Source: Bacteroidales bacterium (GTDB lineage Bacteria > Bacteroidota > Bacteroidia > Bacteroidales > JAIOZK01). From it: 64,000 bases of DNA. Each line of letters starts with the position of its first letter. The first letter of the stretch is position 1. The notes below the pieces were generated by a model. The model was given only the letters and a program-made list of their open reading frames with translations. It made no database searches and was not told the origin of the DNA. The stretch is taken from the NCBI GenBank assembly GCA_021740625.1, contig JAIOZK010000002.1:1-64000 (forward strand), written 5' to 3'. Below are positions 1 through 64,000 of the stretch, one piece after another. Position numbers and translations under genes: made by a program.

Positions 1-3000
1 CCGAAATCCCAGAACCAGTCGGTGATGTTTGTAGTGGAAGAGCCCGAGAAGCTGAAGGGCAGCTCGGCACAGATGGTATCATTGCCGGGAATAACTGAAA
101 TAGATGCCAAGGGCAGTTCATTCACCAGGACCTGTTGTGTGATGGAATCCACGCAGCCTTCAGCATTTGTAAGTGTCAGTTTAACATTGTAAGTTCCGGC
201 AGATGAATAACTATAGAGCGGATTTTGCACGCTGGCGGTTCCACCATCCCCGAAATCCCACTCCCAGGTACTGATGGTGGTTGTATTGTCATTTTGCCCG
301 TTGAACTGCAAAGCCTCATTCACGCAGATATTAGTGGCAGGCAGGTAGGAGAAGGAAGGTTCTGGCAGTGAGTCCAGGGTGAGGATCATGAAGGAGGTGT
401 CGTGCTGGCAGGGTGCATTGGAATAGGCGATCAGATATAAAGGAACGGGTCCTTCCTCACCGGGGCCGGGGGTATAAACCGGAAGTAGAGTGGTGGGATC
501 ATCAAAGCTTCCTGTTCCGCCTTGCCATAGCAGGGATTCATAGCTTATTGCAGAGGGCTGTGTCGAGGAATTCGAAAAATCGAAAGCTTGGGCTTCACAA
601 ATGCTTTCATTTGAACCTGCATCTGCATCAGCAGGTTGATAAACAATAAGTTCGTGACTTACTTCTTTGGTGCAAACAGATAAGCTTACATTGAATGTAT
701 CAAATATTGAATAAATATGCCAAACATTTTGACCTGTATCAACCACACCATCACCAAAATTCCATATCCACTCTGTAAATCCAACACCTACATCACTAAT
801 GCCATTGAAAAAAACTGTATCATTCAGGCAGCTCGGGTGCTGATTCATTGTAAAATCTATCTCCGGATCCAGAATTTCTACTGAATGTATTATGGTATCA
901 CTGCAACCGTCATCATTGCTAACGACTAATTCAACATAGTAAGTTCCGGCATCATCAAAGGAATGATTGACATTTTGTCCGGTGGCCGAAGAACCATCAT
1001 CAAAATCCCAATTCCATTGAATAATGTCAACGCTTCCTGTTGCATCAAAATTCATTATCTCTCCGACACAGGATGTATCATTTGGATTAATTGTAAAATC
1101 TCCGGTAGGGTTGGGAAAAACACTGATCATGCTTGTAGAAGTGTCATGACATCCTGCATTATTGGTAACCATCAGGCTAACCAGGTACTGTCCGCTTAAG
1201 GGATAATTATGGTTAATGTTTTGCCCGGATCCATTTGTACCATCATCAAAATCCCAATACCATGAAACTATGTTTGTTGTGCTATTTCCTGTAAGTAACA
1301 GGCTTGTATTTGCACAAACCTCAGTTGAAGGGCTCACAAGGATACTTGATACAGGACTTTCATGAATTACAAAATTATGGATTGCTGAATCCGAACATCC
1401 ATTCGAACTTGTTACGATGAGTTTAACATCGAAATTGCCTGCATTTGTAAATACATGAGATGGGTTTTGATTCGTTGAAGAGTTCCCATCCCCAAAATCC
1501 CAGAACCAGTTAACGATATTTGGAGCGCTTGTATCCTGAAAAAATAATGTGGTGTTGCTACAAACAGTATCTTCAGGCAAATATGAATATCCAGCTTCAG
1601 GACTATTCAATATGGTTAATGTCATTGAAGAAGTATCATTATCGCAAAATTCACTATAAGCAACTAATGTAAGTGTAACTGCACCGGTTTCTGTTGTTCC
1701 TGGGGTATATGCAGGTAAAAGCAGGGTTGGATCATTAAATACTCCTGTTCCGCCATACCAAGATAATGAATCATAATCTTGTGCAGACGGCAAAATGCTG
1801 GAGTTGCTGAAATCATATGTATTGCCCTCACAAACGGATTCATCAGAACCTGCATTGGCTTCAGGCAATGGTATTTCAGTTATATTAACAGTATCCGAAC
1901 TGGCACAACCATGGATATCCATTACTTCAACGTAATATTGACCACCATTTGTAACCGTGAATATTGAATCAGAACTATTGTCATTCCAGTTATAATAAGT
2001 AAACTGGTTTCCTGGATCAAGTATAATTGAATCATTGTTGCAAAAACTTTGATTTCCGCCGAGGTCTGCTTCAATTGTTTGAAATGCGATGTAATTATAA
2101 TTATCTATTTGATTTGGTATTTTGTGGCGTGTTCCTTCAGATACATCAATATTAGGTTGACTTGGTGTAGAAAGGTCTACATATCCGGGTGTTAAACTGT
2201 GAGGCAGGGGTTGGTTCGGTTGGGGGATAACATAGTATATGTTGGTATCTCTTTTCAGAAAATGAAAATTATCGTCAAATCCATTCGAAACAGCAGAAAT
2301 AAGATAATATTCACCATCATGTGCTGATAAAGGACCGCCCTGCCCAGTACTACTATTAAATGTTCCAGGAGGAATTTGCACCTGCATTCTGACATTGTAT
2401 GGATATGTAGCAGGATTTGAATATTCTCCTATATCAATTTGAGCTATATATGAAGCATTCGTCATACCTGTAGCTGCATGGCCGCCCTGTCCAAGATAAA
2501 GATATCTTCCATCGGGACTGAAATCAAGCGGTGCTAGTTTTTTATCAAAATTGCTGAGAAACCCAAGTCCATTGATGGTGGAGGCCTGACTTACAGGCAT
2601 AGGTGTGGTGAAATAATTGGGGTCTGGTTCGAGGATTAGTTCTGAACCAATGATTGATTGGTAGGAGGATGGATTGTTGTTGAAATTATTTGCATCGAAT
2701 ATGATTGCATCTATTGTATTGCTTGATTCGTTCCTTGTTGTAATTCCAACCCTGTTTCCGTCTTTGCTAACTTCAAGGTATGATCCGGATATTGTAAGAT
2801 ACCACCAGGGCGCATAAACTTCTCCGGTATTTGCGTCGAAATCAATACCATTTTCTGTAATCAAGAATCTATCTAATGAAAGTGAATCATTATTTGCACT
2901 TCTTCTGCATGCATACAGGTAGTAATTATCGCTTCCTGTGATTTTGGTTGCTTCCTTTCCCATCATATATGTGTAAGCAGTACCATTTGCCTTCAATTCT

Positions 3001-3527
3001 TCATCTCTTTCATGAATAATTATATTTTGCGGAGTATATTCCACCCGCGTATATAGTATTTCTGCTGGGGTATAGGAGCCGGATCCCCCCGGAGCTCCAT
3101 TGTCGGTTTTCCACTTTTTATAGATAATATACCATTGGTTGGGTGTGTTTGGAATATTTACTACGACTGTTTCAGAATCACCTTTATCACTATTTAGGCC
3201 TGGGCCGTTCGGTGTGGTATCATTTAAAATCGGAACCCCATTTGGAGAATATAAAAACAGATTGTTTGGTGTATTTGCTAAGCCGCTGTGAACGACAAGG
3301 AAAATTAAATTACCACACAGGTCTATTCCTGCGTTGGAAGCACCAGGAAATGAAGGTGCACTGTTTGGAACAATATGATTCGTTGGCGGATTGGTTCTCC
3401 AATCCACATATTGCCAGCCATCATCGCAATCAGCTACTTGTGTCCATATTGGCAGGCCAGTTGTATCCTGGCCAATTACTAATATTGGCAGGAAAATAAA
3501 AACCAGCAGTTTGATACTACATTTCAC
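1..3527 (-). CDS. Large secreted multi-PKD protein, 3' end outside the window
   Basis: An open frame runs from a GTG at 3527 off the left edge, giving about 1175 residues without the C-terminus. I chose GTG because it directly begins a signal peptide (MKCSIKLLVFIFLPILVIGQ, about 1-20) and an in-frame stop lies four codons upstream. Residues about 20-450 look like a beta-propeller (for example LAPLDFSPDGRYLYL). A cysteine-containing Ig-like stretch follows (about 480-545). After that come repeated PKD domains with WDFGDG cores, encoded near 1490, 1237, 1000, 760, 250 and 1. Two roughly 80-residue blocks (about 550-640 and 960-1050) are near-duplicates of each other, with ADAGS/ANAGS starts and YTPG cores. 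PKD proteins of this kind are usually exported by the T9SS and act in adhesion or polymer binding. The sorting domain itself would lie outside the window. The substrate is unknown. Confidence 0.88.
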   Translation of the reverse strand, partial: MKCSIKLLVFIFLPILVIGQDTTGLPIWTQVADCDDGWQYVDWRTNPPTNHIVPNSAPSFPGASNAGIDLCGNLIFLVVHSGLANTPNNLFLYSPNGVPILNDTTPNGPGLNSDKGDSETVVVNIPNTPNQWYIIYKKWKTDNGAPGGSGSYTPAEILYTRVEYTPQNIIIHERDEELKANGTAYTYMMGKEATKITGSDNYYLYACRRSANNDSLSLDRFLITENGIDFDANTGEVYAPWWYLTISGSYLEVSKDGNRVGITTRNESSNTIDAIIFDANNFNNNPSSYQSIIGSELILEPDPNYFTTPMPVSQASTINGLGFLSNFDKKLAPLDFSPDGRYLYLGQGGHAATGMTNASYIAQIDIGEYSNPATYPYNVRMQVQIPPGTFNSSTGQGGPLSAHDGEYYLISAVSNGFDDNFHFLKRDTNIYYVIPQPNQPLPHSLTPGYVDLSTPSQPNIDVSEGTRHKIPNQIDNYNYIAFQTIEADLGGNQSFCNNDSIILDPGNQFTYYNWNDNSSDSIFTVTNGGQYYVEVMDIHGCASSDTVNITEIPLPEANAGSDESVCEGNTYDFSNSSILPSAQDYDSLSWYGGTGVFNDPTLLLPAYTPGTTETGAVTLTLVAYSEFCDNDTSSMTLTILNSPEAGYSYLPEDTVCSNTTLFFQDTSAPNIVNWFWDFGDGNSSTNQNPSHVFTNAGNFDVKLIVTSSNGCSDSAIHNFVIHESPVSSILVSPSTEVCANTSLLLTGNSTTNIVSWYWDFDDGTNGSGQNINHNYPLSGQYLVSLMVTNNAGCHDTSTSMISVFPNPTGDFTINPNDTSCVGEIMNFDATGSVDIIQWNWDFDDGSSATGQNVNHSFDDAGTYYVELVVSNDDGCSDTIIHSVEILDPEIDFTMNQHPSCLNDTVFFNGISDVGVGFTEWIWNFGDGVVDTGQNVWHIYSIFDTFNVSLSVCTKEVSHELIVYQPADADAGSNESICEAQAFDFSNSSTQPSAISYESLLWQGGTGSFDDPTTLLPVYTPGPGEEGPVPLYLIAYSNAPCQHDTSFMILTLDSLPEPSFSYLPATNICVNEALQFNGQNDNTTTISTWEWDFGDGGTASVQNPLYSYSSAGTYNVKLTLTNAEGCVDSITQQVLVNELPLASISVIPGNDTICAELPFSFSGSSTTNITDWFWDF

Positions 3528-3703
3528 GGTCAAGATTCAGGTTTTGATTAACATTTTATGAATGACATATCCAGATTCTGAAAAGTTGCATTTAAAAAAA
3601 ATCACATAAATAATGTTTTATTCAATAATATGATCTTTGCACGAATCATCATTAACAAGAAATGGATAAGGATATTCATTTTAAATAATCAAGTAGTGCG
3701 TAA

Positions 3704-6139
3704 TTATTGCTTAATTAATCTTTTTTGATCCGATAATACATCAGAAGTTATTTTAATTAAATAAAATCCTCTGGGCAAATCAGAAATATCTAATTTAGAA
3801 AGTTTTTCACAAGTTTGATAACTTTGCATAAGCTGTCCCTTTATATTAAATATTTTAACAAAAGTATTTTTTTTGATATTTTGTGTGATTGTTATCAAAT
3901 TTGTAGCAGGATTTGGGAAGATTGTGTATTCTTCAATGTTAGTTCCTGTTTCAACCTTCAGGCTATCACAACTTGTATAAAATCCCAATTCATTTTCTAT
4001 CGTTAAACAAATCTTATAAGTTCCAGCATTTTCATATTGATGAATCGGATGCATTTCATTGGAGGTATTACCATCCCCAAAATCCCAGAAACAGCCAAGA
4101 ACACTATTGCTTAAATTATGGAACAGGAATACTCCCTTTTCATATGAAACTGAAAAATTTGATAAGGGTAGCGGCGCAAGATATATGCTGTCACAAAACA
4201 TTTCCGATCCACATTCATTAAATGCAGTGAGGCAAACGTTGTAATATCCAATTGAATCATAGGTATGGACTGGGTCTTTCTCGGTTGAGATATGTCCGTC
4301 TCCAAATTCCCAGTAAAAGCTAATTGCTGTATCTGTCATGTTAGTGAAGTATACATCGTATAAATTAATATTAGCACTGAATGCTGTATTGGGAGGTTCA
4401 CAAATGATCACACTATCGCAAAAGATATCAATGCCACAAAGATTAGCTGCTATTAAACAAGCATAATATTTTCCATTTTTTTGATAATCATATTCAGGAT
4501 TTAATTCACTAGAATAATTACCGTCACCAAAATCCCAATAGAATGTATCAGCATTTGCTGCAAGATTTCTGAAATATGCTATTGTTGAATCTGCTGTATA
4601 GTAAAAATCAGATTGGACATCAGGGCAAACTAAAACTGTATCAATAATTGTATCGGAATTACAATTATTAGAGACAATTAAGCTTGTGATATAGTACCCC
4701 TGTGATTTATATGAATGTACCGGATGCTTTTCAGTTGAAGTTTCCCCATCACCAAAATCCCATTCATAATCAATTGCATTAACTGAAAAGTTTTCAAAAG
4801 TAACCGTTAATTCATCTTTTGTATAATCGAAGCCGGCAATTGGTTGATTTTGAATGGCGTTATAGATACTGTCTATTTCTAAGGCGGAAAGTGCTTTGTG
4901 CCAATAGGTAAGCTCGTCAATTTTACCATCAAAATATTTGGTTACTACATTGCAGTCCTTTGCCCCGATTCGACCCGCCTGATCAGAATAGGCAATATCA
5001 GGATTTGTATTTCCACCATGATAAGTGCCTGTATCCTCAATTGCATTTATATAAATCTTCATGTCGTTTGGTGCCAGAAAAACAGCCGAGATGTGAAACC
5101 ATTCCCCAGTATTTATATCCACTGTTGTTGCTTTGTTCCTCCTGCTTGCTGGACTGACAATACCGCCATTGCCGTAGCCTATTCCGATCCTTTCTGAACT
5201 GAGACAGCTTATCCATACTCCTGTGTAATAATCTTCCAGGAAGTCATTGGTGAATATTCCCCTGTTAATGTTTTCGGGGAATTCATCAATGTATACCCAG
5301 CTTGTTACAGATATTGGAAATTGTGGTTTAAGCATGTTATCATTGGGCAGTTCGATATAATCATCATTTCCATCCAGATCATAAGCACTGTTTATATTAC
5401 CACAACGATCAACTGTTAAGGTACAACCACTGGGTAGTCCATGAAATCCGTTTCCGCTTGCGTCATTCGCGTTCCCTTCAATGGGATAATAAAGAAGTAA
5501 GTCATTTGAGGCAGGTGCTTCGTCATATGTAACAATCAGTTTAGGATGTGCGCTGCTGTCGGGATGATCACTTGATGCAAAATTCATCCTTCGATAGTGT
5601 TCTTCCAGTTGCAAAATGATCATGAATCCGTGATTATTGTCTGGGTAAGCGACCATATCCTGCACCATATCGGTAACGTCAATTTCATAATCCTGCAGCG
5701 AATGGGATGAGGCAGGAATGTATATCTGCCCTTCTTCTGTTGCAGCAGGTTGTGTTTCCCACAAAATATTCTCTTCGCTCCAGGCTTCTGTTACCCTGCG
5801 GAGCCAGCATTCATTACTACCGGTAAGTTGGGAGTGATTACCGGAAGGCATGGGCTGAGCGGTATACAAGCATAATCTTGCATCTTGAATCTGAACGGAA
5901 TCGGGTATGAAAGTAAGATCAAATTCAATAAAGCTTCTGACTTCACCTGGGGTACCACCGAAAGTCCACGCATTGGCAATGAATTCTTGTGATAAACCAG
6001 GATCCCAAAGATTCAAGCTGTTAACCTTAGCATCTTTTCCTTCAGTGGCATGTGGTTGAAGCTCAACTGTTATCTGTCCGTAAGAAATAAATACAGAAAC
6101 AAACAGGAATTCTACTACAAGCAGGGTGAGTTTTTTCAT
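3704..6139 (-). CDS. Secreted DNRLRE/LamG/PKD protein with T9SS sorting domain
   Basis: This 811-residue protein starts with a signal peptide (about 1-21). A DNRLRE/CBM96-like beta-sandwich follows (about 30-205, with RSFIEFDLT and the SSAHPKLIVTY ending). Next is a LamG/concanavalin-like domain (about 215-430, with GNDDYIELP and DGKIDELTYWHKALS). Four PKD domains then occupy about 435-725, each with a WDFGDG or WEFGDG core. The C-terminal 75 residues (YTIFPNPATN to the end) form a type A T9SS sorting domain. It is therefore expected to be exported and anchored or released at the cell surface. The architecture suggests binding to or acting on a glycan or other polymer, but no catalytic domain is visible. 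It lies upstream of the other PKD protein in the same orientation, 176 bases apart, with no gene between them. Confidence 0.9.
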   Translation of the reverse strand: MKKLTLLVVEFLFVSVFISYGQITVELQPHATEGKDAKVNSLNLWDPGLSQEFIANAWTFGGTPGEVRSFIEFDLTFIPDSVQIQDARLCLYTAQPMPSGNHSQLTGSNECWLRRVTEAWSEENILWETQPAATEEGQIYIPASSHSLQDYEIDVTDMVQDMVAYPDNNHGFMIILQLEEHYRRMNFASSDHPDSSAHPKLIVTYDEAPASNDLLLYYPIEGNANDASGNGFHGLPSGCTLTVDRCGNINSAYDLDGNDDYIELPNDNMLKPQFPISVTSWVYIDEFPENINRGIFTNDFLEDYYTGVWISCLSSERIGIGYGNGGIVSPASRRNKATTVDINTGEWFHISAVFLAPNDMKIYINAIEDTGTYHGGNTNPDIAYSDQAGRIGAKDCNVVTKYFDGKIDELTYWHKALSALEIDSIYNAIQNQPIAGFDYTKDELTVTFENFSVNAIDYEWDFGDGETSTEKHPVHSYKSQGYYITSLIVSNNCNSDTIIDTVLVCPDVQSDFYYTADSTIAYFRNLAANADTFYWDFGDGNYSSELNPEYDYQKNGKYYACLIAANLCGIDIFCDSVIICEPPNTAFSANINLYDVYFTNMTDTAISFYWEFGDGHISTEKDPVHTYDSIGYYNVCLTAFNECGSEMFCDSIYLAPLPLSNFSVSYEKGVFLFHNLSNSVLGCFWDFGDGNTSNEMHPIHQYENAGTYKICLTIENELGFYTSCDSLKVETGTNIEEYTIFPNPATNLITITQNIKKNTFVKIFNIKGQLMQSYQTCEKLSKLDISDLPRGFYLIKITSDVLSDQKRLIKQ

Positions 6140-6165
6140 GATTTGAGTTTTGGTTCTTCAATGGG

Positions 6166-6196
6166 TAAATGTATTAAATAAATTTAGTTATAACAA
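6166..6196 (-). promoter_or_regulatory. Bacteroidota-type promoter for the DNRLRE/PKD gene
   Basis: On the minus strand a TTG (-33) is followed after 20 bases by TACATTTA, seven of eight matches to the phylum's -7 box TAnnTTTG. It lies about 30 bases upstream of the ATG at 6139. Seen by eye only. Confidence 0.5.
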
Positions 6197-6258
6197 TAAT
6201 TTGTAATTTTTTATAATCAAATGATCAAAATAACAATTATGATTAATGATTCCTGACT

Positions 6259-7200
6259 TTAGCTGATCCCCCGCCCCCTCCGCTTTGCATCATGTATGCT
6301 TGCATTCAATTCAAAGCCGATCAGGATGGTGATCATGTTGAAGTTCACCCAGAGCATCAGTATGATGATGGTACCAAGAGAACCGTATAATTTATTGTAT
6401 TGGCTGAAATTATCGATGTAAATATTAAATCCCAAAATGAACAAGAAGGCAAGGAAGGTTGCAAAGGTCGAGCCCGGTGAGAAAAAATGGAATTCCTTAC
6501 GTTTGGCCGGGGCCAGGTAGTAAACTGTTGAAATGGCCAGGAAAACCATGATGAAAGTGAATGCCCATTTCCCGAACAGGATCAGCGTCTGTGTCCATGT
6601 TTTTTGTATCAGGCCCTGTTCCACCAGGTAGTCCAGAACAAAATTTGTTGAAATCAGCAAAGTCATGGATATGATGATCAGCAGGGAGATGATGATGACC
6701 AGCAGTATAGAGATCAGCCTTACTTTCATGTTGGACCTTGTTTCTATGGTGTGGGCCGTTCTGTTGAAGGCTTTCATCAGTCCCATCATACCATTGGTAG
6801 CAAAAAACAGTGAGAGTACGAAACCCAGCGACAGCAAGCCCTTGTTGTTTCTGCTGATGATGCCCTGTATCGTGTCATGCACTGTGTTGAATGCATCTTC
6901 AGGCATGGCCCTGCTGAGGGTGTTCATGATGGTTCCCTGCAGGTTCTCCACCGGGAAGTAGGGGATGAGGGTGAAAAAGAAAAGTATGGCCGGAAAGATG
7001 GCCAGTAGGAATGAGTATGATACCGCATTGGCCCTCGAAATGAGCGAGCTTTGCTGAATGCCTTTGAAGAAAAACTCAATGACATCATACAATGGAATGC
7101 CCGACATACCTGGTATGACAATTTTTCGGGCCAGTTTGACCGCCTTCTGCTGAATGATTCTCCAGCCTTTCTTTAACTTTTGTGTGGTATCCCGGAACAT
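6259..7200 (-). CDS. YihY/BrkB-family inner membrane protein
   Basis: The 313-residue protein has about six hydrophobic segments between residues 60 and 300. It carries motifs typical of the YihY/UPF0761 (formerly RNase BN) family: ANAVSYSFLLAIFPAILFF near residue 60, and LYGSLGTIIILMLWVNFN plus IGFELNA near the C-terminus. The family's biochemical role is not settled; an old RNase BN assignment has been withdrawn. The start codon follows the nadC stop codon directly with no spacer, so it is almost certainly translated from the nadC mRNA. The charged N-terminal 30 residues and the C-terminal tail are probably cytoplasmic. Confidence 0.88.
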   Translation of the reverse strand: MFRDTTQKLKKGWRIIQQKAVKLARKIVIPGMSGIPLYDVIEFFFKGIQQSSLISRANAVSYSFLLAIFPAILFFFTLIPYFPVENLQGTIMNTLSRAMPEDAFNTVHDTIQGIISRNNKGLLSLGFVLSLFFATNGMMGLMKAFNRTAHTIETRSNMKVRLISILLVIIISLLIIISMTLLISTNFVLDYLVEQGLIQKTWTQTLILFGKWAFTFIMVFLAISTVYYLAPAKRKEFHFFSPGSTFATFLAFLFILGFNIYIDNFSQYNKLYGSLGTIIILMLWVNFNMITILIGFELNASIHDAKRRGRGIS

Positions 7201-8040
7201 TTAATAATGAATAGCTTTCAAACTCATGTCAAGACTTTTGATCTGATGCGTCAGGGCACCCATTGAAATGAAATCAACCCCGGTTTCTGCGTATGCCCTG
7301 GCATTATCGATACTGATTCCGCCGGAAGCTTCTGTTTCAAAGCGCTTATCAATGATCTCAACGGCTTTGCGCAGGTCTTCCAGCTCGAAATTATCGAGCA
7401 TGATGCGGTCTATCTGACCAATGGCGAGTACTTCGTGTAATTCTTCAAAACTGCGAACCTCTATTTCAACTTTTAGGTTCTTCTTGTTTTTATTCAGGTA
7501 TTTTTTGACGGAATTTACCGCAGCTTCGATTCCTCCTGCAAAATCAATGTGATTATCCTTGATCATGATCATGTCGTATAAACCCATGCGATGATTATAA
7601 CCACCTCCAATTCTTACCGCTTCCTTCTCAAAATAACGCATGTTGGGTGTGGTTTTACGTGTATCAAGTATTTTGGTGTTCAGACCTTTAAGTTTTTGAG
7701 CAACCTGGTGTGTGAAGCTTGCAATACCAGACATACGCTGTAGATAATTCAATGCGAGCCGCTCCCCGGAAAGGATGCTGTGAACCTTTCCTTCAACAAC
7801 AAAACCGATGTCTCCCGGATTTACTGCAGCACCGTCTTTCAGGAATTTTTTTATCCTGATATTTTTATCCAGTTGTTGAAATACCATAATGGCAATTTCA
7901 ATTCCGGCAATTATACCTTTTTCCTTGATGAATAACCTGGCCTGTCCTTTTGCATCCCGGGGAATGGTCGAAAGAGATGTGTGATCACCATCTCCCAGAT
8001 CCTCTTCCAAAGCCAGTTTAATCAGTTCTTCAGCCTGCAT
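7201..8040 (-). CDS. nadC: Nicotinate-nucleotide pyrophosphorylase (carboxylating)
   Basis: NadC, 279 residues, is the usual family length. It converts quinolinate and PRPP to nicotinate mononucleotide, CO2 and PPi in de novo NAD synthesis. Visible landmarks are the N-terminal EEDLGDGDHTS, the active-site stretch LDTRKTTPNMR near residue 145, GGYNHRMGL and KDNH just after it, EIEVRSFEE, IMLDN, and the phosphate-binding end EASGGI with SMGALTH. It sits between the DUF4783 gene (14-base gap) and the YihY gene (abutting), so the three form one minus-strand operon. No nadA or nadB is present in the window. Confidence 0.96.
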   Translation of the reverse strand: MQAEELIKLALEEDLGDGDHTSLSTIPRDAKGQARLFIKEKGIIAGIEIAIMVFQQLDKNIRIKKFLKDGAAVNPGDIGFVVEGKVHSILSGERLALNYLQRMSGIASFTHQVAQKLKGLNTKILDTRKTTPNMRYFEKEAVRIGGGYNHRMGLYDMIMIKDNHIDFAGGIEAAVNSVKKYLNKNKKNLKVEIEVRSFEELHEVLAIGQIDRIMLDNFELEDLRKAVEIIDKRFETEASGGISIDNARAYAETGVDFISMGALTHQIKSLDMSLKAIHY

Positions 8041-8054
8041 AATTTCTGCCCGGT

Positions 8055-8453
8055 TTATTGTTTTTCAAAATGAATGATATGGATAAGATATTGTGAACCC
8101 TCGCTTTTCAGGAGAAAATATGTCCGCATTTTCCCTTTGTCGTAGGAATACTCGCCGATTGCATATTTTGCCCCATTGTTTGAAGAACCTTTGTGTTTGA
8201 TTCGAAAATCCCTGGCCGGATACTCTTTAAAAAAATCCCGGAAGATATAACGGGCCTGAACCCTGCTGTAGGTCCCTTCATTCCCGGGTATGCTTATTTC
8301 TACCATATCCCTGAAATAATCATGTAGCTGTTCGTGGTCGGATTGTTTCAAAGCTGTCGATATCTTATCAAGATCTTTGTCATAATCCTGCGCGATCAGC
8401 AAGCATGCAGGCAGGCTTAATATGATAGTCATCAGAATAATCCTGATTTTCAT
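8055..8453 (-). CDS. DUF4783 exported protein
   Basis: This 132-residue protein begins with a cleavable signal peptide (about 1-21, ending LIAQ). The mature part is one small alpha+beta domain with an NTF2-like look: LDKISTALKQSDHEQL, then ARYIFRDFFKEYPARDF, and a C-terminal strand pair. It matches the DUF4783 family of Bacteroidota, whose function is unknown. It is the first gene of the DUF4783-nadC-yihY unit. The close coupling with nadC suggests shared transcription rather than a shown functional link. Confidence 0.8.
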   Translation of the reverse strand: MKIRIILMTIILSLPACLLIAQDYDKDLDKISTALKQSDHEQLHDYFRDMVEISIPGNEGTYSRVQARYIFRDFFKEYPARDFRIKHKGSSNNGAKYAIGEYSYDKGKMRTYFLLKSEGSQYLIHIIHFEKQ

Positions 8454-8481
8454 GTTATATGATTTTTCATGTGTATAATTA

Positions 8482-8489
8482 CAAATGTA
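8482..8489 (-). promoter_or_regulatory. -7 box upstream of the DUF4783-nadC-yihY operon
   Basis: The minus strand reads TACATTTG, an exact match to TAnnTTTG, about 30 bases before the ATG at 8453. No well-spaced -33 TTG is seen. Confidence 0.4.
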
Positions 8490-8564
8490 GTACTTTATTT
8501 TTTTAATAAGTTTGCTGGATTAAATGTAAAATTCTATGTCATTTTCTTTATTTTTATCAGGAAT

Positions 8565-9290
8565 ATGAAAAAGATATATCAATTTATTATTTTGGGTTTA
8601 CTGATCACAGGAATGCTTCATTCCTGCGGACAGGACAAAAAAAATAAACAAAACGAGGGTGAAAACTTTCAGGAGCAAATGGAAGGATTTTCCGAATCCA
8701 TGGAAGATATTGATGAAACCATGGAACTTGTAGATTTTCTGAACAATAAACTGAAACAGATTGAACAAAAAGTGGCTGAGGGCGAGCTTAGCCCGGAAGA
8801 AGGCCAATACCTGGCCAATGAATTGAATGAAAAATACAGGCGTGAAATTGCAAGAAGATCCAACCTAAACCCGGCAACAAATTTACCCACATGGGCCAAA
8901 GAACTTGGACTTCTTGAACCCAAGGGCATGGTTCTCGATCATGATTTCTCGAAAAAAACTTCTGTAAATAATGAAACAGAAGGTTTTAACTCCATCAAAC
9001 TGGTTTTCAAGGGAGACTATAATACCGCCCTGAACCAGGCCAGGCTGATTGCCGAGAATGCTGGAATCCCAATGAGTAAGGAATACGCCAAAGCCTACGA
9101 AATGGCTGAAAAATACCCCTCTGCCAGGGAAAAAATAAAAGGTGTATCCTATATGAATTACGAACTTGGTGAAACCGGGCTGGATCATAAGATATCAATT
9201 AATGTAGATGAGAATGGCAAACTGACGATCATTGCCGTAAATGAACAACAAAGAAAAAAATACCTGGAAAGGGTCAGGGAAAAATCATGA
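8565..9290 (+). CDS. Lipoprotein of unknown function
   Basis: I start this gene at the ATG at 8565, giving 241 residues. The frame is open further upstream, but here it begins MKKIYQF and runs into a lipobox (GMLHSC, cysteine near residue 18), which indicates an outer- or inner-membrane lipoprotein. Residues about 20-95 are highly charged and probably coiled coil (QEQMEGFSESMEDIDETMEL and following). The C-terminal half is a mixed alpha/beta region with no motif I recognise. Its last bases overlap the start of the SDR gene by four bases (ATGA), indicating translational coupling. An exact -7 match TAAGTTTG lies at 8507-8514. Confidence 0.75.
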   Translation: MKKIYQFIILGLLITGMLHSCGQDKKNKQNEGENFQEQMEGFSESMEDIDETMELVDFLNNKLKQIEQKVAEGELSPEEGQYLANELNEKYRREIARRSNLNPATNLPTWAKELGLLEPKGMVLDHDFSKKTSVNNETEGFNSIKLVFKGDYNTALNQARLIAENAGIPMSKEYAKAYEMAEKYPSAREKIKGVSYMNYELGETGLDHKISINVDENGKLTIIAVNEQQRKKYLERVREKS

Positions 9291-9982
9291 ACATTTTGAT
9301 TACAGGTGCCAGTAAAGGCGTAGGGTTTGAATTGGCCCTGCAGCTAGCAGAACAGGGACATGACGTGCTTGCACTGGCCAGAAGCGTCGACAGGCTGAAT
9401 GAATTGCAGAATAGATCAGAAAATGCAAATGGTAGCATCCTCGCGTTGAGTATCGACATTGTTAATGACGATCTTTCTGAAAAGCTAATCCCTGAAATTG
9501 ATAGGTACTTTGAAAAACTTGATGTGCTTGTTAACAATGCAGGTGCATTGGTCAACAAGGATTTTAACAAGCTTACAGAAGAAGACATGGATTTGATGAT
9601 GCATACCAATGTGAAAGCTCCCTTCTTTCTGATCAGGATACTTAAACCTTACCTGAAGTCAGGATCACATATCGTAAATATAGGGAGTATGGGGGGGGTC
9701 CAGGGAAGCGCCAAATTTCCAGGTCTTTCTGTATACAGTGCCAGCAAAGGTGCCCTGGCTGTTTTAACCGAATGTCTTGCTGAAGAATTCAAAGAGGAAG
9801 GTATCAAAGTGAATTGCCTGGCGCTGGGGGCAGCCCAGACTGAGATGCTGGAAAAAGCCTTTCCAGGTTACCAGGCACCACTTTCTGCAGCCAGCATGGC
9901 TGAATTTATTGCTGACTTTTCTGTTCATGGCAGCAAATATTTCAATGGAAAGATCGTTCCTGTTTCAGTTTCAACACCCTGA
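9287..9982 (+). CDS. Short-chain dehydrogenase/reductase (SDR)
   Basis: A 231-residue Rossmann-fold oxidoreductase of the classical SDR family. The nucleotide-binding glycine motif TGASKGVG lies at residues 7-14, VNNAGA near 85, a catalytic serine in NIGSMGG near 138, and the YSASK tyrosine-lysine pair near 152. The substrate cannot be read from sequence, and the C-terminal substrate loop is short. It overlaps the preceding lipoprotein gene by four bases and is followed three bases later by the RseC-like gene, so the three are one operon. Confidence 0.9.
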   Translation: MNILITGASKGVGFELALQLAEQGHDVLALARSVDRLNELQNRSENANGSILALSIDIVNDDLSEKLIPEIDRYFEKLDVLVNNAGALVNKDFNKLTEEDMDLMMHTNVKAPFFLIRILKPYLKSGSHIVNIGSMGGVQGSAKFPGLSVYSASKGALAVLTECLAEEFKEEGIKVNCLALGAAQTEMLEKAFPGYQAPLSAASMAEFIADFSVHGSKYFNGKIVPVSVSTP

Positions 9983-9985
9983 TAT

Positions 9986-10402
9986 ATGCGATCAGAAGAT
10001 ATTATTAAACATCCGGGCAAGATCCTTTGTGTAAGCGAAAACAAAGTTGAAGTGCAGATCATGGCGCAATCTGCATGTGCCTCCTGTCATGCCAAAGGAC
10101 ATTGTTCTGTGGCTGATGTGGAAGAAAAGATCGTTGAAGTGGACAGAGAGCCCGGAAGAGAGTTCAAAACCGGAGATACGGTAGATTTAATTATGCGCAG
10201 GGGACTTGCACCCAAAGCGGTTTTCCTGGGTTATCTTCTGCCTTTTCTCATTGTGCTGATCACGCTTTTTTTGCTTGTTTATTCCACTGGAAAAGAAGGG
10301 CTCTCTGCACTAATATCACTGGGGCTGCTGGTACCTTACTATTTCATCATGTATTTTATGAGGGACAAATTGCAGAAGACCTTTGTGTTTCAGATACAGT
10401 GA
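9986..10402 (+). CDS. rseC: RseC/MucC-like membrane protein
   Basis: This 138-residue protein has an N-terminal soluble domain with a CASCHAKGHC cysteine cluster (about residues 31-40). Two transmembrane helices follow at about 80-100 and 105-125. This is the layout of the SoxR-reducing-system/RseC family. In many Bacteroidota this gene sits directly before rnfB, and family members are linked to Rnf- or Rsx-driven redox maintenance. Here the rnf operon begins 2.8 kb further on, with a T9SS protein gene in between. The cysteine cluster is intact, so redox or metal binding is plausible. Confidence 0.85.
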   Translation: MRSEDIIKHPGKILCVSENKVEVQIMAQSACASCHAKGHCSVADVEEKIVEVDREPGREFKTGDTVDLIMRRGLAPKAVFLGYLLPFLIVLITLFLLVYSTGKEGLSALISLGLLVPYYFIMYFMRDKLQKTFVFQIQ

Positions 10403-10508
10403 GGTCTTGACTTTAAGAATACTCCTGAACATATTCACCGTATTTATTGTTTCATTTTACAGTCCTAATTATTATAGTCTCGAAATGAAGAATTTAATTT
10501 CAATGTAG

Positions 10509-10516
10509 TACCTTTG
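10509..10516 (+). promoter_or_regulatory. -7 box upstream of the T9SS-sorted protein gene
   Basis: TACCTTTG, an exact TAnnTTTG match, lies about 30 bases before the ATG at 10548. It suggests this gene has its own promoter rather than depending on the rseC transcript. No clear -33 element is visible. Confidence 0.45.
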
Positions 10517-10547
10517 TCAAAATTTATTTTTAAGAAGCGGGATTAAA

Positions 10548-12938
10548 ATGAAAAAAAATACTCTTTTTTTGCTGATTGCCATGTTTGGTTTTTCGGCATT
10601 GTTTGCACAAAACTCACCGGTTGTTCAAAAGGCAAAATATTTCAGGAAAACGGAACCTCTCATTGAGATGGAGGTTATTGCATCGGGTCCCAGGGATCGT
10701 TCATGGAAGGATAATATCATCAGGAATGAGATCAATATTAAACTGGAACGGGAAAAGAAAGAAAATTCCCTGCCCCTGGGGCCGGATCCTGTGCTGCAGG
10801 ATTTCCAGGGGACTTTGATGCAAAGCCGTGCAGCGATTCAGAACTTTGACGGAATTGATAATGTAGATGGTGTGTATCCCCCGGATACCGATGGTGATGT
10901 AAGCCCTGATCATTATTTCCAGATGATCAACCTGTCCTTTGCCATATGGGATAAGGATGGTAATAAGCTTTATGGCCCGGTTGCCAATTCAACTTTATGG
11001 AATGGTTTCATTGGCCCCTGGACAGGCACCAACGACGGTGATCCCATCGTACTTTACGACGAGGAAGCCGACCGCTGGCTGGCAAGCCAGTTTGCCATCA
11101 ATACTGGTAACGGAACTTACTGGGAACTGGTTGCCATTTCGGAAAGCAGCGATCCCCTCGGATCATGGTACCAATACGCGTTTCAGTATCCTGCATTTAA
11201 TGATTATCCTAAATTCGGAATCTGGCATGATGCCTATTATGCCTCATTCAATATGTTTGGTAATGATTATGTCAGGGCTGCTGTTTCCACCTATGAGCGG
11301 GATAAGATGCTTGCTGGCGATTCTGCAGCGAGAATGATATTGTTTGACCTGCCACCCGGAAGCGATCCCTTCAGTCTCTTGCCCGCCGACTTCGACGGTG
11401 ATGAGCCCGACCCGGCAGAACCCAATTATTTTATTTATTTCAATGATGATCAGTGGGGTTATCCGCAGGATCAACTTAGAATTTATGAGTTTGATGTAGA
11501 CTGGACAAATCCTGCCAGCAGCACATTTATAGAGGCCTACACATTGCCGACAGCTCCATTCGATTCTGAACTTTGTTCCGCTCCCAGGGGCAGATGTATC
11601 GATCAACCCAATACCAATACAAAACTGGAGTCCCTTTCTGATCGAATGATGTATCGTTTGCAGTATCGTGATTTCGGCAGTTACCAGGTGATGGTGACCA
11701 ATCATACCGTTGATGTAGGCGGTGGACAGGCCGGCATCAGGTGGTATGAGTTGCGCAACAATAATGATGGCAATGGCTGGATAATCCACCAGCAGGGAAC
11801 TTATGCTCCTGATGAGCATAACCGCTGGATGGGCAGTATTGCCATGAATGCCAATGGGGAAATAGCCCTTGGATATACTGTTTCAAGTGACGAGATTTCT
11901 CCATCTGTCAGGTACACTGCTCAAACGCCAGATGCTGATTCGGGCATCATGAACATTGCAGAAGTGGAACTGGTTTCCGGTTCCGGTGCACAAACCTCCA
12001 TCAGCCGCTGGGGAGATTATTCCATGATGTCTGTTGATCCATCGGATGATACTACCTTCTGGTTTACACAGGAATACCTGCAGGGGGGATGGGCAACACG
12101 CATTTCATCTTTCAATCTCGAACCTGCTCAACCTGCTACAGCCAATGCCGGAAACAATGATACTACCTGTCAGAACAACATTTTTATTACTTCTGGCAGC
12201 GGGCAGAATTATAATTCGGTTTACTGGGAATCAATGGGTGATGGCATTTTTGGTAATCCATACAGCTTAACGGCCAATTACTGGAGGGGCTATGAAGATC
12301 TTGAAAACGGACAGGTGAAACTTGTACTGAATGCCAATAGTTATATCCCCGGAGAAATTGCAAGGGATACCATGATCCTGTATTTTCAAATGATTCCTGA
12401 GGCTTTTGCAGGCAATGATACTACCATTTGTGATGATGAAGTGCTATTACTGGACGGACAGGCCGAAAATGATTCTGCTGTGTTGTGGACCACCTCCGGA
12501 GATGGTGTTTTTGAAAATGATACCGCTTTGAATGCCAGCTATACACCCGGATTCCAGGATGTTCAAAACGGTTCGGTTCAATTGTTTCTGACCGCCTTTG
12601 CCAGGATGCCCTGCGATGAAGATGACATTGACCAGATTACGGTAACAGTTGATAATTGCACTGGCATTCAGGAAGCTCCTGACATACCGCTTTCGGCAAA
12701 GATCGTTCCCAATCCCAATAAAGGCTTGTTTACCTATACCATACGTTCTGGTTATGGCGAGCAGCTTCACATAGAGATCCATAATAATATGGGTGAGATC
12801 ATTTATAATAAATATCTGATATCTTCCGGTAAGGCTGTTATCGGAGAAGTGAATATTGAAGATCATCCCAAAGGACTTTATCTCTTTAAGATATACAGCG
12901 AACGGGAACAATTGGTTAAAAAAGTGCTGAACCAGTAA
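10548..12938 (+). CDS. Secreted protein with T9SS sorting domain
   Basis: The 796-residue product begins with a signal peptide (MKKNTLFLLIAMFGFSALFAQ). Residues about 85-520 form a large acidic domain, probably a beta-propeller, with Asp-rich loops (PPDTDGDVSPDHYFQM) and RWGDYSMMSVDPSDDTTFW near its end. Two modules of about 80 residues follow (ANAGNNDTTCQ and AFAGNDTTICD starts), related to the duplicated blocks in the protein at 1-3527. The last 75 residues (KIVPNPNKGLFTY to the end) are a type A T9SS sorting domain. It should be exported by the T9SS; its activity is unknown. Its position between rseC and rnfB is unusual. Confidence 0.88.
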   Translation: MKKNTLFLLIAMFGFSALFAQNSPVVQKAKYFRKTEPLIEMEVIASGPRDRSWKDNIIRNEINIKLEREKKENSLPLGPDPVLQDFQGTLMQSRAAIQNFDGIDNVDGVYPPDTDGDVSPDHYFQMINLSFAIWDKDGNKLYGPVANSTLWNGFIGPWTGTNDGDPIVLYDEEADRWLASQFAINTGNGTYWELVAISESSDPLGSWYQYAFQYPAFNDYPKFGIWHDAYYASFNMFGNDYVRAAVSTYERDKMLAGDSAARMILFDLPPGSDPFSLLPADFDGDEPDPAEPNYFIYFNDDQWGYPQDQLRIYEFDVDWTNPASSTFIEAYTLPTAPFDSELCSAPRGRCIDQPNTNTKLESLSDRMMYRLQYRDFGSYQVMVTNHTVDVGGGQAGIRWYELRNNNDGNGWIIHQQGTYAPDEHNRWMGSIAMNANGEIALGYTVSSDEISPSVRYTAQTPDADSGIMNIAEVELVSGSGAQTSISRWGDYSMMSVDPSDDTTFWFTQEYLQGGWATRISSFNLEPAQPATANAGNNDTTCQNNIFITSGSGQNYNSVYWESMGDGIFGNPYSLTANYWRGYEDLENGQVKLVLNANSYIPGEIARDTMILYFQMIPEAFAGNDTTICDDEVLLLDGQAENDSAVLWTTSGDGVFENDTALNASYTPGFQDVQNGSVQLFLTAFARMPCDEDDIDQITVTVDNCTGIQEAPDIPLSAKIVPNPNKGLFTYTIRSGYGEQLHIEIHNNMGEIIYNKYLISSGKAVIGEVNIEDHPKGLYLFKIYSEREQLVKKVLNQ

Positions 12939-13241
12939 TTGCAGTCCCCCTTTCGATAAATGCTTTCTAAATAAAGGTTCTGAGGATAATTTATATAGAT
13001 TTTAAATAGCTTTAATAATTTTATGATAATCAGCTATATAAAGGATTTTATATTTACTGCCGCAATTTTTAAATATTTGTAAGGGTCACGAATACAAGGA
13101 ATTATACATGCTTTATAATTCACAGTAGCACTTACTCCTTTTCGTATTTGTTTTTAATTTTGCTGTGAAAATCTTAACAGCCCTTTACTGTTTGATTTTC
13201 AATACAAACAGATTAGAATTTTAAAACAAAAGGAGAGCAAG
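12939..13241 (+). promoter_or_regulatory. 303-base leader before the rnf operon
   Basis: This AT-rich gap holds no credible ORF. A -7-like box TAATTTTG lies at 13155-13162 without a well-spaced -33 element. A short hairpin with AACAG/CTGTT arms lies between it and the gene. A Shine-Dalgarno-like AAGGAG lies just before the GTG of rnfB. The rnf promoter probably lies here, but its exact position is uncertain. Confidence 0.35.
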
Positions 13242-14225
13242 GTGAACGACGTAATTATTTATGCAGTTATTTCACTCAGTGCGATAGGAATTGCTGCTGC
13301 CGTTATTTTATATTTCGTAGCTCAGAAATTTAAAGTTGTTGAGGATCCGGATATCGACGTCGTGGAAGACCGCTTGCCTGCTGCCAATTGCGGGGGCTGT
13401 GGTTTTGCCGGTTGCCGGAATTTTGCCGAGGCAGTTGTGGCCAAAGCCAAAAAGGATGGCAATCTGGAAGGATTTAATTGCCCGGTAGGGGGGAATGAGG
13501 TCATGGGCAAAATCGCCGAGGCACTCAACCTTGAAGTGGAAGAAAAGGAACCTCAGGTAGCAGTCATCCGTTGTAGTGGATCTTTTCAAAATGCCCCCAA
13601 AAAAGTAAAATACGATGGCCCCGCTACCTGTGCATTTGCACACAATCTTTCGAGTGGTGAAAGCGGATGCCCATATGGTTGCCTTGGACTGGGCGATTGT
13701 GTTGATTCCTGTGATTTTGATGCCATGTATATGGATGAGAAAACAGGACTGCCGGTGGTGATCGAAGAAAATTGCGTTGCATGCGGCGCCTGCGTTAAAG
13801 CTTGTCCCCGAGATATTATCGAATTGCGGAATGTTGGCAAAAAAAGCAGAAGGATTTTTGTAAGTTGCATCAACGAGGAAAAGGGCGGCGTTGCCAAAAA
13901 GAACTGTAGCGTGGCCTGTATCGGTTGCCAGAAATGCTTCAAGGTTTGTCCCTTCGATGCAATTACCATGAACAATAACCTGGCTTATATAGATTATGAG
14001 AAATGTAAGCTCTGCCGCAAATGCGTGGAGGTATGTCCCACCAATGCCATTCACGAATTAAATTTTCCACCCCGCAAAGATAAGTCAGACAAAAAACCAC
14101 CCATGAAAGACAAAGCATCCAGGGAAGCGGAAAGGAAAAAACCATCAGAAAAAGCGGATCCTGGCAAGATTGCCAAGGCAAAGCTGGATGCTGATGATAA
14201 AGAAAATAAGGACAAGTTAAATTAG
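13242..14225 (+). CDS. rnfB: Rnf complex subunit B (iron-sulfur protein)
   Basis: RnfB, 327 residues, is the electron-entry subunit of the ion-translocating ferredoxin:NAD oxidoreductase. An N-terminal membrane anchor (about 3-27) is followed by the CGGCGFAGC cluster-binding motif (about 48-56) with a later cysteine in FNCPVG. Several ferredoxin cysteine groups come next: CPYGCLGLGDC near 142, CVACGACVKACP near 178, CIGCQKCFKVCP near 225 and CKLCRKCVEVCP near 255. The last 60 residues are a lysine-rich tail. It starts with GTG behind an AAGGAG ribosome site. It is the first gene of rnfBCDGEA, 34 bases before rnfC. Confidence 0.97.
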   Translation: MNDVIIYAVISLSAIGIAAAVILYFVAQKFKVVEDPDIDVVEDRLPAANCGGCGFAGCRNFAEAVVAKAKKDGNLEGFNCPVGGNEVMGKIAEALNLEVEEKEPQVAVIRCSGSFQNAPKKVKYDGPATCAFAHNLSSGESGCPYGCLGLGDCVDSCDFDAMYMDEKTGLPVVIEENCVACGACVKACPRDIIELRNVGKKSRRIFVSCINEEKGGVAKKNCSVACIGCQKCFKVCPFDAITMNNNLAYIDYEKCKLCRKCVEVCPTNAIHELNFPPRKDKSDKKPPMKDKASREAERKKPSEKADPGKIAKAKLDADDKENKDKLN

Positions 14226-14259
14226 AATTCTCTCAATAAAACTAAGGAGGATCGGTAGA

Positions 14260-15591
14260 TTGAAAACTTTTAAATTAGGTGGCGTTCATCCACCCGAGAA
14301 CAAATTTTCAGCAGAAAGTGCGATCAGGGTGCTCGATTTGCCCAAACAGGTTTCCATTCCGCTTGCACAAAACCTGGGCGCTCCTGCCAAACCTGTTGTC
14401 AACAAAGGTGATGAGGTAAAAGCAGGACAGCTCATTGCAAAAGGTGAGGCATTTATTTCAGCCAATGTGCATGCATCCGTTTCGGGCAAGGTTTTTAAGA
14501 TTGATGAGGTCATGGATCAGAGCGGTTACCGCAGACCTGCCGTAATCATCAACGTAGAAGGGGATGAATGGGAGGGGAGCATCGATAAAAAGGATATTCT
14601 CAAAAAAGATATTTCCCTTTCCAAAGAAGAGATCATCGGCAAGATCAAAGAGGCCGGTATCGTCGGATTGGGGGGTGCCACTTTTCCGTCCCATGTTAAA
14701 TTGATGGTTCCGGAAGGAAAGAAGGCGGAAGTACTCATCATTAACGGAGTGGAATGTGAACCCTATCTTACCTCCGACCACAGGCTGATGCTTGAAAAAG
14801 CCGAAGAGATCATGATCGGTACCAGCATCCTGATGAAAGGGCTCGGAGTTGAAAAAGCATACATCGGTATTGAAAACAATAAACCGGATGCCATTGAGAA
14901 ACTCGGGCAACTCTGCAAACAATATGAAGGCATTGAAGTTTATGGCCTGAAAGTGAAGTATCCCCAGGGAGGGGAGAAGCAACTCATCAAAGCATTGACA
15001 GGACGTGAAGTTCCTTCCGGCAAACTCCCCATCGAGGTGGGCTGTGTGGTAAACAACGTGGGAACTGCTTTTGCTGTTTATGAAGCCGTTCAGAAAAACA
15101 AACCTTTGTTCGAAAGAATTGTTACGGTGACAGGCAAAAACCTCAATGAAAAGGCCAATTTCCTGGTACGCGTGGGCACACCGGTCTCCGATTTGATCAA
15201 AGCAGTGGGTGATTTGCCCGAAGATACCGGCAAAGTAGTGAGTGGAGGTCCCATGATGGGCAAAGCCCTCAATAATGTTGATGTACCTGTGGTAAAAGGT
15301 ACTTCCGGGATTTTGTTGTTCGATGAGAAACATGCCAGCAGGGTAGAAATGCGTACCTGCATCCGTTGTGCAAAGTGTATTCACGTTTGCCCGATGGGAT
15401 TGGAGCCCATTCTGCTCGCGCAATATTCCGAAAAGCAAAGGTGGGAGGATGCCGAAAAAGGACGCATCATGGATTGCATTGAATGTGGATCCTGCCAGTA
15501 TACTTGTCCTTCGGGCAGACCATTGCTCGATTATATCAGACTTGGCAAGCAAAAAGTTGGTCAATTAATTAGAAACAGAGGAAACAAATAA
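14260..15591 (+). CDS. rnfC: Rnf complex subunit C (NADH-interacting)
   Basis: RnfC, 443 residues, starts with a TTG codon. The start is fixed by a strong Shine-Dalgarno AAGGAGG at 14244-14250, nine bases upstream. The protein has an N-terminal barrel-sandwich region, a flavin/NADH-binding region with GLGGATFPSHVK near residue 133 and INGVECEPY near 163, an SLBB-like part, and two [4Fe-4S] motifs near the end (CIRCAKCIHVCP and CIECGSCQYTCP). It is the short form without the long C-terminal tail seen in the gammaproteobacterial protein. It passes electrons between NADH and the membrane part of the complex. Confidence 0.97.
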   Translation: MKTFKLGGVHPPENKFSAESAIRVLDLPKQVSIPLAQNLGAPAKPVVNKGDEVKAGQLIAKGEAFISANVHASVSGKVFKIDEVMDQSGYRRPAVIINVEGDEWEGSIDKKDILKKDISLSKEEIIGKIKEAGIVGLGGATFPSHVKLMVPEGKKAEVLIINGVECEPYLTSDHRLMLEKAEEIMIGTSILMKGLGVEKAYIGIENNKPDAIEKLGQLCKQYEGIEVYGLKVKYPQGGEKQLIKALTGREVPSGKLPIEVGCVVNNVGTAFAVYEAVQKNKPLFERIVTVTGKNLNEKANFLVRVGTPVSDLIKAVGDLPEDTGKVVSGGPMMGKALNNVDVPVVKGTSGILLFDEKHASRVEMRTCIRCAKCIHVCPMGLEPILLAQYSEKQRWEDAEKGRIMDCIECGSCQYTCPSGRPLLDYIRLGKQKVGQLIRNRGNK

Positions 15592-15594
15592 GAT

Positions 15595-16593
15595 ATGGGT
15601 TTATTAACAATTTCAGGTTCTCCGCATGTGCACGGGGATATGTCGGTTAAAAAGATCATGTATGGTGTGGTATATGCCATGATTCCGGCAATACTTGTAT
15701 CTGTGTATTTTTTCGGACTGGATGCATTGAGGGTGATTTTAATTTCTGTTGCAGCATGCTTGTTCTTTGAATGGTTTATCCAGAAATACATCATCAAAGG
15801 ACCCATTACCATTGATGATGGATCTGCTGTCGTGGCCGGTGTGCTGCTGGCCTTTAATGTTCCGGCCAACCTGCCGGTCTGGATCATCTTGATCGGGGCA
15901 TTTGTTACCATTGGGATTGCAAAAATGTCTTTCGGTGGTCTGGGGAAAAACCCATTCAACCCCGCACTGGTGGGACGAATTTTTCTTTTGATATCTTTTC
16001 CCGTGCAAATGACCACATGGCCCATCCCAAAACCACTTTTCCAAAGGGGACTGACAGATGCCATTACAGGGCCCACCCCCCTGGGATTTGTAAAGGAAGG
16101 CTTGAAAACAGGGAAAACAGTACCCGAGCTCATGGAACAGGTTCCTTCTTACATGCAGGAGCTGGTGGGTGATACAGGAGGTTCCCTGGGAGAGATCTCT
16201 GCCATCGCACTGGTGCTGGGAGCTCTTTATATGCTTTACAGGAGAATTATCACCTGGGAGATCCCGGTATCTTATTTATTGAGCGTATTTGTATTTACCG
16301 GAATTCTCTGGTTGATCGATCCCACGATCTACATCAATCCCCTGTTTCACCTTATTGCGGGCGGTTTGATGCTGGGTGTTTTCTATATGGCAACCGACAT
16401 GGTTTCTTCGCCCATGTCAAGTAAGGGGCAACTGGTCTTCGGTGTCGGTTGTGGCCTGATCACGGTGATAATCAGGATATGGGGTGCGTACCCGGAAGGT
16501 GTGGCATTCGCCATACTGATCATGAACGCATTCGCTCCATTGATCAACAGAGTTTTTAAACCGAAACGTTTCGGAGAAGTAGTAAAAAATTAA
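15595..16593 (+). CDS. rnfD: Rnf complex subunit D (flavin-carrying membrane subunit)
   Basis: RnfD has 332 residues and about nine or ten membrane helices. The HVHGDMSVKKIMYGV start and GDLGKNPFNPALVGR-like stretch (here GGLGKNPFNPALVGR, near 120) are typical. The covalent FMN site is expected in the TDAITGPTPLGF stretch near residue 160, where a threonine carries the flavin in known homologues. It follows rnfC by three bases. Together with RnfE, RnfA and RnfG it forms the ion-translocating membrane core. Confidence 0.96.
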   Translation: MGLLTISGSPHVHGDMSVKKIMYGVVYAMIPAILVSVYFFGLDALRVILISVAACLFFEWFIQKYIIKGPITIDDGSAVVAGVLLAFNVPANLPVWIILIGAFVTIGIAKMSFGGLGKNPFNPALVGRIFLLISFPVQMTTWPIPKPLFQRGLTDAITGPTPLGFVKEGLKTGKTVPELMEQVPSYMQELVGDTGGSLGEISAIALVLGALYMLYRRIITWEIPVSYLLSVFVFTGILWLIDPTIYINPLFHLIAGGLMLGVFYMATDMVSSPMSSKGQLVFGVGCGLITVIIRIWGAYPEGVAFAILIMNAFAPLINRVFKPKRFGEVVKN

Positions 16594-16626
16594 TGATTCA
16601 TCAATGATCAATATTCGTTAGGCAAT

Positions 16627-17202
16627 ATGGCAAAAGAATCAACATTTACAAATATGGTCATCACCCTTTTCGTGATCGCTCTGGTGGCATCACTGGCTTT
16701 GGGTGGTGTTTATCAACTTACCAAGGAGCCCATCAGGCTGGCCAAGAAAGCTAAGGCGGAAGCAGCCATTAAAGCGGTTATTCCCGATTTCGACAGTCTG
16801 AATACATTCAGAGTTTTGCCTGAAAACGGAAAAGACAGTCTTGTATTCAACCAGGGATTTAAAAATGGTGAACTTATCGGAACAGCCATCGGATCCTATT
16901 CCAACAATGGTTATGATCCTACACAGATACAGATCATGGTTGGTTTCCTGCCCGATGGAACTATTGAGAATACTGCGGTTGTGCAGCAAAAAGAAACACC
17001 CGGACTGGGTACCAAGATGGCGGAACCTGCATTCAAGGATCAGTTCATGGGAAAAAATCCAAAAGATTTTAAAATGGAAGTTAAGAACGATGGAGGCGAT
17101 GTGGATGCGATCACCGCTGCAACAATTACTTCCAGGGCCTTTTGTGAAGCTGTGCAACGGGCCTATAATTCTTACATAGAAAAAGAAGGAGGGACTAAAT
17201 AA
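16627..17202 (+). CDS. rnfG: Rnf complex subunit G (FMN-binding)
   Basis: RnfG, 191 residues, has one N-terminal membrane helix (about 10-32) and a periplasmic FMN-binding domain. The flavinylation motif reads DAITAATITS near residues 160-169, with Thr166 the expected FMN attachment site. The KETPGLGTKM motif lies at about 121-130. The stop codon shares a base with the rnfE start (TAATG), so the two genes are translationally coupled. In known complexes this subunit carries covalently bound FMN attached by an ApbE-type transferase, which is not encoded in this window. Confidence 0.96.
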   Translation: MAKESTFTNMVITLFVIALVASLALGGVYQLTKEPIRLAKKAKAEAAIKAVIPDFDSLNTFRVLPENGKDSLVFNQGFKNGELIGTAIGSYSNNGYDPTQIQIMVGFLPDGTIENTAVVQQKETPGLGTKMAEPAFKDQFMGKNPKDFKMEVKNDGGDVDAITAATITSRAFCEAVQRAYNSYIEKEGGTK

Positions 17203-17786
17203 TGAATCAATGGAAAAACTTTACAAAAGGATTTATTAAGGAGAACCCGGTTTTTGTATTGTTGCTGGGTTTGTGTCCTACACTTGCCGTAACTTCCTCG
17301 GCCTTTAACGGCTTTGGGATGGGAATGGCAACAACTTTTGTGCTGGTTTGTAGCAATTTAGTTGTGACTATCATCAAGAATTTAATTCCCAATAAAGTCA
17401 GGATCCCTTCGTTTATCGTGATCATTGCATCCTTTGTCACCATCGTGGAAATGGTGATGGAAGGCTTCCTGCCGGACCTTTTCGAATCACTGGGTATCTT
17501 TATTCCCCTGATCGTGGTTAACTGTCTTGTGCTGGGACGTGCCGAAGGATTTGCATCCAAACAGAAATTCCTCTCATCAGTGATCGATGGTCTGGGAATG
17601 GGGCTCGGATTTACCTTTGCTTTAACCCTCCTGGGTGCTGTAAGAGAGATGTTGGGTGCAGGTTCCATCTTCGGGTATAAGTTTATTGAAGGCGACGGTA
17701 TCCTGATCTTTATTCTCTCTCCCGGAGCATTTATCGTGCTGGGCTACCTGATCGCAATTTTAAATAGAATTAAAAAAACTGCTTAA
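17202..17786 (+). CDS. rnfE: Rnf complex subunit E
   Basis: RnfE, 194 residues, is an integral membrane subunit with six predicted helices. It opens with FTKGFIKENPVFVLLLGLCP and contains the family motif VVNCLVLGRAEGFA near residue 105. A conserved cysteine lies in each of the two inverted halves (LGLCP near 28, VNCLVLG near 108). RnfE pairs with RnfA to bind a [2Fe-2S] cluster inside the membrane in known structures. The start overlaps the rnfG stop by one base, and rnfA follows ten bases later. Confidence 0.96.
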   Translation: MNQWKNFTKGFIKENPVFVLLLGLCPTLAVTSSAFNGFGMGMATTFVLVCSNLVVTIIKNLIPNKVRIPSFIVIIASFVTIVEMVMEGFLPDLFESLGIFIPLIVVNCLVLGRAEGFASKQKFLSSVIDGLGMGLGFTFALTLLGAVREMLGAGSIFGYKFIEGDGILIFILSPGAFIVLGYLIAILNRIKKTA

Positions 17787-17796
17787 ATCATAGGTC

Positions 17797-18369
17797 ATGG
17801 AATATTTTGTAATTATCATAGGAGCCATTTTCGTCAGCAATATTGTATTGCAACAGTTTCTGGGTATATGCCCCTTCCTGGGTGTTTCAGCAAAAGTGGA
17901 TACCGCTGTGGGCATGAGCGGGGCTGTATTGTTTGTGATGACCATTGCTACCATTGTTACCTGGTTGATACAAAATTATGTGCTGCAACCTCTGGGTGTT
18001 ACATTTTTGCAAACCATTAGTTTTATCCTGGTCATTGCTTCCCTGGTACAAATGGTGGAGATCATCCTGAAAAAAGTAAGTCCGCCCCTTTACCAGGCCC
18101 TGGGTATATTCCTTCCACTGATCACAACCAACTGCGCCATCATGGGCGTAGCATTGCTTACCGTTGCCAAAGAATTCAACCTGCTGGAAGGTGTTGTTTT
18201 TGCCATTGCCAATGCCATTGGTTTTGCTTTGGCTATGCTGCTGTTTGCAGGTCTTCGCGAACATCTCGACTTAATGGATGTGCCCAAGGGCATGCGTGGT
18301 GTTCCAATTGCACTGGTAACAGCCGGTATACTGGCCATGGCTTTTATGGGTTTTACCGGTCTTGTTTAA
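17797..18369 (+). CDS. rnfA: Rnf complex subunit A
   Basis: RnfA, 190 residues with six membrane helices, is the paralogue of RnfE in inverted topology. Landmarks are NIVLQQFLGICPFLGVS (about 14-30) and the cysteine in LITTNCAIMGVAL near residue 108. It closes the operon in the order B-C-D-G-E-A. No hairpin terminator with a T-run is visible between it and marC, so read-through into marC is possible. Confidence 0.96.
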   Translation: MEYFVIIIGAIFVSNIVLQQFLGICPFLGVSAKVDTAVGMSGAVLFVMTIATIVTWLIQNYVLQPLGVTFLQTISFILVIASLVQMVEIILKKVSPPLYQALGIFLPLITTNCAIMGVALLTVAKEFNLLEGVVFAIANAIGFALAMLLFAGLREHLDLMDVPKGMRGVPIALVTAGILAMAFMGFTGLV

Positions 18370-18435
18370 AAAGGATTTTTTTCAGTAAATTTGAATCCGG
18401 GACTTTTGTTTCGGATTTTTTTTATTTGTAATACT

Positions 18436-19116
18436 ATGAATGAAATTATTGCTTTTTCAGGCACCGTCTTTATGGGATTCTTTGCCATTATGAACCCGAT
18501 TGCCAACACACCGGTTTTTGTTTCTCTGACAAAGAATTTCGACAAGGATTCAAAAATTCGACTCACAGCTTTCAAAGCTGTTTTTTATGCTTTTATTATT
18601 GTGGCGGCATTTTGCATAGGTGGGCATTTTATTTTTAAACTTTTTGGAATTACGTTGCCCGCCTTCCAGATCACCGGAGGAATATTGCTTTTTACTGTCG
18701 GGATACAAATGCTGCACGGCAAAGCTTCACATGTGCAATATCCCAGTACTGATAAGCACAAGGAATCAGTGCAGAAACAGGTTGATGATGCCAGCGGAAG
18801 CGTTGCCATCTCGCCCCTTGCCATCCCGATCCTGGCAGGACCAGGAACCATAGCAACGGCTATGAATTTCGTGGGTGGGACACAGTCCTCCGGATTGGAT
18901 GACTTTTCACAAACGATTGTTGTTATTATCATTTTTGCCCTGATGTGCCTGGTTTCATTTTTAATGTTCATCGGGGCGGAAAAGATTATCAGACTACTCG
19001 GGAACGGTATCATCAATGTTGTTTCAAGAATTATGGGTCTTATCCTTGCGGTAATCTCAGTGCAGATGGTTATTGCCGGTATCAATAATGTTTTAAAGAT
19101 GTATTATAAGATTTGA
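18436..19116 (+). CDS. MarC-family membrane protein
   Basis: This is a 226-residue protein with six membrane helices. I chose the ATG at 18436; an in-frame TTG 45 bases earlier would add a poorly conserved extension. MarC-family motifs are visible: FMGFFAIMNPIANTPVFV (about 11-28), LAIPILAGPGTIATAM near 130 and the helix RIMGLILAVISVQMVI near the end. The family's transport substrate is not established, and an earlier link to multiple antibiotic resistance is no longer supported. It overlaps the ftsE-type gene by one base (TGATG). Confidence 0.9.
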   Translation: MNEIIAFSGTVFMGFFAIMNPIANTPVFVSLTKNFDKDSKIRLTAFKAVFYAFIIVAAFCIGGHFIFKLFGITLPAFQITGGILLFTVGIQMLHGKASHVQYPSTDKHKESVQKQVDDASGSVAISPLAIPILAGPGTIATAMNFVGGTQSSGLDDFSQTIVVIIIFALMCLVSFLMFIGAEKIIRLLGNGIINVVSRIMGLILAVISVQMVIAGINNVLKMYYKI

Positions 19117-19808
19117 TGTATATGGCACTGGACAGGTTAATAGATTTCAAAGGAGTTCCGATATTGCAAAAAGATACTTTGGTACTCAACAATGTAAATT
19201 TTGCTATTGAAAAGGGACAGTTTGTTTACCTGATTGGAAAAACAGGAAGCGGCAAAAGCAGCCTGATGAAAACCATTTATGCCGAGCTTCCGGTTAGAGA
19301 CGGGCAGGCAGAAGTTTGTGGATATGATCTTAACAGTTTGAAACAAAAAGATGTACCTATGCTGCGCCGCAAGCTTGGTATTGTCTTCCAGGATTTTCAG
19401 TTGCTGACAGATCGTAGTGTATTCGATAATTTACAGTTTGTTTTGAAAGCAACCGGCTGGAAAGATAAAAAGGAGATCAGCGATAGGATACAGGATGTGC
19501 TGGACAAGGTTGAACTGGGAGCTAAAGGCCATAAGATGGCCCCCCAACTCTCCGGAGGTGAACAGCAACGCGTTGCTATTGCACGCGCGCTGCTGAATGA
19601 TCCAGAGATCATCCTGGCGGATGAGCCTACCGGTAACCTGGATCCGGAAACATCAAATGGTATCATGGAGCTATTGCTTGAAATCAGCGAATCTGGGAGG
19701 TCTGTCTTTATGGCCACCCATAATTACAACCTGATCCACCGTTTCCCCTCCAGGATCATTAAATGTGAAGACGGGATGATCATTACCTCAGGAAATGAAA
19801 CCAATTAA
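19116..19808 (+). CDS. ftsE: FtsE-type ABC transporter ATPase
   Basis: A 230-residue ABC ATPase. Walker A is GKTGSGKSS (about residues 36-44), the Q-loop lies in [13 protein letters not shown], the signature is LSGGEQQR, Walker B is [12 protein letters not shown], and the H-loop lies in MATHNYN. The [19 protein letters not shown] start and overall length fit the FtsE group, which acts with FtsX to control cell-wall hydrolases at the septum. No ftsX is adjacent. The ATG at 19116 shares one base with the marC stop; an alternative ATG lies at 19122. The 3' end overlaps the convergent glycosyltransferase gene by 21 bases. Confidence 0.85.
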
Positions 19809-20915
19809 TTTTTCTGCATTGGTTTTATTGCAATACAATCCATTCAGTTTGTAATCCCTTTCTTTGATAAGTTCATCGTTGAATTCCTGCCGGGCAAGTG
19901 TTGAAATCTTTTCCCTGAGTTCAGCTTCATTGTTGGCAACATCGCAAACACCCCCAAGCGGTGTGCCGCTGAGCATTTTATCATTTACCACACAAAACCT
20001 TCCGTTATACAAAGTGTTCAGGAGCTTCAGTTTAAGCCCCGTGGCCTGGAAGGTTACAAGAACATTGATGTGGGCATTCCTGATTAGTTCGAACATTTTC
20101 TGGTCATCAGGATTGGCAATCATTTCAATATTTTCGTGTTGTTCCACAAGCCGGTTGATTTCTTCCGGTGGATTCATGCCTGCAATTACCAGTGGGAAAT
20201 CCACATCACTGAAAACTTTGTTGATTAAATACTTGGCCGCATAGGCATTTTCCGGTACTTCTATATTGCCATGATACAGGGCGTACCTGCCTTTCCCTTT
20301 TTTTATGTCCGGTGTTGAATTCGCATGAAAGCTGGGTAAATGCTTAACAATATTTTTGGGGAATTTGGACTGCAGGTATTCGGTATCCTTTTGCGACACG
20401 GCCAGCATCAGGTCGGCATGCCTGAGTTTTTTCTGGTAAACTCTCAATTTGAGACTTTCCACGAAATAGTAAAATTTATTGTATGCCCTGTGTTCAACTT
20501 TAAATAGATTGAAATAATAACGATGCTCGATATTGGATTCCCGGTAGATCTTAAACCTGTTTTTCAGTCTGGGCTCATCAATGTAAAAACAACTGTGCAA
20601 ACCTTCGAAAAGTATCGGGTGGTCATCCTGTATCAGTTTGTTGAATAAGGCCTCAGATCTCCGGCCTGAAACAATATAAGGTTTCAGGCTCAGAGCCGAA
20701 GCCAGGCCAGTTTTCCGGGGATAATAGTTGACTGTTTCACAAAACTTATGCAATTCATCTGCCCTGTCACGTCCGGGGTACTCAAAACAATGCAGATGTA
20801 TTTTTATACCTGCCTCCCAAAGTGACTTGATCTTGAAGAACACATCAATGACACCCCCGTAATTCGGAGGATACGGGATATCGAAAGAAACAATATGCAG
20901 ATGCTTTTCAGACAT
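19788..20915 (-). CDS. Glycosyltransferase, GT4-like
   Basis: A 375-residue GT-B-fold protein. The N-terminal half opens HIVSFDIPYPPNYGGVIDV, the acceptor-side start typical of GT4-type enzymes. The C-terminal half contains ALYHGNIEVPENAYAAKYL and IRNAHINVLVTFQATGLKLKLLNTLYNGRF, where the donor-binding helix normally sits. The canonical acidic residue pattern of the donor site is weak, so sugar and acceptor cannot be named. It overlaps the upstream glycosyltransferase by eight bases, so the two probably act in one glycan pathway. Confidence 0.8.
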   Translation of the reverse strand: MSEKHLHIVSFDIPYPPNYGGVIDVFFKIKSLWEAGIKIHLHCFEYPGRDRADELHKFCETVNYYPRKTGLASALSLKPYIVSGRRSEALFNKLIQDDHPILFEGLHSCFYIDEPRLKNRFKIYRESNIEHRYYFNLFKVEHRAYNKFYYFVESLKLRVYQKKLRHADLMLAVSQKDTEYLQSKFPKNIVKHLPSFHANSTPDIKKGKGRYALYHGNIEVPENAYAAKYLINKVFSDVDFPLVIAGMNPPEEINRLVEQHENIEMIANPDDQKMFELIRNAHINVLVTFQATGLKLKLLNTLYNGRFCVVNDKMLSGTPLGGVCDVANNEAELREKISTLARQEFNDELIKERDYKLNGLYCNKTNAEKLIGFIS

Positions 20916-22026
20916 AATCCCTGAAGACCTCCTTTAATGCTTTCACTTCCTGCTGCCAGGTTAACTCCTTTGCTGCAAACTTAAGATTTTCTTTCCAATA
21001 CTCCAATTTTTTGGTATCCCCGAGCATCTCCTTTATTTTGGCTGCAATGTTTTCGGGTGCATGATCCGGAATAAAATCACCAATTTCATAATAACTGATG
21101 ATCTTTTCAATCTCGAATAATTTTGAAGAAATAATGGGAAGCCCGGCATGTATATAATCAAAAAGTTTGTTGGGAAGGCTGTAACGGTAATTGGGATTCG
21201 TATCCTTGTCGATGGTAACCCCCAGGTCAGCATTGCATGTGTACTGCCTTAGTTTGTAAAATGGCATTTTTGCCTTGATCATCACCTTGTTTTTGATCTC
21301 TTCATTTTCAGCTATGTATTTCAATTGATCAATTACATCGCCTCCGCCAATGATCAAAAGCAGGTAGGTGTCATCAAGATATTGCATGGCTTCTACAAGC
21401 TCTTCAGCTCCCCTGTGCATATTGATGCCCGATCCCTGCAGCAAAATGATCTTTTTGTTTTCCGGGAGGCCGAGATCCTTCCTGTTTCGGATTGGTGCAG
21501 AATTCCCTTGCTCCGGGATATTCCGCACAACACGGAAATCCGTTTTATACATAAACCTGAATATGCGGGCAATGGAAGTGTTCACAGTGTATGCACTTTT
21601 TAATTTGGGAAGGATGCATCTTTCGATCAGCTTCCAGGTATTCTGAACAAATTTCCGCTTAGTCACTTCCGGGGTTTGCGTAAACAGTTCATGACTGTCG
21701 TAAACAATTGGAATCCTTTTGAGCCTGTGGATCGAATAATTGGGTAACAAAGTGTCGAGATCATTGGACAGCAATAAGCTGGATCTTCTGAATAACAAAA
21801 AGAAAAACAGCCGGATATTGAACTCGGCGTAAAACAGTGGGCCTTTTTCCCAGATGAGTTTCATGCGATGTGTGCGGTAGGTTCTGATCCCGACAGGCAT
21901 GCTGTTTTTCAACTGCCTGCCTACCAGCAATACATCAAATCCCTGGTTTTGTAAAAACCTGCACGCTTTGTCAACCCGCTGATCGGTGACAAGATCGTTG
22001 ATGACTGATACAATAACCCGCTTCAC
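20908..22026 (-). CDS. Glycosyltransferase, GT4-like
   Basis: A 372-residue GT-B-fold enzyme. The N-terminal half has SVINDLVTDQRVDKACRFL and YDSHELFTQTPEV, the latter a common GT4 acceptor-domain motif. The C-terminal half has ILLQGSGINMHRGAEELVEA and NPNYRYSLPNKLFDYIHAGL, matching the donor-binding region (SxPNKLFDY motif). The donor sugar is unknown. It is the first gene of the two-gene glycosyltransferase unit and is divergent from murB across a 101-base gap. Confidence 0.88.
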   Translation of the reverse strand: MKRVIVSVINDLVTDQRVDKACRFLQNQGFDVLLVGRQLKNSMPVGIRTYRTHRMKLIWEKGPLFYAEFNIRLFFFLLFRRSSLLLSNDLDTLLPNYSIHRLKRIPIVYDSHELFTQTPEVTKRKFVQNTWKLIERCILPKLKSAYTVNTSIARIFRFMYKTDFRVVRNIPEQGNSAPIRNRKDLGLPENKKIILLQGSGINMHRGAEELVEAMQYLDDTYLLLIIGGGDVIDQLKYIAENEEIKNKVMIKAKMPFYKLRQYTCNADLGVTIDKDTNPNYRYSLPNKLFDYIHAGLPIISSKLFEIEKIISYYEIGDFIPDHAPENIAAKIKEMLGDTKKLEYWKENLKFAAKELTWQQEVKALKEVFRDYV

Positions 22027-22101
22027 ACACGCAATTTTTGGATAAAATTAGGAAGTTCCTGATTAAGGAACAATAAGCGTCTTACTTTATTGCACAAAGC
22101 T

Positions 22102-22109
22102 TATCTTTG
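22102..22109 (+). promoter_or_regulatory. -7 box of the murB promoter
   Basis: TATCTTTG, an exact TAnnTTTG match, ends 18 bases before the ATG at 22128. This supports the ATG over the in-frame TTG at 22107, which lies inside the box. Confidence 0.5.
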
Positions 22110-22127
22110 AAAGCAGAATTCGGCAGG

Positions 22128-23144
22128 ATGGAGATATTCGAAAACTATTCGTTAAAATCACTGAATACCTTTGGCGTGGAGGCCAGGGCAAAATATTTTG
22201 TGCAACTCAGGAATGAGCAGGATGCAAAAGAATTGGCAAAGACAGACCTCCTTCGAAAACATCCTTACTTTATCCTGGGAGGTGGAAGCAATGTGTTGTT
22301 CAGGGATTATTTTGAAGGAGTGATCATACAGTTGGAAAATAAGGGGATTGAAGTTGCGAAAGAAAAAAATAAAGGGGTAAAGGTTCGCTGCGCTGCCGGT
22401 GAGGACTGGCACTCTTTTGTGGAGTTCTGTGTCAGGAATGATCTGGGAGGCCTGGAAAACCTGTCACTGATACCCGGTAAGGCGGGGGCGGCCCCCATCC
22501 AGAACATAGGCGCTTATGGTGTTGAGCAGCAAGATGCTTTTAAGGAACTTACGGCAATCGATCTCATGCGGGGAAAGCTAAGAAAGTTCAAATCCCGTGA
22601 TTGTGAATTTGGTTACCGCAACAGCTACTTTAAGAAAAATCCCCGGAATCCATACCTGATCCTGAATGTCAGCTATCAGCTCAGCAAGGAACATAAATAC
22701 AATCTATCCTACGGGGCCTTGCAGGAACATGTTGCTGGTAAAAAGCATCATGATCTCAGCCTGCAGCTCATTTCCGATTTGATCGTCGATATTCGGAAAA
22801 GTAAGTTGCCGGATCCGGATATGCTCGGCAATGCCGGTAGTTTTTTTAAGAACCCCGTGATCAGTGCGGAACAATTCAGGCGACTGAAATCAAAATACCC
22901 TGAAATGGCTGCTTACAAGTTGAATGAACGGCAATACAAAATTGCAGCCGGATGGTTGATCGATAAGCTGGGCTGGAAAGGCAAAAGAAAAGGGGATGCA
23001 GGCGTTCACGAAAAACAGGCGCTTGTGATCGTAAATTATGGAAGTGCCAGTGGCGAAGAGATTTTTAATTTTTCAGAAGGCATCAGAAAAGATGTTATGC
23101 AGCACTTCGACATCGGGCTTGAACGAGAAGTGATCCTTATCTGA
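22128..23144 (+). CDS. murB: UDP-N-acetylenolpyruvoylglucosamine reductase
   Basis: MurB, 338 residues from the ATG at 22128. It is the FAD enzyme that reduces UDP-GlcNAc-enolpyruvate to UDP-MurNAc in peptidoglycan synthesis. The FAD-binding stretch has GGGSNVLF near residue 60, followed by GLENLSLIPGKAGAAPIQNI and GAYG near 115-135. The catalytic serine lies in NAGSFFKNP near 240, and the C-terminal glutamate in EREVILI. Length and the YRNSYFKK region fit the E. coli-type (type I) MurB. It stands alone with its own promoter. Confidence 0.96.
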   Translation: MEIFENYSLKSLNTFGVEARAKYFVQLRNEQDAKELAKTDLLRKHPYFILGGGSNVLFRDYFEGVIIQLENKGIEVAKEKNKGVKVRCAAGEDWHSFVEFCVRNDLGGLENLSLIPGKAGAAPIQNIGAYGVEQQDAFKELTAIDLMRGKLRKFKSRDCEFGYRNSYFKKNPRNPYLILNVSYQLSKEHKYNLSYGALQEHVAGKKHHDLSLQLISDLIVDIRKSKLPDPDMLGNAGSFFKNPVISAEQFRRLKSKYPEMAAYKLNERQYKIAAGWLIDKLGWKGKRKGDAGVHEKQALVIVNYGSASGEEIFNFSEGIRKDVMQHFDIGLEREVILI

Positions 23145-23166
23145 GGATAATTATTTATTTTGAGTT

Positions 23167-23197
23167 TTTGATTTCATGCATTTTCCGTTTATATTTA
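23167..23197 (+). promoter_or_regulatory. Promoter of the DUF2752-TM2 pair
   Basis: TTTG at 23167-23170 is followed by exactly 19 bases and then TATATTTA, seven of eight matches to TAnnTTTG. This is one of the best-spaced -33/-7 pairs in the window and lies 18 bases before the ATG at 23216. Confidence 0.6.
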
Positions 23198-23215
23198 CGC
23201 CTCCTAATTTGATGC

Positions 23216-23530
23216 ATGGATATCAAAAAAGTAAAAATATTCTTGTGGCGCAGCCTGGAGGCTTTTATTTGGATGGGAGCTCTTGTTTTCCTGGCATTTC
23301 AGGATCCGGGGGTTCATCATTATTCATTGTGTCCGCTGCATAATCTGGGACTGGACTTTTGCCCGGGTTGTGGTCTGGGAAGATCAATATCTGCATTTTT
23401 CCAGGGCGATCTGAAGACTTCTTTTGAGCTGCACCCGCTTGGTTTTTTTGCTGTGATCATATTGTCCGTGCGCATTTTCATGGTTTTTAAAAATGCATTT
23501 AATTATATGAAAGTAGTAACCAAAACTTAA
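23216..23530 (+). CDS. DUF2752 membrane protein
   Basis: A 104-residue protein with two membrane helices (about 15-30 and 72-92). Between them is the family's cysteine motif, LCPLHNLGLDFCPGCGLGRS (about 39-58), with three cysteines that could bind a metal or form a disulfide. DUF2752 proteins have no established function. In Bacteroidota they are often encoded next to a TM2 protein, as here, four bases upstream of it. Confidence 0.85.
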   Translation: MDIKKVKIFLWRSLEAFIWMGALVFLAFQDPGVHHYSLCPLHNLGLDFCPGCGLGRSISAFFQGDLKTSFELHPLGFFAVIILSVRIFMVFKNAFNYMKVVTKT

Positions 23531-23534
23531 TTTT

Positions 23535-23888
23535 ATGGCACATATATTAAAATTCATGCCTGAACTGCAGGGACAGGAAATGGCATTTGTTCAAAATCTT
23601 ACCAAAGATTACTCAGATGAACAACTTCAAAATTTTGCAAACATTTACCGGGCTCGCAGAAAGGACCCCAATATCATCCTGCTGACGACCTTGCTTGGAT
23701 TTATTGTGGTGGCCGGGGTACAAAGGTTTATGGTAGGACAGATCGGGATGGGCATCCTTTACCTGTTTACCGCTGGACTTTGCTTCATTGGTACCATTGT
23801 CGATCTGATCAATTACCAGGACATTGCCTTTTCATACAACCAGCGGGTTGCCAATGAAGTTGATGTTGCTGTGGCGGGGATGAAGTAA
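23535..23888 (+). CDS. TM2-domain membrane protein
   Basis: A 117-residue protein. Residues about 1-45 are a soluble helical stretch. Two membrane helices follow (about 53-70 and 75-95) joined by a short turn, QRFMVGQIGMGILYL, which is the TM2 pattern of hydrophobic-glycine-rich hairpins. TM2 proteins are widespread, and no biochemical role can be given here. It is co-transcribed with the DUF2752 gene. A degraded HEPN reading frame starts directly after its stop codon. Confidence 0.85.
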   Translation: MAHILKFMPELQGQEMAFVQNLTKDYSDEQLQNFANIYRARRKDPNIILLTTLLGFIVVAGVQRFMVGQIGMGILYLFTAGLCFIGTIVDLINYQDIAFSYNQRVANEVDVAVAGMK

Positions 23889-23890
23889 GA

Positions 23891-24053
23891 AGTGTTTTCT
23901 TTAAAACGAAATTAAATCTTTCACAAGAGGATTTGAAGTTTTTAGGATTGATGATGAGGTATGAACCGGAGGGTAGATATCCGGAGTCTTATTGCATAGC
24001 CCCAGCAAAAAAATAAAGCACAGGAATATTTTGAAAAAACCAATGAATTGTAA
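23891..24053 (+). pseudogene. Degraded C-terminal part of a HEPN-domain protein
   Basis: Right after the TM2 stop, one frame reads KLNLSQEDLKFLGLMM, then RYEPEGRYPESY, and stops in an A-run at 24007-24013. A +1 shift there continues as KAQEYFEKTNEL and ends at 24051-24053. The order (LNLS...L, ARYP-like RYPESY, AxEYFEKT helix) is that of the C-terminal half of minimal HEPN proteins, which are RNase toxins or partners of MNT nucleotidyltransferases. The N-terminal half is missing. I read it as a remnant with one frameshift and a 5' deletion. The assignment rests on pattern recognition. Confidence 0.5.
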
Positions 24054-24235
24054 TGCTCGTATCTCCTTTACTTGCTGAAGACATTGATAATTTTCCAGGT
24101 AATGTGTGGCGTTTATCTAAAGACCATAACATTCTTAAGGAACCCTATTTGGTAGGCTCAAAAAAGTTTAAATCAGATGATTACTCACCTTTGTTGGAGA
24201 TTGTGAGGCAGGAGGGGGTTGAGGTGAAAGTTTAG
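24053..24235 (+). pseudogene. Truncated MNT nucleotidyltransferase, C-terminal fragment
   Basis: The 60-codon frame from the ATG at 24053 contains VSPLLAEDIDNFPGNVWRLS, then KEPYLVGSKKFKSDDYSPLL and EIVRQEGVEV. This resembles the C-terminal third of minimal nucleotidyltransferases (MNT antitoxins), whose ends read EP...F...SP...EI...G.EV. The catalytic GS...DxD part that should precede it is absent, and the HEPN remnant is joined directly upstream. It is probably a dead fragment rather than a real small gene. The 43 bases to the next gene hold nothing recognisable. Confidence 0.45.
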
Positions 24236-24278
24236 CAATCGCTTGTTGGCTATTAATCGTTTTTCCTGCTAACACAAA

Positions 24279-24761
24279 TCATCTCTTTTCAAAATTAATC
24301 TTTTTTAATTCCTGAATATCCAAAAGGTCTTTCGGGCGTCCTGATTTGGCTTTGCTTGTAATCAAATCTTCCAGAGAAAGTACATTCCATTTTAACAGGT
24401 GTTGTTTCTTTACTTCGATTTTTACGCTTTCCTGGTATGCCTGGTCAAAAGTTTTTCCGGGATTGAAGTTTGTGATCAATTCGATCTCAAAATCAGGACT
24501 TATTTTAAGGCTAATGTTTTGTTCCGATTGTTTTACTGTGTCAGGAAGGGAATCTAATTTGTACCCGATTTCCTGCAATGTTTTCAATAATCTGTGAAAG
24601 TTTTCTTTTGATGGTTCAATCCAAAAATCGATGTCAGCCGAATGTCTTTTGTATCCATAATAATTAACTGCAATTCCGCCTACCATCAACATGCGCAAAT
24701 TGTTTTTGTTGGCAGCATGAATAAAGGCCTCGACATCTTTATTGAATTGGATATTACTCAT
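24279..24761 (-). CDS. MNT-fold nucleotidyltransferase (DUF6036-like)
   Basis: This 160-residue protein has the nucleotidyltransferase core: MLMVGGIAVNYYGYKRHSAD (about 24-43), then the acidic DIDFWIEP (about 44-51). A third acidic strand occurs in DFEIELITNF near 110. The C-terminal helices carry LSLEDLITSKAKSGRPKDLLDI, typical of DUF6036/AbiEii-like members. Such proteins act as toxins or antitoxins, or transfer nucleotides to RNA or protein, and the role of this subgroup is unproven. Its start overlaps the upstream 64-codon gene by eight bases, which suggests a coupled two-gene cassette. Confidence 0.75.
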   Translation of the reverse strand: MSNIQFNKDVEAFIHAANKNNLRMLMVGGIAVNYYGYKRHSADIDFWIEPSKENFHRLLKTLQEIGYKLDSLPDTVKQSEQNISLKISPDFEIELITNFNPGKTFDQAYQESVKIEVKKQHLLKWNVLSLEDLITSKAKSGRPKDLLDIQELKKINFEKR

Positions 24762-24948
24762 CGTCTTTTCTCAATACAAAATTCCCTTTTTTATCATTCG
24801 GATGTTCCCGGTCTTTTTGCATGGACAAAGGTTTGGTTTCCTCTATCATTTTAAAGAAAGCGATTACACGCCCGGCAGGGGAGAGCTTTAAAAATTCTTC
24901 TTCCCTTCTTTTGTTGTTTTCTTCCTTGCTTCCGAAAAATATTTCCAT
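24754..24948 (-). CDS. Small partner of the nucleotidyltransferase
   Basis: A 64-residue highly charged protein: MEIFFGSKEENNKRREEEFL, then KLSPAGRVIAFFKMIEE and a basic/acidic tail. The middle looks like two amphipathic helices. I do not know a named family, but small genes of this type with a LSPAxRxxxF core seem to precede nucleotidyltransferase genes in Bacteroidota. The eight-base overlap with the downstream gene argues for co-translation. It could be the antitoxin or an adaptor of the pair; this is inference. Confidence 0.6.
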   Translation of the reverse strand: MEIFFGSKEENNKRREEEFLKLSPAGRVIAFFKMIEETKPLSMQKDREHPNDKKGNFVLRKDDE

Positions 24949-25019
24949 TGCAATTGATTATGGGATAAAGATAGTAAAAGTATTTTTTTGCCTTGGAGGC
25001 TTTGTGGTAAAAACAAACT

Positions 25020-25994
25020 CTACTTTGTTTCCGGGTAAGAAGTTACATCCTTTTTAATATCGCTTTTCAGTTCCGCAGACTGCCCGGTATCCATCATGCC
25101 GATAATTTGATCCATGCTGCTGATATCATGCCTTTCGCAGTATTCCTGAATACCGTCGATGATCTTCACAGAGATGGCAGGATCGATGAAATTGGCTGTT
25201 CCCACCTGTATGACGGATGAGCCGGCCAGCATAAACTCAATGGCATCCGTGGCATTCATGATACCGCCCATGCCGATGACCGGAATTTTCACGGCATTGT
25301 AAACCTGCCATACCATCCGCAAAGCGATGGGTTTAATGGCAGGACCAGAAAGTCCGCCGGTAATGGTGGAAAGAATGGGTTTCCTGGTCTCGGCATCGAT
25401 GGCCATGCCCAGGAAGGTGTTCACGAGAGAAACAGAATCAGCGCCGGCACCTTCAACGCCTTTCGCTATTTCAGTGATGTCAGTGACATTTGGTGAAAGC
25501 TTTACCATCAAATGTTTGTCCCAGGCTTTACGCACCTCTTTTGTTACAGCTATCGCCGAAGGGCAACTGACTCCGAAAGCCATGCCCCCTTCTTTTACAT
25601 TGGGACAGGAGATGTTCAGCTCGATGGCGTTGATTCCCTCTACCCGATTCAGTTTTTCGGTAACTTCGATGTAATCGTCAATCGTTCCGCCGTTCACATT
25701 GGGAATGATCTCCGTGTCGAGTTCTTTAATTCTGGGGTAGATATCGTTGATAAAATAATCCACACCCTTGTTTTGCAAGCCCACTGCATTGAGCATGCCA
25801 GAAGGAGTTTCTGCCATTCTGGGGTAGGGGTTGCCTTCCCGGCTTAAACGGGTGAGTCCTTTCACAAAGATCCCGCCCAGGCGGTTCAGGTCCATGAAAT
25901 CGTGAAACTCCTCTCCAAATCCGAAGGTTCCTGAAGCAGTGCTTACAGGATTCTTGAATTCGAGCTCTTTTATTTTGACTTTCAGATCTACCAT
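25020..25994 (-). CDS. pyrD: Dihydroorotate dehydrogenase B, catalytic subunit
   Basis: PyrD of class 1B, 324 residues, is the FMN subunit that oxidises dihydroorotate to orotate in pyrimidine synthesis. Landmarks are the N-terminal [21 protein letters not shown] near residue 70, NVNGGT near 99, and [11 protein letters not shown] with the active-site cysteine of class 1B in the following GVSCPSA. The FMN phosphate site lies in [15 protein letters not shown] and [10 protein letters not shown]. It overlaps pyrK by seven bases. The two subunits form a heterotetramer that passes electrons to NAD+. Confidence 0.96.
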
Positions 25995-26755
25995 GTCAAA
26001 TAATTTGTGTCAAATACAGGTCCTTCCGTACAAACGCATTTATTGCCATCTGCTGTTTCCGTAACACAACACAGGCAGGCTCCGAAGCCACAGGCCATCA
26101 TATTTTCCAGGGAGGCTTCACAGGCAACCTCTTTTTCTTTTGCAATATAAGAAACAGCTTTCATCATGGGATTCGGGCCGCATGTGTATATCTTGTCAAA
26201 ATCGAATTTTTTATTTTTGAAAACGGAATGTTGTGTGACCAGTCCTTTTTCGCCCAGGCTTCCATCTTCAGTTGTTAACAGGACTTCGCCAAACATTGCA
26301 AAGGCATCCGTCAGGAAGACATCCTTTTTCGTTCTTCCCCCGATCAAAAAGGTGGTATCAATCTTTTGCCTCTGCAGTTCTCTTGCAAGCAGGATAAAAG
26401 GAGCAATACCGGATCCTCCGCCAATGATGAGTGCATTATTGACATTTTCAGTATTGAAGGAGTTTCCCAGTGGATAGATCACATTTACGGTTTCACCTTT
26501 TGGTAGTTGCCCTAACTGGCGGGTTCCTTTGCCGATGATTTTCACATAAAAGCTCAGGCTGTTTTCTTTTTTATGATAATCCAGTATCGACAAGGGTCTC
26601 CTCAGAAAGACATCAGGACTCCTGGGTATTTTTAATTCTGCAAACTGTCCTGCTGAAATCTCCGGAACTTCCTCATCCGATTGCAGCTTGATGATATAAT
26701 TATCATCATTCAGCCATTGAAACTCCTTAACCTTAAAATCCTGTACTTTTTTCAT
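25988..26755 (-). CDS. pyrK: Dihydroorotate dehydrogenase B, electron-transfer subunit
   Basis: PyrK, 255 residues, carries FAD and a [2Fe-2S] cluster and hands electrons from PyrD to NAD+. The FAD-binding RRPLSILD motif lies near residue 53 and the NAD-binding [10 protein letters not shown] near 111. The cluster motif in the C-terminal third is CGFGACLCC with a fourth cysteine in NKCVC (about 220-242). Gene order pyrK-pyrD and the seven-base overlap are typical. No other pyrimidine genes lie nearby. Confidence 0.96.
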
Positions 26756-26801
26756 CCGTTTTGCCTGCCTGTAATGTTATACAAAATAACGTATTTTTAA
26801 A

Positions 26802-26830
26802 AAAAGTCCGTCGCCAGGCAACGGACTTTT
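26802..26830 (-). terminator. Rho-independent terminator after the DUF5606 gene
   Basis: A perfect 10-base-pair stem (AAAAGTCCGT with ACGGACTTTT) surrounds a nine-base loop and is followed on the minus strand by a run of T. It begins three bases after the stop codon of the DUF5606 gene and separates that gene from pyrK-pyrD. Confidence 0.9.
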
Positions 26831-26832
26831 GA

Positions 26833-27315
26833 TCATGTTATATCTTTTCCCTTTTCTTTGTCGGGAATATCTTCATCTTTGTTTTGCTCCTCTTCATCAT
26901 TTTTCTGTTCCTCTTTTTCCTTCTCCTCTTCCTCGAAACTCAGCATGTCTTTTTCCTGCAAAAGGTTATACCACTTGATCACTTTCTTGATATCGGATAC
27001 ATAAACCCTTTCTTCGTCATAATCAGGGATGGCTTCCAGGAAGAAGTCTTTCAGGTCCTGGGCACTGGATTTGGGATCAATGGCTGTTTTTCCTTCCTGT
27101 TTTTCGAAAATCTTTTTAAAAACATCTTTCAGGGGAAGATCTTCTGTTTCGGTGTAAATGCTGATCTCCTCCAGCGAGCTGATCCTTTCGTGTACAAAAG
27201 CGGTAAACCTTTTTCCGTCGGTCAGGGATTCCACCACCACGCCATTTTTGGTCTGCCCCACCATTTTAAACAATCCCGGTCTTCCTGCAATGGCTAAAAT
27301 CTCTTTCAAGTCCAT
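26833..27315 (-). CDS. DUF5606 protein
   Basis: The 160-residue protein has a DUF5606 N-terminal domain (about 1-115): MDLKEILAIAGRPGLFKMVG, ERISSLEEISIYTE, and ISDIKK-like VSDIKKVIKWYNLL. The last 45 residues are an acidic Glu/Lys/Asp-rich, low-complexity tail that is probably disordered. The N-terminal part has a small SH3-like or beta-barrel look, and the function is unknown. It has its own -7 box and terminator and so appears to be a single-gene unit. Confidence 0.82.
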   Translation of the reverse strand: MDLKEILAIAGRPGLFKMVGQTKNGVVVESLTDGKRFTAFVHERISSLEEISIYTETEDLPLKDVFKKIFEKQEGKTAIDPKSSAQDLKDFFLEAIPDYDEERVYVSDIKKVIKWYNLLQEKDMLSFEEEEKEKEEQKNDEEEQNKDEDIPDKEKGKDIT

Positions 27316-27331
27316 ACCTTTAAATTTTGGG

Positions 27332-27339
27332 CAAATTTA
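27332..27339 (-). promoter_or_regulatory. -7 box of the DUF5606 gene
   Basis: The minus strand reads TAAATTTG, an exact TAnnTTTG match, 16 bases before the ATG at 27315. No well-placed -33 element. Confidence 0.45.
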
Positions 27340-27397
27340 TGAAAATTCAGGATATCAGTCGTCATCATCCCGGATGCAATTGTGGAAATGAATCCGG

Positions 27398-28267
27398 TTA
27401 TATGATTTTATAGTTTTTATATTCCCCGATCCGCCAGCCTGTTTTTTCTTCAATGAAGTGCAGGATCTTCTTTTTAAAACCCAGGTTCTTTTTCGTGGGA
27501 TCGAAAGCGAATTCCCAGTTTTTACTTGATATCCGATTCTCCATAACCTCTGGATGGGTACCCCGGAACCTGCGGAGGGAATCGATCTTAGAATAATCAA
27601 ATGCCTCATCCTGCGAAATGTTCTTTTGTACCCATTCATCATCATGCCATAATTTGTGAAAGCTCTTCTGCTTGGCCTGCTGCTGTTCGGGAGGTTTGAC
27701 CCAACCGTAATGATATATGATAGCATTGAGGGGTTTAACTTTCAGGTGGCGCATATTTTTTCTGAAACCCTGTGCATCCCGATAGGAATGTATGGCTGGG
27801 TCATTCCTGACGATCCGGATCTCTTTCCTGTACCAGCGCCTGGAATCACCAACAAAATCATAGGACCCATAAAAATGTAGATATTTGAAAAGCAAGCCTT
27901 CCACCTTGGGATCATCTTTCCATTTGACCATGGCTTCTCTGACTTCAGGATGATATTTCTCATGCAAAACCTCATCACCCTGTATGTAAAATGCCCAGTC
28001 GGAATCAGGGCTGATCTCTTTGAAAGCCTTATCGGTTTCAGCAGCCAGGACTTTCCCCCCTTTTCTGAGGCTTTTGTCCCAGACTGTATCGACGATCCTG
28101 ATCTTCTTGGAAGGAATGGATTCTATCAGTTTCCGGGTTTTGTCTTCTGAATCCCCTACTGCTATGACGAACTCATCGCATACTGGAAGGATTGAAGTGA
28201 TGGCTTCAACAATGGGATAATCGTATTTAACAGCATTCCGGATAAAACTAAAGCCGCTTACCTTCAT
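27398..28267 (-). CDS. Glycosyltransferase, GT2-like
   Basis: A 289-residue protein of GT-A type. It opens FSFIRNAVKYDYPIVEAI, and CDEFVIAVGDSEDKTRKLIE (about 30-49) matches the nucleotide-binding start of GT2 enzymes. DWAFYIQGDEVLHEKYH near 90 carries the acidic residue of the DxD-like site, and EIRIVRN near 150 a typical acceptor-side strand. The acceptor is unknown. It lies ten bases after purB on the same strand and is probably on the same transcript. Confidence 0.82.
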   Translation of the reverse strand: MKVSGFSFIRNAVKYDYPIVEAITSILPVCDEFVIAVGDSEDKTRKLIESIPSKKIRIVDTVWDKSLRKGGKVLAAETDKAFKEISPDSDWAFYIQGDEVLHEKYHPEVREAMVKWKDDPKVEGLLFKYLHFYGSYDFVGDSRRWYRKEIRIVRNDPAIHSYRDAQGFRKNMRHLKVKPLNAIIYHYGWVKPPEQQQAKQKSFHKLWHDDEWVQKNISQDEAFDYSKIDSLRRFRGTHPEVMENRISSKNWEFAFDPTKKNLGFKKKILHFIEEKTGWRIGEYKNYKII

Positions 28268-28276
28268 GCTGCAAAA

Positions 28277-29629
28277 TTAGAATTTTATTATTCCCGTGTA
28301 GTTTTCGGGAGTGAATGATTTTAGTTCCTTTTTGACTTCTTCACTCAACTCAAGTTTATCAATAAATGCAGCAATTGAATCCGGAGTGATCTTTTCATTT
28401 TTTCTGGTCAGTTTCTTCAGGGTTTCATACGGGTTTGGGTAGTTTTCGCGCCGCAATATGGTTTGAATAGCTTCAGCAACAACCGCCCAGTTGTTTTCCA
28501 GGTCCTTCCGTATCTTGTTTTCATTGATCAGCAATTTGTCCAGTCCTCTCAACAGGGATTTCAGTGCGATGAGGGTATGGGCAATTGGGACACCTGTGTT
28601 GCGAGTTACGGTTGAATCGGTGAGGTCTCTTTGCAGCCTGGACACAGGAAGTTTTGCTGAGAGGTGCTCAAAAACTGCATTGGCAACCCCCAGGTTTCCC
28701 TCTGCATTTTCAAAATCGATGGGGTTCACTTTGTGGGGCATGGTGGAAGAACCGACTTCACCTGCTTTGATCTTCTGCTTGAAATAATCCATGGAGATAT
28801 AGGTCCAGATGTCGCGGCTCAGGTCGGTCAGAATGGTGTTGATACGTTTCATTCCATCGAAAAAAGCAGCCATGTCGTCATAGTGTTCTATTTGTGTAGT
28901 AACTTTTTGCCGCGTTAAGTTCAAATGATCTTTCACGAAATTATCTCCGAATGTTATCCAGTCAATATCGGGGTAAGCTGCCCTGTGGGCATTGAAATTA
29001 CCGGTAGCGCCCCCGAATTTTGCAGTAATGGGCGTGGATATTAATTGTTTGATCTGTTTTTTCATGCGGTCGACAAAAACATAAAGCTCTTTGCCGAGGG
29101 TTGTAGGGGAGGCCGGTTGTCCGTGGGTGCGAGCCAACATGGCAAGGTTTTTCCACTCTTTGGCCATGGAAGTCAAACGTTGCATCACCTGCTCATAACC
29201 GGGCAGGATCACATCATGAAAGGCTAGCTTCATGGCATAGGGCAGGGAGGTATTGTTGATGTCCTGGGAAGTGAGGCCGAAATGGATGAACTCTTTGTAA
29301 TCACCCAATCCCAGTTTGTCGAAGCGTTTTTTCAAATAGTATTCAACAGCTTTTACATCATGATTGGTTGTTTTCTCAATTTTCTTGACATCCTTGGCAT
29401 CTTCGAATGTGAAATTCTTTGAAATCTTACGAAGGGCATCAAAATGTCCCTTGTCGAAATTTCCCAACTGTGGCAAGGGAATTTCACACAAAGCAATAAA
29501 ATACTCTATTTCAACGAATATTCTGTAATTGATAAAGGCGGCCTCGGAAAAATAATATGCCAGGGTTTCACTTGCTTTTCTGTACCGGCCATCTATGGGT
29601 GAAACTGCATTCAGCGTTGTTAATTTCAT
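28277..29629 (-). CDS. purB: Adenylosuccinate lyase
   Basis: PurB, 450 residues from the ATG at 29629; a longer frame from 29659 is rejected because the promoter lies there. It catalyses two beta-eliminations in purine synthesis: SAICAR to AICAR plus fumarate, and adenylosuccinate to AMP plus fumarate. Motifs are SPIDGRY near residue 10, TTNHDVKAVEY near 86, the TSQD and ARTHGQPASPTTLGKE stretches, and the signature loop GSSTMPHKVNPIDFENAEGN near 285. Length and SPIDGRY fit the E. coli-type enzyme. A palindrome overlaps its predicted transcription start. Confidence 0.96.
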   Translation of the reverse strand: MKLTTLNAVSPIDGRYRKASETLAYYFSEAAFINYRIFVEIEYFIALCEIPLPQLGNFDKGHFDALRKISKNFTFEDAKDVKKIEKTTNHDVKAVEYYLKKRFDKLGLGDYKEFIHFGLTSQDINNTSLPYAMKLAFHDVILPGYEQVMQRLTSMAKEWKNLAMLARTHGQPASPTTLGKELYVFVDRMKKQIKQLISTPITAKFGGATGNFNAHRAAYPDIDWITFGDNFVKDHLNLTRQKVTTQIEHYDDMAAFFDGMKRINTILTDLSRDIWTYISMDYFKQKIKAGEVGSSTMPHKVNPIDFENAEGNLGVANAVFEHLSAKLPVSRLQRDLTDSTVTRNTGVPIAHTLIALKSLLRGLDKLLINENKIRKDLENNWAVVAEAIQTILRRENYPNPYETLKKLTRKNEKITPDSIAAFIDKLELSEEVKKELKSFTPENYTGIIKF

Positions 29630-29640
29630 GACTTGCCTTT

Positions 29641-29659
29641 TTGATTGATGATCAATCAA
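29641..29659. promoter_or_regulatory. Palindrome at the purB transcription start
   Basis: TTGATTGAT and ATCAATCAA are perfect nine-base inverted repeats around a single G. The site touches the last bases of the purB -7 box and covers the expected +1. It could be an operator for a dimeric repressor or a short 5' hairpin. Confidence 0.5.
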
Positions 29660-29688
29660 AAATAGTTAAGAATGCAAAAAAAGCAAGT
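29657..29688 (-). promoter_or_regulatory. purB promoter
   Basis: On the minus strand ACTTG is followed by exactly 19 bases and then TATTTTTG, an exact TAnnTTTG match. This is a textbook Bacteroidota -33/-7 arrangement, about 28 bases before the ATG. Confidence 0.7.
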
Positions 29689-29710
29689 AATTTGACAACT
29701 TTATTTTCTA

Positions 29711-30541
29711 TTATTTTTCCGAGCCAACAATTGTTGAAGCATAGCGGTTCGGGTAGGCTGCAAAATATCCGAGCGCTCCATTGCTGATATTGCTGGATAC
29801 ATTGGCAGGCGGACCACTAAACAATGGACTGTTGTAACCGGTCTCATCCTGTATTTCCCAGACGAAATTTGCATATTTCTCCGTGATTGTTGACATGATG
29901 AGGGTTACCAGGTCGCCAGGGTGCAGGCGTTCATCTTCCCTTTCCTCCTGGAACCAGCCCACACCTATACCATTGGAGTAGCTACCGTTGAAAAATTTAT
30001 CATCGGAAACATTCACCTCATCAATGGTATCGGTAACCAACTTTCCGTTCTTTGACCAGTTGAACATATAAAAGTCGGTTGTAGGAGGCTCCTGTGCGAA
30101 AAGTCTGATCTCCCATACCTCCCATTGATCGATGTAATGCAGCTTGATGGAATCGATCACGCCCACCGGCATCATCTTGTCGGTAGCTGTATAGGAACTG
30201 TGGCCGTTGATCTCTTCCGCCAGCTCTATGTTCAGGGTATAGGTTCTACCAATGATACCTGCCATTTTCTCCGTTTTGTAAACACCGGCTTTGGTCTCGG
30301 TGAGGTGAAAAACATTTTCTTCGTCACTCAGACTTACCTGGGCACCTTCCACCCTGGGGGCCGGCTGGTTGTAAAAATAGCTTGTTGTCCTGGTGAGTGT
30401 GACCGTATGTTCTGTGCTGTCGTCCGTTATCTTGCCTTCAACCACCAAACGGGTAAAGGTTTCATCCAGCTTTATGTCGATCCTCTCGGTGCAGGATGAA
30501 GCTGCAATCGATGCTATTATGAAATATATGATCCTTTTCAT
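29711..30541 (-). CDS. DUF4249 lipoprotein
   Basis: A 276-residue protein with a lipobox (SIAASSC, cysteine near residue 17), so it is a membrane-anchored lipoprotein. It then has the DUF4249 pattern: TRLVVEGKITDDSTEHTVTL near 31, APRVEGAQVSLSDEE near 60, and GVYKTEKMAGIIGRTYTLNI near 85. The fold is probably beta-sandwich. DUF4249 genes are regularly found next to TonB-dependent receptors, as here (12 bases downstream). They are thought to be surface partners that bind or deliver the receptor's substrate, but this has not been shown for this protein. Confidence 0.85.
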   Translation of the reverse strand: MKRIIYFIIASIAASSCTERIDIKLDETFTRLVVEGKITDDSTEHTVTLTRTTSYFYNQPAPRVEGAQVSLSDEENVFHLTETKAGVYKTEKMAGIIGRTYTLNIELAEEINGHSSYTATDKMMPVGVIDSIKLHYIDQWEVWEIRLFAQEPPTTDFYMFNWSKNGKLVTDTIDEVNVSDDKFFNGSYSNGIGVGWFQEEREDERLHPGDLVTLIMSTITEKYANFVWEIQDETGYNSPLFSGPPANVSSNISNGALGYFAAYPNRYASTIVGSEK

Positions 30542-30553
30542 GATTTTCTTGGT

Positions 30554-32911
30554 TTAAAAATGAAAATTATAGGTTATGGATGGAACGATCCCGAACAGGT
30601 AAGTGCTCTCTGCAAAGGTTTTGCTGGGGGCATCCGGCTCTTGCTCAAAATTGATCACCCATGGGTTTTTCCTGCCATAGGCATTGTAAACTGAAAAATT
30701 CCATTCGCTGTGCCATTTCCGACCGGGTTTTTCTTTCCCTTTCAGGGTGACTGAAAGATCCAGGCGATGGTAATCAGGTAGTCTGTATTCATTGCGATTT
30801 GAATACACCGGAGCGATCAGGTTCCCGTACTCGAATCTCCCGGTAGGGAAAGTTACCGGTTGTCCTGTCATATATACCCAGTTGGCGCCCAGCAGCCATC
30901 GTTTGTTGATCTGGTAATTCAGAACAAGCGAAATGTCGTGCGGACGGTCATAAGGAGACTGGTATTCTTTTCCAAAGTTGATCTCCGGTATTTTCCGCAT
31001 GGATTTTGACAAGGTATAGCCAACCCACCCGTTCAGTTTTTCAAACTGCATTTCTACCAGGAATTCAAGGCCATACGACCAGGCTTCACCAAATCTTAAC
31101 TCTCCTTCAAATTCCTTGTTGAGCAGGAGTTCGGCATGATCTTTAAAATCGATGGCATGCTGGTTGAATTTATAATAAGCTTCCACGGAAGTTTCTATGG
31201 TATTTCCTCTGAAATTTCTGAAATACCCCAGGGCAAACTGATCCCCGATCTGGGGTTTTATATTGGGACTGCTCGGGAACCACACATCCAGCGGGGTGCC
31301 AGCAGTAGAGTTGCTTGCCAGGTGAATATACTGGTAGTTCCTGGAATAGCTTGCTTTTACGCTGGATTTTTCGTTCAACAGGTAAGTAATGCCCAGCCGA
31401 GGCTCCAATCCCGAATAGGTATTGAAAATCTCACCCGAGGGATACACGGTAGAATCGATCTTGACAAATTCATTGTTGTAATTGTAGATGGTTCCTTTGC
31501 CGATATTATTGAAGAGGGAGAACCGCAAGCCGTATTTCAATTTCCACCTTTTGCCGATGCTCTGTTCGTTGTTAAGGTAGATGCCTGATTCCAGTGCATA
31601 GTTTTTCGGAACCGAATAGGCTGTAAAAAATGATGCAGCACCCAGGCCTACGGCACTGCCGGGCTGGAAATTGTGAAAGGTTGATATCAGGCCAAACTTG
31701 ATTTTGTTGTGGCTGTTGGGGTAATAATTGAAATCAGCTTTCAGGCTATAATCCCGCAGCGTGGCATCCCAGCGGAAAGAATTGGCCTCACCCTCGGGTA
31801 TGCCCAGATAATAATCGAACACACTTCTGATCAGGGTGAAATTGGAGAACAGTTTCTTCGAGAACAGATGATTCCAGCGGATCGTTTCGGTTTCGTTCCC
31901 CCATCCTATACCGAAATCATCATTTTTAAAAATGTCTTTGCCATAATAAAAGGACGCGTAAATCCTGTTGTTCTCATTGATATTATAATTCACCTTGGCA
32001 TTCAGGTCGTAGAAATAAATTTTATTTCCCTGCAGTTCTTCATCATTTGAGAAAGCCAGGAAAATATCTGCATACGTTCTTCTGCCCGAGATGAGGAAAG
32101 AGGCTTTGTCTTTTTCCAGTGGTCCTTCAAAAGTAAACCGACTGGAAATTGTACCAATTCCACCCGTGCCACTGAACCTTTTCATGTTGCCATCTTTCAT
32201 CCTCACGTCAAGCAGAGATGATAACCTGCCACCATAAGCTGCAGGAATATCTCCTTTGTAAAGTTTTACATCCTTGATGGCATCGTTATTAAAAACACTG
32301 AAGAACCCCATCAAATGCGATGGATTATAAACCACTGCTTCGTCGAGCAGGATAAGATTCTGGTCGATGGAGCCCCCACGAACACTGAAGCCTGAACTTC
32401 CTTCTGCTGCCGTCTGAACTCCAGGCAAAAGTTGAATGGCTTTGATCACATCAACCTCGCCCATCAATGCCGGGATCTGCTTAATGGTTTTTACATCCAT
32501 CCTTGTGACACTCATTTCGGCTTTGGTCACATTGGTGTTTTTGGCCTCACCCGTGATCACGACTTCTTCGAGTTCTTTACGCACGGGATGCAGTTCTATG
32601 TTCAGGGATATGTTCTGTTTAAGATTAATTTCTTTCTCAACAATTTGATATCCCACATAAGAAAACCGCAGGGTATATTTCCCGGGTTCAAGGCTGATGG
32701 AATAGAAACCATAAAGATTGGTCACTGTTCCTGACTGGATCTCGTCAACATAAATTGTGGCCCCGATCAGATCCTCACCACTTTCGGCATCTTTGATATG
32801 TCCGCTGATGGTTTTTTTGTTGCTGATTTCTTTATTGTCGGCCCTTGCACCAGTCTGCCAGAACATGCCGACAACAACCAACAGCATATATAGTAGTATT
32901 TTCTTTTTCAT
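30554..32911 (-). CDS. TonB-dependent outer-membrane receptor
   Basis: A 785-residue receptor. A signal peptide (about 1-24) is followed by a carboxypeptidase-regulatory-like beta domain (about 33-115, ISGHIKDAESGEDLIGATIY). The plug domain (about 120-230) has QLLPGVQTAAEGSSGFSVRG and YKGDIPAAYGGRLSSLLDVR. The barrel fills the rest and ends in aromatic NFHF, as outer-membrane proteins do. It uses TonB/ExbB energy, encoded elsewhere, to import an unknown ligand. With DUF4249 it makes a two-gene uptake unit, preceded by a truncated small exported protein that probably shares the transcript. Confidence 0.93.
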   Translation of the reverse strand: MKKKILLYMLLVVVGMFWQTGARADNKEISNKKTISGHIKDAESGEDLIGATIYVDEIQSGTVTNLYGFYSISLEPGKYTLRFSYVGYQIVEKEINLKQNISLNIELHPVRKELEEVVITGEAKNTNVTKAEMSVTRMDVKTIKQIPALMGEVDVIKAIQLLPGVQTAAEGSSGFSVRGGSIDQNLILLDEAVVYNPSHLMGFFSVFNNDAIKDVKLYKGDIPAAYGGRLSSLLDVRMKDGNMKRFSGTGGIGTISSRFTFEGPLEKDKASFLISGRRTYADIFLAFSNDEELQGNKIYFYDLNAKVNYNINENNRIYASFYYGKDIFKNDDFGIGWGNETETIRWNHLFSKKLFSNFTLIRSVFDYYLGIPEGEANSFRWDATLRDYSLKADFNYYPNSHNKIKFGLISTFHNFQPGSAVGLGAASFFTAYSVPKNYALESGIYLNNEQSIGKRWKLKYGLRFSLFNNIGKGTIYNYNNEFVKIDSTVYPSGEIFNTYSGLEPRLGITYLLNEKSSVKASYSRNYQYIHLASNSTAGTPLDVWFPSSPNIKPQIGDQFALGYFRNFRGNTIETSVEAYYKFNQHAIDFKDHAELLLNKEFEGELRFGEAWSYGLEFLVEMQFEKLNGWVGYTLSKSMRKIPEINFGKEYQSPYDRPHDISLVLNYQINKRWLLGANWVYMTGQPVTFPTGRFEYGNLIAPVYSNRNEYRLPDYHRLDLSVTLKGKEKPGRKWHSEWNFSVYNAYGRKNPWVINFEQEPDAPSKTFAESTYLFGIVPSITYNFHF

Positions 32912-32935
32912 TTTTCTTTATATAAAAGAATGCGA

Positions 32936-33244
32936 TTAATTTGTAACCCAAACAAATAAGAAACTGATTTGGCCGCTAAGCTGATTAAAGTTTTCCGCCT
33001 TGAAATACTGTTTGTATAAGATGTGCCCTTTCTCATCCTGGTATAGAACGGCGCCTCCGCCACCCAGCGATACTTCCGTGTCGTTTCCAATAGCGGAAAA
33101 TCCGACAAAGGGCCCCCAAAAACCCGATGCCTGAATATCATTGTCGCCCGAAAACAGATATTGCATGCGGTCATTATCCTGAGCAAAAGTGCAAAGAATG
33201 GAAAGTTTAAGTACCAGACCGATAATAATTTTCTTTGGTTTCAT
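32936..33244 (-). CDS. Short exported protein, probably truncated
   Basis: 102 residues with a signal peptide (about 1-21, ending CTFAQ). The mature part contains YLFSGDNDIQASGFWGPFVG and FSAIGNDTEVSLGGGGAVL. These resemble the first third of an exported Bacteroidota family of about 200-220 residues that has a FSGD...GGFGGP...GGRGG pattern. The rest of that family is missing, and the last 35 residues do not fit it. I therefore suspect a deletion that truncated the gene. It lies 24 bases before the TonB receptor gene. An exact -7 match TATATTTG lies upstream on the minus strand at 33328-33335. Confidence 0.55.
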   Translation of the reverse strand: MKPKKIIIGLVLKLSILCTFAQDNDRMQYLFSGDNDIQASGFWGPFVGFSAIGNDTEVSLGGGGAVLYQDEKGHILYKQYFKAENFNQLSGQISFLFVWVTN

Positions 33245-33430
33245 AATTTAATTTTTTCAAATTTTATAAAAGAACTGCTTTTTAATAGAAAGATTATCTT
33301 AAGTTTTCGTTAATTCAACCACAAAGACAAATATAACACGCATGGGTTGCAATAGATTTTGATGTTGATGGAAGCCTGCCAGATTAGCAGGTATATTTTG
33401 CATGGAATAACTTTTGATTCATGACCAACA

Positions 33431-34105
33431 ATGGATTCAATCAAAACCGATAAGAGAAGGCTCTTCTCAAGTCTCTACCTGGCAACTACCCTGGTGATCA
33501 TATTATGGATTGTTAAGCTCATCGAAGTCGTTTTTCAGGTGGAATTCGTTGAATACGGATTGTATCCGCTGAAAACAAGCGGATTGATCGGCATCATAAC
33601 GGCTCCATTTATTCATGGTGACTTCGAGCATCTTGCTGCCAATTCGGCTTCGATGTTCATGTTAACCTGGATGTTGTTTTATTTTTACCGGCAAATCGCA
33701 CCCAAGGTATTTATCCTGGTTTGGATTCTGACCGGATTGTGGGTTTGGCTGATGGCCCGGCCTTCTTTTCACATTGGTGCCAGCGGTGTGGTTTACGGGC
33801 TGGCAGCCTTTCTGTTCGTGAGTGGACTCATCCGCCGGAATCCCAGACTGATGGTGCTTACCCTTGTTGTGGCATTTTTGTATGGCAGCATGGTATGGGG
33901 TGTATTTCCTGAATTCTTTCCTGAGAGAAACATCAGTTGGGAATCGCATCTGATGGGTTTTGTAGCCGGTATGGTGCTGGCCATCTTCTTTCGCAAAGAA
34001 GGCCCAAAACGCAAAATCTATTCATGGGAATGGGATGAGCTGGAGGAGGACGAGGATGAAGATGATGAGCATGCTTATTGGAATACACCAGATAAGACCT
34101 TTTGA
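33431..34105 (+). CDS. Rhomboid-family intramembrane serine protease
   Basis: 224 residues with about six membrane helices. The catalytic serine is in GASGVVYG (Ser118) and the histidine in ESHLMGF (His173). The HLAANSASM stretch near residue 62 supplies the conserved His and Asn of the oxyanion site. These features support an active protease. The C-terminal 25 residues are an acidic cytoplasmic tail (WDELEEDEDEDDEHAYW). The substrate is unknown. The gene stands alone. A hairpin with CCTGC/GCAGG arms lies about 40 bases upstream of it. Confidence 0.9.
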   Translation: MDSIKTDKRRLFSSLYLATTLVIILWIVKLIEVVFQVEFVEYGLYPLKTSGLIGIITAPFIHGDFEHLAANSASMFMLTWMLFYFYRQIAPKVFILVWILTGLWVWLMARPSFHIGASGVVYGLAAFLFVSGLIRRNPRLMVLTLVVAFLYGSMVWGVFPEFFPERNISWESHLMGFVAGMVLAIFFRKEGPKRKIYSWEWDELEEDEDEDDEHAYWNTPDKTF

Positions 34106-34160
34106 TTATCTGGTTTATTTGAACCACATAAGGCACATACGAACACATGAATTGTTGATC

Positions 34161-34193
34161 AGTGAAGGCTTCACTACGAGTGAAGCCTTCACT
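34161..34193. repeat. Perfect 15-base inverted repeat
   Basis: AGTGAAGGCTTCACT and its exact complement are separated by three bases (ACG). Each arm is itself nearly palindromic. There is no T-run after it, so a simple Rho-independent terminator is unlikely. It lies 56 bases after the rhomboid stop codon. Confidence 0.85.
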
Positions 34194-34235
34194 TCGTATC
34201 AGGGTATTCTGGTTGTGATAAGTTGGAGTTAGCAT

Positions 34236-34331
34236 ACTTCGAAGTTCGACGTTCAAAATTCGACATTCAAAAAAATGTCGAATATCGAATAATGATCCCG
34301 ATAATTATCGGGCGAATTTCGAAGTGAGGTG
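34236..34331. repeat. Interspersed repeat, copy 1
   Basis: A complex of palindromes (CTTCGAAG near 34239, AAATGTCGAATATCGAATAA, then CCCGATAATTATCGGG) ends in GAATTTCGAAGTGA. The second half recurs at 52844-52892 with few changes. This is an intergenic, probably non-autonomous repeat family. The whole 240-base gap between the rhomboid and POT-like genes contains only repeats. Confidence 0.7.
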
Positions 34332-34345
34332 ACCGGCTCAAATCC

Positions 34346-35788
34346 TTAATCCCTTGTTAAAAACACCCGGTCATACAAAAACATTAAAAGTGTTGTTCCC
34401 AGGCCGATTCCACTTACAATGATCCAGAAATTGTAGGGTTGGTAAGTAGTCCAGAGATAATCGGTCAGTTGCAATTGCGTCATGTTCATTTTTTCGGCTG
34501 CCATCGCAAAATAATCGTTTTTGGAAAACTCCTCACTAATTTCCGGGAGTTTCAATCCGCGTTTGCTCGCTTCTTCTTTTAAAAGATAGAGTTTGCCGGA
34601 TACTTTTTCGTAAACACCACCCGAAATCAGCCCTGCAAAAAAGTTGCCCCCTGCAAATGGGAGATAATATGCGCCCATGTACAAGGCAACTTTGTCTTTG
34701 GGGGCGATCTTGCCGATGTATTCCATGATGCGCGGAGAACTTGACATCTCGCCAACAGCAAAAACAAAAATTGTGATGAAGAGGTAAAATCCATTCTGCG
34801 TAACAAACCAGAGTCCGATGCCGATGGAGCTGATCAGGAAACCGCTGATGATGGTATTGATGGGTTTGTATTTTTGGATGAGGCTGGATATGAGCACCTG
34901 GAAAATTACAATGTAAAGCGCATCGATGTTCACGATCATTTCGGGATTGATATGCCGGTCTCCGGTCCCCATTACCCGGGCCAGCCAGGGCCAGAAGTCA
35001 TGGATCTTTTCATACATGGCCGCCGAATGCACCCATTGCTCGATGAAAACCGGCAGGGTGAAAAACAACTGGTTGTACATGGTCCAGAAGCCGATGATGA
35101 GGATCAGGAAGATCAGGAATTTAATATCACTGATGGCGATCCAGAGGTTTTGTACGATTTTTAAAAGTGACTTTCCCAGGGGGGTGGTATCAGGTTTTCT
35201 TTCAGGTTCTTTGTAGAAAAAGATGACCAGGATAAAGTTAACTGCGATGGCCAGTGATGCAATGATAAAAGGAAATTTCCAGCTAATCTCCCGGAACTGG
35301 GAGGCAAACACAGGACCGATAAATGCTCCGATGTTCACGATGCTGTAAAAGATACCGAAACCCACTGAAGCAGTTTTATCGTTTGTGGTCTTGGCAATGG
35401 TAGCGGTTATAACGGGTTTGAACAAACCTGCTCCCAGGGCTACGTATAAAAACACCAGGAACATTGAGGTATAAGTTTGAACGAATCCCATGAGCAGGTA
35501 GCCTGTGGAAAGTATGGTATAACTGATCAGCAGTATTTTCTTATACCCGTAGCGGTCGGCGATGGCACCGGTGATCATGGGCAGGAAATAAAGAATACCG
35601 ACCACTGTGCCCATCAGGATGCCTTTTTGTGTCTGGCTGAAACCCAGGGCTCCCGTGTCTTTTGAGCCGGTAAGATAGAGTGCCAGCAAAATGAACATAC
35701 CATACCATGCCCAGCGCTCAAACAATTCCATGGTGTTGGCTACCCAGAAGGTGCGCGGGAATTTCTTAAACGTATTTCCTAAACCCAT
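34346..35788 (-). CDS. POT/PTR-like major facilitator transporter
   Basis: A 480-residue transporter with about 12-14 membrane helices. The N-terminus has MELFERWAWYGMFILLALYL, the ExxERxxxYG-type motif of proton-coupled oligopeptide transporters (here ELFERWAWYG). GAIADRYGYKKILLISY near 75 is the MFS motif A. The loop at about 265-290 (VHSAAMYEKIHDFWPW) is longer than in minimal MFS members. It is probably a proton-driven peptide or small-solute carrier, and the substrate is not certain. It lies 12 bases after the HhH gene, so the two probably share a transcript. Confidence 0.82.
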   Translation of the reverse strand: MGLGNTFKKFPRTFWVANTMELFERWAWYGMFILLALYLTGSKDTGALGFSQTQKGILMGTVVGILYFLPMITGAIADRYGYKKILLISYTILSTGYLLMGFVQTYTSMFLVFLYVALGAGLFKPVITATIAKTTNDKTASVGFGIFYSIVNIGAFIGPVFASQFREISWKFPFIIASLAIAVNFILVIFFYKEPERKPDTTPLGKSLLKIVQNLWIAISDIKFLIFLILIIGFWTMYNQLFFTLPVFIEQWVHSAAMYEKIHDFWPWLARVMGTGDRHINPEMIVNIDALYIVIFQVLISSLIQKYKPINTIISGFLISSIGIGLWFVTQNGFYLFITIFVFAVGEMSSSPRIMEYIGKIAPKDKVALYMGAYYLPFAGGNFFAGLISGGVYEKVSGKLYLLKEEASKRGLKLPEISEEFSKNDYFAMAAEKMNMTQLQLTDYLWTTYQPYNFWIIVSGIGLGTTLLMFLYDRVFLTRD

Positions 35789-35800
35789 AATAACACCAAT

Positions 35801-36742
35801 TTATTCAAGTGACAAATATGGGATTATTTTTTGGAAGAGGCTGTCGTTAACAGTTTTGAAATTCCTGAATTCGTCCAGGTTTTGTATGAGTCCCATCTCC
35901 CTGTGTTGGAAGATTTCTCTGGTCAGTTCATAAGAAAAATAAGGGTGCCTGAGTATCTCCTCGAATTCATGATAATTGACCCTGACTTTTTTGATCTTTG
36001 TCGTATCTACATGGATTTGATCAATGATCCCATCCAGCCTTATGCTGTCAAAACCATACACCTCCAGCAATTGATCTGTTGAAAAATATCCTCCGATCAG
36101 TTCGCAGTATTTGATGATGCGGGAGGCGAATACCGGTCCGATGCCATACAAATGCAACAGTTGTCCTGAATCGGCAGTATTCAGCTCAATCATGATTTGT
36201 TTTTTGGCGGGTTTCTTTTGATCCCGCATGGAAGTGTCTTTTTTAATACCAGGCGCTTTCTTCTTGTTGGATATAGCTTTTGTGTTTTCTTTTGTTTTAT
36301 GGGTAAAATTCTTTTCGATTGCAATATATGGTTCCAGCCTGTCATACATTTCCTCCGAAATACTGTAGATCTTTTTCAGGTCTTCTTTGCGATAAAACTT
36401 ACCGCCTGCTTTTTCATAATTTTTTATCACACGGATCTGTTTAATAGAAAGTCCCAGATTCTTCCATTTCTCAGCCGGAAGTCCGTTTGGATCAAACTGA
36501 AAATACACAATGCTATCCGTTTCTTCCTTGGCTGATAATAAAGAATCTTTCAGGGATTCCTGCAAAAGAAAACTATCAAGTCGCGCTATGAGGGCAGGAT
36601 CATTTCCCGCCGGGTTTTCAATCAGATAAGGCAGTGAAAGATTGATCAGCAGAACAAACAGGATCAATATCATCAAAATAAAGATACCCCTTCTTTCGGA
36701 TTTGTTGTAAATGAAGAATTTTTTCAGGTCATTCAGCATCAA
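35801..36742 (-). CDS. Helix-hairpin-helix (ComEA-like) membrane-anchored protein
   Basis: 313 residues. One N-terminal membrane helix (about 18-38) anchors a soluble part rich in helix-hairpin-helix modules. One is at about 85-130 (KNLGLSIKQIRVIKNYEKAG). The classic IELNTADSGQLLHLYGIGPV is at about 185-205, followed by LLEVYGFDS, HPYFSYELTREIFQHRE and NDSLFQKIIPYL. This is a repeated HhH set like ComEA or GspK types, which bind DNA non-specifically or pack as helical arrays. A role in DNA uptake is possible but unproven. It precedes the POT-like gene by 12 bases. Confidence 0.8.
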   Translation of the reverse strand: MMLNDLKKFFIYNKSERRGIFILMILILFVLLINLSLPYLIENPAGNDPALIARLDSFLLQESLKDSLLSAKEETDSIVYFQFDPNGLPAEKWKNLGLSIKQIRVIKNYEKAGGKFYRKEDLKKIYSISEEMYDRLEPYIAIEKNFTHKTKENTKAISNKKKAPGIKKDTSMRDQKKPAKKQIMIELNTADSGQLLHLYGIGPVFASRIIKYCELIGGYFSTDQLLEVYGFDSIRLDGIIDQIHVDTTKIKKVRVNYHEFEEILRHPYFSYELTREIFQHREMGLIQNLDEFRNFKTVNDSLFQKIIPYLSLE

Positions 36743-36806
36743 GCAGGTCTTTTAATGCTTAATACCTTTTAGGGTTTGTTTGTCCCAACCAAAATATTAA
36801 AATTAC

Positions 36807-37135
36807 CTAAAACAGGTCGAATCCCACCCGGAAACCTATGCTGTTCAGATTGCAGTTGAAAGCATTGGTTCTGGACATATCTGAAGAGCTGCTGTATCTT
36901 ACTTCCATCAAAAAATATTTGTCATTTTTCATTGGGAATTTCATTCCGAAGCCCAGGATGAGTCCGGCACCCGGCCAGACGATCTTATTTCGGTGAAATA
37001 GAAATGTTAGAAGATTTGTTAGCGAAGATCTCCACACCATCCTGTTTATGTTTGATGTATGTTACTGGTGAAATGAAGACACCAGCATCAATGTAAAGTT
37101 TCATTTTCTCAGACGGGATTTTCTGTTTAATAATC
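36807..37135 (-). pseudogene. Outer-membrane beta-barrel protein remnant
   Basis: Two frames must be joined to read this gene. The first has KQKIPSEKMKLYIDAGVF and ISPVTYIKHKQDG and meets a stop near 36985. A shift there gives IVWPGAGLILGFGMKFP, then YFLMEVRYSSS and GFRVGFDLF, a typical barrel end with a terminal phenylalanine. Together they match the C-terminal half of an OMP_b-brl-like porin domain, with no N-terminal signal peptide. An in-frame stop lies just before the remnant. It is a 5'-truncated, frameshifted pseudogene following the DUF3857 gene. Confidence 0.6.
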
Positions 37136-37152
37136 AGTCAAAATAAAATTTT

Positions 37153-39087
37153 CTAATTGTTCTTTTTCAGCACCATTTGATACCGGTCAACCGCAGCAAT
37201 TGAATTGAAGAATTCCACAAGTTCGGCATGTTTTTCAGCGGGATATTCAAATTTGTTTACTTTTAGTGAACGTGTGTAGATCAAGCTATCTCCCTTGTTC
37301 AAAACATTGCAATCCGCAGTATAGCTTCCGAATCCAGATTCTATGTTTACCGGATAGCCCGGCATGCTCTCAATATGAAAATCTTGCGGCAGGGCGATTT
37401 TTATTGTATCGGCATGCACATAGGGTGATTTGTTTTTTACAGGAAATATCCGCTTGTCATCTTTCGAATATTTATGGATATGTTCAATCACATTCGGACA
37501 GAAAAACAACCGGTTCATGGTTGTTGCTGCTATGTTTTCTACATCCAGGTCGAAAGCAAGGTCTATCACAGGGTCCATTGACGTGTATTGTCCAAATGCC
37601 AGATTATCTATACGAAATGATGGTAATTCGGTAAGTTGCCTGAACCAGTCGAAGGTTTGTTGTTGATCATAATCGCGGGAAACACGCATAGGCTTAACGA
37701 AACTGTTGCCTTTGAATATGATCTTTCCCGAAAACGCAGCATTACCTTCCTCATCCAGTGTGATGGACCCCCGGACCGATCGTGTATTGTTTTCTGCCTG
37801 TTCACCGGGTGTGCGTATGAGTTTACCTCCATTCTGCCGGCAAAAGAGTGCATGCCGATCAGAAGTAAAACTACCCAGATATCCGCATGGTAAGGACTGG
37901 GAAGTACATTCCAGCCATATCGTATCATTCTGTAATGGGACACAAAGAATGACATGGTTGAACTGGTTAACAGGAAAATCGGTAAGCATATCGGGCCTTG
38001 ATCTGCCGGCATTGACAAGGACAGGGTAAGAATCTATCCCTGCTATTTTGAGCAGGGTCTTCATATAATTGGTCAGGGCTTTGCAATCCCCGTACTTTTT
38101 ATCATGCACAAAATCAGCATCAAAGCACTGCCAGCCGCCAATACCAAGTTGTATACTCACATACCTGGTGTTTTCCTGTAAATAACGGTATAATTTACGG
38201 ATCAACTTATTTGTATCTTCAATTCCTGCAACTAAGTTTTGTATCTCCTGCTGGTGTTCTTCTGAGAGAGCATCTCTATCGCTGTTAAGATCTTTATAGA
38301 ATTTCCCGATGGACTCCCAGGACTCATTTTTACCACTGTATTGATCAATTTGAAAATGGCTGGGTTTAATATAAAGCATTGGGCTGATGTCATTTTTATG
38401 TGGCATCATGGGTTCCCAATCGAGGGCCCTTAGGTCTTCTGCAAGCCAGGTATAGATCGTCTTGTTATTGTAATACGAGATTTCCGGCTCAAGTTGGATA
38501 TTTCGGCCCATATAGTCAATTTCAAAACCTTGGGGAACTTCCACCGCGATCTGACTTTCTTCAACAGCAACTCTTTCATCAACAAAAAATTTCCATGGGG
38601 GATAAGCGATCAGGCCGTTGTAATGATAGCTCAGGTCTATCTCAATCGTATAGGGGTAGTCATTGTGAAAAATTTTCAGAATTTTTACACGGTTATCAGT
38701 ATATCCGGATGATCCGGCCGACAATGCATAATCCTTGATCTCATCACTCTTTGTATAGCGTACAAGTTCACCCAGGGAATTGTATATCCTGGCATTCAAT
38801 TGTCGTATCTGGGTAAATTGATCATAAAAGATCCTGATCTCACCCAGATGTCTTCCATCTTCATTCAAAATGGTCAAAGCCTGCTGAATGTCATATGAAG
38901 CCTGTTTCTCATTTTTTATATCCAGATATCCGTGATCGTACCTGACAATCGCATCAGCCCCCTGCAATAAGTCCTGGTTGATATGCAATACGGATAGATC
39001 TTCCCTGTTTCGCTGGGCCAAGGAACCCGAAGGCTCCATGATACACAGGATCATAAGCGGAAGAAAAAATAAATGATAATTACGCAT
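37153..39087 (-). CDS. DUF3857/transglutaminase-like exported protein
   Basis: 644 residues. A signal peptide (about 1-24) is followed by a DUF3857 beta-rich domain (about 30-245) and a transglutaminase-like domain (about 265-415). The catalytic triad appears intact: cysteine in KKYGDCKALTNYM (Cys335), histidine in QFNHVILCV (His378) and an acidic residue in IWLECTS near 392. The C-terminal 200 residues are another beta region. The function is unknown; papain-like folds of this class can be proteases, amidases or cross-linkers. The paralogue 13 bases upstream lacks the cysteine, suggesting that the pair divides catalytic and non-catalytic roles. Confidence 0.85.
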   Translation of the reverse strand: MRNYHLFFLPLMILCIMEPSGSLAQRNREDLSVLHINQDLLQGADAIVRYDHGYLDIKNEKQASYDIQQALTILNEDGRHLGEIRIFYDQFTQIRQLNARIYNSLGELVRYTKSDEIKDYALSAGSSGYTDNRVKILKIFHNDYPYTIEIDLSYHYNGLIAYPPWKFFVDERVAVEESQIAVEVPQGFEIDYMGRNIQLEPEISYYNNKTIYTWLAEDLRALDWEPMMPHKNDISPMLYIKPSHFQIDQYSGKNESWESIGKFYKDLNSDRDALSEEHQQEIQNLVAGIEDTNKLIRKLYRYLQENTRYVSIQLGIGGWQCFDADFVHDKKYGDCKALTNYMKTLLKIAGIDSYPVLVNAGRSRPDMLTDFPVNQFNHVILCVPLQNDTIWLECTSQSLPCGYLGSFTSDRHALFCRQNGGKLIRTPGEQAENNTRSVRGSITLDEEGNAAFSGKIIFKGNSFVKPMRVSRDYDQQQTFDWFRQLTELPSFRIDNLAFGQYTSMDPVIDLAFDLDVENIAATTMNRLFFCPNVIEHIHKYSKDDKRIFPVKNKSPYVHADTIKIALPQDFHIESMPGYPVNIESGFGSYTADCNVLNKGDSLIYTRSLKVNKFEYPAEKHAELVEFFNSIAAVDRYQMVLKKNN

Positions 39088-39099
39088 GGTTACAGTTTT

Positions 39100-41166
39100 C
39101 TATTCTGACGGGTCAGCTTTTTTCATTACAATTGGTTCTGCATGTTTTGCAACAATCTGATCAAACATTTTTTTCAAATATGGATATTCTTCTTCTGAGT
39201 AGATGGTTTTGTTGATCTTAAGGGTTGAGACCAGTTGTAGGTTCTGACCATTTTGTACCAGAAAATAAAGGTATTCGCCTCCTCCATTGGGCAGCAGCAA
39301 TTTGATGTTTTCCGGTTTTTCCAGAGATTCGTATCCATCCGGAATGCTCATATTCAGCACATAGGTTTCTTCAAAGGGGTAATTGAAATCGACCGGTATT
39401 TTCCGTTTTTCACGTTTGAGTTTATTCTCCTCAAGTCCGTAAAAAAGCATGGGGTTCAGATAGATCATATCACCTGTTGTTTGAGCCAGGCTGCTGGATT
39501 GGAACTTGATATATTCAGTGGTAATATCTGGATTCTCATTAAGATAAAAAGTATCTGTTTTAAAATCAATTGCTTTGTTGGTGTAATGACTGCTCAGATA
39601 GGTTTCCTTGTCTTTTTGATATGCTTTATTTTTATCCGTGGCATAATATCCTCCATTGGAGCTTTGCGCGTCACAGACCAGATTCATATCGTCGTCGAAC
39701 CTGGCTACAAGACTTGTTTTAAAATAGTTGGGGGTTGGATTTTGCAGGTCGATCCATTTGGTGGCTCCCTCAATCAAAACCAGGCCGCTGCCATTCAGGT
39801 CGTTTTTGGGCAACATGTTGTAAGGCAGATCCCCGTCAGTTGCATCCATCAGGTAGGCTGTATCATCAATAAGAGTATAATTGATCAAATGATTGAAATT
39901 TTCAACTACGGGATAGGCCTTTAATACTTTTCCGTGCGAACGTGTCGAAATAAGCACAGGATTGGATACGAGTCCGGCTTCACGCATCATCAGGGTGAGG
40001 ATAAGATTGATCTCTGCACTGTTACCGCTTCTTTCCTCAAATGCAGTATTCAGATTATCGTAAGTCCCGTATCTGTATGAACCATCCCATTCCATGGCCT
40101 TTGATACAAAATCATAGATTTTTTTCATCTTTTCTTTGGGGTCGCTGATGCCTGCAATGATGTCGTCGGTTTGTTTCTTTACTGTGCGGTTTCTGTTCAA
40201 TTGACGGCCGATCTTTTCGTGATCCATCAGTTCTTTGCACAGGTAGTCCCAGGAAGTAAAGTATTTTTCATACACATAGCCCGGAACTTCCTGCTCTGCA
40301 AGCTGGAATTTTATTTTGGCGATATAATCATCTAGGGTTGGTATAAAAGGAATATCCTTGAGAGGAGGAACATTTTCCATGATATAAACTGTTTCAGTAC
40401 CATGGTATTCATGTTTGACAAAATTGTTTTCCATGCTTTTTTGACCACGACGCACATTGTAGTTCCTGTGAGCAATTTCCTCCGCCCTGTTCATAACATG
40501 TTTTTGTTTCTGAAATGTAAAGACATCCCGGAAGCTTTCTTCGCTTTTTTTGTCCATCTCTTCCATCCCCTGGTAAAAGGTGGCATACCTGAAATATTCA
40601 GGGATGCGTGTAGTGAACTTGCTGTACAGTACGGGTATGGATCGTTGAAAGGTCCAGTCTCTGAATGCGATGAAATCTGATGAAATGATGGAGTATTCGT
40701 ATTCAATCACAGAACCGGCTTTTACCGAAGGCATGGAAAACTTGATCTGGTTCCAGTGCTCACTTGTATTCTCATCATAGATATCCCTGTTCTTGAGTTT
40801 ATCTTTTGAAATTTTTCCTTTCTCATCGATGTTGTAAGTAAAACCGTTTACTGTGTTCACCTTTTCATATTGCTGGTAAGCATAATAAGGAATTTCAACA
40901 TCAGCCCACTCATATCCTTCTTTGGAAAGGATCCTGATCCTTACCTGCCGGTTGTAAACAAGTTTGATTTCATTTTCAATGACCTTGAAGACCGCATCAC
41001 CGATATCAAATAAGACCACAGCGGGAGCATCGGGATATTCTTCTTCAACACTAAGTTCAAAGTCGATTTTTTCAACATCTTTCCATTTGGTACTTACGGT
41101 TTGTGAAAATAGCCTCGCCTCAAGGCACACCAATGCCAGGGCAATTAAGAGAATTGATTTTTTCAT
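39100..41166 (-). CDS. DUF3857/transglutaminase-like protein, catalytic Cys replaced
   Basis: 688 residues. A signal peptide (about 1-21) is followed by the DUF3857 domain (about 30-270) and a transglutaminase-like domain (about 290-450). In the place of the nucleophile the sequence reads ERSGNSAEINLIL, with a serine (Ser383) where GDC normally sits. Histidine (FNHLINY near 425) and aspartate (LMDATDGDL near 438) are present. It is probably not an active cysteine enzyme, though a serine nucleophile cannot be excluded. It is the first gene of the two-gene unit, with a 12-base gap to the intact paralogue. Confidence 0.85.
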   Translation of the reverse strand: MKKSILLIALALVCLEARLFSQTVSTKWKDVEKIDFELSVEEEYPDAPAVVLFDIGDAVFKVIENEIKLVYNRQVRIRILSKEGYEWADVEIPYYAYQQYEKVNTVNGFTYNIDEKGKISKDKLKNRDIYDENTSEHWNQIKFSMPSVKAGSVIEYEYSIISSDFIAFRDWTFQRSIPVLYSKFTTRIPEYFRYATFYQGMEEMDKKSEESFRDVFTFQKQKHVMNRAEEIAHRNYNVRRGQKSMENNFVKHEYHGTETVYIMENVPPLKDIPFIPTLDDYIAKIKFQLAEQEVPGYVYEKYFTSWDYLCKELMDHEKIGRQLNRNRTVKKQTDDIIAGISDPKEKMKKIYDFVSKAMEWDGSYRYGTYDNLNTAFEERSGNSAEINLILTLMMREAGLVSNPVLISTRSHGKVLKAYPVVENFNHLINYTLIDDTAYLMDATDGDLPYNMLPKNDLNGSGLVLIEGATKWIDLQNPTPNYFKTSLVARFDDDMNLVCDAQSSNGGYYATDKNKAYQKDKETYLSSHYTNKAIDFKTDTFYLNENPDITTEYIKFQSSSLAQTTGDMIYLNPMLFYGLEENKLKREKRKIPVDFNYPFEETYVLNMSIPDGYESLEKPENIKLLLPNGGGEYLYFLVQNGQNLQLVSTLKINKTIYSEEEYPYLKKMFDQIVAKHAEPIVMKKADPSE

Positions 41167-41225
41167 AGCATAAGGGTTTTTGTAAAGATTAATCTGTTAT
41201 GGTTTTTATAATTAGTTATTACGAT

Positions 41226-42578
41226 TTAAATTCGGATTATTCCAATCCCATGCATAAAAACAAGTGCAATGGCGATGGGTGCAACAAAGCGCACGATAAT
41301 CAAAAATACTTTGTATAATCTTACCTTTAAGATTCCGGAGTTGGAGATTTCGTCATAAACATTTTGCCTGCCCAGGAACCATCCCACAAAAATAACGATT
41401 AGCAAGCCACCCAGTGGCAGCAGGATGTTGGCAGATGTAAAATTAAAGATCTCGAACAGGTCAAGCCCTTGCAGGGGACCGAAAGAGAGGGTGCAGAAAA
41501 TACCCAGAAAGCCAATAGAGCTTGCGGCAATGACCGTAGCGATTTTCCTGCCTACGCCGAGTTCTTCTGAGAAATATGCAACCACAACTTCAAGCACAGA
41601 TATGGTAGAGGTGAGGGCTGCCACGATCAGGAGAAAACAAAATAACAACTGGAAGGCAAATCCTCCGGGCATTTCATTGAATATCAATGGCAGGATCTTG
41701 AACACCAGTCCTTCTCCGCTGGTATTGGGTTCCACTCCAAAGGCGAACATGGCCGGGAAAATTGCAACACCTGCCAGGATGGCAATGGCCGTGTCGGCAG
41801 CAGAAACTTCGAAAGCTGTTGTGGAGAGGTTTTCTTTTTTGTTGATGTAAGAACCATAGGTGATCAGGGTACCCATTCCAATGCTCAGGGAGAAAAAGGC
41901 CTGGCCCAGGGCTTCCAGAACGGTGCTGGTGTCAATCTTGCTAAAATCCGGATTGAACAGGAAATTGAGACCTTCACCGGCACCTTCCAGGGTGACCGAG
42001 CGAATTCCCAACACAATGATGATCAACAGCAAAATGGGCATCAGGATTTTAGCATACCGCTCGATGCCATGTCTTACTCCTGAATAAACGATCCAGGCGG
42101 TCAGGAACATGAAAATCACCTGGAAAATCACTGGCTTAAAACCAAGGGAAACAAAACTGTCGAACATATTACTCAGTTGTTCCGGTGTTTTGCCTGCGTA
42201 ATTGTTGGATATGGCATTGATGAGATATTCCAGGGTCCATCCGGCAACCGTGCTGTAAAAGGCCAGGATCATAAATGCTGCTGCAATGCCCATCAATCCG
42301 ATCAGGTACCAGGGTTGTTTGGGTTTCAATAACTTGAATGATCCGTATGCGTTTCGCTGAGCTCGACGTCCGATGGTGAATTCCGACAACATCACAGGTA
42401 CGCCTATTAACACGATAAAACCCACGTAAATAAGCAAAAAAGCGCCGCCACCGTTCTCACCTGCTACATAAGGAAATCTCCAGATGTTACCCAATCCTAT
42501 TGCCGAACCGGCTGCTGCAGCGATTACTCCGATTCTGGAACCAAAGCTGTCGCGCTTTGTGAAGTCAAATTTTGCCAT
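41226..42578 (-). CDS. Sodium-dependent transporter of the NSS (SLC6) family
   Basis: A 450-residue, 12-helix LeuT-fold transporter. GSAIGLGNIWRFPYVAGENG (about 25-44) is the unwound helix 1 that binds Na+ and the substrate, and GGGAFLLIY follows it. Later helices include the SLSIGMGTLITYGSY helix-6 region near 235. Substrates of bacterial relatives are amino acids such as tryptophan, tyrosine or leucine. It closes a three-gene run of Na+-coupled amino-acid carriers, lying 57 bases after the AGCS gene at 42636-44318. Confidence 0.93.
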   Translation of the reverse strand: MAKFDFTKRDSFGSRIGVIAAAAGSAIGLGNIWRFPYVAGENGGGAFLLIYVGFIVLIGVPVMLSEFTIGRRAQRNAYGSFKLLKPKQPWYLIGLMGIAAAFMILAFYSTVAGWTLEYLINAISNNYAGKTPEQLSNMFDSFVSLGFKPVIFQVIFMFLTAWIVYSGVRHGIERYAKILMPILLLIIIVLGIRSVTLEGAGEGLNFLFNPDFSKIDTSTVLEALGQAFFSLSIGMGTLITYGSYINKKENLSTTAFEVSAADTAIAILAGVAIFPAMFAFGVEPNTSGEGLVFKILPLIFNEMPGGFAFQLLFCFLLIVAALTSTISVLEVVVAYFSEELGVGRKIATVIAASSIGFLGIFCTLSFGPLQGLDLFEIFNFTSANILLPLGGLLIVIFVGWFLGRQNVYDEISNSGILKVRLYKVFLIIVRFVAPIAIALVFMHGIGIIRI

Positions 42579-42635
42579 ATCCCATTTTGATTTGGATGGT
42601 CATTCCGGTACAATGATACAAAAAACTTTATATGC

Positions 42636-44318
42636 TTATTTTGCTTTATTTATACTTTTTATCGTCCCCGACCTTATTTTTTCCCAGTATAAATTCAGGT
42701 CTTTTTTCACCTCTGGGGCCATGATGAGCAGTCCAATAATATTTGGGAAAGCCATACAGAGTACCATCATGTCCGAAAAATCCATGACAGAGCGCAAACT
42801 TGAAGCAGATCCGATCACGATGCAGGCAAGAAACAACAGGCGATAAATTGTGTCGGTTACCGTTCTGGTGCCGAATAGTTTCTCACTCCATCCCCCGAAC
42901 AAATAGTCAAATCCTTTTTGCCCATAATACGACCAGGAAATCAGGGTGCTAAAAGCAAAAAGGGTAACTGCGATAAGCAAGAGGTATGGAAACCACGAGA
43001 ACACCGATCCAAAAGCTGCTGATGTCAGGCTTACGCCTTCAACACCGGAAGTGTCATCATAAAACCCGGTAAAAATGATCACCAGGGCTGTCATGGTACA
43101 AACCACGATGGTGTCGACAAAAGGTTCCAGCAAGGCAACAATGCCTTCGCTGACAGGTTCGCTGGTCCGTGCCGCGGAATGGGCAATGGAAGCAGATCCG
43201 ACACCGGCTTCATTCGAAAATGCTCCTCGCTGGAAGCCCCAAACCAGCACCCCCACAAAACCTCCTTTCATGGCATCCGCCGAAAAAGCACCATTGAAGA
43301 TCAGGCCGAAAGCTTCCCCTGTTTTATCATAATTCATGAAGATGATGACCAGGGCGGTGAGTACATACAGCAAGGCCATGAAAGGCACGATGCGGGAAGT
43401 AACCCTGGCAATGCTTTTGATGCCTCCGATGATCACGAGTCCTACAAAAAAAGCAAGTACCAGTCCGTACCAGGCACCATGTTTTGCCATTGCAGGAAAG
43501 AAGGAAGTGAATTGTTCGAATGCCTGGTTGGCTTGCAGCATATTGCCTCCGCCAAATGATCCGCCGATCACCAGCACGGCAAAAGTTGCGGCAAGAAAAT
43601 ATCCCAGCCAGGCGAGTTTTCTTTTCTTCAGGCCATTTTTAAGATAATACATGGCCCCTCCGGAAACCCTTCCTTTTTTATCGATCTTACGATACTTTAC
43701 ACCCAGCGTGCATTCTACGAATTTTGACGACATGCCGAGGAAACCTGCCAGCATCATCCACAGGGTGGCACCGGGGCCTCCAATGGAAACGGCCAGGGCA
43801 ACACCGGCGATATTGCCCAGCCCCACCGTTGCGCTCAGTGCTGTGGTCAGGGCTTGGAAATGAGACACTTCACCGCCCGAGCCGGGCTTGTCATATTTTC
43901 CCCTGATCAGTTGTATGGCATGCCGGAAAGCCCGGATGTTGATGAACCTCATAAAAATGGTAAAGAAAAGTCCGCCAAAGATCAGCCATACGACAATGAG
44001 TTTCAAAGGTGCCTCTACTTTGTTGCCCTTTTCATCGATTATGGGATTTCCTTTCTCATCCCTGACAACGGGATCATAAATACCAACAGCAGAAAAAGGA
44101 TCCCAGAACAGAACATCTCCCAGCACTTTTACAAAGGGTGTAAAAACATGATCGATGCGCTGGCTGAAAGTGGTATCCTTTGTTTGTAAATCAGACAGTT
44201 TTTGCAGATAATCAGGATCTTCAAATTTGGGATCTGTCTGAGCATGTGAATCTATTATAAAGGCAGAGAAAAAGCACAGCAATAAAAGCAAGCCTTTTAT
44301 TTCCCCGGGCATCTTCAT
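42636..44318 (-). CDS. Alanine/glycine:cation symporter (AGCS), extended N-terminus
   Basis: A 560-residue Na+- or H+-coupled alanine/glycine carrier. The AGCS signature region is HFQALTTALSATVGLGNIAG (about 153-172), followed by GGPGATLWMMLAGFLGM. GAFSNEAGVGSASIAHSAA lies near 365. Unusually, the protein begins with what looks like a cleavable signal peptide (ending DSHAQ, about residue 26). About 80 residues of periplasmic segment follow, including GKWLF-free spacer DPVVRDEKGNPIIDEKGNKV, before the first core helix at about 107. It overlaps the next AGCS gene by four bases. Confidence 0.92.
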   Translation of the reverse strand: MKMPGEIKGLLLLLCFFSAFIIDSHAQTDPKFEDPDYLQKLSDLQTKDTTFSQRIDHVFTPFVKVLGDVLFWDPFSAVGIYDPVVRDEKGNPIIDEKGNKVEAPLKLIVVWLIFGGLFFTIFMRFINIRAFRHAIQLIRGKYDKPGSGGEVSHFQALTTALSATVGLGNIAGVALAVSIGGPGATLWMMLAGFLGMSSKFVECTLGVKYRKIDKKGRVSGGAMYYLKNGLKKRKLAWLGYFLAATFAVLVIGGSFGGGNMLQANQAFEQFTSFFPAMAKHGAWYGLVLAFFVGLVIIGGIKSIARVTSRIVPFMALLYVLTALVIIFMNYDKTGEAFGLIFNGAFSADAMKGGFVGVLVWGFQRGAFSNEAGVGSASIAHSAARTSEPVSEGIVALLEPFVDTIVVCTMTALVIIFTGFYDDTSGVEGVSLTSAAFGSVFSWFPYLLLIAVTLFAFSTLISWSYYGQKGFDYLFGGWSEKLFGTRTVTDTIYRLLFLACIVIGSASSLRSVMDFSDMMVLCMAFPNIIGLLIMAPEVKKDLNLYWEKIRSGTIKSINKAK

Positions 44319-45769
44319 GAAAGATATTTCTTCTTTTTGGGTTCGATCTTTTCCATTTCTGTAAAATATTTCCGTGTCTCATTCATCACGACCGGTGCCA
44401 GTAGGAGCAGGGCAATCAGGTTTGGGATGGTCATGAAGGTGATTACCATGTCGACGAAATGCCATACCAGGTCGAGGCCCCAGATCGATCCGAGGAATAC
44501 AAAAAGACCATAAATATATCCGTAAGGTTTGATGAATTTTTCACCAAAGAGATAATTCACAGCCCTTGTTCCGTAATAAGACCAACTGATGATGGTTGAA
44601 AAGGCAAAAAGCATCAATCCGATGGCCACAATATGATCGCCGATGCCTTTGATGCCTACTTTGTTTAAACCCATTTCCATGGCCCTGGCTGTCATGCTTA
44701 CACCTTCTTTATCCAGTTGCCAGGCACCTGTGAGGATGATTACCAGTGCTGTCAGGGTACAGATGATGAGGGTGTCGACCAGGGGCTCCAGTGAGGCCAC
44801 CAACCCTTCGCGCGCCGGGTATTCAGTTTTTGCAGCGGCATGGGCAATGGGTGCTGAACCCTGTCCGGCTTCATTGGAGAACAATCCTCTTCTTACGCCC
44901 ATGACAAGGGTCATCAGGAAAACCGAACCAAAAAATCCGCCCGCTGCGGCTTTGCCTGTAAAAGCATCTGTAAAAATAATGGAAAATGCATAGGGTATCT
45001 GATCATATTTTATTGCAATGATGGTAAGGGCACTGATCACATAAAGCACTGCCATAAAAGGAACCAGGCGTGACGTAACTTCCGCGATCCGCTTGATACC
45101 GCCAACGATCACCAGCAAAGCCAGGCCGGCGATTACAAATCCGGAAATCCATTTTTCGATGTCGTATGTTCCATGCAGGGCGGCCGACATGCTATTCGAC
45201 TGGGCCATGTTGCCTGTCCCGAGGGAGCAAAGCACGGTGGCCACGGCAAAGATCAGGGCCAGCACCCTTGCCATCTTCCCGATACGGTGCTTCAGCCCGA
45301 ATTCCATGTAATACATCGGGCCTCCCGAAACGCTGCCATCAGAATTAAACCTGCGGTATTTGTGGGACAGGGTACATTCGGAATATTTCAGGATCATGCC
45401 CAGGAAACCGGTGACCCACATCCAGAAGACGGCTCCCGGTCCGCCCCATCCGATGGCCAGGGCAACACCAACAATGTTTCCGGTCCCGACCGTAGCTGAA
45501 AGGGCCGTGGTCAGTGCTTTGAAATGATTCACATCTCCTATGTCCTCTGACTTATCATATTTGCCAGCAACCACGCGTATGGAATGCCTTAATTTGGTGA
45601 TGTTCAGGAATTTTAATTTGATGATAAAGTAGATCCCGGTTGGAATGAGCATGAGCAGGATCAGGAATCCGCCGATGTATTCATTATAATATTGAATCAC
45701 GTTGTCAATACTCTTCAGGATGGGGTTTTGGATTTCCAGCAAACAGATCTGATCAATAAAAGATGTCAT
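44315..45769 (-). CDS. Alanine/glycine:cation symporter (AGCS)
   Basis: 484 residues from the ATG at 45769. In-frame starts at 45865 and 45907 exist, but a -7 promoter box lies at 45827-45834, and family members begin about 30-40 residues before the first core helix. AGCS motifs are HFKALTTALSATVGTGNIVG (about 79-98), GGPGAVFWMWVTGFLGM and GLFSNEAGQGSAPIAHAA (near 290). It imports alanine or glycine with Na+ or H+. It overlaps the downstream AGCS gene by four bases and is the first gene of the three-carrier run. Confidence 0.9.
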   Translation of the reverse strand: MTSFIDQICLLEIQNPILKSIDNVIQYYNEYIGGFLILLMLIPTGIYFIIKLKFLNITKLRHSIRVVAGKYDKSEDIGDVNHFKALTTALSATVGTGNIVGVALAIGWGGPGAVFWMWVTGFLGMILKYSECTLSHKYRRFNSDGSVSGGPMYYMEFGLKHRIGKMARVLALIFAVATVLCSLGTGNMAQSNSMSAALHGTYDIEKWISGFVIAGLALLVIVGGIKRIAEVTSRLVPFMAVLYVISALTIIAIKYDQIPYAFSIIFTDAFTGKAAAGGFFGSVFLMTLVMGVRRGLFSNEAGQGSAPIAHAAAKTEYPAREGLVASLEPLVDTLIICTLTALVIILTGAWQLDKEGVSMTARAMEMGLNKVGIKGIGDHIVAIGLMLFAFSTIISWSYYGTRAVNYLFGEKFIKPYGYIYGLFVFLGSIWGLDLVWHFVDMVITFMTIPNLIALLLLAPVVMNETRKYFTEMEKIEPKKKKYLS

Positions 45770-45826
45770 AAATTCCGGCTTGAGATAGTAAAATGTCAAC
45801 AAAAATGGTAAAATTATCAGGAATTC

Positions 45827-45834
45827 CAAAGATA
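45827..45834 (-). promoter_or_regulatory. -7 box of the symporter cluster
   Basis: The minus strand reads TATCTTTG, an exact TAnnTTTG match, about 58 bases before the ATG at 45769. It supports that start over upstream ones. The divergent antiporter gene begins 60 bases away. Confidence 0.5.
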
Positions 45835-45894
45835 TATTTTTTAAAAAATGTTTACATTTAGTCATTGCTGGAACCGGATATTCACAATATATAT

Positions 45895-47784
45895 ATGTTA
45901 TTGACAATTTCTTTTGATTTTAATTATTACCCCTTGCTTGTTATCGGCGCATTGGCCTGGCTGATACCCATGGTGATGTCGTTGGTACGGGCAAACAGGA
46001 TACCCACTGTTATCATTGAAATCCTGGCCGGATATTTTATCGGACGCTATTTCCTGGAGGGTTACGAAAAGGAATCCATGCAAATAGTCGAGTTTTTGGC
46101 GCTCACAGGATTTATGTTTCTGATGTTTTTAAGCGGCCTGGAAATCGATGTAGATCAGATCATCAATTCTTTTCCCAGGAAAAAGATCAACTATGCAGGT
46201 TTTCTGAGAAATCCTTTCCTTGTGGGATTATTTATTTTTGGTGTCAGCCTTTTATTATCAGGATTAGGGGCAATCCTATTGTCCGGGATTGTCGAAATAA
46301 GAAACGTGTGGTATTTTGCACTCATCATGATTACCACATCGGTGGGGATCATCCTGCCGGTGCTGAAAAACAGGGGGGAGATCAATACACGTTATGGGCA
46401 GATGCTAATACTTGCAGCCGCCATTGCTGATATTCTGAGCATTCTGCTTTTTACCATTACCGCTTTTGTGATCAAGGAGGGACTGCATGCTGATATTTTG
46501 TATTTGCTATCTCTGGCGGTCATTTTTGTGCTTTTTTATGGTGGTGGCAGATTTCTGAACAGGATACCGCTTTTTCGGCGGCTGATTTATCAATTATCCC
46601 ATGCAGCTTCCCAGATACAGGTGAGGGGCGCTATGCTCATAGCCCTGATCTTTGTCGTCCTTTCGCAATATATCGGCAAAGAAGTGATGCTGCTGGGAGC
46701 TTTTCTGGGCGGATTGTTGCTTTCAATGTTCCTGCAAAAAGCCAGGTCTTTGTTGCTGATCAAACTTGACGGCATGGGTTATGGTTTTTTTATTCCGATT
46801 TTCTTCATCATGGTGGGGATTCAATTTGATCCCTCAGCCCTCCTTGAACTGGATGACTCATTGTATTTATTCCTCCTGCTCTTTCTTATAACATTATTTA
46901 CTGTTAAAGTGATACCTTCCCTGATCTGGTCCAGGTTGTTTGGCTTCCGAAAAGCCATGGCCGGTGGATTCCTGATCTCTTCCAGGCTGAGCCTGATCAT
47001 TGCTGCTTCTGCTATCGGACTGGAACTTGGGTTAATCACACCGGGAATCAATGCAAGTATTGTTTTAATGGCTGTGATCACCTGTTTGTTTTCTCCTTTG
47101 GTATTTAATCAGATTTATCCGAAAGTAAAATTTGCCGGCGAAAAAACCATTATTGTTGGTGGTAGCAGCACGGCTGTATTGCTGGCCCGGAGGCTGAAAA
47201 TGCATAATCGTGAAGCAGTCATTGTGGAGAGTTGCAAAGACAGGTATGAAGATATCAAATCCAAAGGGATTGATGTTGTGTATGAGGACGGATGCAATGC
47301 AGACACATACAGCAGGCTTAAGCTGTCTCATCATAACTATGTAGTTGTCTTGACGGAAGATGATCAGCGGAATATTGAGATTTGCAAAGTTTTGAGGAAT
47401 GATCTCAATCATGAAAAGGTCATTACCAAAGCCAACAAGGCAGGGATTGAGAGAATCCTGAAAAATCTGGAAGTGGAGTCTTTTGATTCGACGCGGGTAG
47501 TTGCAACCAGTATTGAAAACATGATCATTCGCCCAACAACATACCATACCCTGGTAGAATCATTTGAGAATTTTTATGTGGAGGAGATCAAGGTTACAGG
47601 TTCTGAAATAGAAGGAAAACAGATCAAGGACCTTCCTTTTCACAAAGATGGTACACTTATGCTGATCAGGAGGCAAAACAACATGTACATTCCACATGGT
47701 GATACATACCTCAAACAGGGAGATATTCTGAATGTATTCGGAACACCGACAGCATTGAAAGAAATCCGTTTACTGGTATCATGA
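45895..47784 (+). CDS. CPA2-family cation:proton antiporter with TrkA domains
   Basis: 629 residues from the ATG at 45895, the first ATG after an upstream TTG that I discount. About 12 membrane helices fill residues 1-390, with MFLMFLSGLEIDVDQI (about 80-95) typical of KefB/KefC-type antiporters. A cytoplasmic RCK_N (TrkA-N) domain follows at about 415-530 (KTIIVGGSSTAVLLARRLKM), and RCK_C at about 550-629. The family exchanges K+ or Na+ for H+. No glutathione-binding partner gene (kefF/kefG) is nearby. It overlaps the convergent potassium channel gene by six bases. Confidence 0.9.
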   Translation: MLLTISFDFNYYPLLVIGALAWLIPMVMSLVRANRIPTVIIEILAGYFIGRYFLEGYEKESMQIVEFLALTGFMFLMFLSGLEIDVDQIINSFPRKKINYAGFLRNPFLVGLFIFGVSLLLSGLGAILLSGIVEIRNVWYFALIMITTSVGIILPVLKNRGEINTRYGQMLILAAAIADILSILLFTITAFVIKEGLHADILYLLSLAVIFVLFYGGGRFLNRIPLFRRLIYQLSHAASQIQVRGAMLIALIFVVLSQYIGKEVMLLGAFLGGLLLSMFLQKARSLLLIKLDGMGYGFFIPIFFIMVGIQFDPSALLELDDSLYLFLLLFLITLFTVKVIPSLIWSRLFGFRKAMAGGFLISSRLSLIIAASAIGLELGLITPGINASIVLMAVITCLFSPLVFNQIYPKVKFAGEKTIIVGGSSTAVLLARRLKMHNREAVIVESCKDRYEDIKSKGIDVVYEDGCNADTYSRLKLSHHNYVVVLTEDDQRNIEICKVLRNDLNHEKVITKANKAGIERILKNLEVESFDSTRVVATSIENMIIRPTTYHTLVESFENFYVEEIKVTGSEIEGKQIKDLPFHKDGTLMLIRRQNNMYIPHGDTYLKQGDILNVFGTPTALKEIRLLVS

Positions 47785-48822
47785 TTTATCTGCAGAAGTT
47801 TCTGAAACTTTCGAAAGTAGCTGTCTGGCTTTTTGAATCTGGTCGGGTGTGCCCAGAACAAAAAGTTTCGTGTTGGGCATGATGCGTATTTCCGGATCGG
47901 GATTGATGATATAATCACCTTCGGAGGTTTTCAGACCTACGATATTAACGCCTGTTTGTTTCCTGATATCGCTTTCGTTGATGGATTTGTTGATGAGATC
48001 GTTATGCAGGTGCTCGCATTGAAGCTCATCCAGGTTGGTTGGTGTTTCGCTGCTGATGCTCAATTTATCGAGGAATTCCAGCAGGTCGGGGCGTGTTACC
48101 AGTTTTGCCATTTGTGCACCCCCAACTTTTTCAGGCATCACTACATGGTCGACGCCGGCCATACGCAATTTTTTTTCTGAGTTGATATTGGCTGCCCTGC
48201 TTGTGATGAGCAAGTCGGGATTCATGGCCCTGGCTGTAATCACTACATAAAGATTGTCGGCATCGTTGGGCAGGGTGGTGATCAGTGCCCTGGCCTTTTT
48301 GATATCGGCTTTTTCCAGGATTTCATCCTGGGTGGCATCGCCTTCGATCAAACGGATGGGGCTGTCGAGATATCCCTCGATCAGTTTATGATCCGTATCG
48401 ATCACTACAAAAGGGTCCCGGTGTGCTTTGAGTTCATTGGCTGCCTGTTGCCCGTTTCTGCCATACCCGCAGATAATAATGTGATTTTCCATTTTTTTCA
48501 TAATTTTTTGTCGCTGACCCCGGATAAAATAAGTCAGTTTCCCTTCCACAAAATGAGTGGTAATTACCGAAATTGCATAAGCGTAGGTTCCAAAACTGGT
48601 TATGATCAGAAAGATGGTGAATATCCTGCCCGGCATACTCAAACGGTGAATTTCTCCAAAACCTACCGTAGAAACCGTGATGATGGTCATGTACAGCGCG
48701 TCGATGAAGCTATCATCTTCGATGGTCATATAACCACTAATTCCTACCAGGATAATAATGAACAGCAGGATCAATGCTGTTCTGATCTTCGCTGAAGTAG
48801 AGTCTTTCGCCAAATTATTCAC
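47779..48822 (-). CDS. Potassium channel with RCK regulatory domains
   Basis: 347 residues from the GTG at 48822. The open frame reaches a TTG at 48846, but that lies inside a -7 box. Two membrane helices (about 15-33 and 80-100) flank a pore loop with the K+ filter TVGFGE (about 52-57). RCK_N then starts at about 127 (MENHIIICGYGRNGQQAANE) and RCK_C ends the protein. This is the layout of MthK/Kch-type gated channels. Gating by Ca2+, NAD(H) or ADP/ATP cannot be read from sequence. Its 3' end overlaps the antiporter gene by six bases. Confidence 0.9.
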   Translation of the reverse strand: MNNLAKDSTSAKIRTALILLFIIILVGISGYMTIEDDSFIDALYMTIITVSTVGFGEIHRLSMPGRIFTIFLIITSFGTYAYAISVITTHFVEGKLTYFIRGQRQKIMKKMENHIIICGYGRNGQQAANELKAHRDPFVVIDTDHKLIEGYLDSPIRLIEGDATQDEILEKADIKKARALITTLPNDADNLYVVITARAMNPDLLITSRAANINSEKKLRMAGVDHVVMPEKVGGAQMAKLVTRPDLLEFLDKLSISSETPTNLDELQCEHLHNDLINKSINESDIRKQTGVNIVGLKTSEGDYIINPDPEIRIMPNTKLFVLGTPDQIQKARQLLSKVSETSADKS

Positions 48823-48833
48823 ATTTCTTACTA

Positions 48834-48841
48834 CAAAGATA
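48834..48841 (-). promoter_or_regulatory. -7 box of the potassium channel gene
   Basis: The minus strand reads TATCTTTG, an exact match, only 11 bases before the GTG at 48822. The mRNA leader would be very short, perhaps leaderless. Confidence 0.4.
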
Positions 48842-48891
48842 AGCAATGGATTGAAATTCTCAGGAAGGATGTTATATCTGCATTGAATGAA

Positions 48892-50166
48892 TTATGAGCC
48901 AAGAAGATTGATTCCGATCTTACAATCCAGGCATTTTTTATTCCGACAGTAGTGATTGAACAATTGTAGTAGTGCCTGGCTTTCGAATGCAGTATCTACA
49001 GGAATGCCACTAGTTTTCCAAGTGCGGATGATCTTGTTGTTTTCCGCTCTTATATCTTCCAGAAATTGCAGGGCGCGATTGCAGAAGCTGCGATCTGATT
49101 TTTGTGTGCCATACACAAAAAGAAAAGGAATCATGGTGTTGATCATGATGAGGGTCCTGCTTCCTTCTCCAAGTGATTTTGTCTTTGGCCTGAATGTCGA
49201 TTTGCTGTCGAATCGATAATGTATGTTCCAGTATTCAGAAGCTTTTACTTTTAACATTTGGTGAAGTTGATGTACATCATCAACTTCAAGCATTCTGGAA
49301 AACAGTGAGAAAGACTGATGGATCAAATCAGCAAACTGTGAAATGCGGATACCGGGAAAGTTGGATGGCCGGAGGCGAAGAAATTTCCAGTGATGCAAGG
49401 AGATGGGTTTGAAAGAAAACTTGCGTTGCAGATGAAGGTATTCTGCTTTTAACTCGTTTGGATATGAATCTTTATATTTATTTGACAGGAAGCCTGCCTG
49501 TCCGAAAAGCATGGCTTCAAGCTGAAAAAGCTCGCTTCTATGTTTTGCCAGATATTTAACAGGTAGTGATTTTGCAAGTAATTCGAAAGCTTCTGCATTC
49601 ACTTTCAAACCAAAACTACCTGCAAGATGTTCATAGAAGCTCTGTTCCCAGTTGTATTTGTTCTGCACCAGTTTGTTCAATATGAAAATTGATTTTTGTT
49701 CCAGTCTTTCGATCAGGCTTCGCTCAAACATGTTTCTGATCACAAGCGGATTCACTTCTTTGATAATGTTTTTACAAGGGATATGTTCAGGGGACCCGAT
49801 CATCATGAGGTATTTGTTAAGAAGGTTTTCGTCGATATGTTCGTAAAGTTCCAGGGTGGGGATGGATTCTTTGTTTCTCCTGTAAACTTTTTGATCCGCA
49901 TGGTAAACAACATGCAAGATGATATTGTCATACGCCGGATCATCCTGATGATTGTGCTTATACCAGTCGGAGGCATTAATATGTATTTCCACATTGCCGG
50001 CCCAGCGTGTATTGCCAAACCTTATCTGGGCGTTGAAAAAGTCCGGCCCTGCATCATGGTTGTGTATGCCTGAACTTAAAATATGGACCTCCTCCCCACT
50101 TTTTAAAAAGATCGGGGGGATCAGCATTTTAAACTTCCATACGAAATGTAAAAAATCTTCTGTCAT
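48892..50166 (-). CDS. DUF2851 protein
   Basis: 424 residues from the ATG at 50166. The frame continues upstream by 11 codons, but the family typically starts MTExFLHxxWKF, as this does with MTEDFLHFVWKF. Family motifs include GIHNHDAGPDFFNAQIR near residue 35, WAGNVEIHINASDWYKHNHQ near 57, and NIILHVVYHAD near 86. The Asp/Glu/His-rich N-terminal part recalls a nuclease active site (VEIH...D...H), but activity is not established. It ends with CRNKKCLDCKIG, a cysteine pair often seen in the family. It stands alone and is divergent from the zapB-like/zapA/rny genes. Confidence 0.8.
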   Translation of the reverse strand: MTEDFLHFVWKFKMLIPPIFLKSGEEVHILSSGIHNHDAGPDFFNAQIRFGNTRWAGNVEIHINASDWYKHNHQDDPAYDNIILHVVYHADQKVYRRNKESIPTLELYEHIDENLLNKYLMMIGSPEHIPCKNIIKEVNPLVIRNMFERSLIERLEQKSIFILNKLVQNKYNWEQSFYEHLAGSFGLKVNAEAFELLAKSLPVKYLAKHRSELFQLEAMLFGQAGFLSNKYKDSYPNELKAEYLHLQRKFSFKPISLHHWKFLRLRPSNFPGIRISQFADLIHQSFSLFSRMLEVDDVHQLHQMLKVKASEYWNIHYRFDSKSTFRPKTKSLGEGSRTLIMINTMIPFLFVYGTQKSDRSFCNRALQFLEDIRAENNKIIRTWKTSGIPVDTAFESQALLQLFNHYCRNKKCLDCKIGINLLGS

Positions 50167-50291
50167 GGTTTTTAAGGATTCATACCTTTGACGCCTCATT
50201 TGTCACAGTATTAATTTAATTTAGAATAGTTTTAAGCTTTTTTTCTTAATGATTGATTGATAATAGATTAGATATGATCCAATGTAATTAC

Positions 50292-50322
50292 TTGTTTTTG
50301 AGTGCTTCATTTACTATTTTTG
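50292..50322 (+). promoter_or_regulatory. Promoter of the zapB-like/zapA/rny unit
   Basis: TTG at 50292-50294 is followed by 20 bases and TATTTTTG at 50315-50322, an exact TAnnTTTG match. It ends 16 bases before the ATG at 50339. Confidence 0.6.
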
Positions 50323-50338
50323 CTCAAACTAGCGTGTG

Positions 50339-50626
50339 ATGGAGGAGGAGAATACACTCATATCAGGGATAGAATACAAGCTCAGAACGCTTTTAAAAAA
50401 GCTTGAAAAGTTGAAGGAAGATAAACTTGAACTCGAAGAGCAAAAAATAAGATTAAAGGAAATTGCAGAGAATCAAAAAAACAGAATAGATATACTGGAA
50501 GAAAAACTAAAAACATTAAAACTGGCTAAATCGCTTGAGGAGGGGCCTGATAAAGAGCAGGCCAAAAAAAAGATTAATGAGCTCGTGCGGGAAATTGATA
50601 AATGTATTGGGCATTTAAATGCATAA
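50339..50626 (+). CDS. Coiled-coil protein upstream of zapA (ZapB-like)
   Basis: 95 residues, start ATG at 50339 (an in-frame GTG directly precedes it). Residues about 10-75 are a continuous heptad-like coiled coil (LRTLLKKLEKLKEDKLELEE). No catalytic motif is present. Its size, coiled coil and position 23 bases before zapA suggest a ZapB-like division factor that bridges ZapA to the chromosome-segregation side of the Z ring. Sequence similarity to E. coli ZapB is too weak to prove this. The conserved order with zapA and rny supports a cell-division role. Confidence 0.65.
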   Translation: MEEENTLISGIEYKLRTLLKKLEKLKEDKLELEEQKIRLKEIAENQKNRIDILEEKLKTLKLAKSLEEGPDKEQAKKKINELVREIDKCIGHLNA

Positions 50627-50649
50627 ATAATTAGCTTTGATATAATTCC

Positions 50650-50937
50650 ATGATGGAAGAATTGACAATTTCAGTTAAAATAGCAGAAAGGCCTTACAGG
50701 TTGACGATTACCAAAGAGGAGGAAGAGTTTGTCAGGAAGGCAGCCAAACAAATTAATGATAGAATGAAAGATTTTTCGGATCATTATGCCTACAAGGATA
50801 AACAGGACTTGCTGGCAATGGTTTCCTTGCTGTTTGGTACCAAAGCCCTGAAATATGAGGCATTGGAAGAAAAAGAAAAATCAAGGTTTTCGGAGAGGCT
50901 GGCTGAAATAGACAAATTGTTATCAAAGGCATTATAA
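50650..50937 (+). CDS. zapA: Cell division protein ZapA
   Basis: 95 residues. ZapA is a small FtsZ-associated protein that cross-links FtsZ filaments at midcell. It starts with ELTISVKIAERPYRLTIT, followed by EEEFVRKAAKQINDRM near 24 and a C-terminal coiled coil (KALKYEALEEKEKSRFSERL) that drives tetramer formation. A second ATG follows the first directly. The 267-base gap after it carries a candidate structured RNA and leads to rny. Confidence 0.88.
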   Translation: MMEELTISVKIAERPYRLTITKEEEEFVRKAAKQINDRMKDFSDHYAYKDKQDLLAMVSLLFGTKALKYEALEEKEKSRFSERLAEIDKLLSKAL

Positions 50938-50974
50938 TAGAAAACGTTCTTTGAATTAAAGCATTAAAATTACC

Positions 50975-51180
50975 CGCATTGATTCATATAGTTTATAAAC
51001 TCAACATTAATCAATTTAGGGTTTAAAGCTCATAAATTGCTAGAACAGGCCTCAATCCCAGCATAAATGGGATTCTTCTCCGAAGACAGTGGACGTTCGA
51101 ACAGTTTGGCAACCCTATACATGTCTTTTTGGGGTTTATCAAAACTCCTGAATTCAATGTGGGTTTTTTTATTTCCTCAG
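50975..51180 (+). ncRNA. ssrS: Candidate 6S-like structured RNA between zapA and rny
   Basis: The spacer has no protein-like ORF but many complementary arms. ATTGATT at 50978-50984 pairs with AATCAAT at 51009-51015, enclosing the palindrome AGTTTATAAACT. AATCCC at 51054-51059 pairs with GGGATT at 51069-51074. GGGGTTT at 51131-51137 pairs with AAACTCC at 51142-51148. TAGGGTT at 51017-51023 could pair with AACCCTA at 51111-51117, or that AACCC could pair with GGGTT at 51132-51136; the two are mutually exclusive. A 6S RNA gene is known between zapA and rny in many Bacteroidota, so I suggest 6S. The ends are approximate and I cannot fold it here. Confidence 0.45.
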
Positions 51181-51204
51181 GCGAAAGCTCTAATATATAA
51201 AACT

Positions 51205-52749
51205 ATGGACTGTATTATCATTGGAGTTATTGCAGCAATTGCAGGTGCACTCATTGGTGGTTTGGTTACTGCCACCTTGTTACGCAAGGCTGTCGAAAAG
51301 AAAAGCAAGATTGTTCTGGAAGAGGCTGAAGAAAAAGCCGAAGTGATCAAAAAGGAAAAAATCCTTCAGGCAAGAGAAAAATTCCTTCAGTTGAAATCGG
51401 AACACGAAAAAGTAATCAACGAAAGAAATACAGAAATACAAAAGGGGGAATCCAGGCTTAAACAAAAAGAATCGAATCTCTCCCAGAAAATTGAGGAATT
51501 ACAAAGAAAGCAAAATGAAGTTGATAAGATCAGGGAAAATCTGAGTGGGCAACTTGACATTGTGGCCCGGAGACAGGAAGACCTTGAAAAACACCGTCAG
51601 AAGCAAATTGAACAACTGGAAGCCCTGTCGGGATTAAGCACAGAACAAGCCAAAGAACAATTGATCGAATCCCTTAAAGATGAAGCCAGGGCCGATGCCT
51701 CTATTATGATCAACGATATTATTGAAGAAGCCAAGATCACCGCTGACAAGGAAGCCAAGAAAATTGTGATTGAAACTATTCAGCGGACTGCGGCGGAGCA
51801 TGCCATCGAAAACACAGTATCGGTTTTCAACATCGAGAATGATGAGATCAAAGGCCGTATCATTGGCCGTGAAGGCAGGAATATCAGAACCCTGGAAGCT
51901 CTCACTGGTATAGAGATCATCATCGACGACTCTCCCGATGCCATTATTCTTTCGGGCTTTGATCCTGTCAGGCGCGAAATTGCCAGGCTTTCACTGCATA
52001 AGCTTGTAACCGACGGACGAATTCATCCGGCCAGGATCGAAGAGGTGGTAGCCAAAACACAAAAGCAGATCGAACAGGAAATTGCCGAAACAGGCAAACG
52101 CACATGCATCGATCTGGGCATCCACAACATGCATCACGAACTTGTCCGCATGATCGGAAGAATGAAATACAGGTCTTCATACGGACAAAACCTTTTACAA
52201 CATTCGAAAGAAGTGGCATATCTTTCTGCGACCATGGCAGCCGAACTGGGCCTGAATCCAAAAAAGGCAAAACGTGCCGGGTTGCTGCACGACATCGGCA
52301 AAGTTCCTGATAACGAATCCGATCTTCCGCACGCCATGCTGGGTATGAAGCTGGCCGAAAAATACAAGGAAAAACCGGATATCATCAATGCCATCGGAGC
52401 GCATCACAATGAGATCGACATGGAAAGTTTGCTGGCTCCCATCGTCCAGGTTTGTGATGCTATCTCAGGAGCACGCCCGGGTGCCCGCCGCGAAGTGGTC
52501 GAAGCTTATATCCAGCGCCTCAACAAACTGGAAGAACTGGCACTGAGTTATCCCGGAGTTGTAAAAACCTTTGCCGTTCAGGCAGGACGAGAATTGCGCG
52601 TGATCGTTGGGGCAGAAAAAGTGAGCGACCAGGAAGCCAACCAGATTTCTTACGATCTTTCCAAAAAGATACAGGAAGAAATGACCTATCCCGGACAGAT
52701 AAAGATCACGGTGATACGGGAAACAAGGTCGGTGGCGTATGCGAAATAA
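51205..52749 (+). CDS. rny: Ribonuclease Y
   Basis: 514 residues from the ATG at 51205; the frame is open upstream, but that part belongs to the structured spacer. RNase Y is a membrane-anchored endoribonuclease that starts mRNA decay. Layout: membrane anchor at about 3-25 ([16 protein letters not shown]), a long coiled coil to about 200, a KH domain ([20 protein letters not shown], about 218-237), and an HD domain with [12 protein letters not shown] and IGAHHNEID (about 345-420). All expected active-site residues are visible. Confidence 0.96.
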
Positions 52750-52779
52750 TAGTATTTGGAGTGTAATTTCTGCCTACTG

Positions 52780-52930
52780 TGTAATTTGGATATTGGATAT
52801 TGGACGTTTGGATGTTTGGATTTTGAAATGACACTTTTAAGATAAAATGTCGAATGATGATCCCGATAATAATCGGGAGAATTTCGAAGTGACGTGTAGC
52901 CCCCCTAACTTCGAAGTTCATATTAACGAC
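52780..52930. repeat. Interspersed repeat, copy 2, with TTGGAT-type direct repeats
   Basis: After rny there are short direct repeats of TTGGATATTGGATATTGG type at about 52786-52824. Then AAAATGTCGAAT, ATGATCCCGATAAT and GAATTTCGAAGTGA follow at 52844-52892, nearly the same as the element at 34273-34326. ACTTCGAAGTTC follows at 52908-52919. No gene is present in the 305-base gap between rny and the TPR gene, apart from a terminator. Confidence 0.7.
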
Positions 52931-53004
52931 TGGACATTTTCTAATTATGAGGAAAATTACCAAGGTAGAAACGTACAAAAAATCAAATAGTAACCTGCAA
53001 AAAA

Positions 53005-53028
53005 GCCGGAAGAACCCAATCCCCCGGC
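53005..53028 (-). terminator. Terminator of the ruvX-def-TPR operon
   Basis: On the minus strand GCCGG pairs with CCGGC around a 14-base loop and is followed by TTTTTT. It lies 27 bases after the TPR gene's stop codon. Confidence 0.7.
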
Positions 53029-53054
53029 AACTATTAATTATTAATTATTGATTG

Positions 53055-53594
53055 TTAATTCTCTTCTTCCTCCTGCGCCTTCATCTTCGCCTCAAACTCC
53101 TTAATCAATTCCTCGGGTGATTTACCCAGGTTTTGTAATGACATCTCTGCATCATCGGCAAACTCATCATCCGGGTATTTTTCCAAAAACTCCGTATAAT
53201 ATCTTTTGGCATTGTTGAGATCATTGAGATTATTTTCATAAACAAACGCTTTCAGAAATACACATTGTGGGATCTTCTCAAAATCAGGATAATTGTTTAT
53301 GATTCTGTTATACAGGTCGATGGCCTGTCCGGATTCGAATATGTTCATTGAGATATCGGCCGCCCTGAATAAATAATCGGGGCTAAGAGAATCTTCCGGA
53401 AATTCATTCCCATATCGAATATACAAATCGATCAGCTTACCTGCTTTTACCTTGTCAATCCCTTTTGTTTGATCGCTGAATAAATTTTCCTCCATCTGGT
53501 TGATCTGGTCTTTCAACCCGGTCTTGGAAGGTCCGCAGGAAATTACAATCGCTGCAAGCAAAAAAAGTACACTTAGTTTGTGAATTGTTTTCAT
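53055..53594 (-). CDS. TPR-containing lipoprotein
   Basis: 179 residues from the ATG at 53594, which puts a lipobox (AIVISC, cysteine near residue 20) right behind a short signal peptide. The longer frame would overlap def and is rejected. Residues about 50-165 hold TPR-like helix pairs: PDYLFRAADISMNIFESGQA, IIN-NYPDFEKIPQCVFLKA, LNNAKRYYTEFLEKYPDDEF-like repeats, then DDAEMSLQNLG. This resembles BamD or YbgF-type scaffolds, but it is shorter than BamD. The C-terminus is acidic. It follows def by ten bases in the ruvX-def-TPR operon. Confidence 0.8.
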   Translation of the reverse strand: MKTIHKLSVLFLLAAIVISCGPSKTGLKDQINQMEENLFSDQTKGIDKVKAGKLIDLYIRYGNEFPEDSLSPDYLFRAADISMNIFESGQAIDLYNRIINNYPDFEKIPQCVFLKAFVYENNLNDLNNAKRYYTEFLEKYPDDEFADDAEMSLQNLGKSPEELIKEFEAKMKAQEEEEN

Positions 53595-53604
53595 ATCGTA
53601 TTGT

Positions 53605-54174
53605 TTAACGGTTTTTCTTTTTCGGTCCAAATATCATTTTATAAGGAGGATCGATCTTCCCTTTTTCAATATCACGCAATTTTCCGCGCAAAAGTGTCTT
53701 TGCAAGATTGCTTACCCTTTCAACATAAAGAATGCCTTCCAGGTGATCGTACTCATGCTGGATGACCCTGGCAGCAATTTTATCAAATTCCTCATCATGG
53801 AACTTAAAATTTTCATCATAGTACTGTATTCTCACTTTGTTTTTCCTGTTTACATATTCCTCCAGGCGTGGTAAGCTGAGGCATGATTCTTTAAAATCCT
53901 CATCTTCACCTTTTTGTTCGATGATTTTGGGGTTGATGAAAACCTTTTTCTCCGCTTTCACTTCCGGGTCATCTTCGGCAAATGGCCCTGTGTCGATGAT
54001 AAAAAGTCGGATCGATTTATTGATCTGGGGGGCTGCCAGTCCAACTCCAACCGTTTCATACATGGTTTCATACATGTCGTCGATCAATTGCCCCAGATCA
54101 GGATAATCCTGATCAATTTCTTCGGCTTTCTTTTTCAAAACCGGATGTCCGTATGCTACTATTGGATATACCAT
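53605..54174 (-). CDS. def: Peptide deformylase
   Basis: 189 residues. It removes the formyl group from new N-terminal methionines. The three family motifs are visible: GVGLAAPQI near residue 45 (motif 1), ESCLSLP near 95 with the metal-binding cysteine (motif 2), and QHEYDHLEG near 138 with the two metal histidines and the catalytic glutamate (motif 3). The FIDTG-type insertion is ordinary. It lies between ruvX (11-base gap) and the TPR lipoprotein gene (ten-base gap). Confidence 0.97.
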   Translation of the reverse strand: MVYPIVAYGHPVLKKKAEEIDQDYPDLGQLIDDMYETMYETVGVGLAAPQINKSIRLFIIDTGPFAEDDPEVKAEKKVFINPKIIEQKGEDEDFKESCLSLPRLEEYVNRKNKVRIQYYDENFKFHDEEFDKIAARVIQHEYDHLEGILYVERVSNLAKTLLRGKLRDIEKGKIDPPYKMIFGPKKKNR

Positions 54175-54185
54175 AACTAAATCAT

Positions 54186-54599
54186 TTACTGCCTGGTTTC
54201 CATATACGACTGCAAAATGAGGGTTGCGCTGATCTTGTCGATCAATTCTTTCTTACTTCTGGCCTTTTTCTTCAGGCCACCATCAATCATTGCCTGCTTT
54301 GCCAATATTGAAGTATAACTTTCGTCATGCCTTTCAATCCTGAGATCGCTGTAAAGTTTTTTAAGCTTCTTAACAAAAGGATTGATAAAGACTGCTGCTT
54401 CAGAATCTTTATTTTGCCAGTCTTTTGGTTCGCCAACCACGATACACTCAACTTCTTCTTTCTTCAGATAATTATCCAGAAATTCAAAGACATCTTTGGC
54501 ATGAACCGTCGTTAAGGCATTTGCAATGATCTGGTTCTCATCTGTAACAGCAATGCCTACACGTTTTCTGCCATAATCAATCGCCATGATTCTCGCCAT
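54186..54599 (-). CDS. ruvX: Holliday junction resolvase-like RuvX (YqgF)
   Basis: 137 residues with an RNase H fold. MAIDYGRKRVGIAVTDE at the start supplies the first catalytic aspartate, VVGEPKDWQN near 58 the next acidic site, and DESYTSILAKQAM near 100 the last. Family members process 16S rRNA precursor ends and were first described as putative Holliday junction resolvases. It is the first gene of the ruvX-def-TPR operon and is divergent from dapD. An exact -7 match TAATTTTG lies on the minus strand at 54640-54647. Confidence 0.93.
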   Translation of the reverse strand: MARIMAIDYGRKRVGIAVTDENQIIANALTTVHAKDVFEFLDNYLKKEEVECIVVGEPKDWQNKDSEAAVFINPFVKKLKKLYSDLRIERHDESYTSILAKQAMIDGGLKKKARSKKELIDKISATLILQSYMETRQ

Positions 54600-54630
54600 C
54601 TGAATTTGAATAATGTTCCTAAAAACGAAT

Positions 54631-54660
54631 TTTGCTTTACAAAATTATAAATTACTTTTG
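54631..54660 (+). promoter_or_regulatory. dapD promoter, overlapping the divergent ruvX promoter
   Basis: TTTG at 54631-54634 is followed by 18 bases and TACTTTTG at 54653-54660, an exact TAnnTTTG match. It ends 30 bases before the ATG at 54691. The ruvX -7 box at 54640-54647 lies inside this promoter on the other strand. Confidence 0.6.
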
Positions 54661-54690
54661 TTATCAGGGTGAAAATGAAAGCACGACAGT

Positions 54691-55521
54691 ATGGAGAAAA
54701 TAAAGCAGATCATAGAAGAAGCCTGGGAAGATCGGGCATTACTCGAAAAAGCTGAAACAGTAGATGCCATCAACCGGTGTGTCGAATTACTCGACAAGGG
54801 AAAAATAAGGGTGGCAGAACCTGTCTCAGGGGGAGAGGGCAGTTTTGAATGGCAATTGAACGAATGGGTAAAAAAAGCCGTTTTGTTGTATTTCCCTGTC
54901 AGGGAAATGGAAACCATAGAAGCAGAACCATTTGAATTTCACGATAAAATACCTTTAAAGAAAAACTTCAGTGAACAGGAAGTGCGGGTGGTACCTCACG
55001 CTATTGCTCGTTATGGTTCTTTTCTGGCCAGGGGGGTCGTGATGATGCCGTCATACGTGAACATCGGTGCCTATGTTGATTCGGGAACGATGGTGGATAC
55101 CTGGGCGACGGTAGGGTCCTGCGCCCAGATAGGAAAGAATGTCCATTTGAGCGGTGGTGTTGGTATTGGCGGGGTACTGGAACCCCTGCAGGCAGCCCCT
55201 GTGATCATCGAAGATAATTGTTTCATTGGTTCAAGATGCATCGTGGTGGAGGGCGTTCGCATCCGGCAGGAAGCAGTCCTTGGTGCAAATGTAGTGATCA
55301 CACAATCCACAAAAATAATTGATGTCAGCGGAACCAAGCCCAGGGAACTGAAAGGTGAAGTCCCCGAGCGGTCGGTGGTGATTCCCGGAACGTATCCGAA
55401 AAAATTCAATGCCGGCGAATACAATGTTTCTTGCGCACTGATCATCGGGAAGCGAAAAGCTTCTACCGACAGCAAAACCAGCCTGAATGAAGTTTTACGG
55501 GATTATGATGTGGTTGTTTAA
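54691..55521 (+). CDS. dapD: Tetrahydrodipicolinate N-succinyltransferase
   Basis: 276 residues. DapD transfers succinyl from succinyl-CoA to tetrahydrodipicolinate in lysine and diaminopimelate synthesis. An N-terminal helical part (1-95) is followed by a left-handed beta-helix of hexapeptide repeats. It contains RYGSFLARGVVMMPSYVNIG and GAYVDSGTMVDTWATVGSCA near 110-148, then GGVGIGGVLEP near 155 and FIGSRCIVVEGVRI near 180. The conserved VDTWATVGSCAQ active-site region is intact. The gene stands at the start of a plus-strand run with its own promoter. Confidence 0.96.
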   Translation: MEKIKQIIEEAWEDRALLEKAETVDAINRCVELLDKGKIRVAEPVSGGEGSFEWQLNEWVKKAVLLYFPVREMETIEAEPFEFHDKIPLKKNFSEQEVRVVPHAIARYGSFLARGVVMMPSYVNIGAYVDSGTMVDTWATVGSCAQIGKNVHLSGGVGIGGVLEPLQAAPVIIEDNCFIGSRCIVVEGVRIRQEAVLGANVVITQSTKIIDVSGTKPRELKGEVPERSVVIPGTYPKKFNAGEYNVSCALIIGKRKASTDSKTSLNEVLRDYDVVV

Positions 55522-55569
55522 AAAAATGTTAATGAAGTATCTGTATTACCGCTACATTGAATTTGACTG

Positions 55570-55577
55570 TATCTTTG
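55570..55577 (+). promoter_or_regulatory. -7 box of the GT9 gene
   Basis: TATCTTTG, an exact match, ends 22 bases before the TTG start at 55600. It suggests a separate promoter for GT9 and the genes after it. Confidence 0.45.
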
Positions 55578-55599
55578 TACACTTAATAATTTCCAGGGT

Positions 55600-56595
55600 T
55601 TGAAAAAATTCCTTGTCATACAAACAGCATCTATTGGTGATGTCATCCTGGCAACACCCGTTCTTGAAAAACTGAACAGGTTTTTCCCGGATGCAAGCAT
55701 AGATATGTTGATTAAAAAGGGTAATGAGAACCTGCTGAACAATCACCCATTTCTGAATGATATCCTGGTCTGGGATAAATCTGAGGAAAAATATAAAAAC
55801 CTGCTGCGGCTTTTGCGGTTTATTCAAAACAAAGAATACGCTTACGTGATTAATTTGCAGCGATTCGCTTCTTCTGGATTTTTAACTGTTTTTTCCCGGG
55901 CCCGCCATACTGTCGGCTTTAGTAAAAATCCCTTTTCTCTTTTTTTTGGAAAAAGAATCAGGCACCGGATTGGAAAAAATATCAAGGATGTTCATGAAAA
56001 AGATCGCAATCTCAAGTTGATAGAACATTTTACCGATGCTTCCGATGAAAATGTTAAACTGTATCCCACACAGGCTGATTTTGCCAGGGTCTCCCAGTAC
56101 AAAACAAAAATGTATATTTGTATTGCACCGGCATCTCTCTGGTATACAAAACAATATCCCAAAGAGAAATGGGTTGAATTTTTGAGAAAGACAGACCAGG
56201 ACTTGCAAATTATTTTTATCGGTGGTCCTGGCGACCGCGAGCTGTGTCAGAAGATCATTGATGCCAGTGATCATAAGCATTGTCTGAACCTGGCAGGTTC
56301 GTTGAACTTTTTGCAAACATCTGCACTCATGAAAGATGCCGCAATGAATTATGTCAATGATTCTGCACCCCAGCATCTGGCTTCGGCCATGAATGCACCG
56401 GTAACGGCTGTTTTTTGTTCTACCGTTCCTGAATTCGGTTTCGGTCCATTATCCGATGATTCCGTTGTAATACAGACAGATGTTGATTTGAAATGCAAGC
56501 CATGCGGATTGCACGGCTTTCAGAAATGCCCTGAGAAGCATTTTAAATGTGCATTGACAATCGACAATAATAAATTGCTCGACAGGTTAAAATAA
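55600..56595 (+). CDS. Glycosyltransferase family 9 (heptosyltransferase-like)
   Basis: 331 residues with a TTG start, chosen because LKKFLVIQTASIGDVILATP is the normal GT9 beginning (the QTASIGDVIL motif). The second half contains IFIGGPGDRELCQKII and SAPQHLASAMNAPVTAVF, the nucleotide-sugar site of heptosyltransferase-like enzymes. GT9 enzymes add heptose or related sugars to lipopolysaccharide cores or other glycans; the donor here is unknown. Four cysteines in the last 60 residues (CKPCGLHGFQKCPEKHFKC) are as seen in many relatives. It lies five bases before the tsaC-type gene. Confidence 0.9.
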   Translation: MKKFLVIQTASIGDVILATPVLEKLNRFFPDASIDMLIKKGNENLLNNHPFLNDILVWDKSEEKYKNLLRLLRFIQNKEYAYVINLQRFASSGFLTVFSRARHTVGFSKNPFSLFFGKRIRHRIGKNIKDVHEKDRNLKLIEHFTDASDENVKLYPTQADFARVSQYKTKMYICIAPASLWYTKQYPKEKWVEFLRKTDQDLQIIFIGGPGDRELCQKIIDASDHKHCLNLAGSLNFLQTSALMKDAAMNYVNDSAPQHLASAMNAPVTAVFCSTVPEFGFGPLSDDSVVIQTDVDLKCKPCGLHGFQKCPEKHFKCALTIDNNKLLDRLK

Positions 56596-56600
56596 ATTGC

Positions 56601-57164
56601 ATGGAAGAAGAAGTAAAAAAAACTGTTGAATATCTTCGAAATGGGAAAGTGATATTGTATCCCACGGATACCATCTGGGGGATTGGATGTGATGCCACCA
56701 ATCCGCGAATCGTTCAGAAGGTATACAAGATCAAGCGGCGACAGGAATCAAAAAGTATGATCATATTGCTGGATGAAACCGCCAAGCTGAATCAGTATGT
56801 GAAAGATGTACCCGACATAGCCCTGGACCTGATCAACAGCATAGAAACACCGCTGACCGTAATTTTTTCAAATGCAAAGAACCTGGCCAGAAATGTACTT
56901 GCTGCTGATAAAACCGTTGCGATCAGAATCAGCAGGGATGAGTTTTGCAGAAAGATCATCCGGGAATTTGGTAAACCCATTGTTTCAACATCTGCCAACA
57001 TTTCCGGTGATCCCAACCCAATATTGTTCAATCAGATCTCAGAAAAAATTAAAAATGAGGTTGATTACATTGTGAACCTGCACAGAACCCGGATCAATGA
57101 AACAAAGCCAAGTACCATCATCAAACTCAAACCAAACGGATCCTATGATGTGATCCGCCAGTAA
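56601..57164 (+). CDS. Threonylcarbamoyl-AMP synthase (Sua5/YciO/YrdC family)
   Basis: 187 residues, a single YrdC domain. VILYPTDTIWGIGCDATNPR (about 17-36) and KRRQESKSMIILLDE (about 46-60) form the nucleotide/KxR-type site. FGKPIVSTSANISGDPNP near 125 is the SxxxN-type motif. The family makes threonylcarbamoyl-AMP for the t6A base of tRNAs. A separate Sua5/TsaC-like gene might exist elsewhere, and YciO paralogues are similar, so the symbol is left open. It sits five bases after GT9 and nine before the nitrilase-family gene, in one run. Confidence 0.9.
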   Translation: MEEEVKKTVEYLRNGKVILYPTDTIWGIGCDATNPRIVQKVYKIKRRQESKSMIILLDETAKLNQYVKDVPDIALDLINSIETPLTVIFSNAKNLARNVLAADKTVAIRISRDEFCRKIIREFGKPIVSTSANISGDPNPILFNQISEKIKNEVDYIVNLHRTRINETKPSTIIKLKPNGSYDVIRQ

Positions 57165-57173
57165 AAGAAAGTT

Positions 57174-57965
57174 ATGCATAATATCCACATACTGCAGTTC
57201 AATCCCCGCCTTGGTGATACCGAAGCCAACATTTCCAGCCTGGAAGGACTTTTTGACCGCATTGATAAAACTGATCTGATCGTCTTGCCGGAGTTGTCGA
57301 ATTCAGGTTATAATTTTCAATCCCGGACACAGGCATTTTCAGCATCCGAAAAAATCAACGAAGGCACTTTCCAGGAATTCCTGAAAGATCAGGCAAAAAG
57401 ACTGCATGCAAATATCGTTTCGGGTTTTTGCGAAAGAGAAGGCGATCATTTGTTCAATTCTTCTATCCTCGTGGATCAGGATGGAATCAGGGGACTTTAC
57501 CGCAAAATTCACCTGTTCATGAACGAAAAGGATATCTTTTTACCGGGCAACCTGGAACCGGAAGTTTATGAACTGGATGGTTTCAGGACAGGGATGCTGA
57601 TCTGTTTTGATTATTTGTTCCCGGAGCTCTGGAGGATGCTTGCCCTCAAAGGTGCCGATCTGGTGTGTCATCCCAGCAACCTGGTAACACCTTATGGAGC
57701 CAGGGTTGCTCCTGTTCAGGGAATCATCAATCGTATTTTTGTGGCCACCGCTAATCGCACAGGTACAGATCATGATATTACCTTCAACGGAGGATCATAT
57801 ATTTCAAATCCTGAAGGAAAAATCCTGGTCCAGGCCGGAACACATGCGGAAGAAATCATCCATGCGGCTGTTGACCTGAACCTGGCCCGGAACAAGATGA
57901 TCACCGATAGAAATCATGTCCTGAATGATCGCAGGACAGACCTTTACAGCAATCCCTTTAATTAA
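57174..57965 (+). CDS. Carbon-nitrogen hydrolase (nitrilase superfamily)
   Basis: 263 residues with the alpha-beta-beta-alpha nitrilase fold. The Glu-Lys-Cys triad is visible: Glu40 in VLPELSNSGYN, Lys111 in LYRKIHLF and Cys144 in MLICFDYLFPE. Substrates in this superfamily include omega-amides, N-carbamoylputrescine and beta-ureidopropionate. Nothing here separates these, although the FPE after the cysteine and the family length fit small amidases. It follows the tsaC-type gene by nine bases. Confidence 0.88.
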   Translation: MHNIHILQFNPRLGDTEANISSLEGLFDRIDKTDLIVLPELSNSGYNFQSRTQAFSASEKINEGTFQEFLKDQAKRLHANIVSGFCEREGDHLFNSSILVDQDGIRGLYRKIHLFMNEKDIFLPGNLEPEVYELDGFRTGMLICFDYLFPELWRMLALKGADLVCHPSNLVTPYGARVAPVQGIINRIFVATANRTGTDHDITFNGGSYISNPEGKILVQAGTHAEEIIHAAVDLNLARNKMITDRNHVLNDRRTDLYSNPFN

Positions 57966-58001
57966 TTTTATTTAGATCGTTTTAAAATAAACAATAAGTA
58001 T

Positions 58002-58009
58002 TAATTTTG
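58002..58009 (+). promoter_or_regulatory. -7 box upstream of the fused E1 gene
   Basis: TAATTTTG, an exact TAnnTTTG match, ends 31 bases before the ATG at 58041. A TTTT at 57980-57983 lies near the -33 position, but the match is weak. Confidence 0.4.
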
Positions 58010-58040
58010 TGTTTTTTTAACAGCAATTAGATATTTTTAT

Positions 58041-60107
58041 ATGATACAGAGGAAGAGACTAAAACTGAAGCGGGAAGACAGAAAGCTTAATATAAAAAAC
58101 GTCGACAAAGAAACCCTCAAAAAGTGGTATCATCTCGCCACACTGGGTCGGAAACTCGATGATAAGGCTCCCAATTATTTGAAACAGGCACTCGGCTGGT
58201 CCTATCATGCTCCTTATGCAGGCCATGACGGTATTCAACTTGCGATCGGGCAGGTGTTTGAAAAGAACAAGGATTTTTTGTTCCCTTATTACAGGGATAT
58301 GTTAACGGCTATTTCTGCAGGGCTTACTGCAGAAGAGATCATTCTGAATGGTCTCTCAAAGGCCGATGATGTGGCATCCGGAGGAAGGCATATGTCAAAT
58401 CATTTTGCCAAACCTGAATGGAATATCCAGAATGTTTCATCAGCTACAGGAAATCATGCGCAGCATGCCGTTGGTGTTGCACGGGCCATCAAGTATTATA
58501 AAGATGATGCTGTTTCCATTTGTTCCCTGGGTGAGTCTGCTACTTCAGAAGGGTATGTGTATGAGGCCATCAATGGTGCCAGCAATGAGAAACTGCCTGT
58601 GATCTTTGTACTGCAGGACAATGGTTTCGGGATATCGGTGCCCAAGGAAGATCAGACGGCCAATCCCAGGGCAGCTGACAATTTCCTGGGTTTCAAAAAC
58701 CTGGAGATCATTTATTGTAATGGCAAGGATTTTTTCAACTCCATGAATGCCATGACCAAAGCTAAAAAGATCGTAAAAGAAAAAGGTATTCCAGTCATTG
58801 TGCATGCCAATTGCGTCAGGATCGGATCTCATTCCAACTCCGATCGCCATGAACTTTACCGCAGCCAGTATGAGTTGGATGAGGTCAGGGGACAGGACCC
58901 ACTTGCACGGTTCCGACAGCGCTTGCTTTATTCCAAGGTTTTTTCAGAAGAGGAATTGTCAGAAATTGATGATGCAGTAAAAAAGGAAGTCAGTGCAGCG
59001 CATAAAAAAGTGATCAAGGCAAATGATCCGTCTCCGGAGTCCATTTACGATTTTGTTATTCCGGAACCTTATATTCCTGAAAAGTATCCTGACGGAATAC
59101 CAACGGGAGAGGGTGAAAAAAAGAGGTTTATTACTGCACTGAATGAAACCCTGAAGGCCGAGTTCAGGCATAATCCCGATACGTTTATCTGGGGACAGGA
59201 TATTGCCAACAGGGACAAAGGCGGGATATTCAACGTTACCAAAGGCATGCAGCAGGAATTTGGCAAAAGCCGTGTATTCAATGCTCCCATTGCAGAGGAT
59301 TACATTGTGGGAACAGCCAATGGGATGAGCCGTTATGATAAAAAGATCAGGATAGTGATAGAAGGTGCGGAGTTTGCCGATTATTTCTGGCCTGCCATGG
59401 AGCAGTTCGTCGAGGTGACCCATGACTACTGGCGGTCGAACGGGAAATTTGCACCCAATGTGACCATCCGCCTGGCTTCCGGTGGCTATATCGGAGGTGG
59501 CTTATATCATTCGCAAACCACAGAAGCTGTGTTTACGACTTTCCCGGGTATCCGGGTGGTTTATCCCTCTTTTGCCGATGATGCAGCCGGATTGTTGCGC
59601 ACATCCATGCGCTCAGAAGGTCCAACCATGTTCCTCGAGCCCAAAGCATTGTATAATGATCCGGCAGCAGAAGCTTATTTCCCGGATGATTTTGAAGTCC
59701 CTTTCGGAAAAGCTCGCATCAGACGTGAAGGCAAGGATCTTAGCATGATCACTTACGGGAATGCTACGCATCAGTGCCTCGCGGCTGCAGAAAAGCTGAA
59801 AGATGATGGTTTTGATGTGGAGGTTGTCGACCTCAGGTCACTGATTCCACTTGATACCGAAAGCGTACTTAAATCAATACAGAAAACCAACCGGGCCATG
59901 CTTGTGCATGAAGACAAAGTTTTCGGTGGATTTGGCGGTGAGCTGGCAGCTACCATTGCAGAGCAAGCTTTTGAATATCTGGATGCTCCCCTTAAGCGAC
60001 TCGGCTCAACTTTTACGCCTGTGGGTTTCAACAGAATACTGGAGAAGGCAATTCTGCCAAACACCGGAAAAGTTTATGAAAATGCAAAGGAGTTGCTGGA
60101 ATATTAA
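58041..60107 (+). CDS. Fused 2-oxoacid dehydrogenase E1 alpha-beta
   Basis: 688 residues join an E1-alpha domain (about 30-350) to an E1-beta domain (about 360-688). Alpha motifs are PYYRDMLTAI near 77, GRHMSNHF near 114 and the thiamine diphosphate loop with GESATSEG and QDNGFGIS (about 165-200). Beta motifs include GQDIANRDKGGIFNVT and NAPIAEDYIVGTANG near 385-430. The end AGSTFTPVGFN-like reads LGSTFTPVGFNRILEKAILP. It is a branched-chain or related 2-oxoacid decarboxylase and needs E2 and E3, which are not in the window. Fusion is common in Bacteroidota. A strong terminator follows. Confidence 0.93.
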   Translation: MIQRKRLKLKREDRKLNIKNVDKETLKKWYHLATLGRKLDDKAPNYLKQALGWSYHAPYAGHDGIQLAIGQVFEKNKDFLFPYYRDMLTAISAGLTAEEIILNGLSKADDVASGGRHMSNHFAKPEWNIQNVSSATGNHAQHAVGVARAIKYYKDDAVSICSLGESATSEGYVYEAINGASNEKLPVIFVLQDNGFGISVPKEDQTANPRAADNFLGFKNLEIIYCNGKDFFNSMNAMTKAKKIVKEKGIPVIVHANCVRIGSHSNSDRHELYRSQYELDEVRGQDPLARFRQRLLYSKVFSEEELSEIDDAVKKEVSAAHKKVIKANDPSPESIYDFVIPEPYIPEKYPDGIPTGEGEKKRFITALNETLKAEFRHNPDTFIWGQDIANRDKGGIFNVTKGMQQEFGKSRVFNAPIAEDYIVGTANGMSRYDKKIRIVIEGAEFADYFWPAMEQFVEVTHDYWRSNGKFAPNVTIRLASGGYIGGGLYHSQTTEAVFTTFPGIRVVYPSFADDAAGLLRTSMRSEGPTMFLEPKALYNDPAAEAYFPDDFEVPFGKARIRREGKDLSMITYGNATHQCLAAAEKLKDDGFDVEVVDLRSLIPLDTESVLKSIQKTNRAMLVHEDKVFGGFGGELAATIAEQAFEYLDAPLKRLGSTFTPVGFNRILEKAILPNTGKVYENAKELLEY

Positions 60108-60130
60108 ACCGGCAGCAAGCGATTCATACG

Positions 60131-60166
60131 GGATGCATCGGTTTTAACTGTTGCATCCTTTTTTTT
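60131..60166 (+). terminator. Terminator after the fused E1 gene
   Basis: GGATGCA at 60131-60137 pairs perfectly with TGCATCC at 60152-60158 around a 14-base loop, followed by eight T at 60159-60166. It lies 23 bases after the stop codon. Confidence 0.88.
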
Positions 60167-60259
60167 GATGTTAACAATAATTAACATATAAATGATCTCG
60201 AAATACAGGTGTTATGCGCATTTGTCATACCTTTGAAGCATAAAAAGATCCACAGTTTT

Positions 60260-61891
60260 ATGAATTTGAAAATGAGAGAAAAAACCAGTAAAATCCTGGC
60301 TGTATTTGTATTCTTCATCCTGCTGGCACCACAGGGTATAATGGCGCAAAAGAATTACGATGCCAACGAAACCTTCAAGAAATTACTCGCCGCCATGCAG
60401 TACATTCGCATGTATTATGTCGACAGCATCGATGAGCCGGAACTGGTTGAAAATGCGATCATTGAAACACTGAAAGAACTTGATCCTCATTCGACCTATA
60501 TCTCGCGGGAAGACCTTCAAAAAGCCAACGAGCCCATCGAAGGCAGCTTTGAAGGTATCGGGGTAACTTTTCAGATTTATAAAGATACCATACTCGTAAT
60601 TGCTCCGGTACCGGGAGGCCCGTCTGACAAGCTAGGGATTATGGCCGGTGATAAGATTGTTAAAATAGAAGGCAAAGATGCCACCGGAGAAGATATTACC
60701 AATCAATATGTCATGGACCGCCTGCGCGGGAAAAAGGGGACCGAAGTGGATGTGACCATTTATCGGCCATCCCGGAAGAAATTACTTGATTATACGATCG
60801 TTCGCGACAAAATTCCGCTCAACAGTGTTGATGCCAGTTTTATGGCTGCACCCGGAATTGGATATATCAAACTGAACCGCTTTTCAAAATCTACCGGTGA
60901 TGAGATCAGGGAATCCATCCTTGATCTGAAGGAAAAAGGCATGGAAAAACTGATCTTCGACCTGCGGGGCAATCCCGGCGGCCTCATGTATCCTGCCGTT
61001 GAAATATCAGATCATTTTCTTGAGGATAACCGGCTGATCGTATATACCCAGGGATTGAGAAGCTATCCCCGCGAATTTTTTGCTACGGAAGAAGGATTGT
61101 TCGAGCAAGGTGACATGGTGGTTATGATCAACGAAGGTTCTGCTTCGGCCAGTGAAATTGTTTCCGGTGCCGTGCAGGATTGGGATCGTGGCATCATCCT
61201 GGGCCGGAGGTCATTTGGGAAAGGCCTGGTGCAACAACCTTTCCGTTTGCCCGATTCCTCCTTTATGCGACTCACAACAGCCAAATATTACACACCCACA
61301 GGCAGGTGCATACAACGTCCGTATGATGAAGGAAAAGAAGAGTATTACATGGAACTGATCAAAAGGCTGGAGCATGGTGAACTGGTACATGCCGACAGCA
61401 TCAGCTTCCCTGATTCACTCAAATACTATACACCGAACAACAGGACGGTTTATGGCGGGGGAGGCATCATGCCCGATATTTTTACACCCTGGGATTCGAC
61501 AAGGGTGACCGACTATTTCAGTGATCTTGTGCGGAAAGGGGCTTTTAACGAATTTATTTTAAACTACCTGGACAAAAACCGGTCTTCTATTTTAAGAAAA
61601 TATCCGGAATTTGCTGATTTTAAAGAAGATTTCAGGATCACAGATAAAATCCTGAAGAATTTTACTGATTTTGGTTCGGAAAGGGATGTCGAATACAACG
61701 AAGAGGAATTTGGAGATTCCGAGGAACTGATCCGGTATCGCTTAAAGGCTATGATGGCAAGGAATCTCTGGGATGTGAGTTCGTTTTTTGAGATCATTGT
61801 TGGCATTGATGAGGAATATCAGAAAGCCCTGCAGATTTTGCAGGATGAAGAAACCTACAATAAAATTATTGGAATGAAGGAGAAGCCGTAG
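60260..61891 (+). CDS. S41-family C-terminal processing peptidase
   Basis: 543 residues from the ATG at 60260; a second ATG is at 60272 and an upstream in-frame ATG at 60209 is less likely. A signal peptide ends at about residue 30 (GIMAQ), so the enzyme is exported. A PDZ domain lies at about 85-165 (FEGIGVTFQIYKDTILVIAP, GDKIVKIEGKDATGE). The S41 domain follows, with FDLRGNPGGLMYPAVEIS near 235, the serine in NEGSASASEIVSGA near 291, and the lysine in RRSFGKGLVQQP near 318. It is a CtpA-type processing protease that cuts periplasmic or exported proteins. The C-terminal region is family-specific. Confidence 0.92.
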   Translation: MNLKMREKTSKILAVFVFFILLAPQGIMAQKNYDANETFKKLLAAMQYIRMYYVDSIDEPELVENAIIETLKELDPHSTYISREDLQKANEPIEGSFEGIGVTFQIYKDTILVIAPVPGGPSDKLGIMAGDKIVKIEGKDATGEDITNQYVMDRLRGKKGTEVDVTIYRPSRKKLLDYTIVRDKIPLNSVDASFMAAPGIGYIKLNRFSKSTGDEIRESILDLKEKGMEKLIFDLRGNPGGLMYPAVEISDHFLEDNRLIVYTQGLRSYPREFFATEEGLFEQGDMVVMINEGSASASEIVSGAVQDWDRGIILGRRSFGKGLVQQPFRLPDSSFMRLTTAKYYTPTGRCIQRPYDEGKEEYYMELIKRLEHGELVHADSISFPDSLKYYTPNNRTVYGGGGIMPDIFTPWDSTRVTDYFSDLVRKGAFNEFILNYLDKNRSSILRKYPEFADFKEDFRITDKILKNFTDFGSERDVEYNEEEFGDSEELIRYRLKAMMARNLWDVSSFFEIIVGIDEEYQKALQILQDEETYNKIIGMKEKP

Positions 61892-61979
61892 GAAAAAGAA
61901 AGGCAAAAGGTAATAGGCATTAGGGATTGGTATACCATAGTGGCAGATGTAGCAGCAGTAGTTGCTTTGGAGTATTTGA

Positions 61980-64000
61980 TCAGTTTGGGTTTTTTTCCAG
62001 TTCTTTTGCTTTTTGTATTGAGATCTCATTCCCTTGATAGTAAGCATTTGTAAAACAGTCTGTATAGCCAAGTTCAGCCAGCTTTTGCTTCAATTCAGAG
62101 GCAGCTTTTAAGTTGTTGCGGCTTCCGATCTCATATTTATACATTCCATTGTCGCGGCTCACAAAAACATCGGTATCCGGTACATTGACCAGAATTTGCT
62201 TGAACAATTGATGGCCGGGAATGGGCTGCCTGGTAGTCATAAGCTGTATTCTGTAGGTTAGCTGGTTTTTTTGCATGTTTTCATCTTTTATAATTTCATT
62301 CGGGAGGGATTGATCAGCTTCCAGTACTATGAATGTCGTCCTCCGGTTTTGCTGATGTTCCTCCTCGCTGCCGGCGCCCGGGATCAAAGGCTTGCTCTCT
62401 CCATAACCTCTTGCCTTTAGTCTTTTCGGGTTGATCCCTTTTTCTATCAATGCATTTACAACTGTTTGTGCCCGCTTCTCTGACAGCTTCTGATTATACC
62501 ACTCCGCTCCCTGTGTGTCGGTATGCGAACTGATCTGTATGACCACATCAGGAGTTTCTCTCAGCATGGATGCCAGTTTGTTCAGTTCTGTAATGGATTC
62601 CGGTCGCAGGCTCGCCTTGTCAAAATCATAATAGATATTGTTGAGGGCAATCTCTTTTTTCTTTTCAATTTTTGTCAAAAGAAAATCTGTATCATATCCA
62701 TTGGCTTTCGACAGCGTATCGGGAGCATCAGCATCCGGCAATTGGATTTCCCTGGATTCGGAAAAGTACTCTTCCTTGCTTACTCTGATGTTGTATGTGT
62801 TTTTTGGTTTCAGATTTTCAAAGATGTAATGACCGCCTTCATCTGTATAGCTTAAAGAATGAAAATCCTCCGCTCCGCTGATCTCAACCAGAATACCCCG
62901 CATGGGCAATTCGTTGGATCTGTCGAGTACACGGCCTTTTATAGCCAGGGGGTATTCCAGCTTGCTCAGTTGAAAGTCCATGATGGTATTGTTTGACAGA
63001 TCGCCCTGGATTTTTTTGTTGATTTCAAGCTTTCTGCTTTCGGGATAGTAATTTTCTTTTTCTACGATTAATTCGTAAGATTCTTCAGGCATCAGGCCAA
63101 AATATTCATAATGCCCATTTTCGTCCGATTGTATTCGTATTTCTTCAACTCCTTGACGTATGATGATGTCAGCTTTGTTGATCTTTGTCTTGGTAATGGC
63201 ATCCCAGATCGTACCACTGACCATGTGTTTCAGAGGAGATTCTTCAAAAGAATAGATATCATCACTGGATTCATTGTTGCGGTTGCTGCAGATCAATCCG
63301 TTTTCTTCTCCCTTGCGGATGATCATTGCGTAGTCGTTGGCCGAAGTATTGAAAGGATGTCCCAGGTTAAAGGCCTCCTGAAATTCAAAATTTTTCTGGA
63401 CGGAATAATACAGGTCAAGCCCGCCCAGACCCTTGTGGCCATCGGAAGCAAATATCAATATGCTATCACCCATCAGGAATGGATATATCTCATCTGCGTT
63501 GCTGTTGATCTTTTTACCTGCATTGATGGGCAATCCCCATGATCCGTCCTTTTTTCTGTAAGCTTTCCAGATGTCATAGCCCCCAAATCCACCGCTCATG
63601 TCAGAGGCAAAATATAAGATTTGTCCATCATCCGAAAGTACAGGATAGCCAATCGAATAATTATCCGTATTGAAATTCAGCTTATGGTTACGTGTCCAAC
63701 CTTTTTTCTCTTCCTCATATCTTGAAAAAAGCAATATGTATTGTTGAGAATTTTTATCTCCCTTCATTGAGAAAGCCTCACCGGTAGCGGGTTCATAGGT
63801 AAAACAAATATTGTTGTACCAGGCAGTAAAAGGGCCTTGCATTTTTTCCGGCAATTCCCACTGTCCTGATTTTTCATCAAAACCGGCTACGTATAATTCT
63901 GCATATGGTTGCCCGGTGCTGCCGTCTATCCTTTCGTTCTTTTTGGCGATCCTGGTGGATGCAAAAACAAGTTTTCCATTGTACCAACCCGGGGCAAAAT
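61980..64000 (-). CDS. PD40 / OmpA / SPOR envelope protein, 5' end outside the window
   Basis: The frame runs from beyond the right edge to a stop at 61980, giving about 673 residues visible. From the N-side there are PD40/WD40-like propeller repeats (FAPGWYNGKLVFAST, GYPVLSDDGQILYFASDMSG), two carboxypeptidase-regulatory-like beta domains, and an OmpA C-terminal peptidoglycan-binding domain with NNIYYDFDKASLRPESITEL and ISSHTDTQGAEWYNQKLSEK. A SPOR-like end follows (TYRIQLMTTRQPIPGHQLFK to the end). This resembles PorE-type T9SS envelope anchors plus a SPOR domain. An upstream TPR region and a lipid anchor would be outside the window. Confidence 0.88.
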   Translation of the reverse strand, partial: FAPGWYNGKLVFASTRIAKKNERIDGSTGQPYAELYVAGFDEKSGQWELPEKMQGPFTAWYNNICFTYEPATGEAFSMKGDKNSQQYILLFSRYEEEKKGWTRNHKLNFNTDNYSIGYPVLSDDGQILYFASDMSGGFGGYDIWKAYRKKDGSWGLPINAGKKINSNADEIYPFLMGDSILIFASDGHKGLGGLDLYYSVQKNFEFQEAFNLGHPFNTSANDYAMIIRKGEENGLICSNRNNESSDDIYSFEESPLKHMVSGTIWDAITKTKINKADIIIRQGVEEIRIQSDENGHYEYFGLMPEESYELIVEKENYYPESRKLEINKKIQGDLSNNTIMDFQLSKLEYPLAIKGRVLDRSNELPMRGILVEISGAEDFHSLSYTDEGGHYIFENLKPKNTYNIRVSKEEYFSESREIQLPDADAPDTLSKANGYDTDFLLTKIEKKKEIALNNIYYDFDKASLRPESITELNKLASMLRETPDVVIQISSHTDTQGAEWYNQKLSEKRAQTVVNALIEKGINPKRLKARGYGESKPLIPGAGSEEEHQQNRRTTFIVLEADQSLPNEIIKDENMQKNQLTYRIQLMTTRQPIPGHQLFKQILVNVPDTDVFVSRDNGMYKYEIGSRNNLKAASELKQKLAELGYTDCFTNAYYQGNEISIQKAKELEKNPN

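Follow-up and report, generated by a model that had tools for sequence, protein, structure and literature searches.

Between zapA and rny in Bacteroidales: a predicted, divergent 6S RNA gene preceded by a boxA-like element

Introduction

6S RNA is a known small RNA that acts as a widespread transcription brake, parking RNA polymerase when growth slows. The description of the 6S-Flavo family (Rfam RF01685) is due to Weinberg et al. (2010; PMC2864571), 6S RNA and two classes of product RNA (pRNA) have been detected by RNA-seq in Bacteroides thetaiotaomicron (PMC7366714), 6S RNA has been listed for Flavobacterium psychrophilum (PMC9723704), and the 6S gene of Proteobacteria is linked to zapA (PMC7641849). 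Since 6S RNAs are thus already known in Bacteroides and Flavobacterium, the gene described below would be a new, divergent member of the 6S RNAs.

In this study, we analyzed a 64 000-nt window (contig JAIOZK010000002.1, assembly GCA_021740625.1) from an uncultured Bacteroidales bacterium, in which the spacer between zapA and rny had been pointed out as a possible 6S RNA gene. The RNA predicted here is homologous to RF01685 along the whole length of the Rfam model, with the same zapA-6S-rny gene order and common conserved blocks (AAACTCAAC and GGAGTTT/GGGGTTT). However, its apex is approximately 30 nt longer than the short loop of RF01685 and forks into two hairpins, and the 108 positions of RF01685 stop within the closing stem, lacking the outer stem and the T-run that are present in both groups. 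Such an omission may explain the poor reach of RF01685 beyond one family. The B. thetaiotaomicron 6S RNA belongs to the same RNA class and phylum (PMC7366714). The canonical 6S/SsrS RNA (RF00013) also has a closing stem, a central bubble and an apical arm, together with linkage to zapA in Proteobacteria (PMC7641849), whereas rny takes the place of ygfA/EVE downstream of the window RNA, which RF00013 does not match; the two are bridged through a deep-branching genome of the same phylum (L192, see below). In the open-access text that was searched, no description could be found of a 6S RNA with boxA antitermination, nor of the apical fork, the self-closing terminator or the boxA-like leader.

Materials and methods

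We collected 80 Bacteroidota-type records with rny, and 98 rny loci were examined in all. Before alignment, four loci without a usable zapA or upstream region (L036, L047, L067 and L012) and three duplicates (L034, L053 and L058) were excluded, leaving 91 spacers. A filter of <85% identity reduced these to 73, and one more (L097) was lost, its 3' end being incompatible with the cutting rule. The remaining 72 Bacteroidales zapA-rny spacers were used to build alignment A1 and model R1. For a second model, R2, we used 14 sequences (set A2) that belong to two further families within the class, presumably flavobacteria; 7 of the 14 came from genomes above the RF01685 cut-off and none from the order of the window. 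For the rRNA comparison, 26 16S leaders were used after removal of three duplicates, one leader of 36 nt and two without a 16S start.

Results and discussion

The zapA-rny spacer

The original prediction placed a structured, 267-nt spacer at 50938-51204, and its coordinates and letters proved correct. On the plus strand, zapA (50650..50937; PF05164 ZapA, 62.1 bits, E 6.2e-17) lies upstream with its stop at 50937, and rny (RNase Y; 51205..52749; TIGR03319, 649.4 bits) starts at 51205 downstream. A small coiled-coil ORF before zapA (50336-50626) is conserved at the same place in most relatives; it had no Pfam match, and its position is reminiscent of that of zapB. The spacer was more stable than its dinucleotide shuffles (fold z −3.2; none of 200 equally stable), and this became more pronounced when it was trimmed to 50973-51163 (z −4.79; again 0/200), with a weaker fold for the minus strand (z −1.94). 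Together with the covariation across relatives described below, these values bear out that the spacer is structured beyond chance. A gene on the minus strand was considered and rejected, the minus-strand matches of R2 and R1 (22.6 and 18.1 bits) being the mirror of a rod-shaped RNA.

Identification of the spacer RNA as 6S RNA

A search with Rfam, as had been proposed, returned a match of RF01685 to positions 50999-51137 (44.9 bits, E 1.5e-5), which is below the curated cut-off of 85 bits, so the window RNA is a homologue of RF01685 but is not filed as a curated member. It was the only convincing match of this model in the whole genome; the other (19.7 bits, E 7.6) was taken as chance and not as a second 6S gene. 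RF00013 (cut-off 46.4) gave no match in the region among those listed up to E 10, and none in the genome (G000). The window RNA is therefore too divergent for Rfam to call. R2 matched exactly positions 50973-51173 (88.9 bits, E 4.7e-17), although R2 is not fully independent, because its sequences and their ends were picked by R1. R1 itself recovered all seven genomes above the RF01685 cut-off, with matches that overlap those of RF01685, and it also found the RNA of L192, which RF00013 matches at 47.1 bits, above its own cut-off. The gene order in L192, as read by eye, is coiled-coil ORF, ZapA-like ORF, RNA and rny. In family f133, sub-threshold RF00013 matches coincide with many R1 matches, and overlap of R1 and RF00013, mostly below the Rfam cut-off, was observed in the deep-branching genomes L192, L188 and those of f133. 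Homology to accepted 6S genes could thus be found both through R2 and through the recovery by R1 of the seven cut-off-passing genomes and L192.

The gene order agrees with this assignment. The original prediction had stated that the position matches known 6S genes of Bacteroidota, and zapA-6S-rny is indeed the order in 7/7 loci above the RF01685 cut-off. Although RF01685 carries no information on gene order, 18 of the 22 loci that it matched at E up to 1 in 60 genomes (the window's own included; none above the cut-off) adjoin rny. Taking the Rfam match, R2, this synteny and the covariation of the fold together, we consider it almost certain, as far as sequence comparison can tell, that the zapA-rny spacer encodes the Bacteroidota form of 6S RNA; the predicted gene would extend from about 50973 to about 51173 on the plus strand.

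Only 7 of 148 sampled genomes of the phylum, all of one family, passed the RF01685 cut-off. R1 matched 68 of these 148 and, within the order, 97 of 119 genomes, some of the latter being training data. Among the 97, 88 had the match within 500 nt upstream of rny (71/80 without training genomes); no R1 match was obtained in 20 of 117 genomes of the order that have rny. The best match lay away from rny in nine genomes (G071, G073, G030, G003, G097, G042, G108, G024 and G020), and the copy in G042 (L007) is near an ORF that resembles PheS by eye. Two loci with Bacteroidales-type zapA-6S-rny order came from records titled Alphaproteobacteria (L044) and Ruminococcus flavefaciens (L093), which are probably mislabelled bins.

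Rod fold and covariation

The best fold of the RNA is a rod in which closing stems (50973-51002/51132-51163) and a central bubble are followed by helix P4, by further inner helices and by a pair of hairpins at the apex. The closing part comprises P1 (50973..50986 with 51149..51163), P2 (50990-50994 with 51142-51146; 79.9% paired) and P3 (50995-51002 with 51132-51139; 90.2% paired), these and the following paired percentages being biased upward because the structure was partly derived from the same alignment. The bubble has two strands of 14 nt (51003..51016 and 51118..51131) that are unpaired in both the minimum free energy (MFE) and the consensus structures. Beyond it follow P4 (51017-51023/51111-51117; 90.0% paired), P5 (51035-51038/51103-51106; 85.0%), P6 (51043-51046/51095-51098; 96.5%) and P7 (51050-51051/51091-51092; 100%).

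Two-sided changes are the better measure of this fold, and across the 72 relatives they were found in 30 of the 37 pairs of the structure, including 9 of the 10 pairs of P5-P7 (within 51035..51106). The number of two-sided cells was 286, compared with 84.5 in shuffles, and none of 500 shuffles reached it; after sliding by one column, paired cells fell from 86.8% to 54-58%. Thus, the covariation that the original prediction had called for in related spacers could be found, and the rod shape of the 6S class, in which a closing stem, a large bubble in the centre and an apical arm follow each other, is seen in both the MFE fold and the 72-sequence covariation.

At the tip, the RNA forks into two hairpins, 51055-51073 and 51074-51086 (together 51055..51086). 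When the apices of the relatives were folded alone, two hairpins formed in 56/72 compared with 12.06 expected from mononucleotide shuffles; it should be noted that the cutting pattern clipped some of the second hairpins.

The competing pairing

It had also been proposed that 51111-51117 pairs either with 51017-51023 or, through 51111-51115, with 51132-51136, and that these mutually exclusive helices could reflect open and closed forms of 6S RNA. The letters at these positions (TAGGGTT at 51017-51023, AACCCTA at 51111-51117 and GGGTT at 51132-51136) do allow both pairings to be written and make them mutually exclusive, and the first is a real, covarying helix: it is P4, with two-sided change in 5/5 tested pairs. 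The second, whose 51132..51136 strand is also the 3' arm of P3, was indistinguishable from chance. None of its five pairs showed two-sided change and 500/500 shuffles reached the observed values; 82.3% of its cells were paired compared with 81.2% when slid by one column. The complete central three pairs were present in 63/72 sequences for P4 but in 36/72 for the alternative, and in all 13 sequences with A at 51133 the change improves P3 (U-A) and breaks the alternative. Set A2 was less clear-cut (13/14 for P4, 7/14 for the alternative). A conserved switch between the two pairings is therefore unsupported, because the second lacks two-sided change and fails the shuffle control; it was rejected on this lack of covariation and on the 13 sequences that favour P3.

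In other 6S RNAs a 3' hairpin forms after pRNA synthesis, and the second pairing might be a real, sequence-tolerant hairpin of this kind, for which covariation would not be expected. For lactic acid bacteria, a hairpin facing the 5' bulge has been mentioned as a prediction (PMC8414754), and the 82.3% of cells that still pair, partly by G-U, would be in keeping with such a structure. Nevertheless, the 13 sequences in which P3 gains a U-A pair at its expense and the incompleteness of its central triple in half of the relatives make this explanation quite unlikely in our opinion. If any refolded form exists in Bacteroidales, a weak local alternative, 51019-51021 with 51029-51031 (51019..51031), would be a better candidate, on thin evidence: 93.5% of its cells were paired, compared with 59-61% when slid by one, and 2/500 shuffles reached its two-sided count.

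Closing stem, T-run and the relationship with rny

P1 contains 12 pairs, of which 10 showed two-sided change (81.2% paired, with the upward bias noted above), and in two relatives (L094 and L102) the closing stem has been wholly replaced with its complementarity kept. It is followed immediately by a T-run (51164..51170), a probable intrinsic terminator. At least five T within the 8 nt after the stem were present in 71/72 cores, where the cutting rule itself needed two T. In 56/72, a rule-free search found an arm with 6/6 complementarity and, directly after it, six or more T in eight, compared with a background of 6.2% of positions; it found no 6/6 arm in 9/72. In folds of the full length the first bases paired with the last in 72/72, whereas the arm found a partner in 33/72 when the last 45 nt were folded alone. 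A stable stem with a U-run directly after it, as in intrinsic terminators, is thus present, and a local terminator scan found none because the arms of P1 are ~160 nt apart. On the basis of these folds, the closing stem probably doubles as the terminator, in which case a correctly folded RNA would end itself.

This arrangement bears on the suggestion that the spacer is a cis-regulator of rny, that is, a leader switch in which the two exclusive helices would decide whether transcription continues into the RNase Y gene. Such a role would suit an RNA that lies directly upstream of rny in 88/97 matches, and a T-run after the closing stem would let folding set the read-through. However, the second helix that the switch needs is not conserved, a cis role would not survive in the 9/97 genomes whose best match is away from rny, and its homologue is a 6S RNA, established as acting in trans. 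Nothing in the data supports a cis role: the RNA is connected with rny by its position only, and it finishes in a T-run ahead of that gene. We therefore regard regulation of rny as very improbable and retain the assignment to 6S RNA.

A boxA-like element upstream of the RNA

Just past the zapA stop, a boxA-like element, CGTTCTTTGAA (50945..50955, plus strand), precedes the RNA. The label is given by resemblance to the boxA of Escherichia coli. In 65 of the 72 relatives the general form, GTTCTTTGAA, was present no more than 70 nt ahead of the RNA, compared with 2.5 expected from mononucleotide shuffles and with 1/72 in a control window; the relatives without it were L022, L033, L038, L078, L081, L090 and L092. 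Most of the 6S genes inspected at the level of the class show it upstream as well. The exact CGTTCTTTGAA is not enriched genome-wide (four occurrences in G000 vs five for the reversed control). The motif is common to the rRNA leaders of the group, occurring in 22 of 26 16S leaders against 3.98 expected, and a genome of the same genus (L104) carries GTTCTTTGAAAA 108 nt before its 16S gene. Across the phylum, GTTCTTTGAA is common to 6S leaders and rRNA leaders.

The main rival to antitermination is that GTTCTTTGAA is instead a promoter element, the -33 region of the 6S gene. It contains TTTG, and its distance to the closing stem is nearly fixed, in most cases 18-31 nt, as a promoter element might show. 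In Bacteroidota promoters, however, the -33 TTG needs TAnnTTTG ~20 nt downstream, and a scan for such pairs recognised none between zapA and the RNA; the only ones found precede zapA (50607/50632) and the ORF at 50336 (50292/50315). Moreover, the same motif stands upstream of mature 16S in the rRNA leaders, mostly 82-250 nt away. We thus consider the promoter reading unlikely, if still worth weighing. A sigma-70-type promoter-like site at 50909-50938 (11/12) was left unused, the scan having given three sites where 3.0 were expected.

Given the conservation of the motif, its occurrence in 16S leaders and the lack of a recognisable promoter after zapA, transcription from upstream with antitermination is favoured. 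We tentatively propose, with confidence a little short of even, that Bacteroidota 6S RNA is made in the manner of rRNA, with putative boxA antitermination from zapA and the closing stem as terminator. A polymerase leaving zapA would meet boxA in the nascent RNA and load the Nus antitermination machinery; so equipped, it would cross the untranslated 6S region without Rho termination, and it would stop where the finished 6S RNA closes on itself, the closing stem being the terminator.

Proposed function and significance

By analogy with the family, the bubble would mimic an open promoter, so that the RNA could hold sigma-loaded RNA polymerase as growth slows, and the polymerase would be freed on copying a short pRNA from the bubble. 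Transcription of the RNA may come from upstream as part of the zapA message or begin at a start close by; it would end at the junction of closing stem and T-run, and the product may then be trimmed to ~190-200 nt.

The 6S gene itself is ordinary; what deserves attention is its link with boxA. The full-length model reached 68/148 genomes of the phylum and 97/119 of the order (part of them training data), compared with 7/148 for the public 6S-Flavo model, and the full-length alignment provides the likely ends, a terminator that the RNA builds itself and a boxA-like signal common to rRNA operons. This signal suggests that 6S synthesis may be linked to antitermination of the rRNA type. If it holds, the production of the RNA that parks polymerase would be tied to the rRNA machinery, and the release of full-length 6S RNA would be tied to its correct folding.
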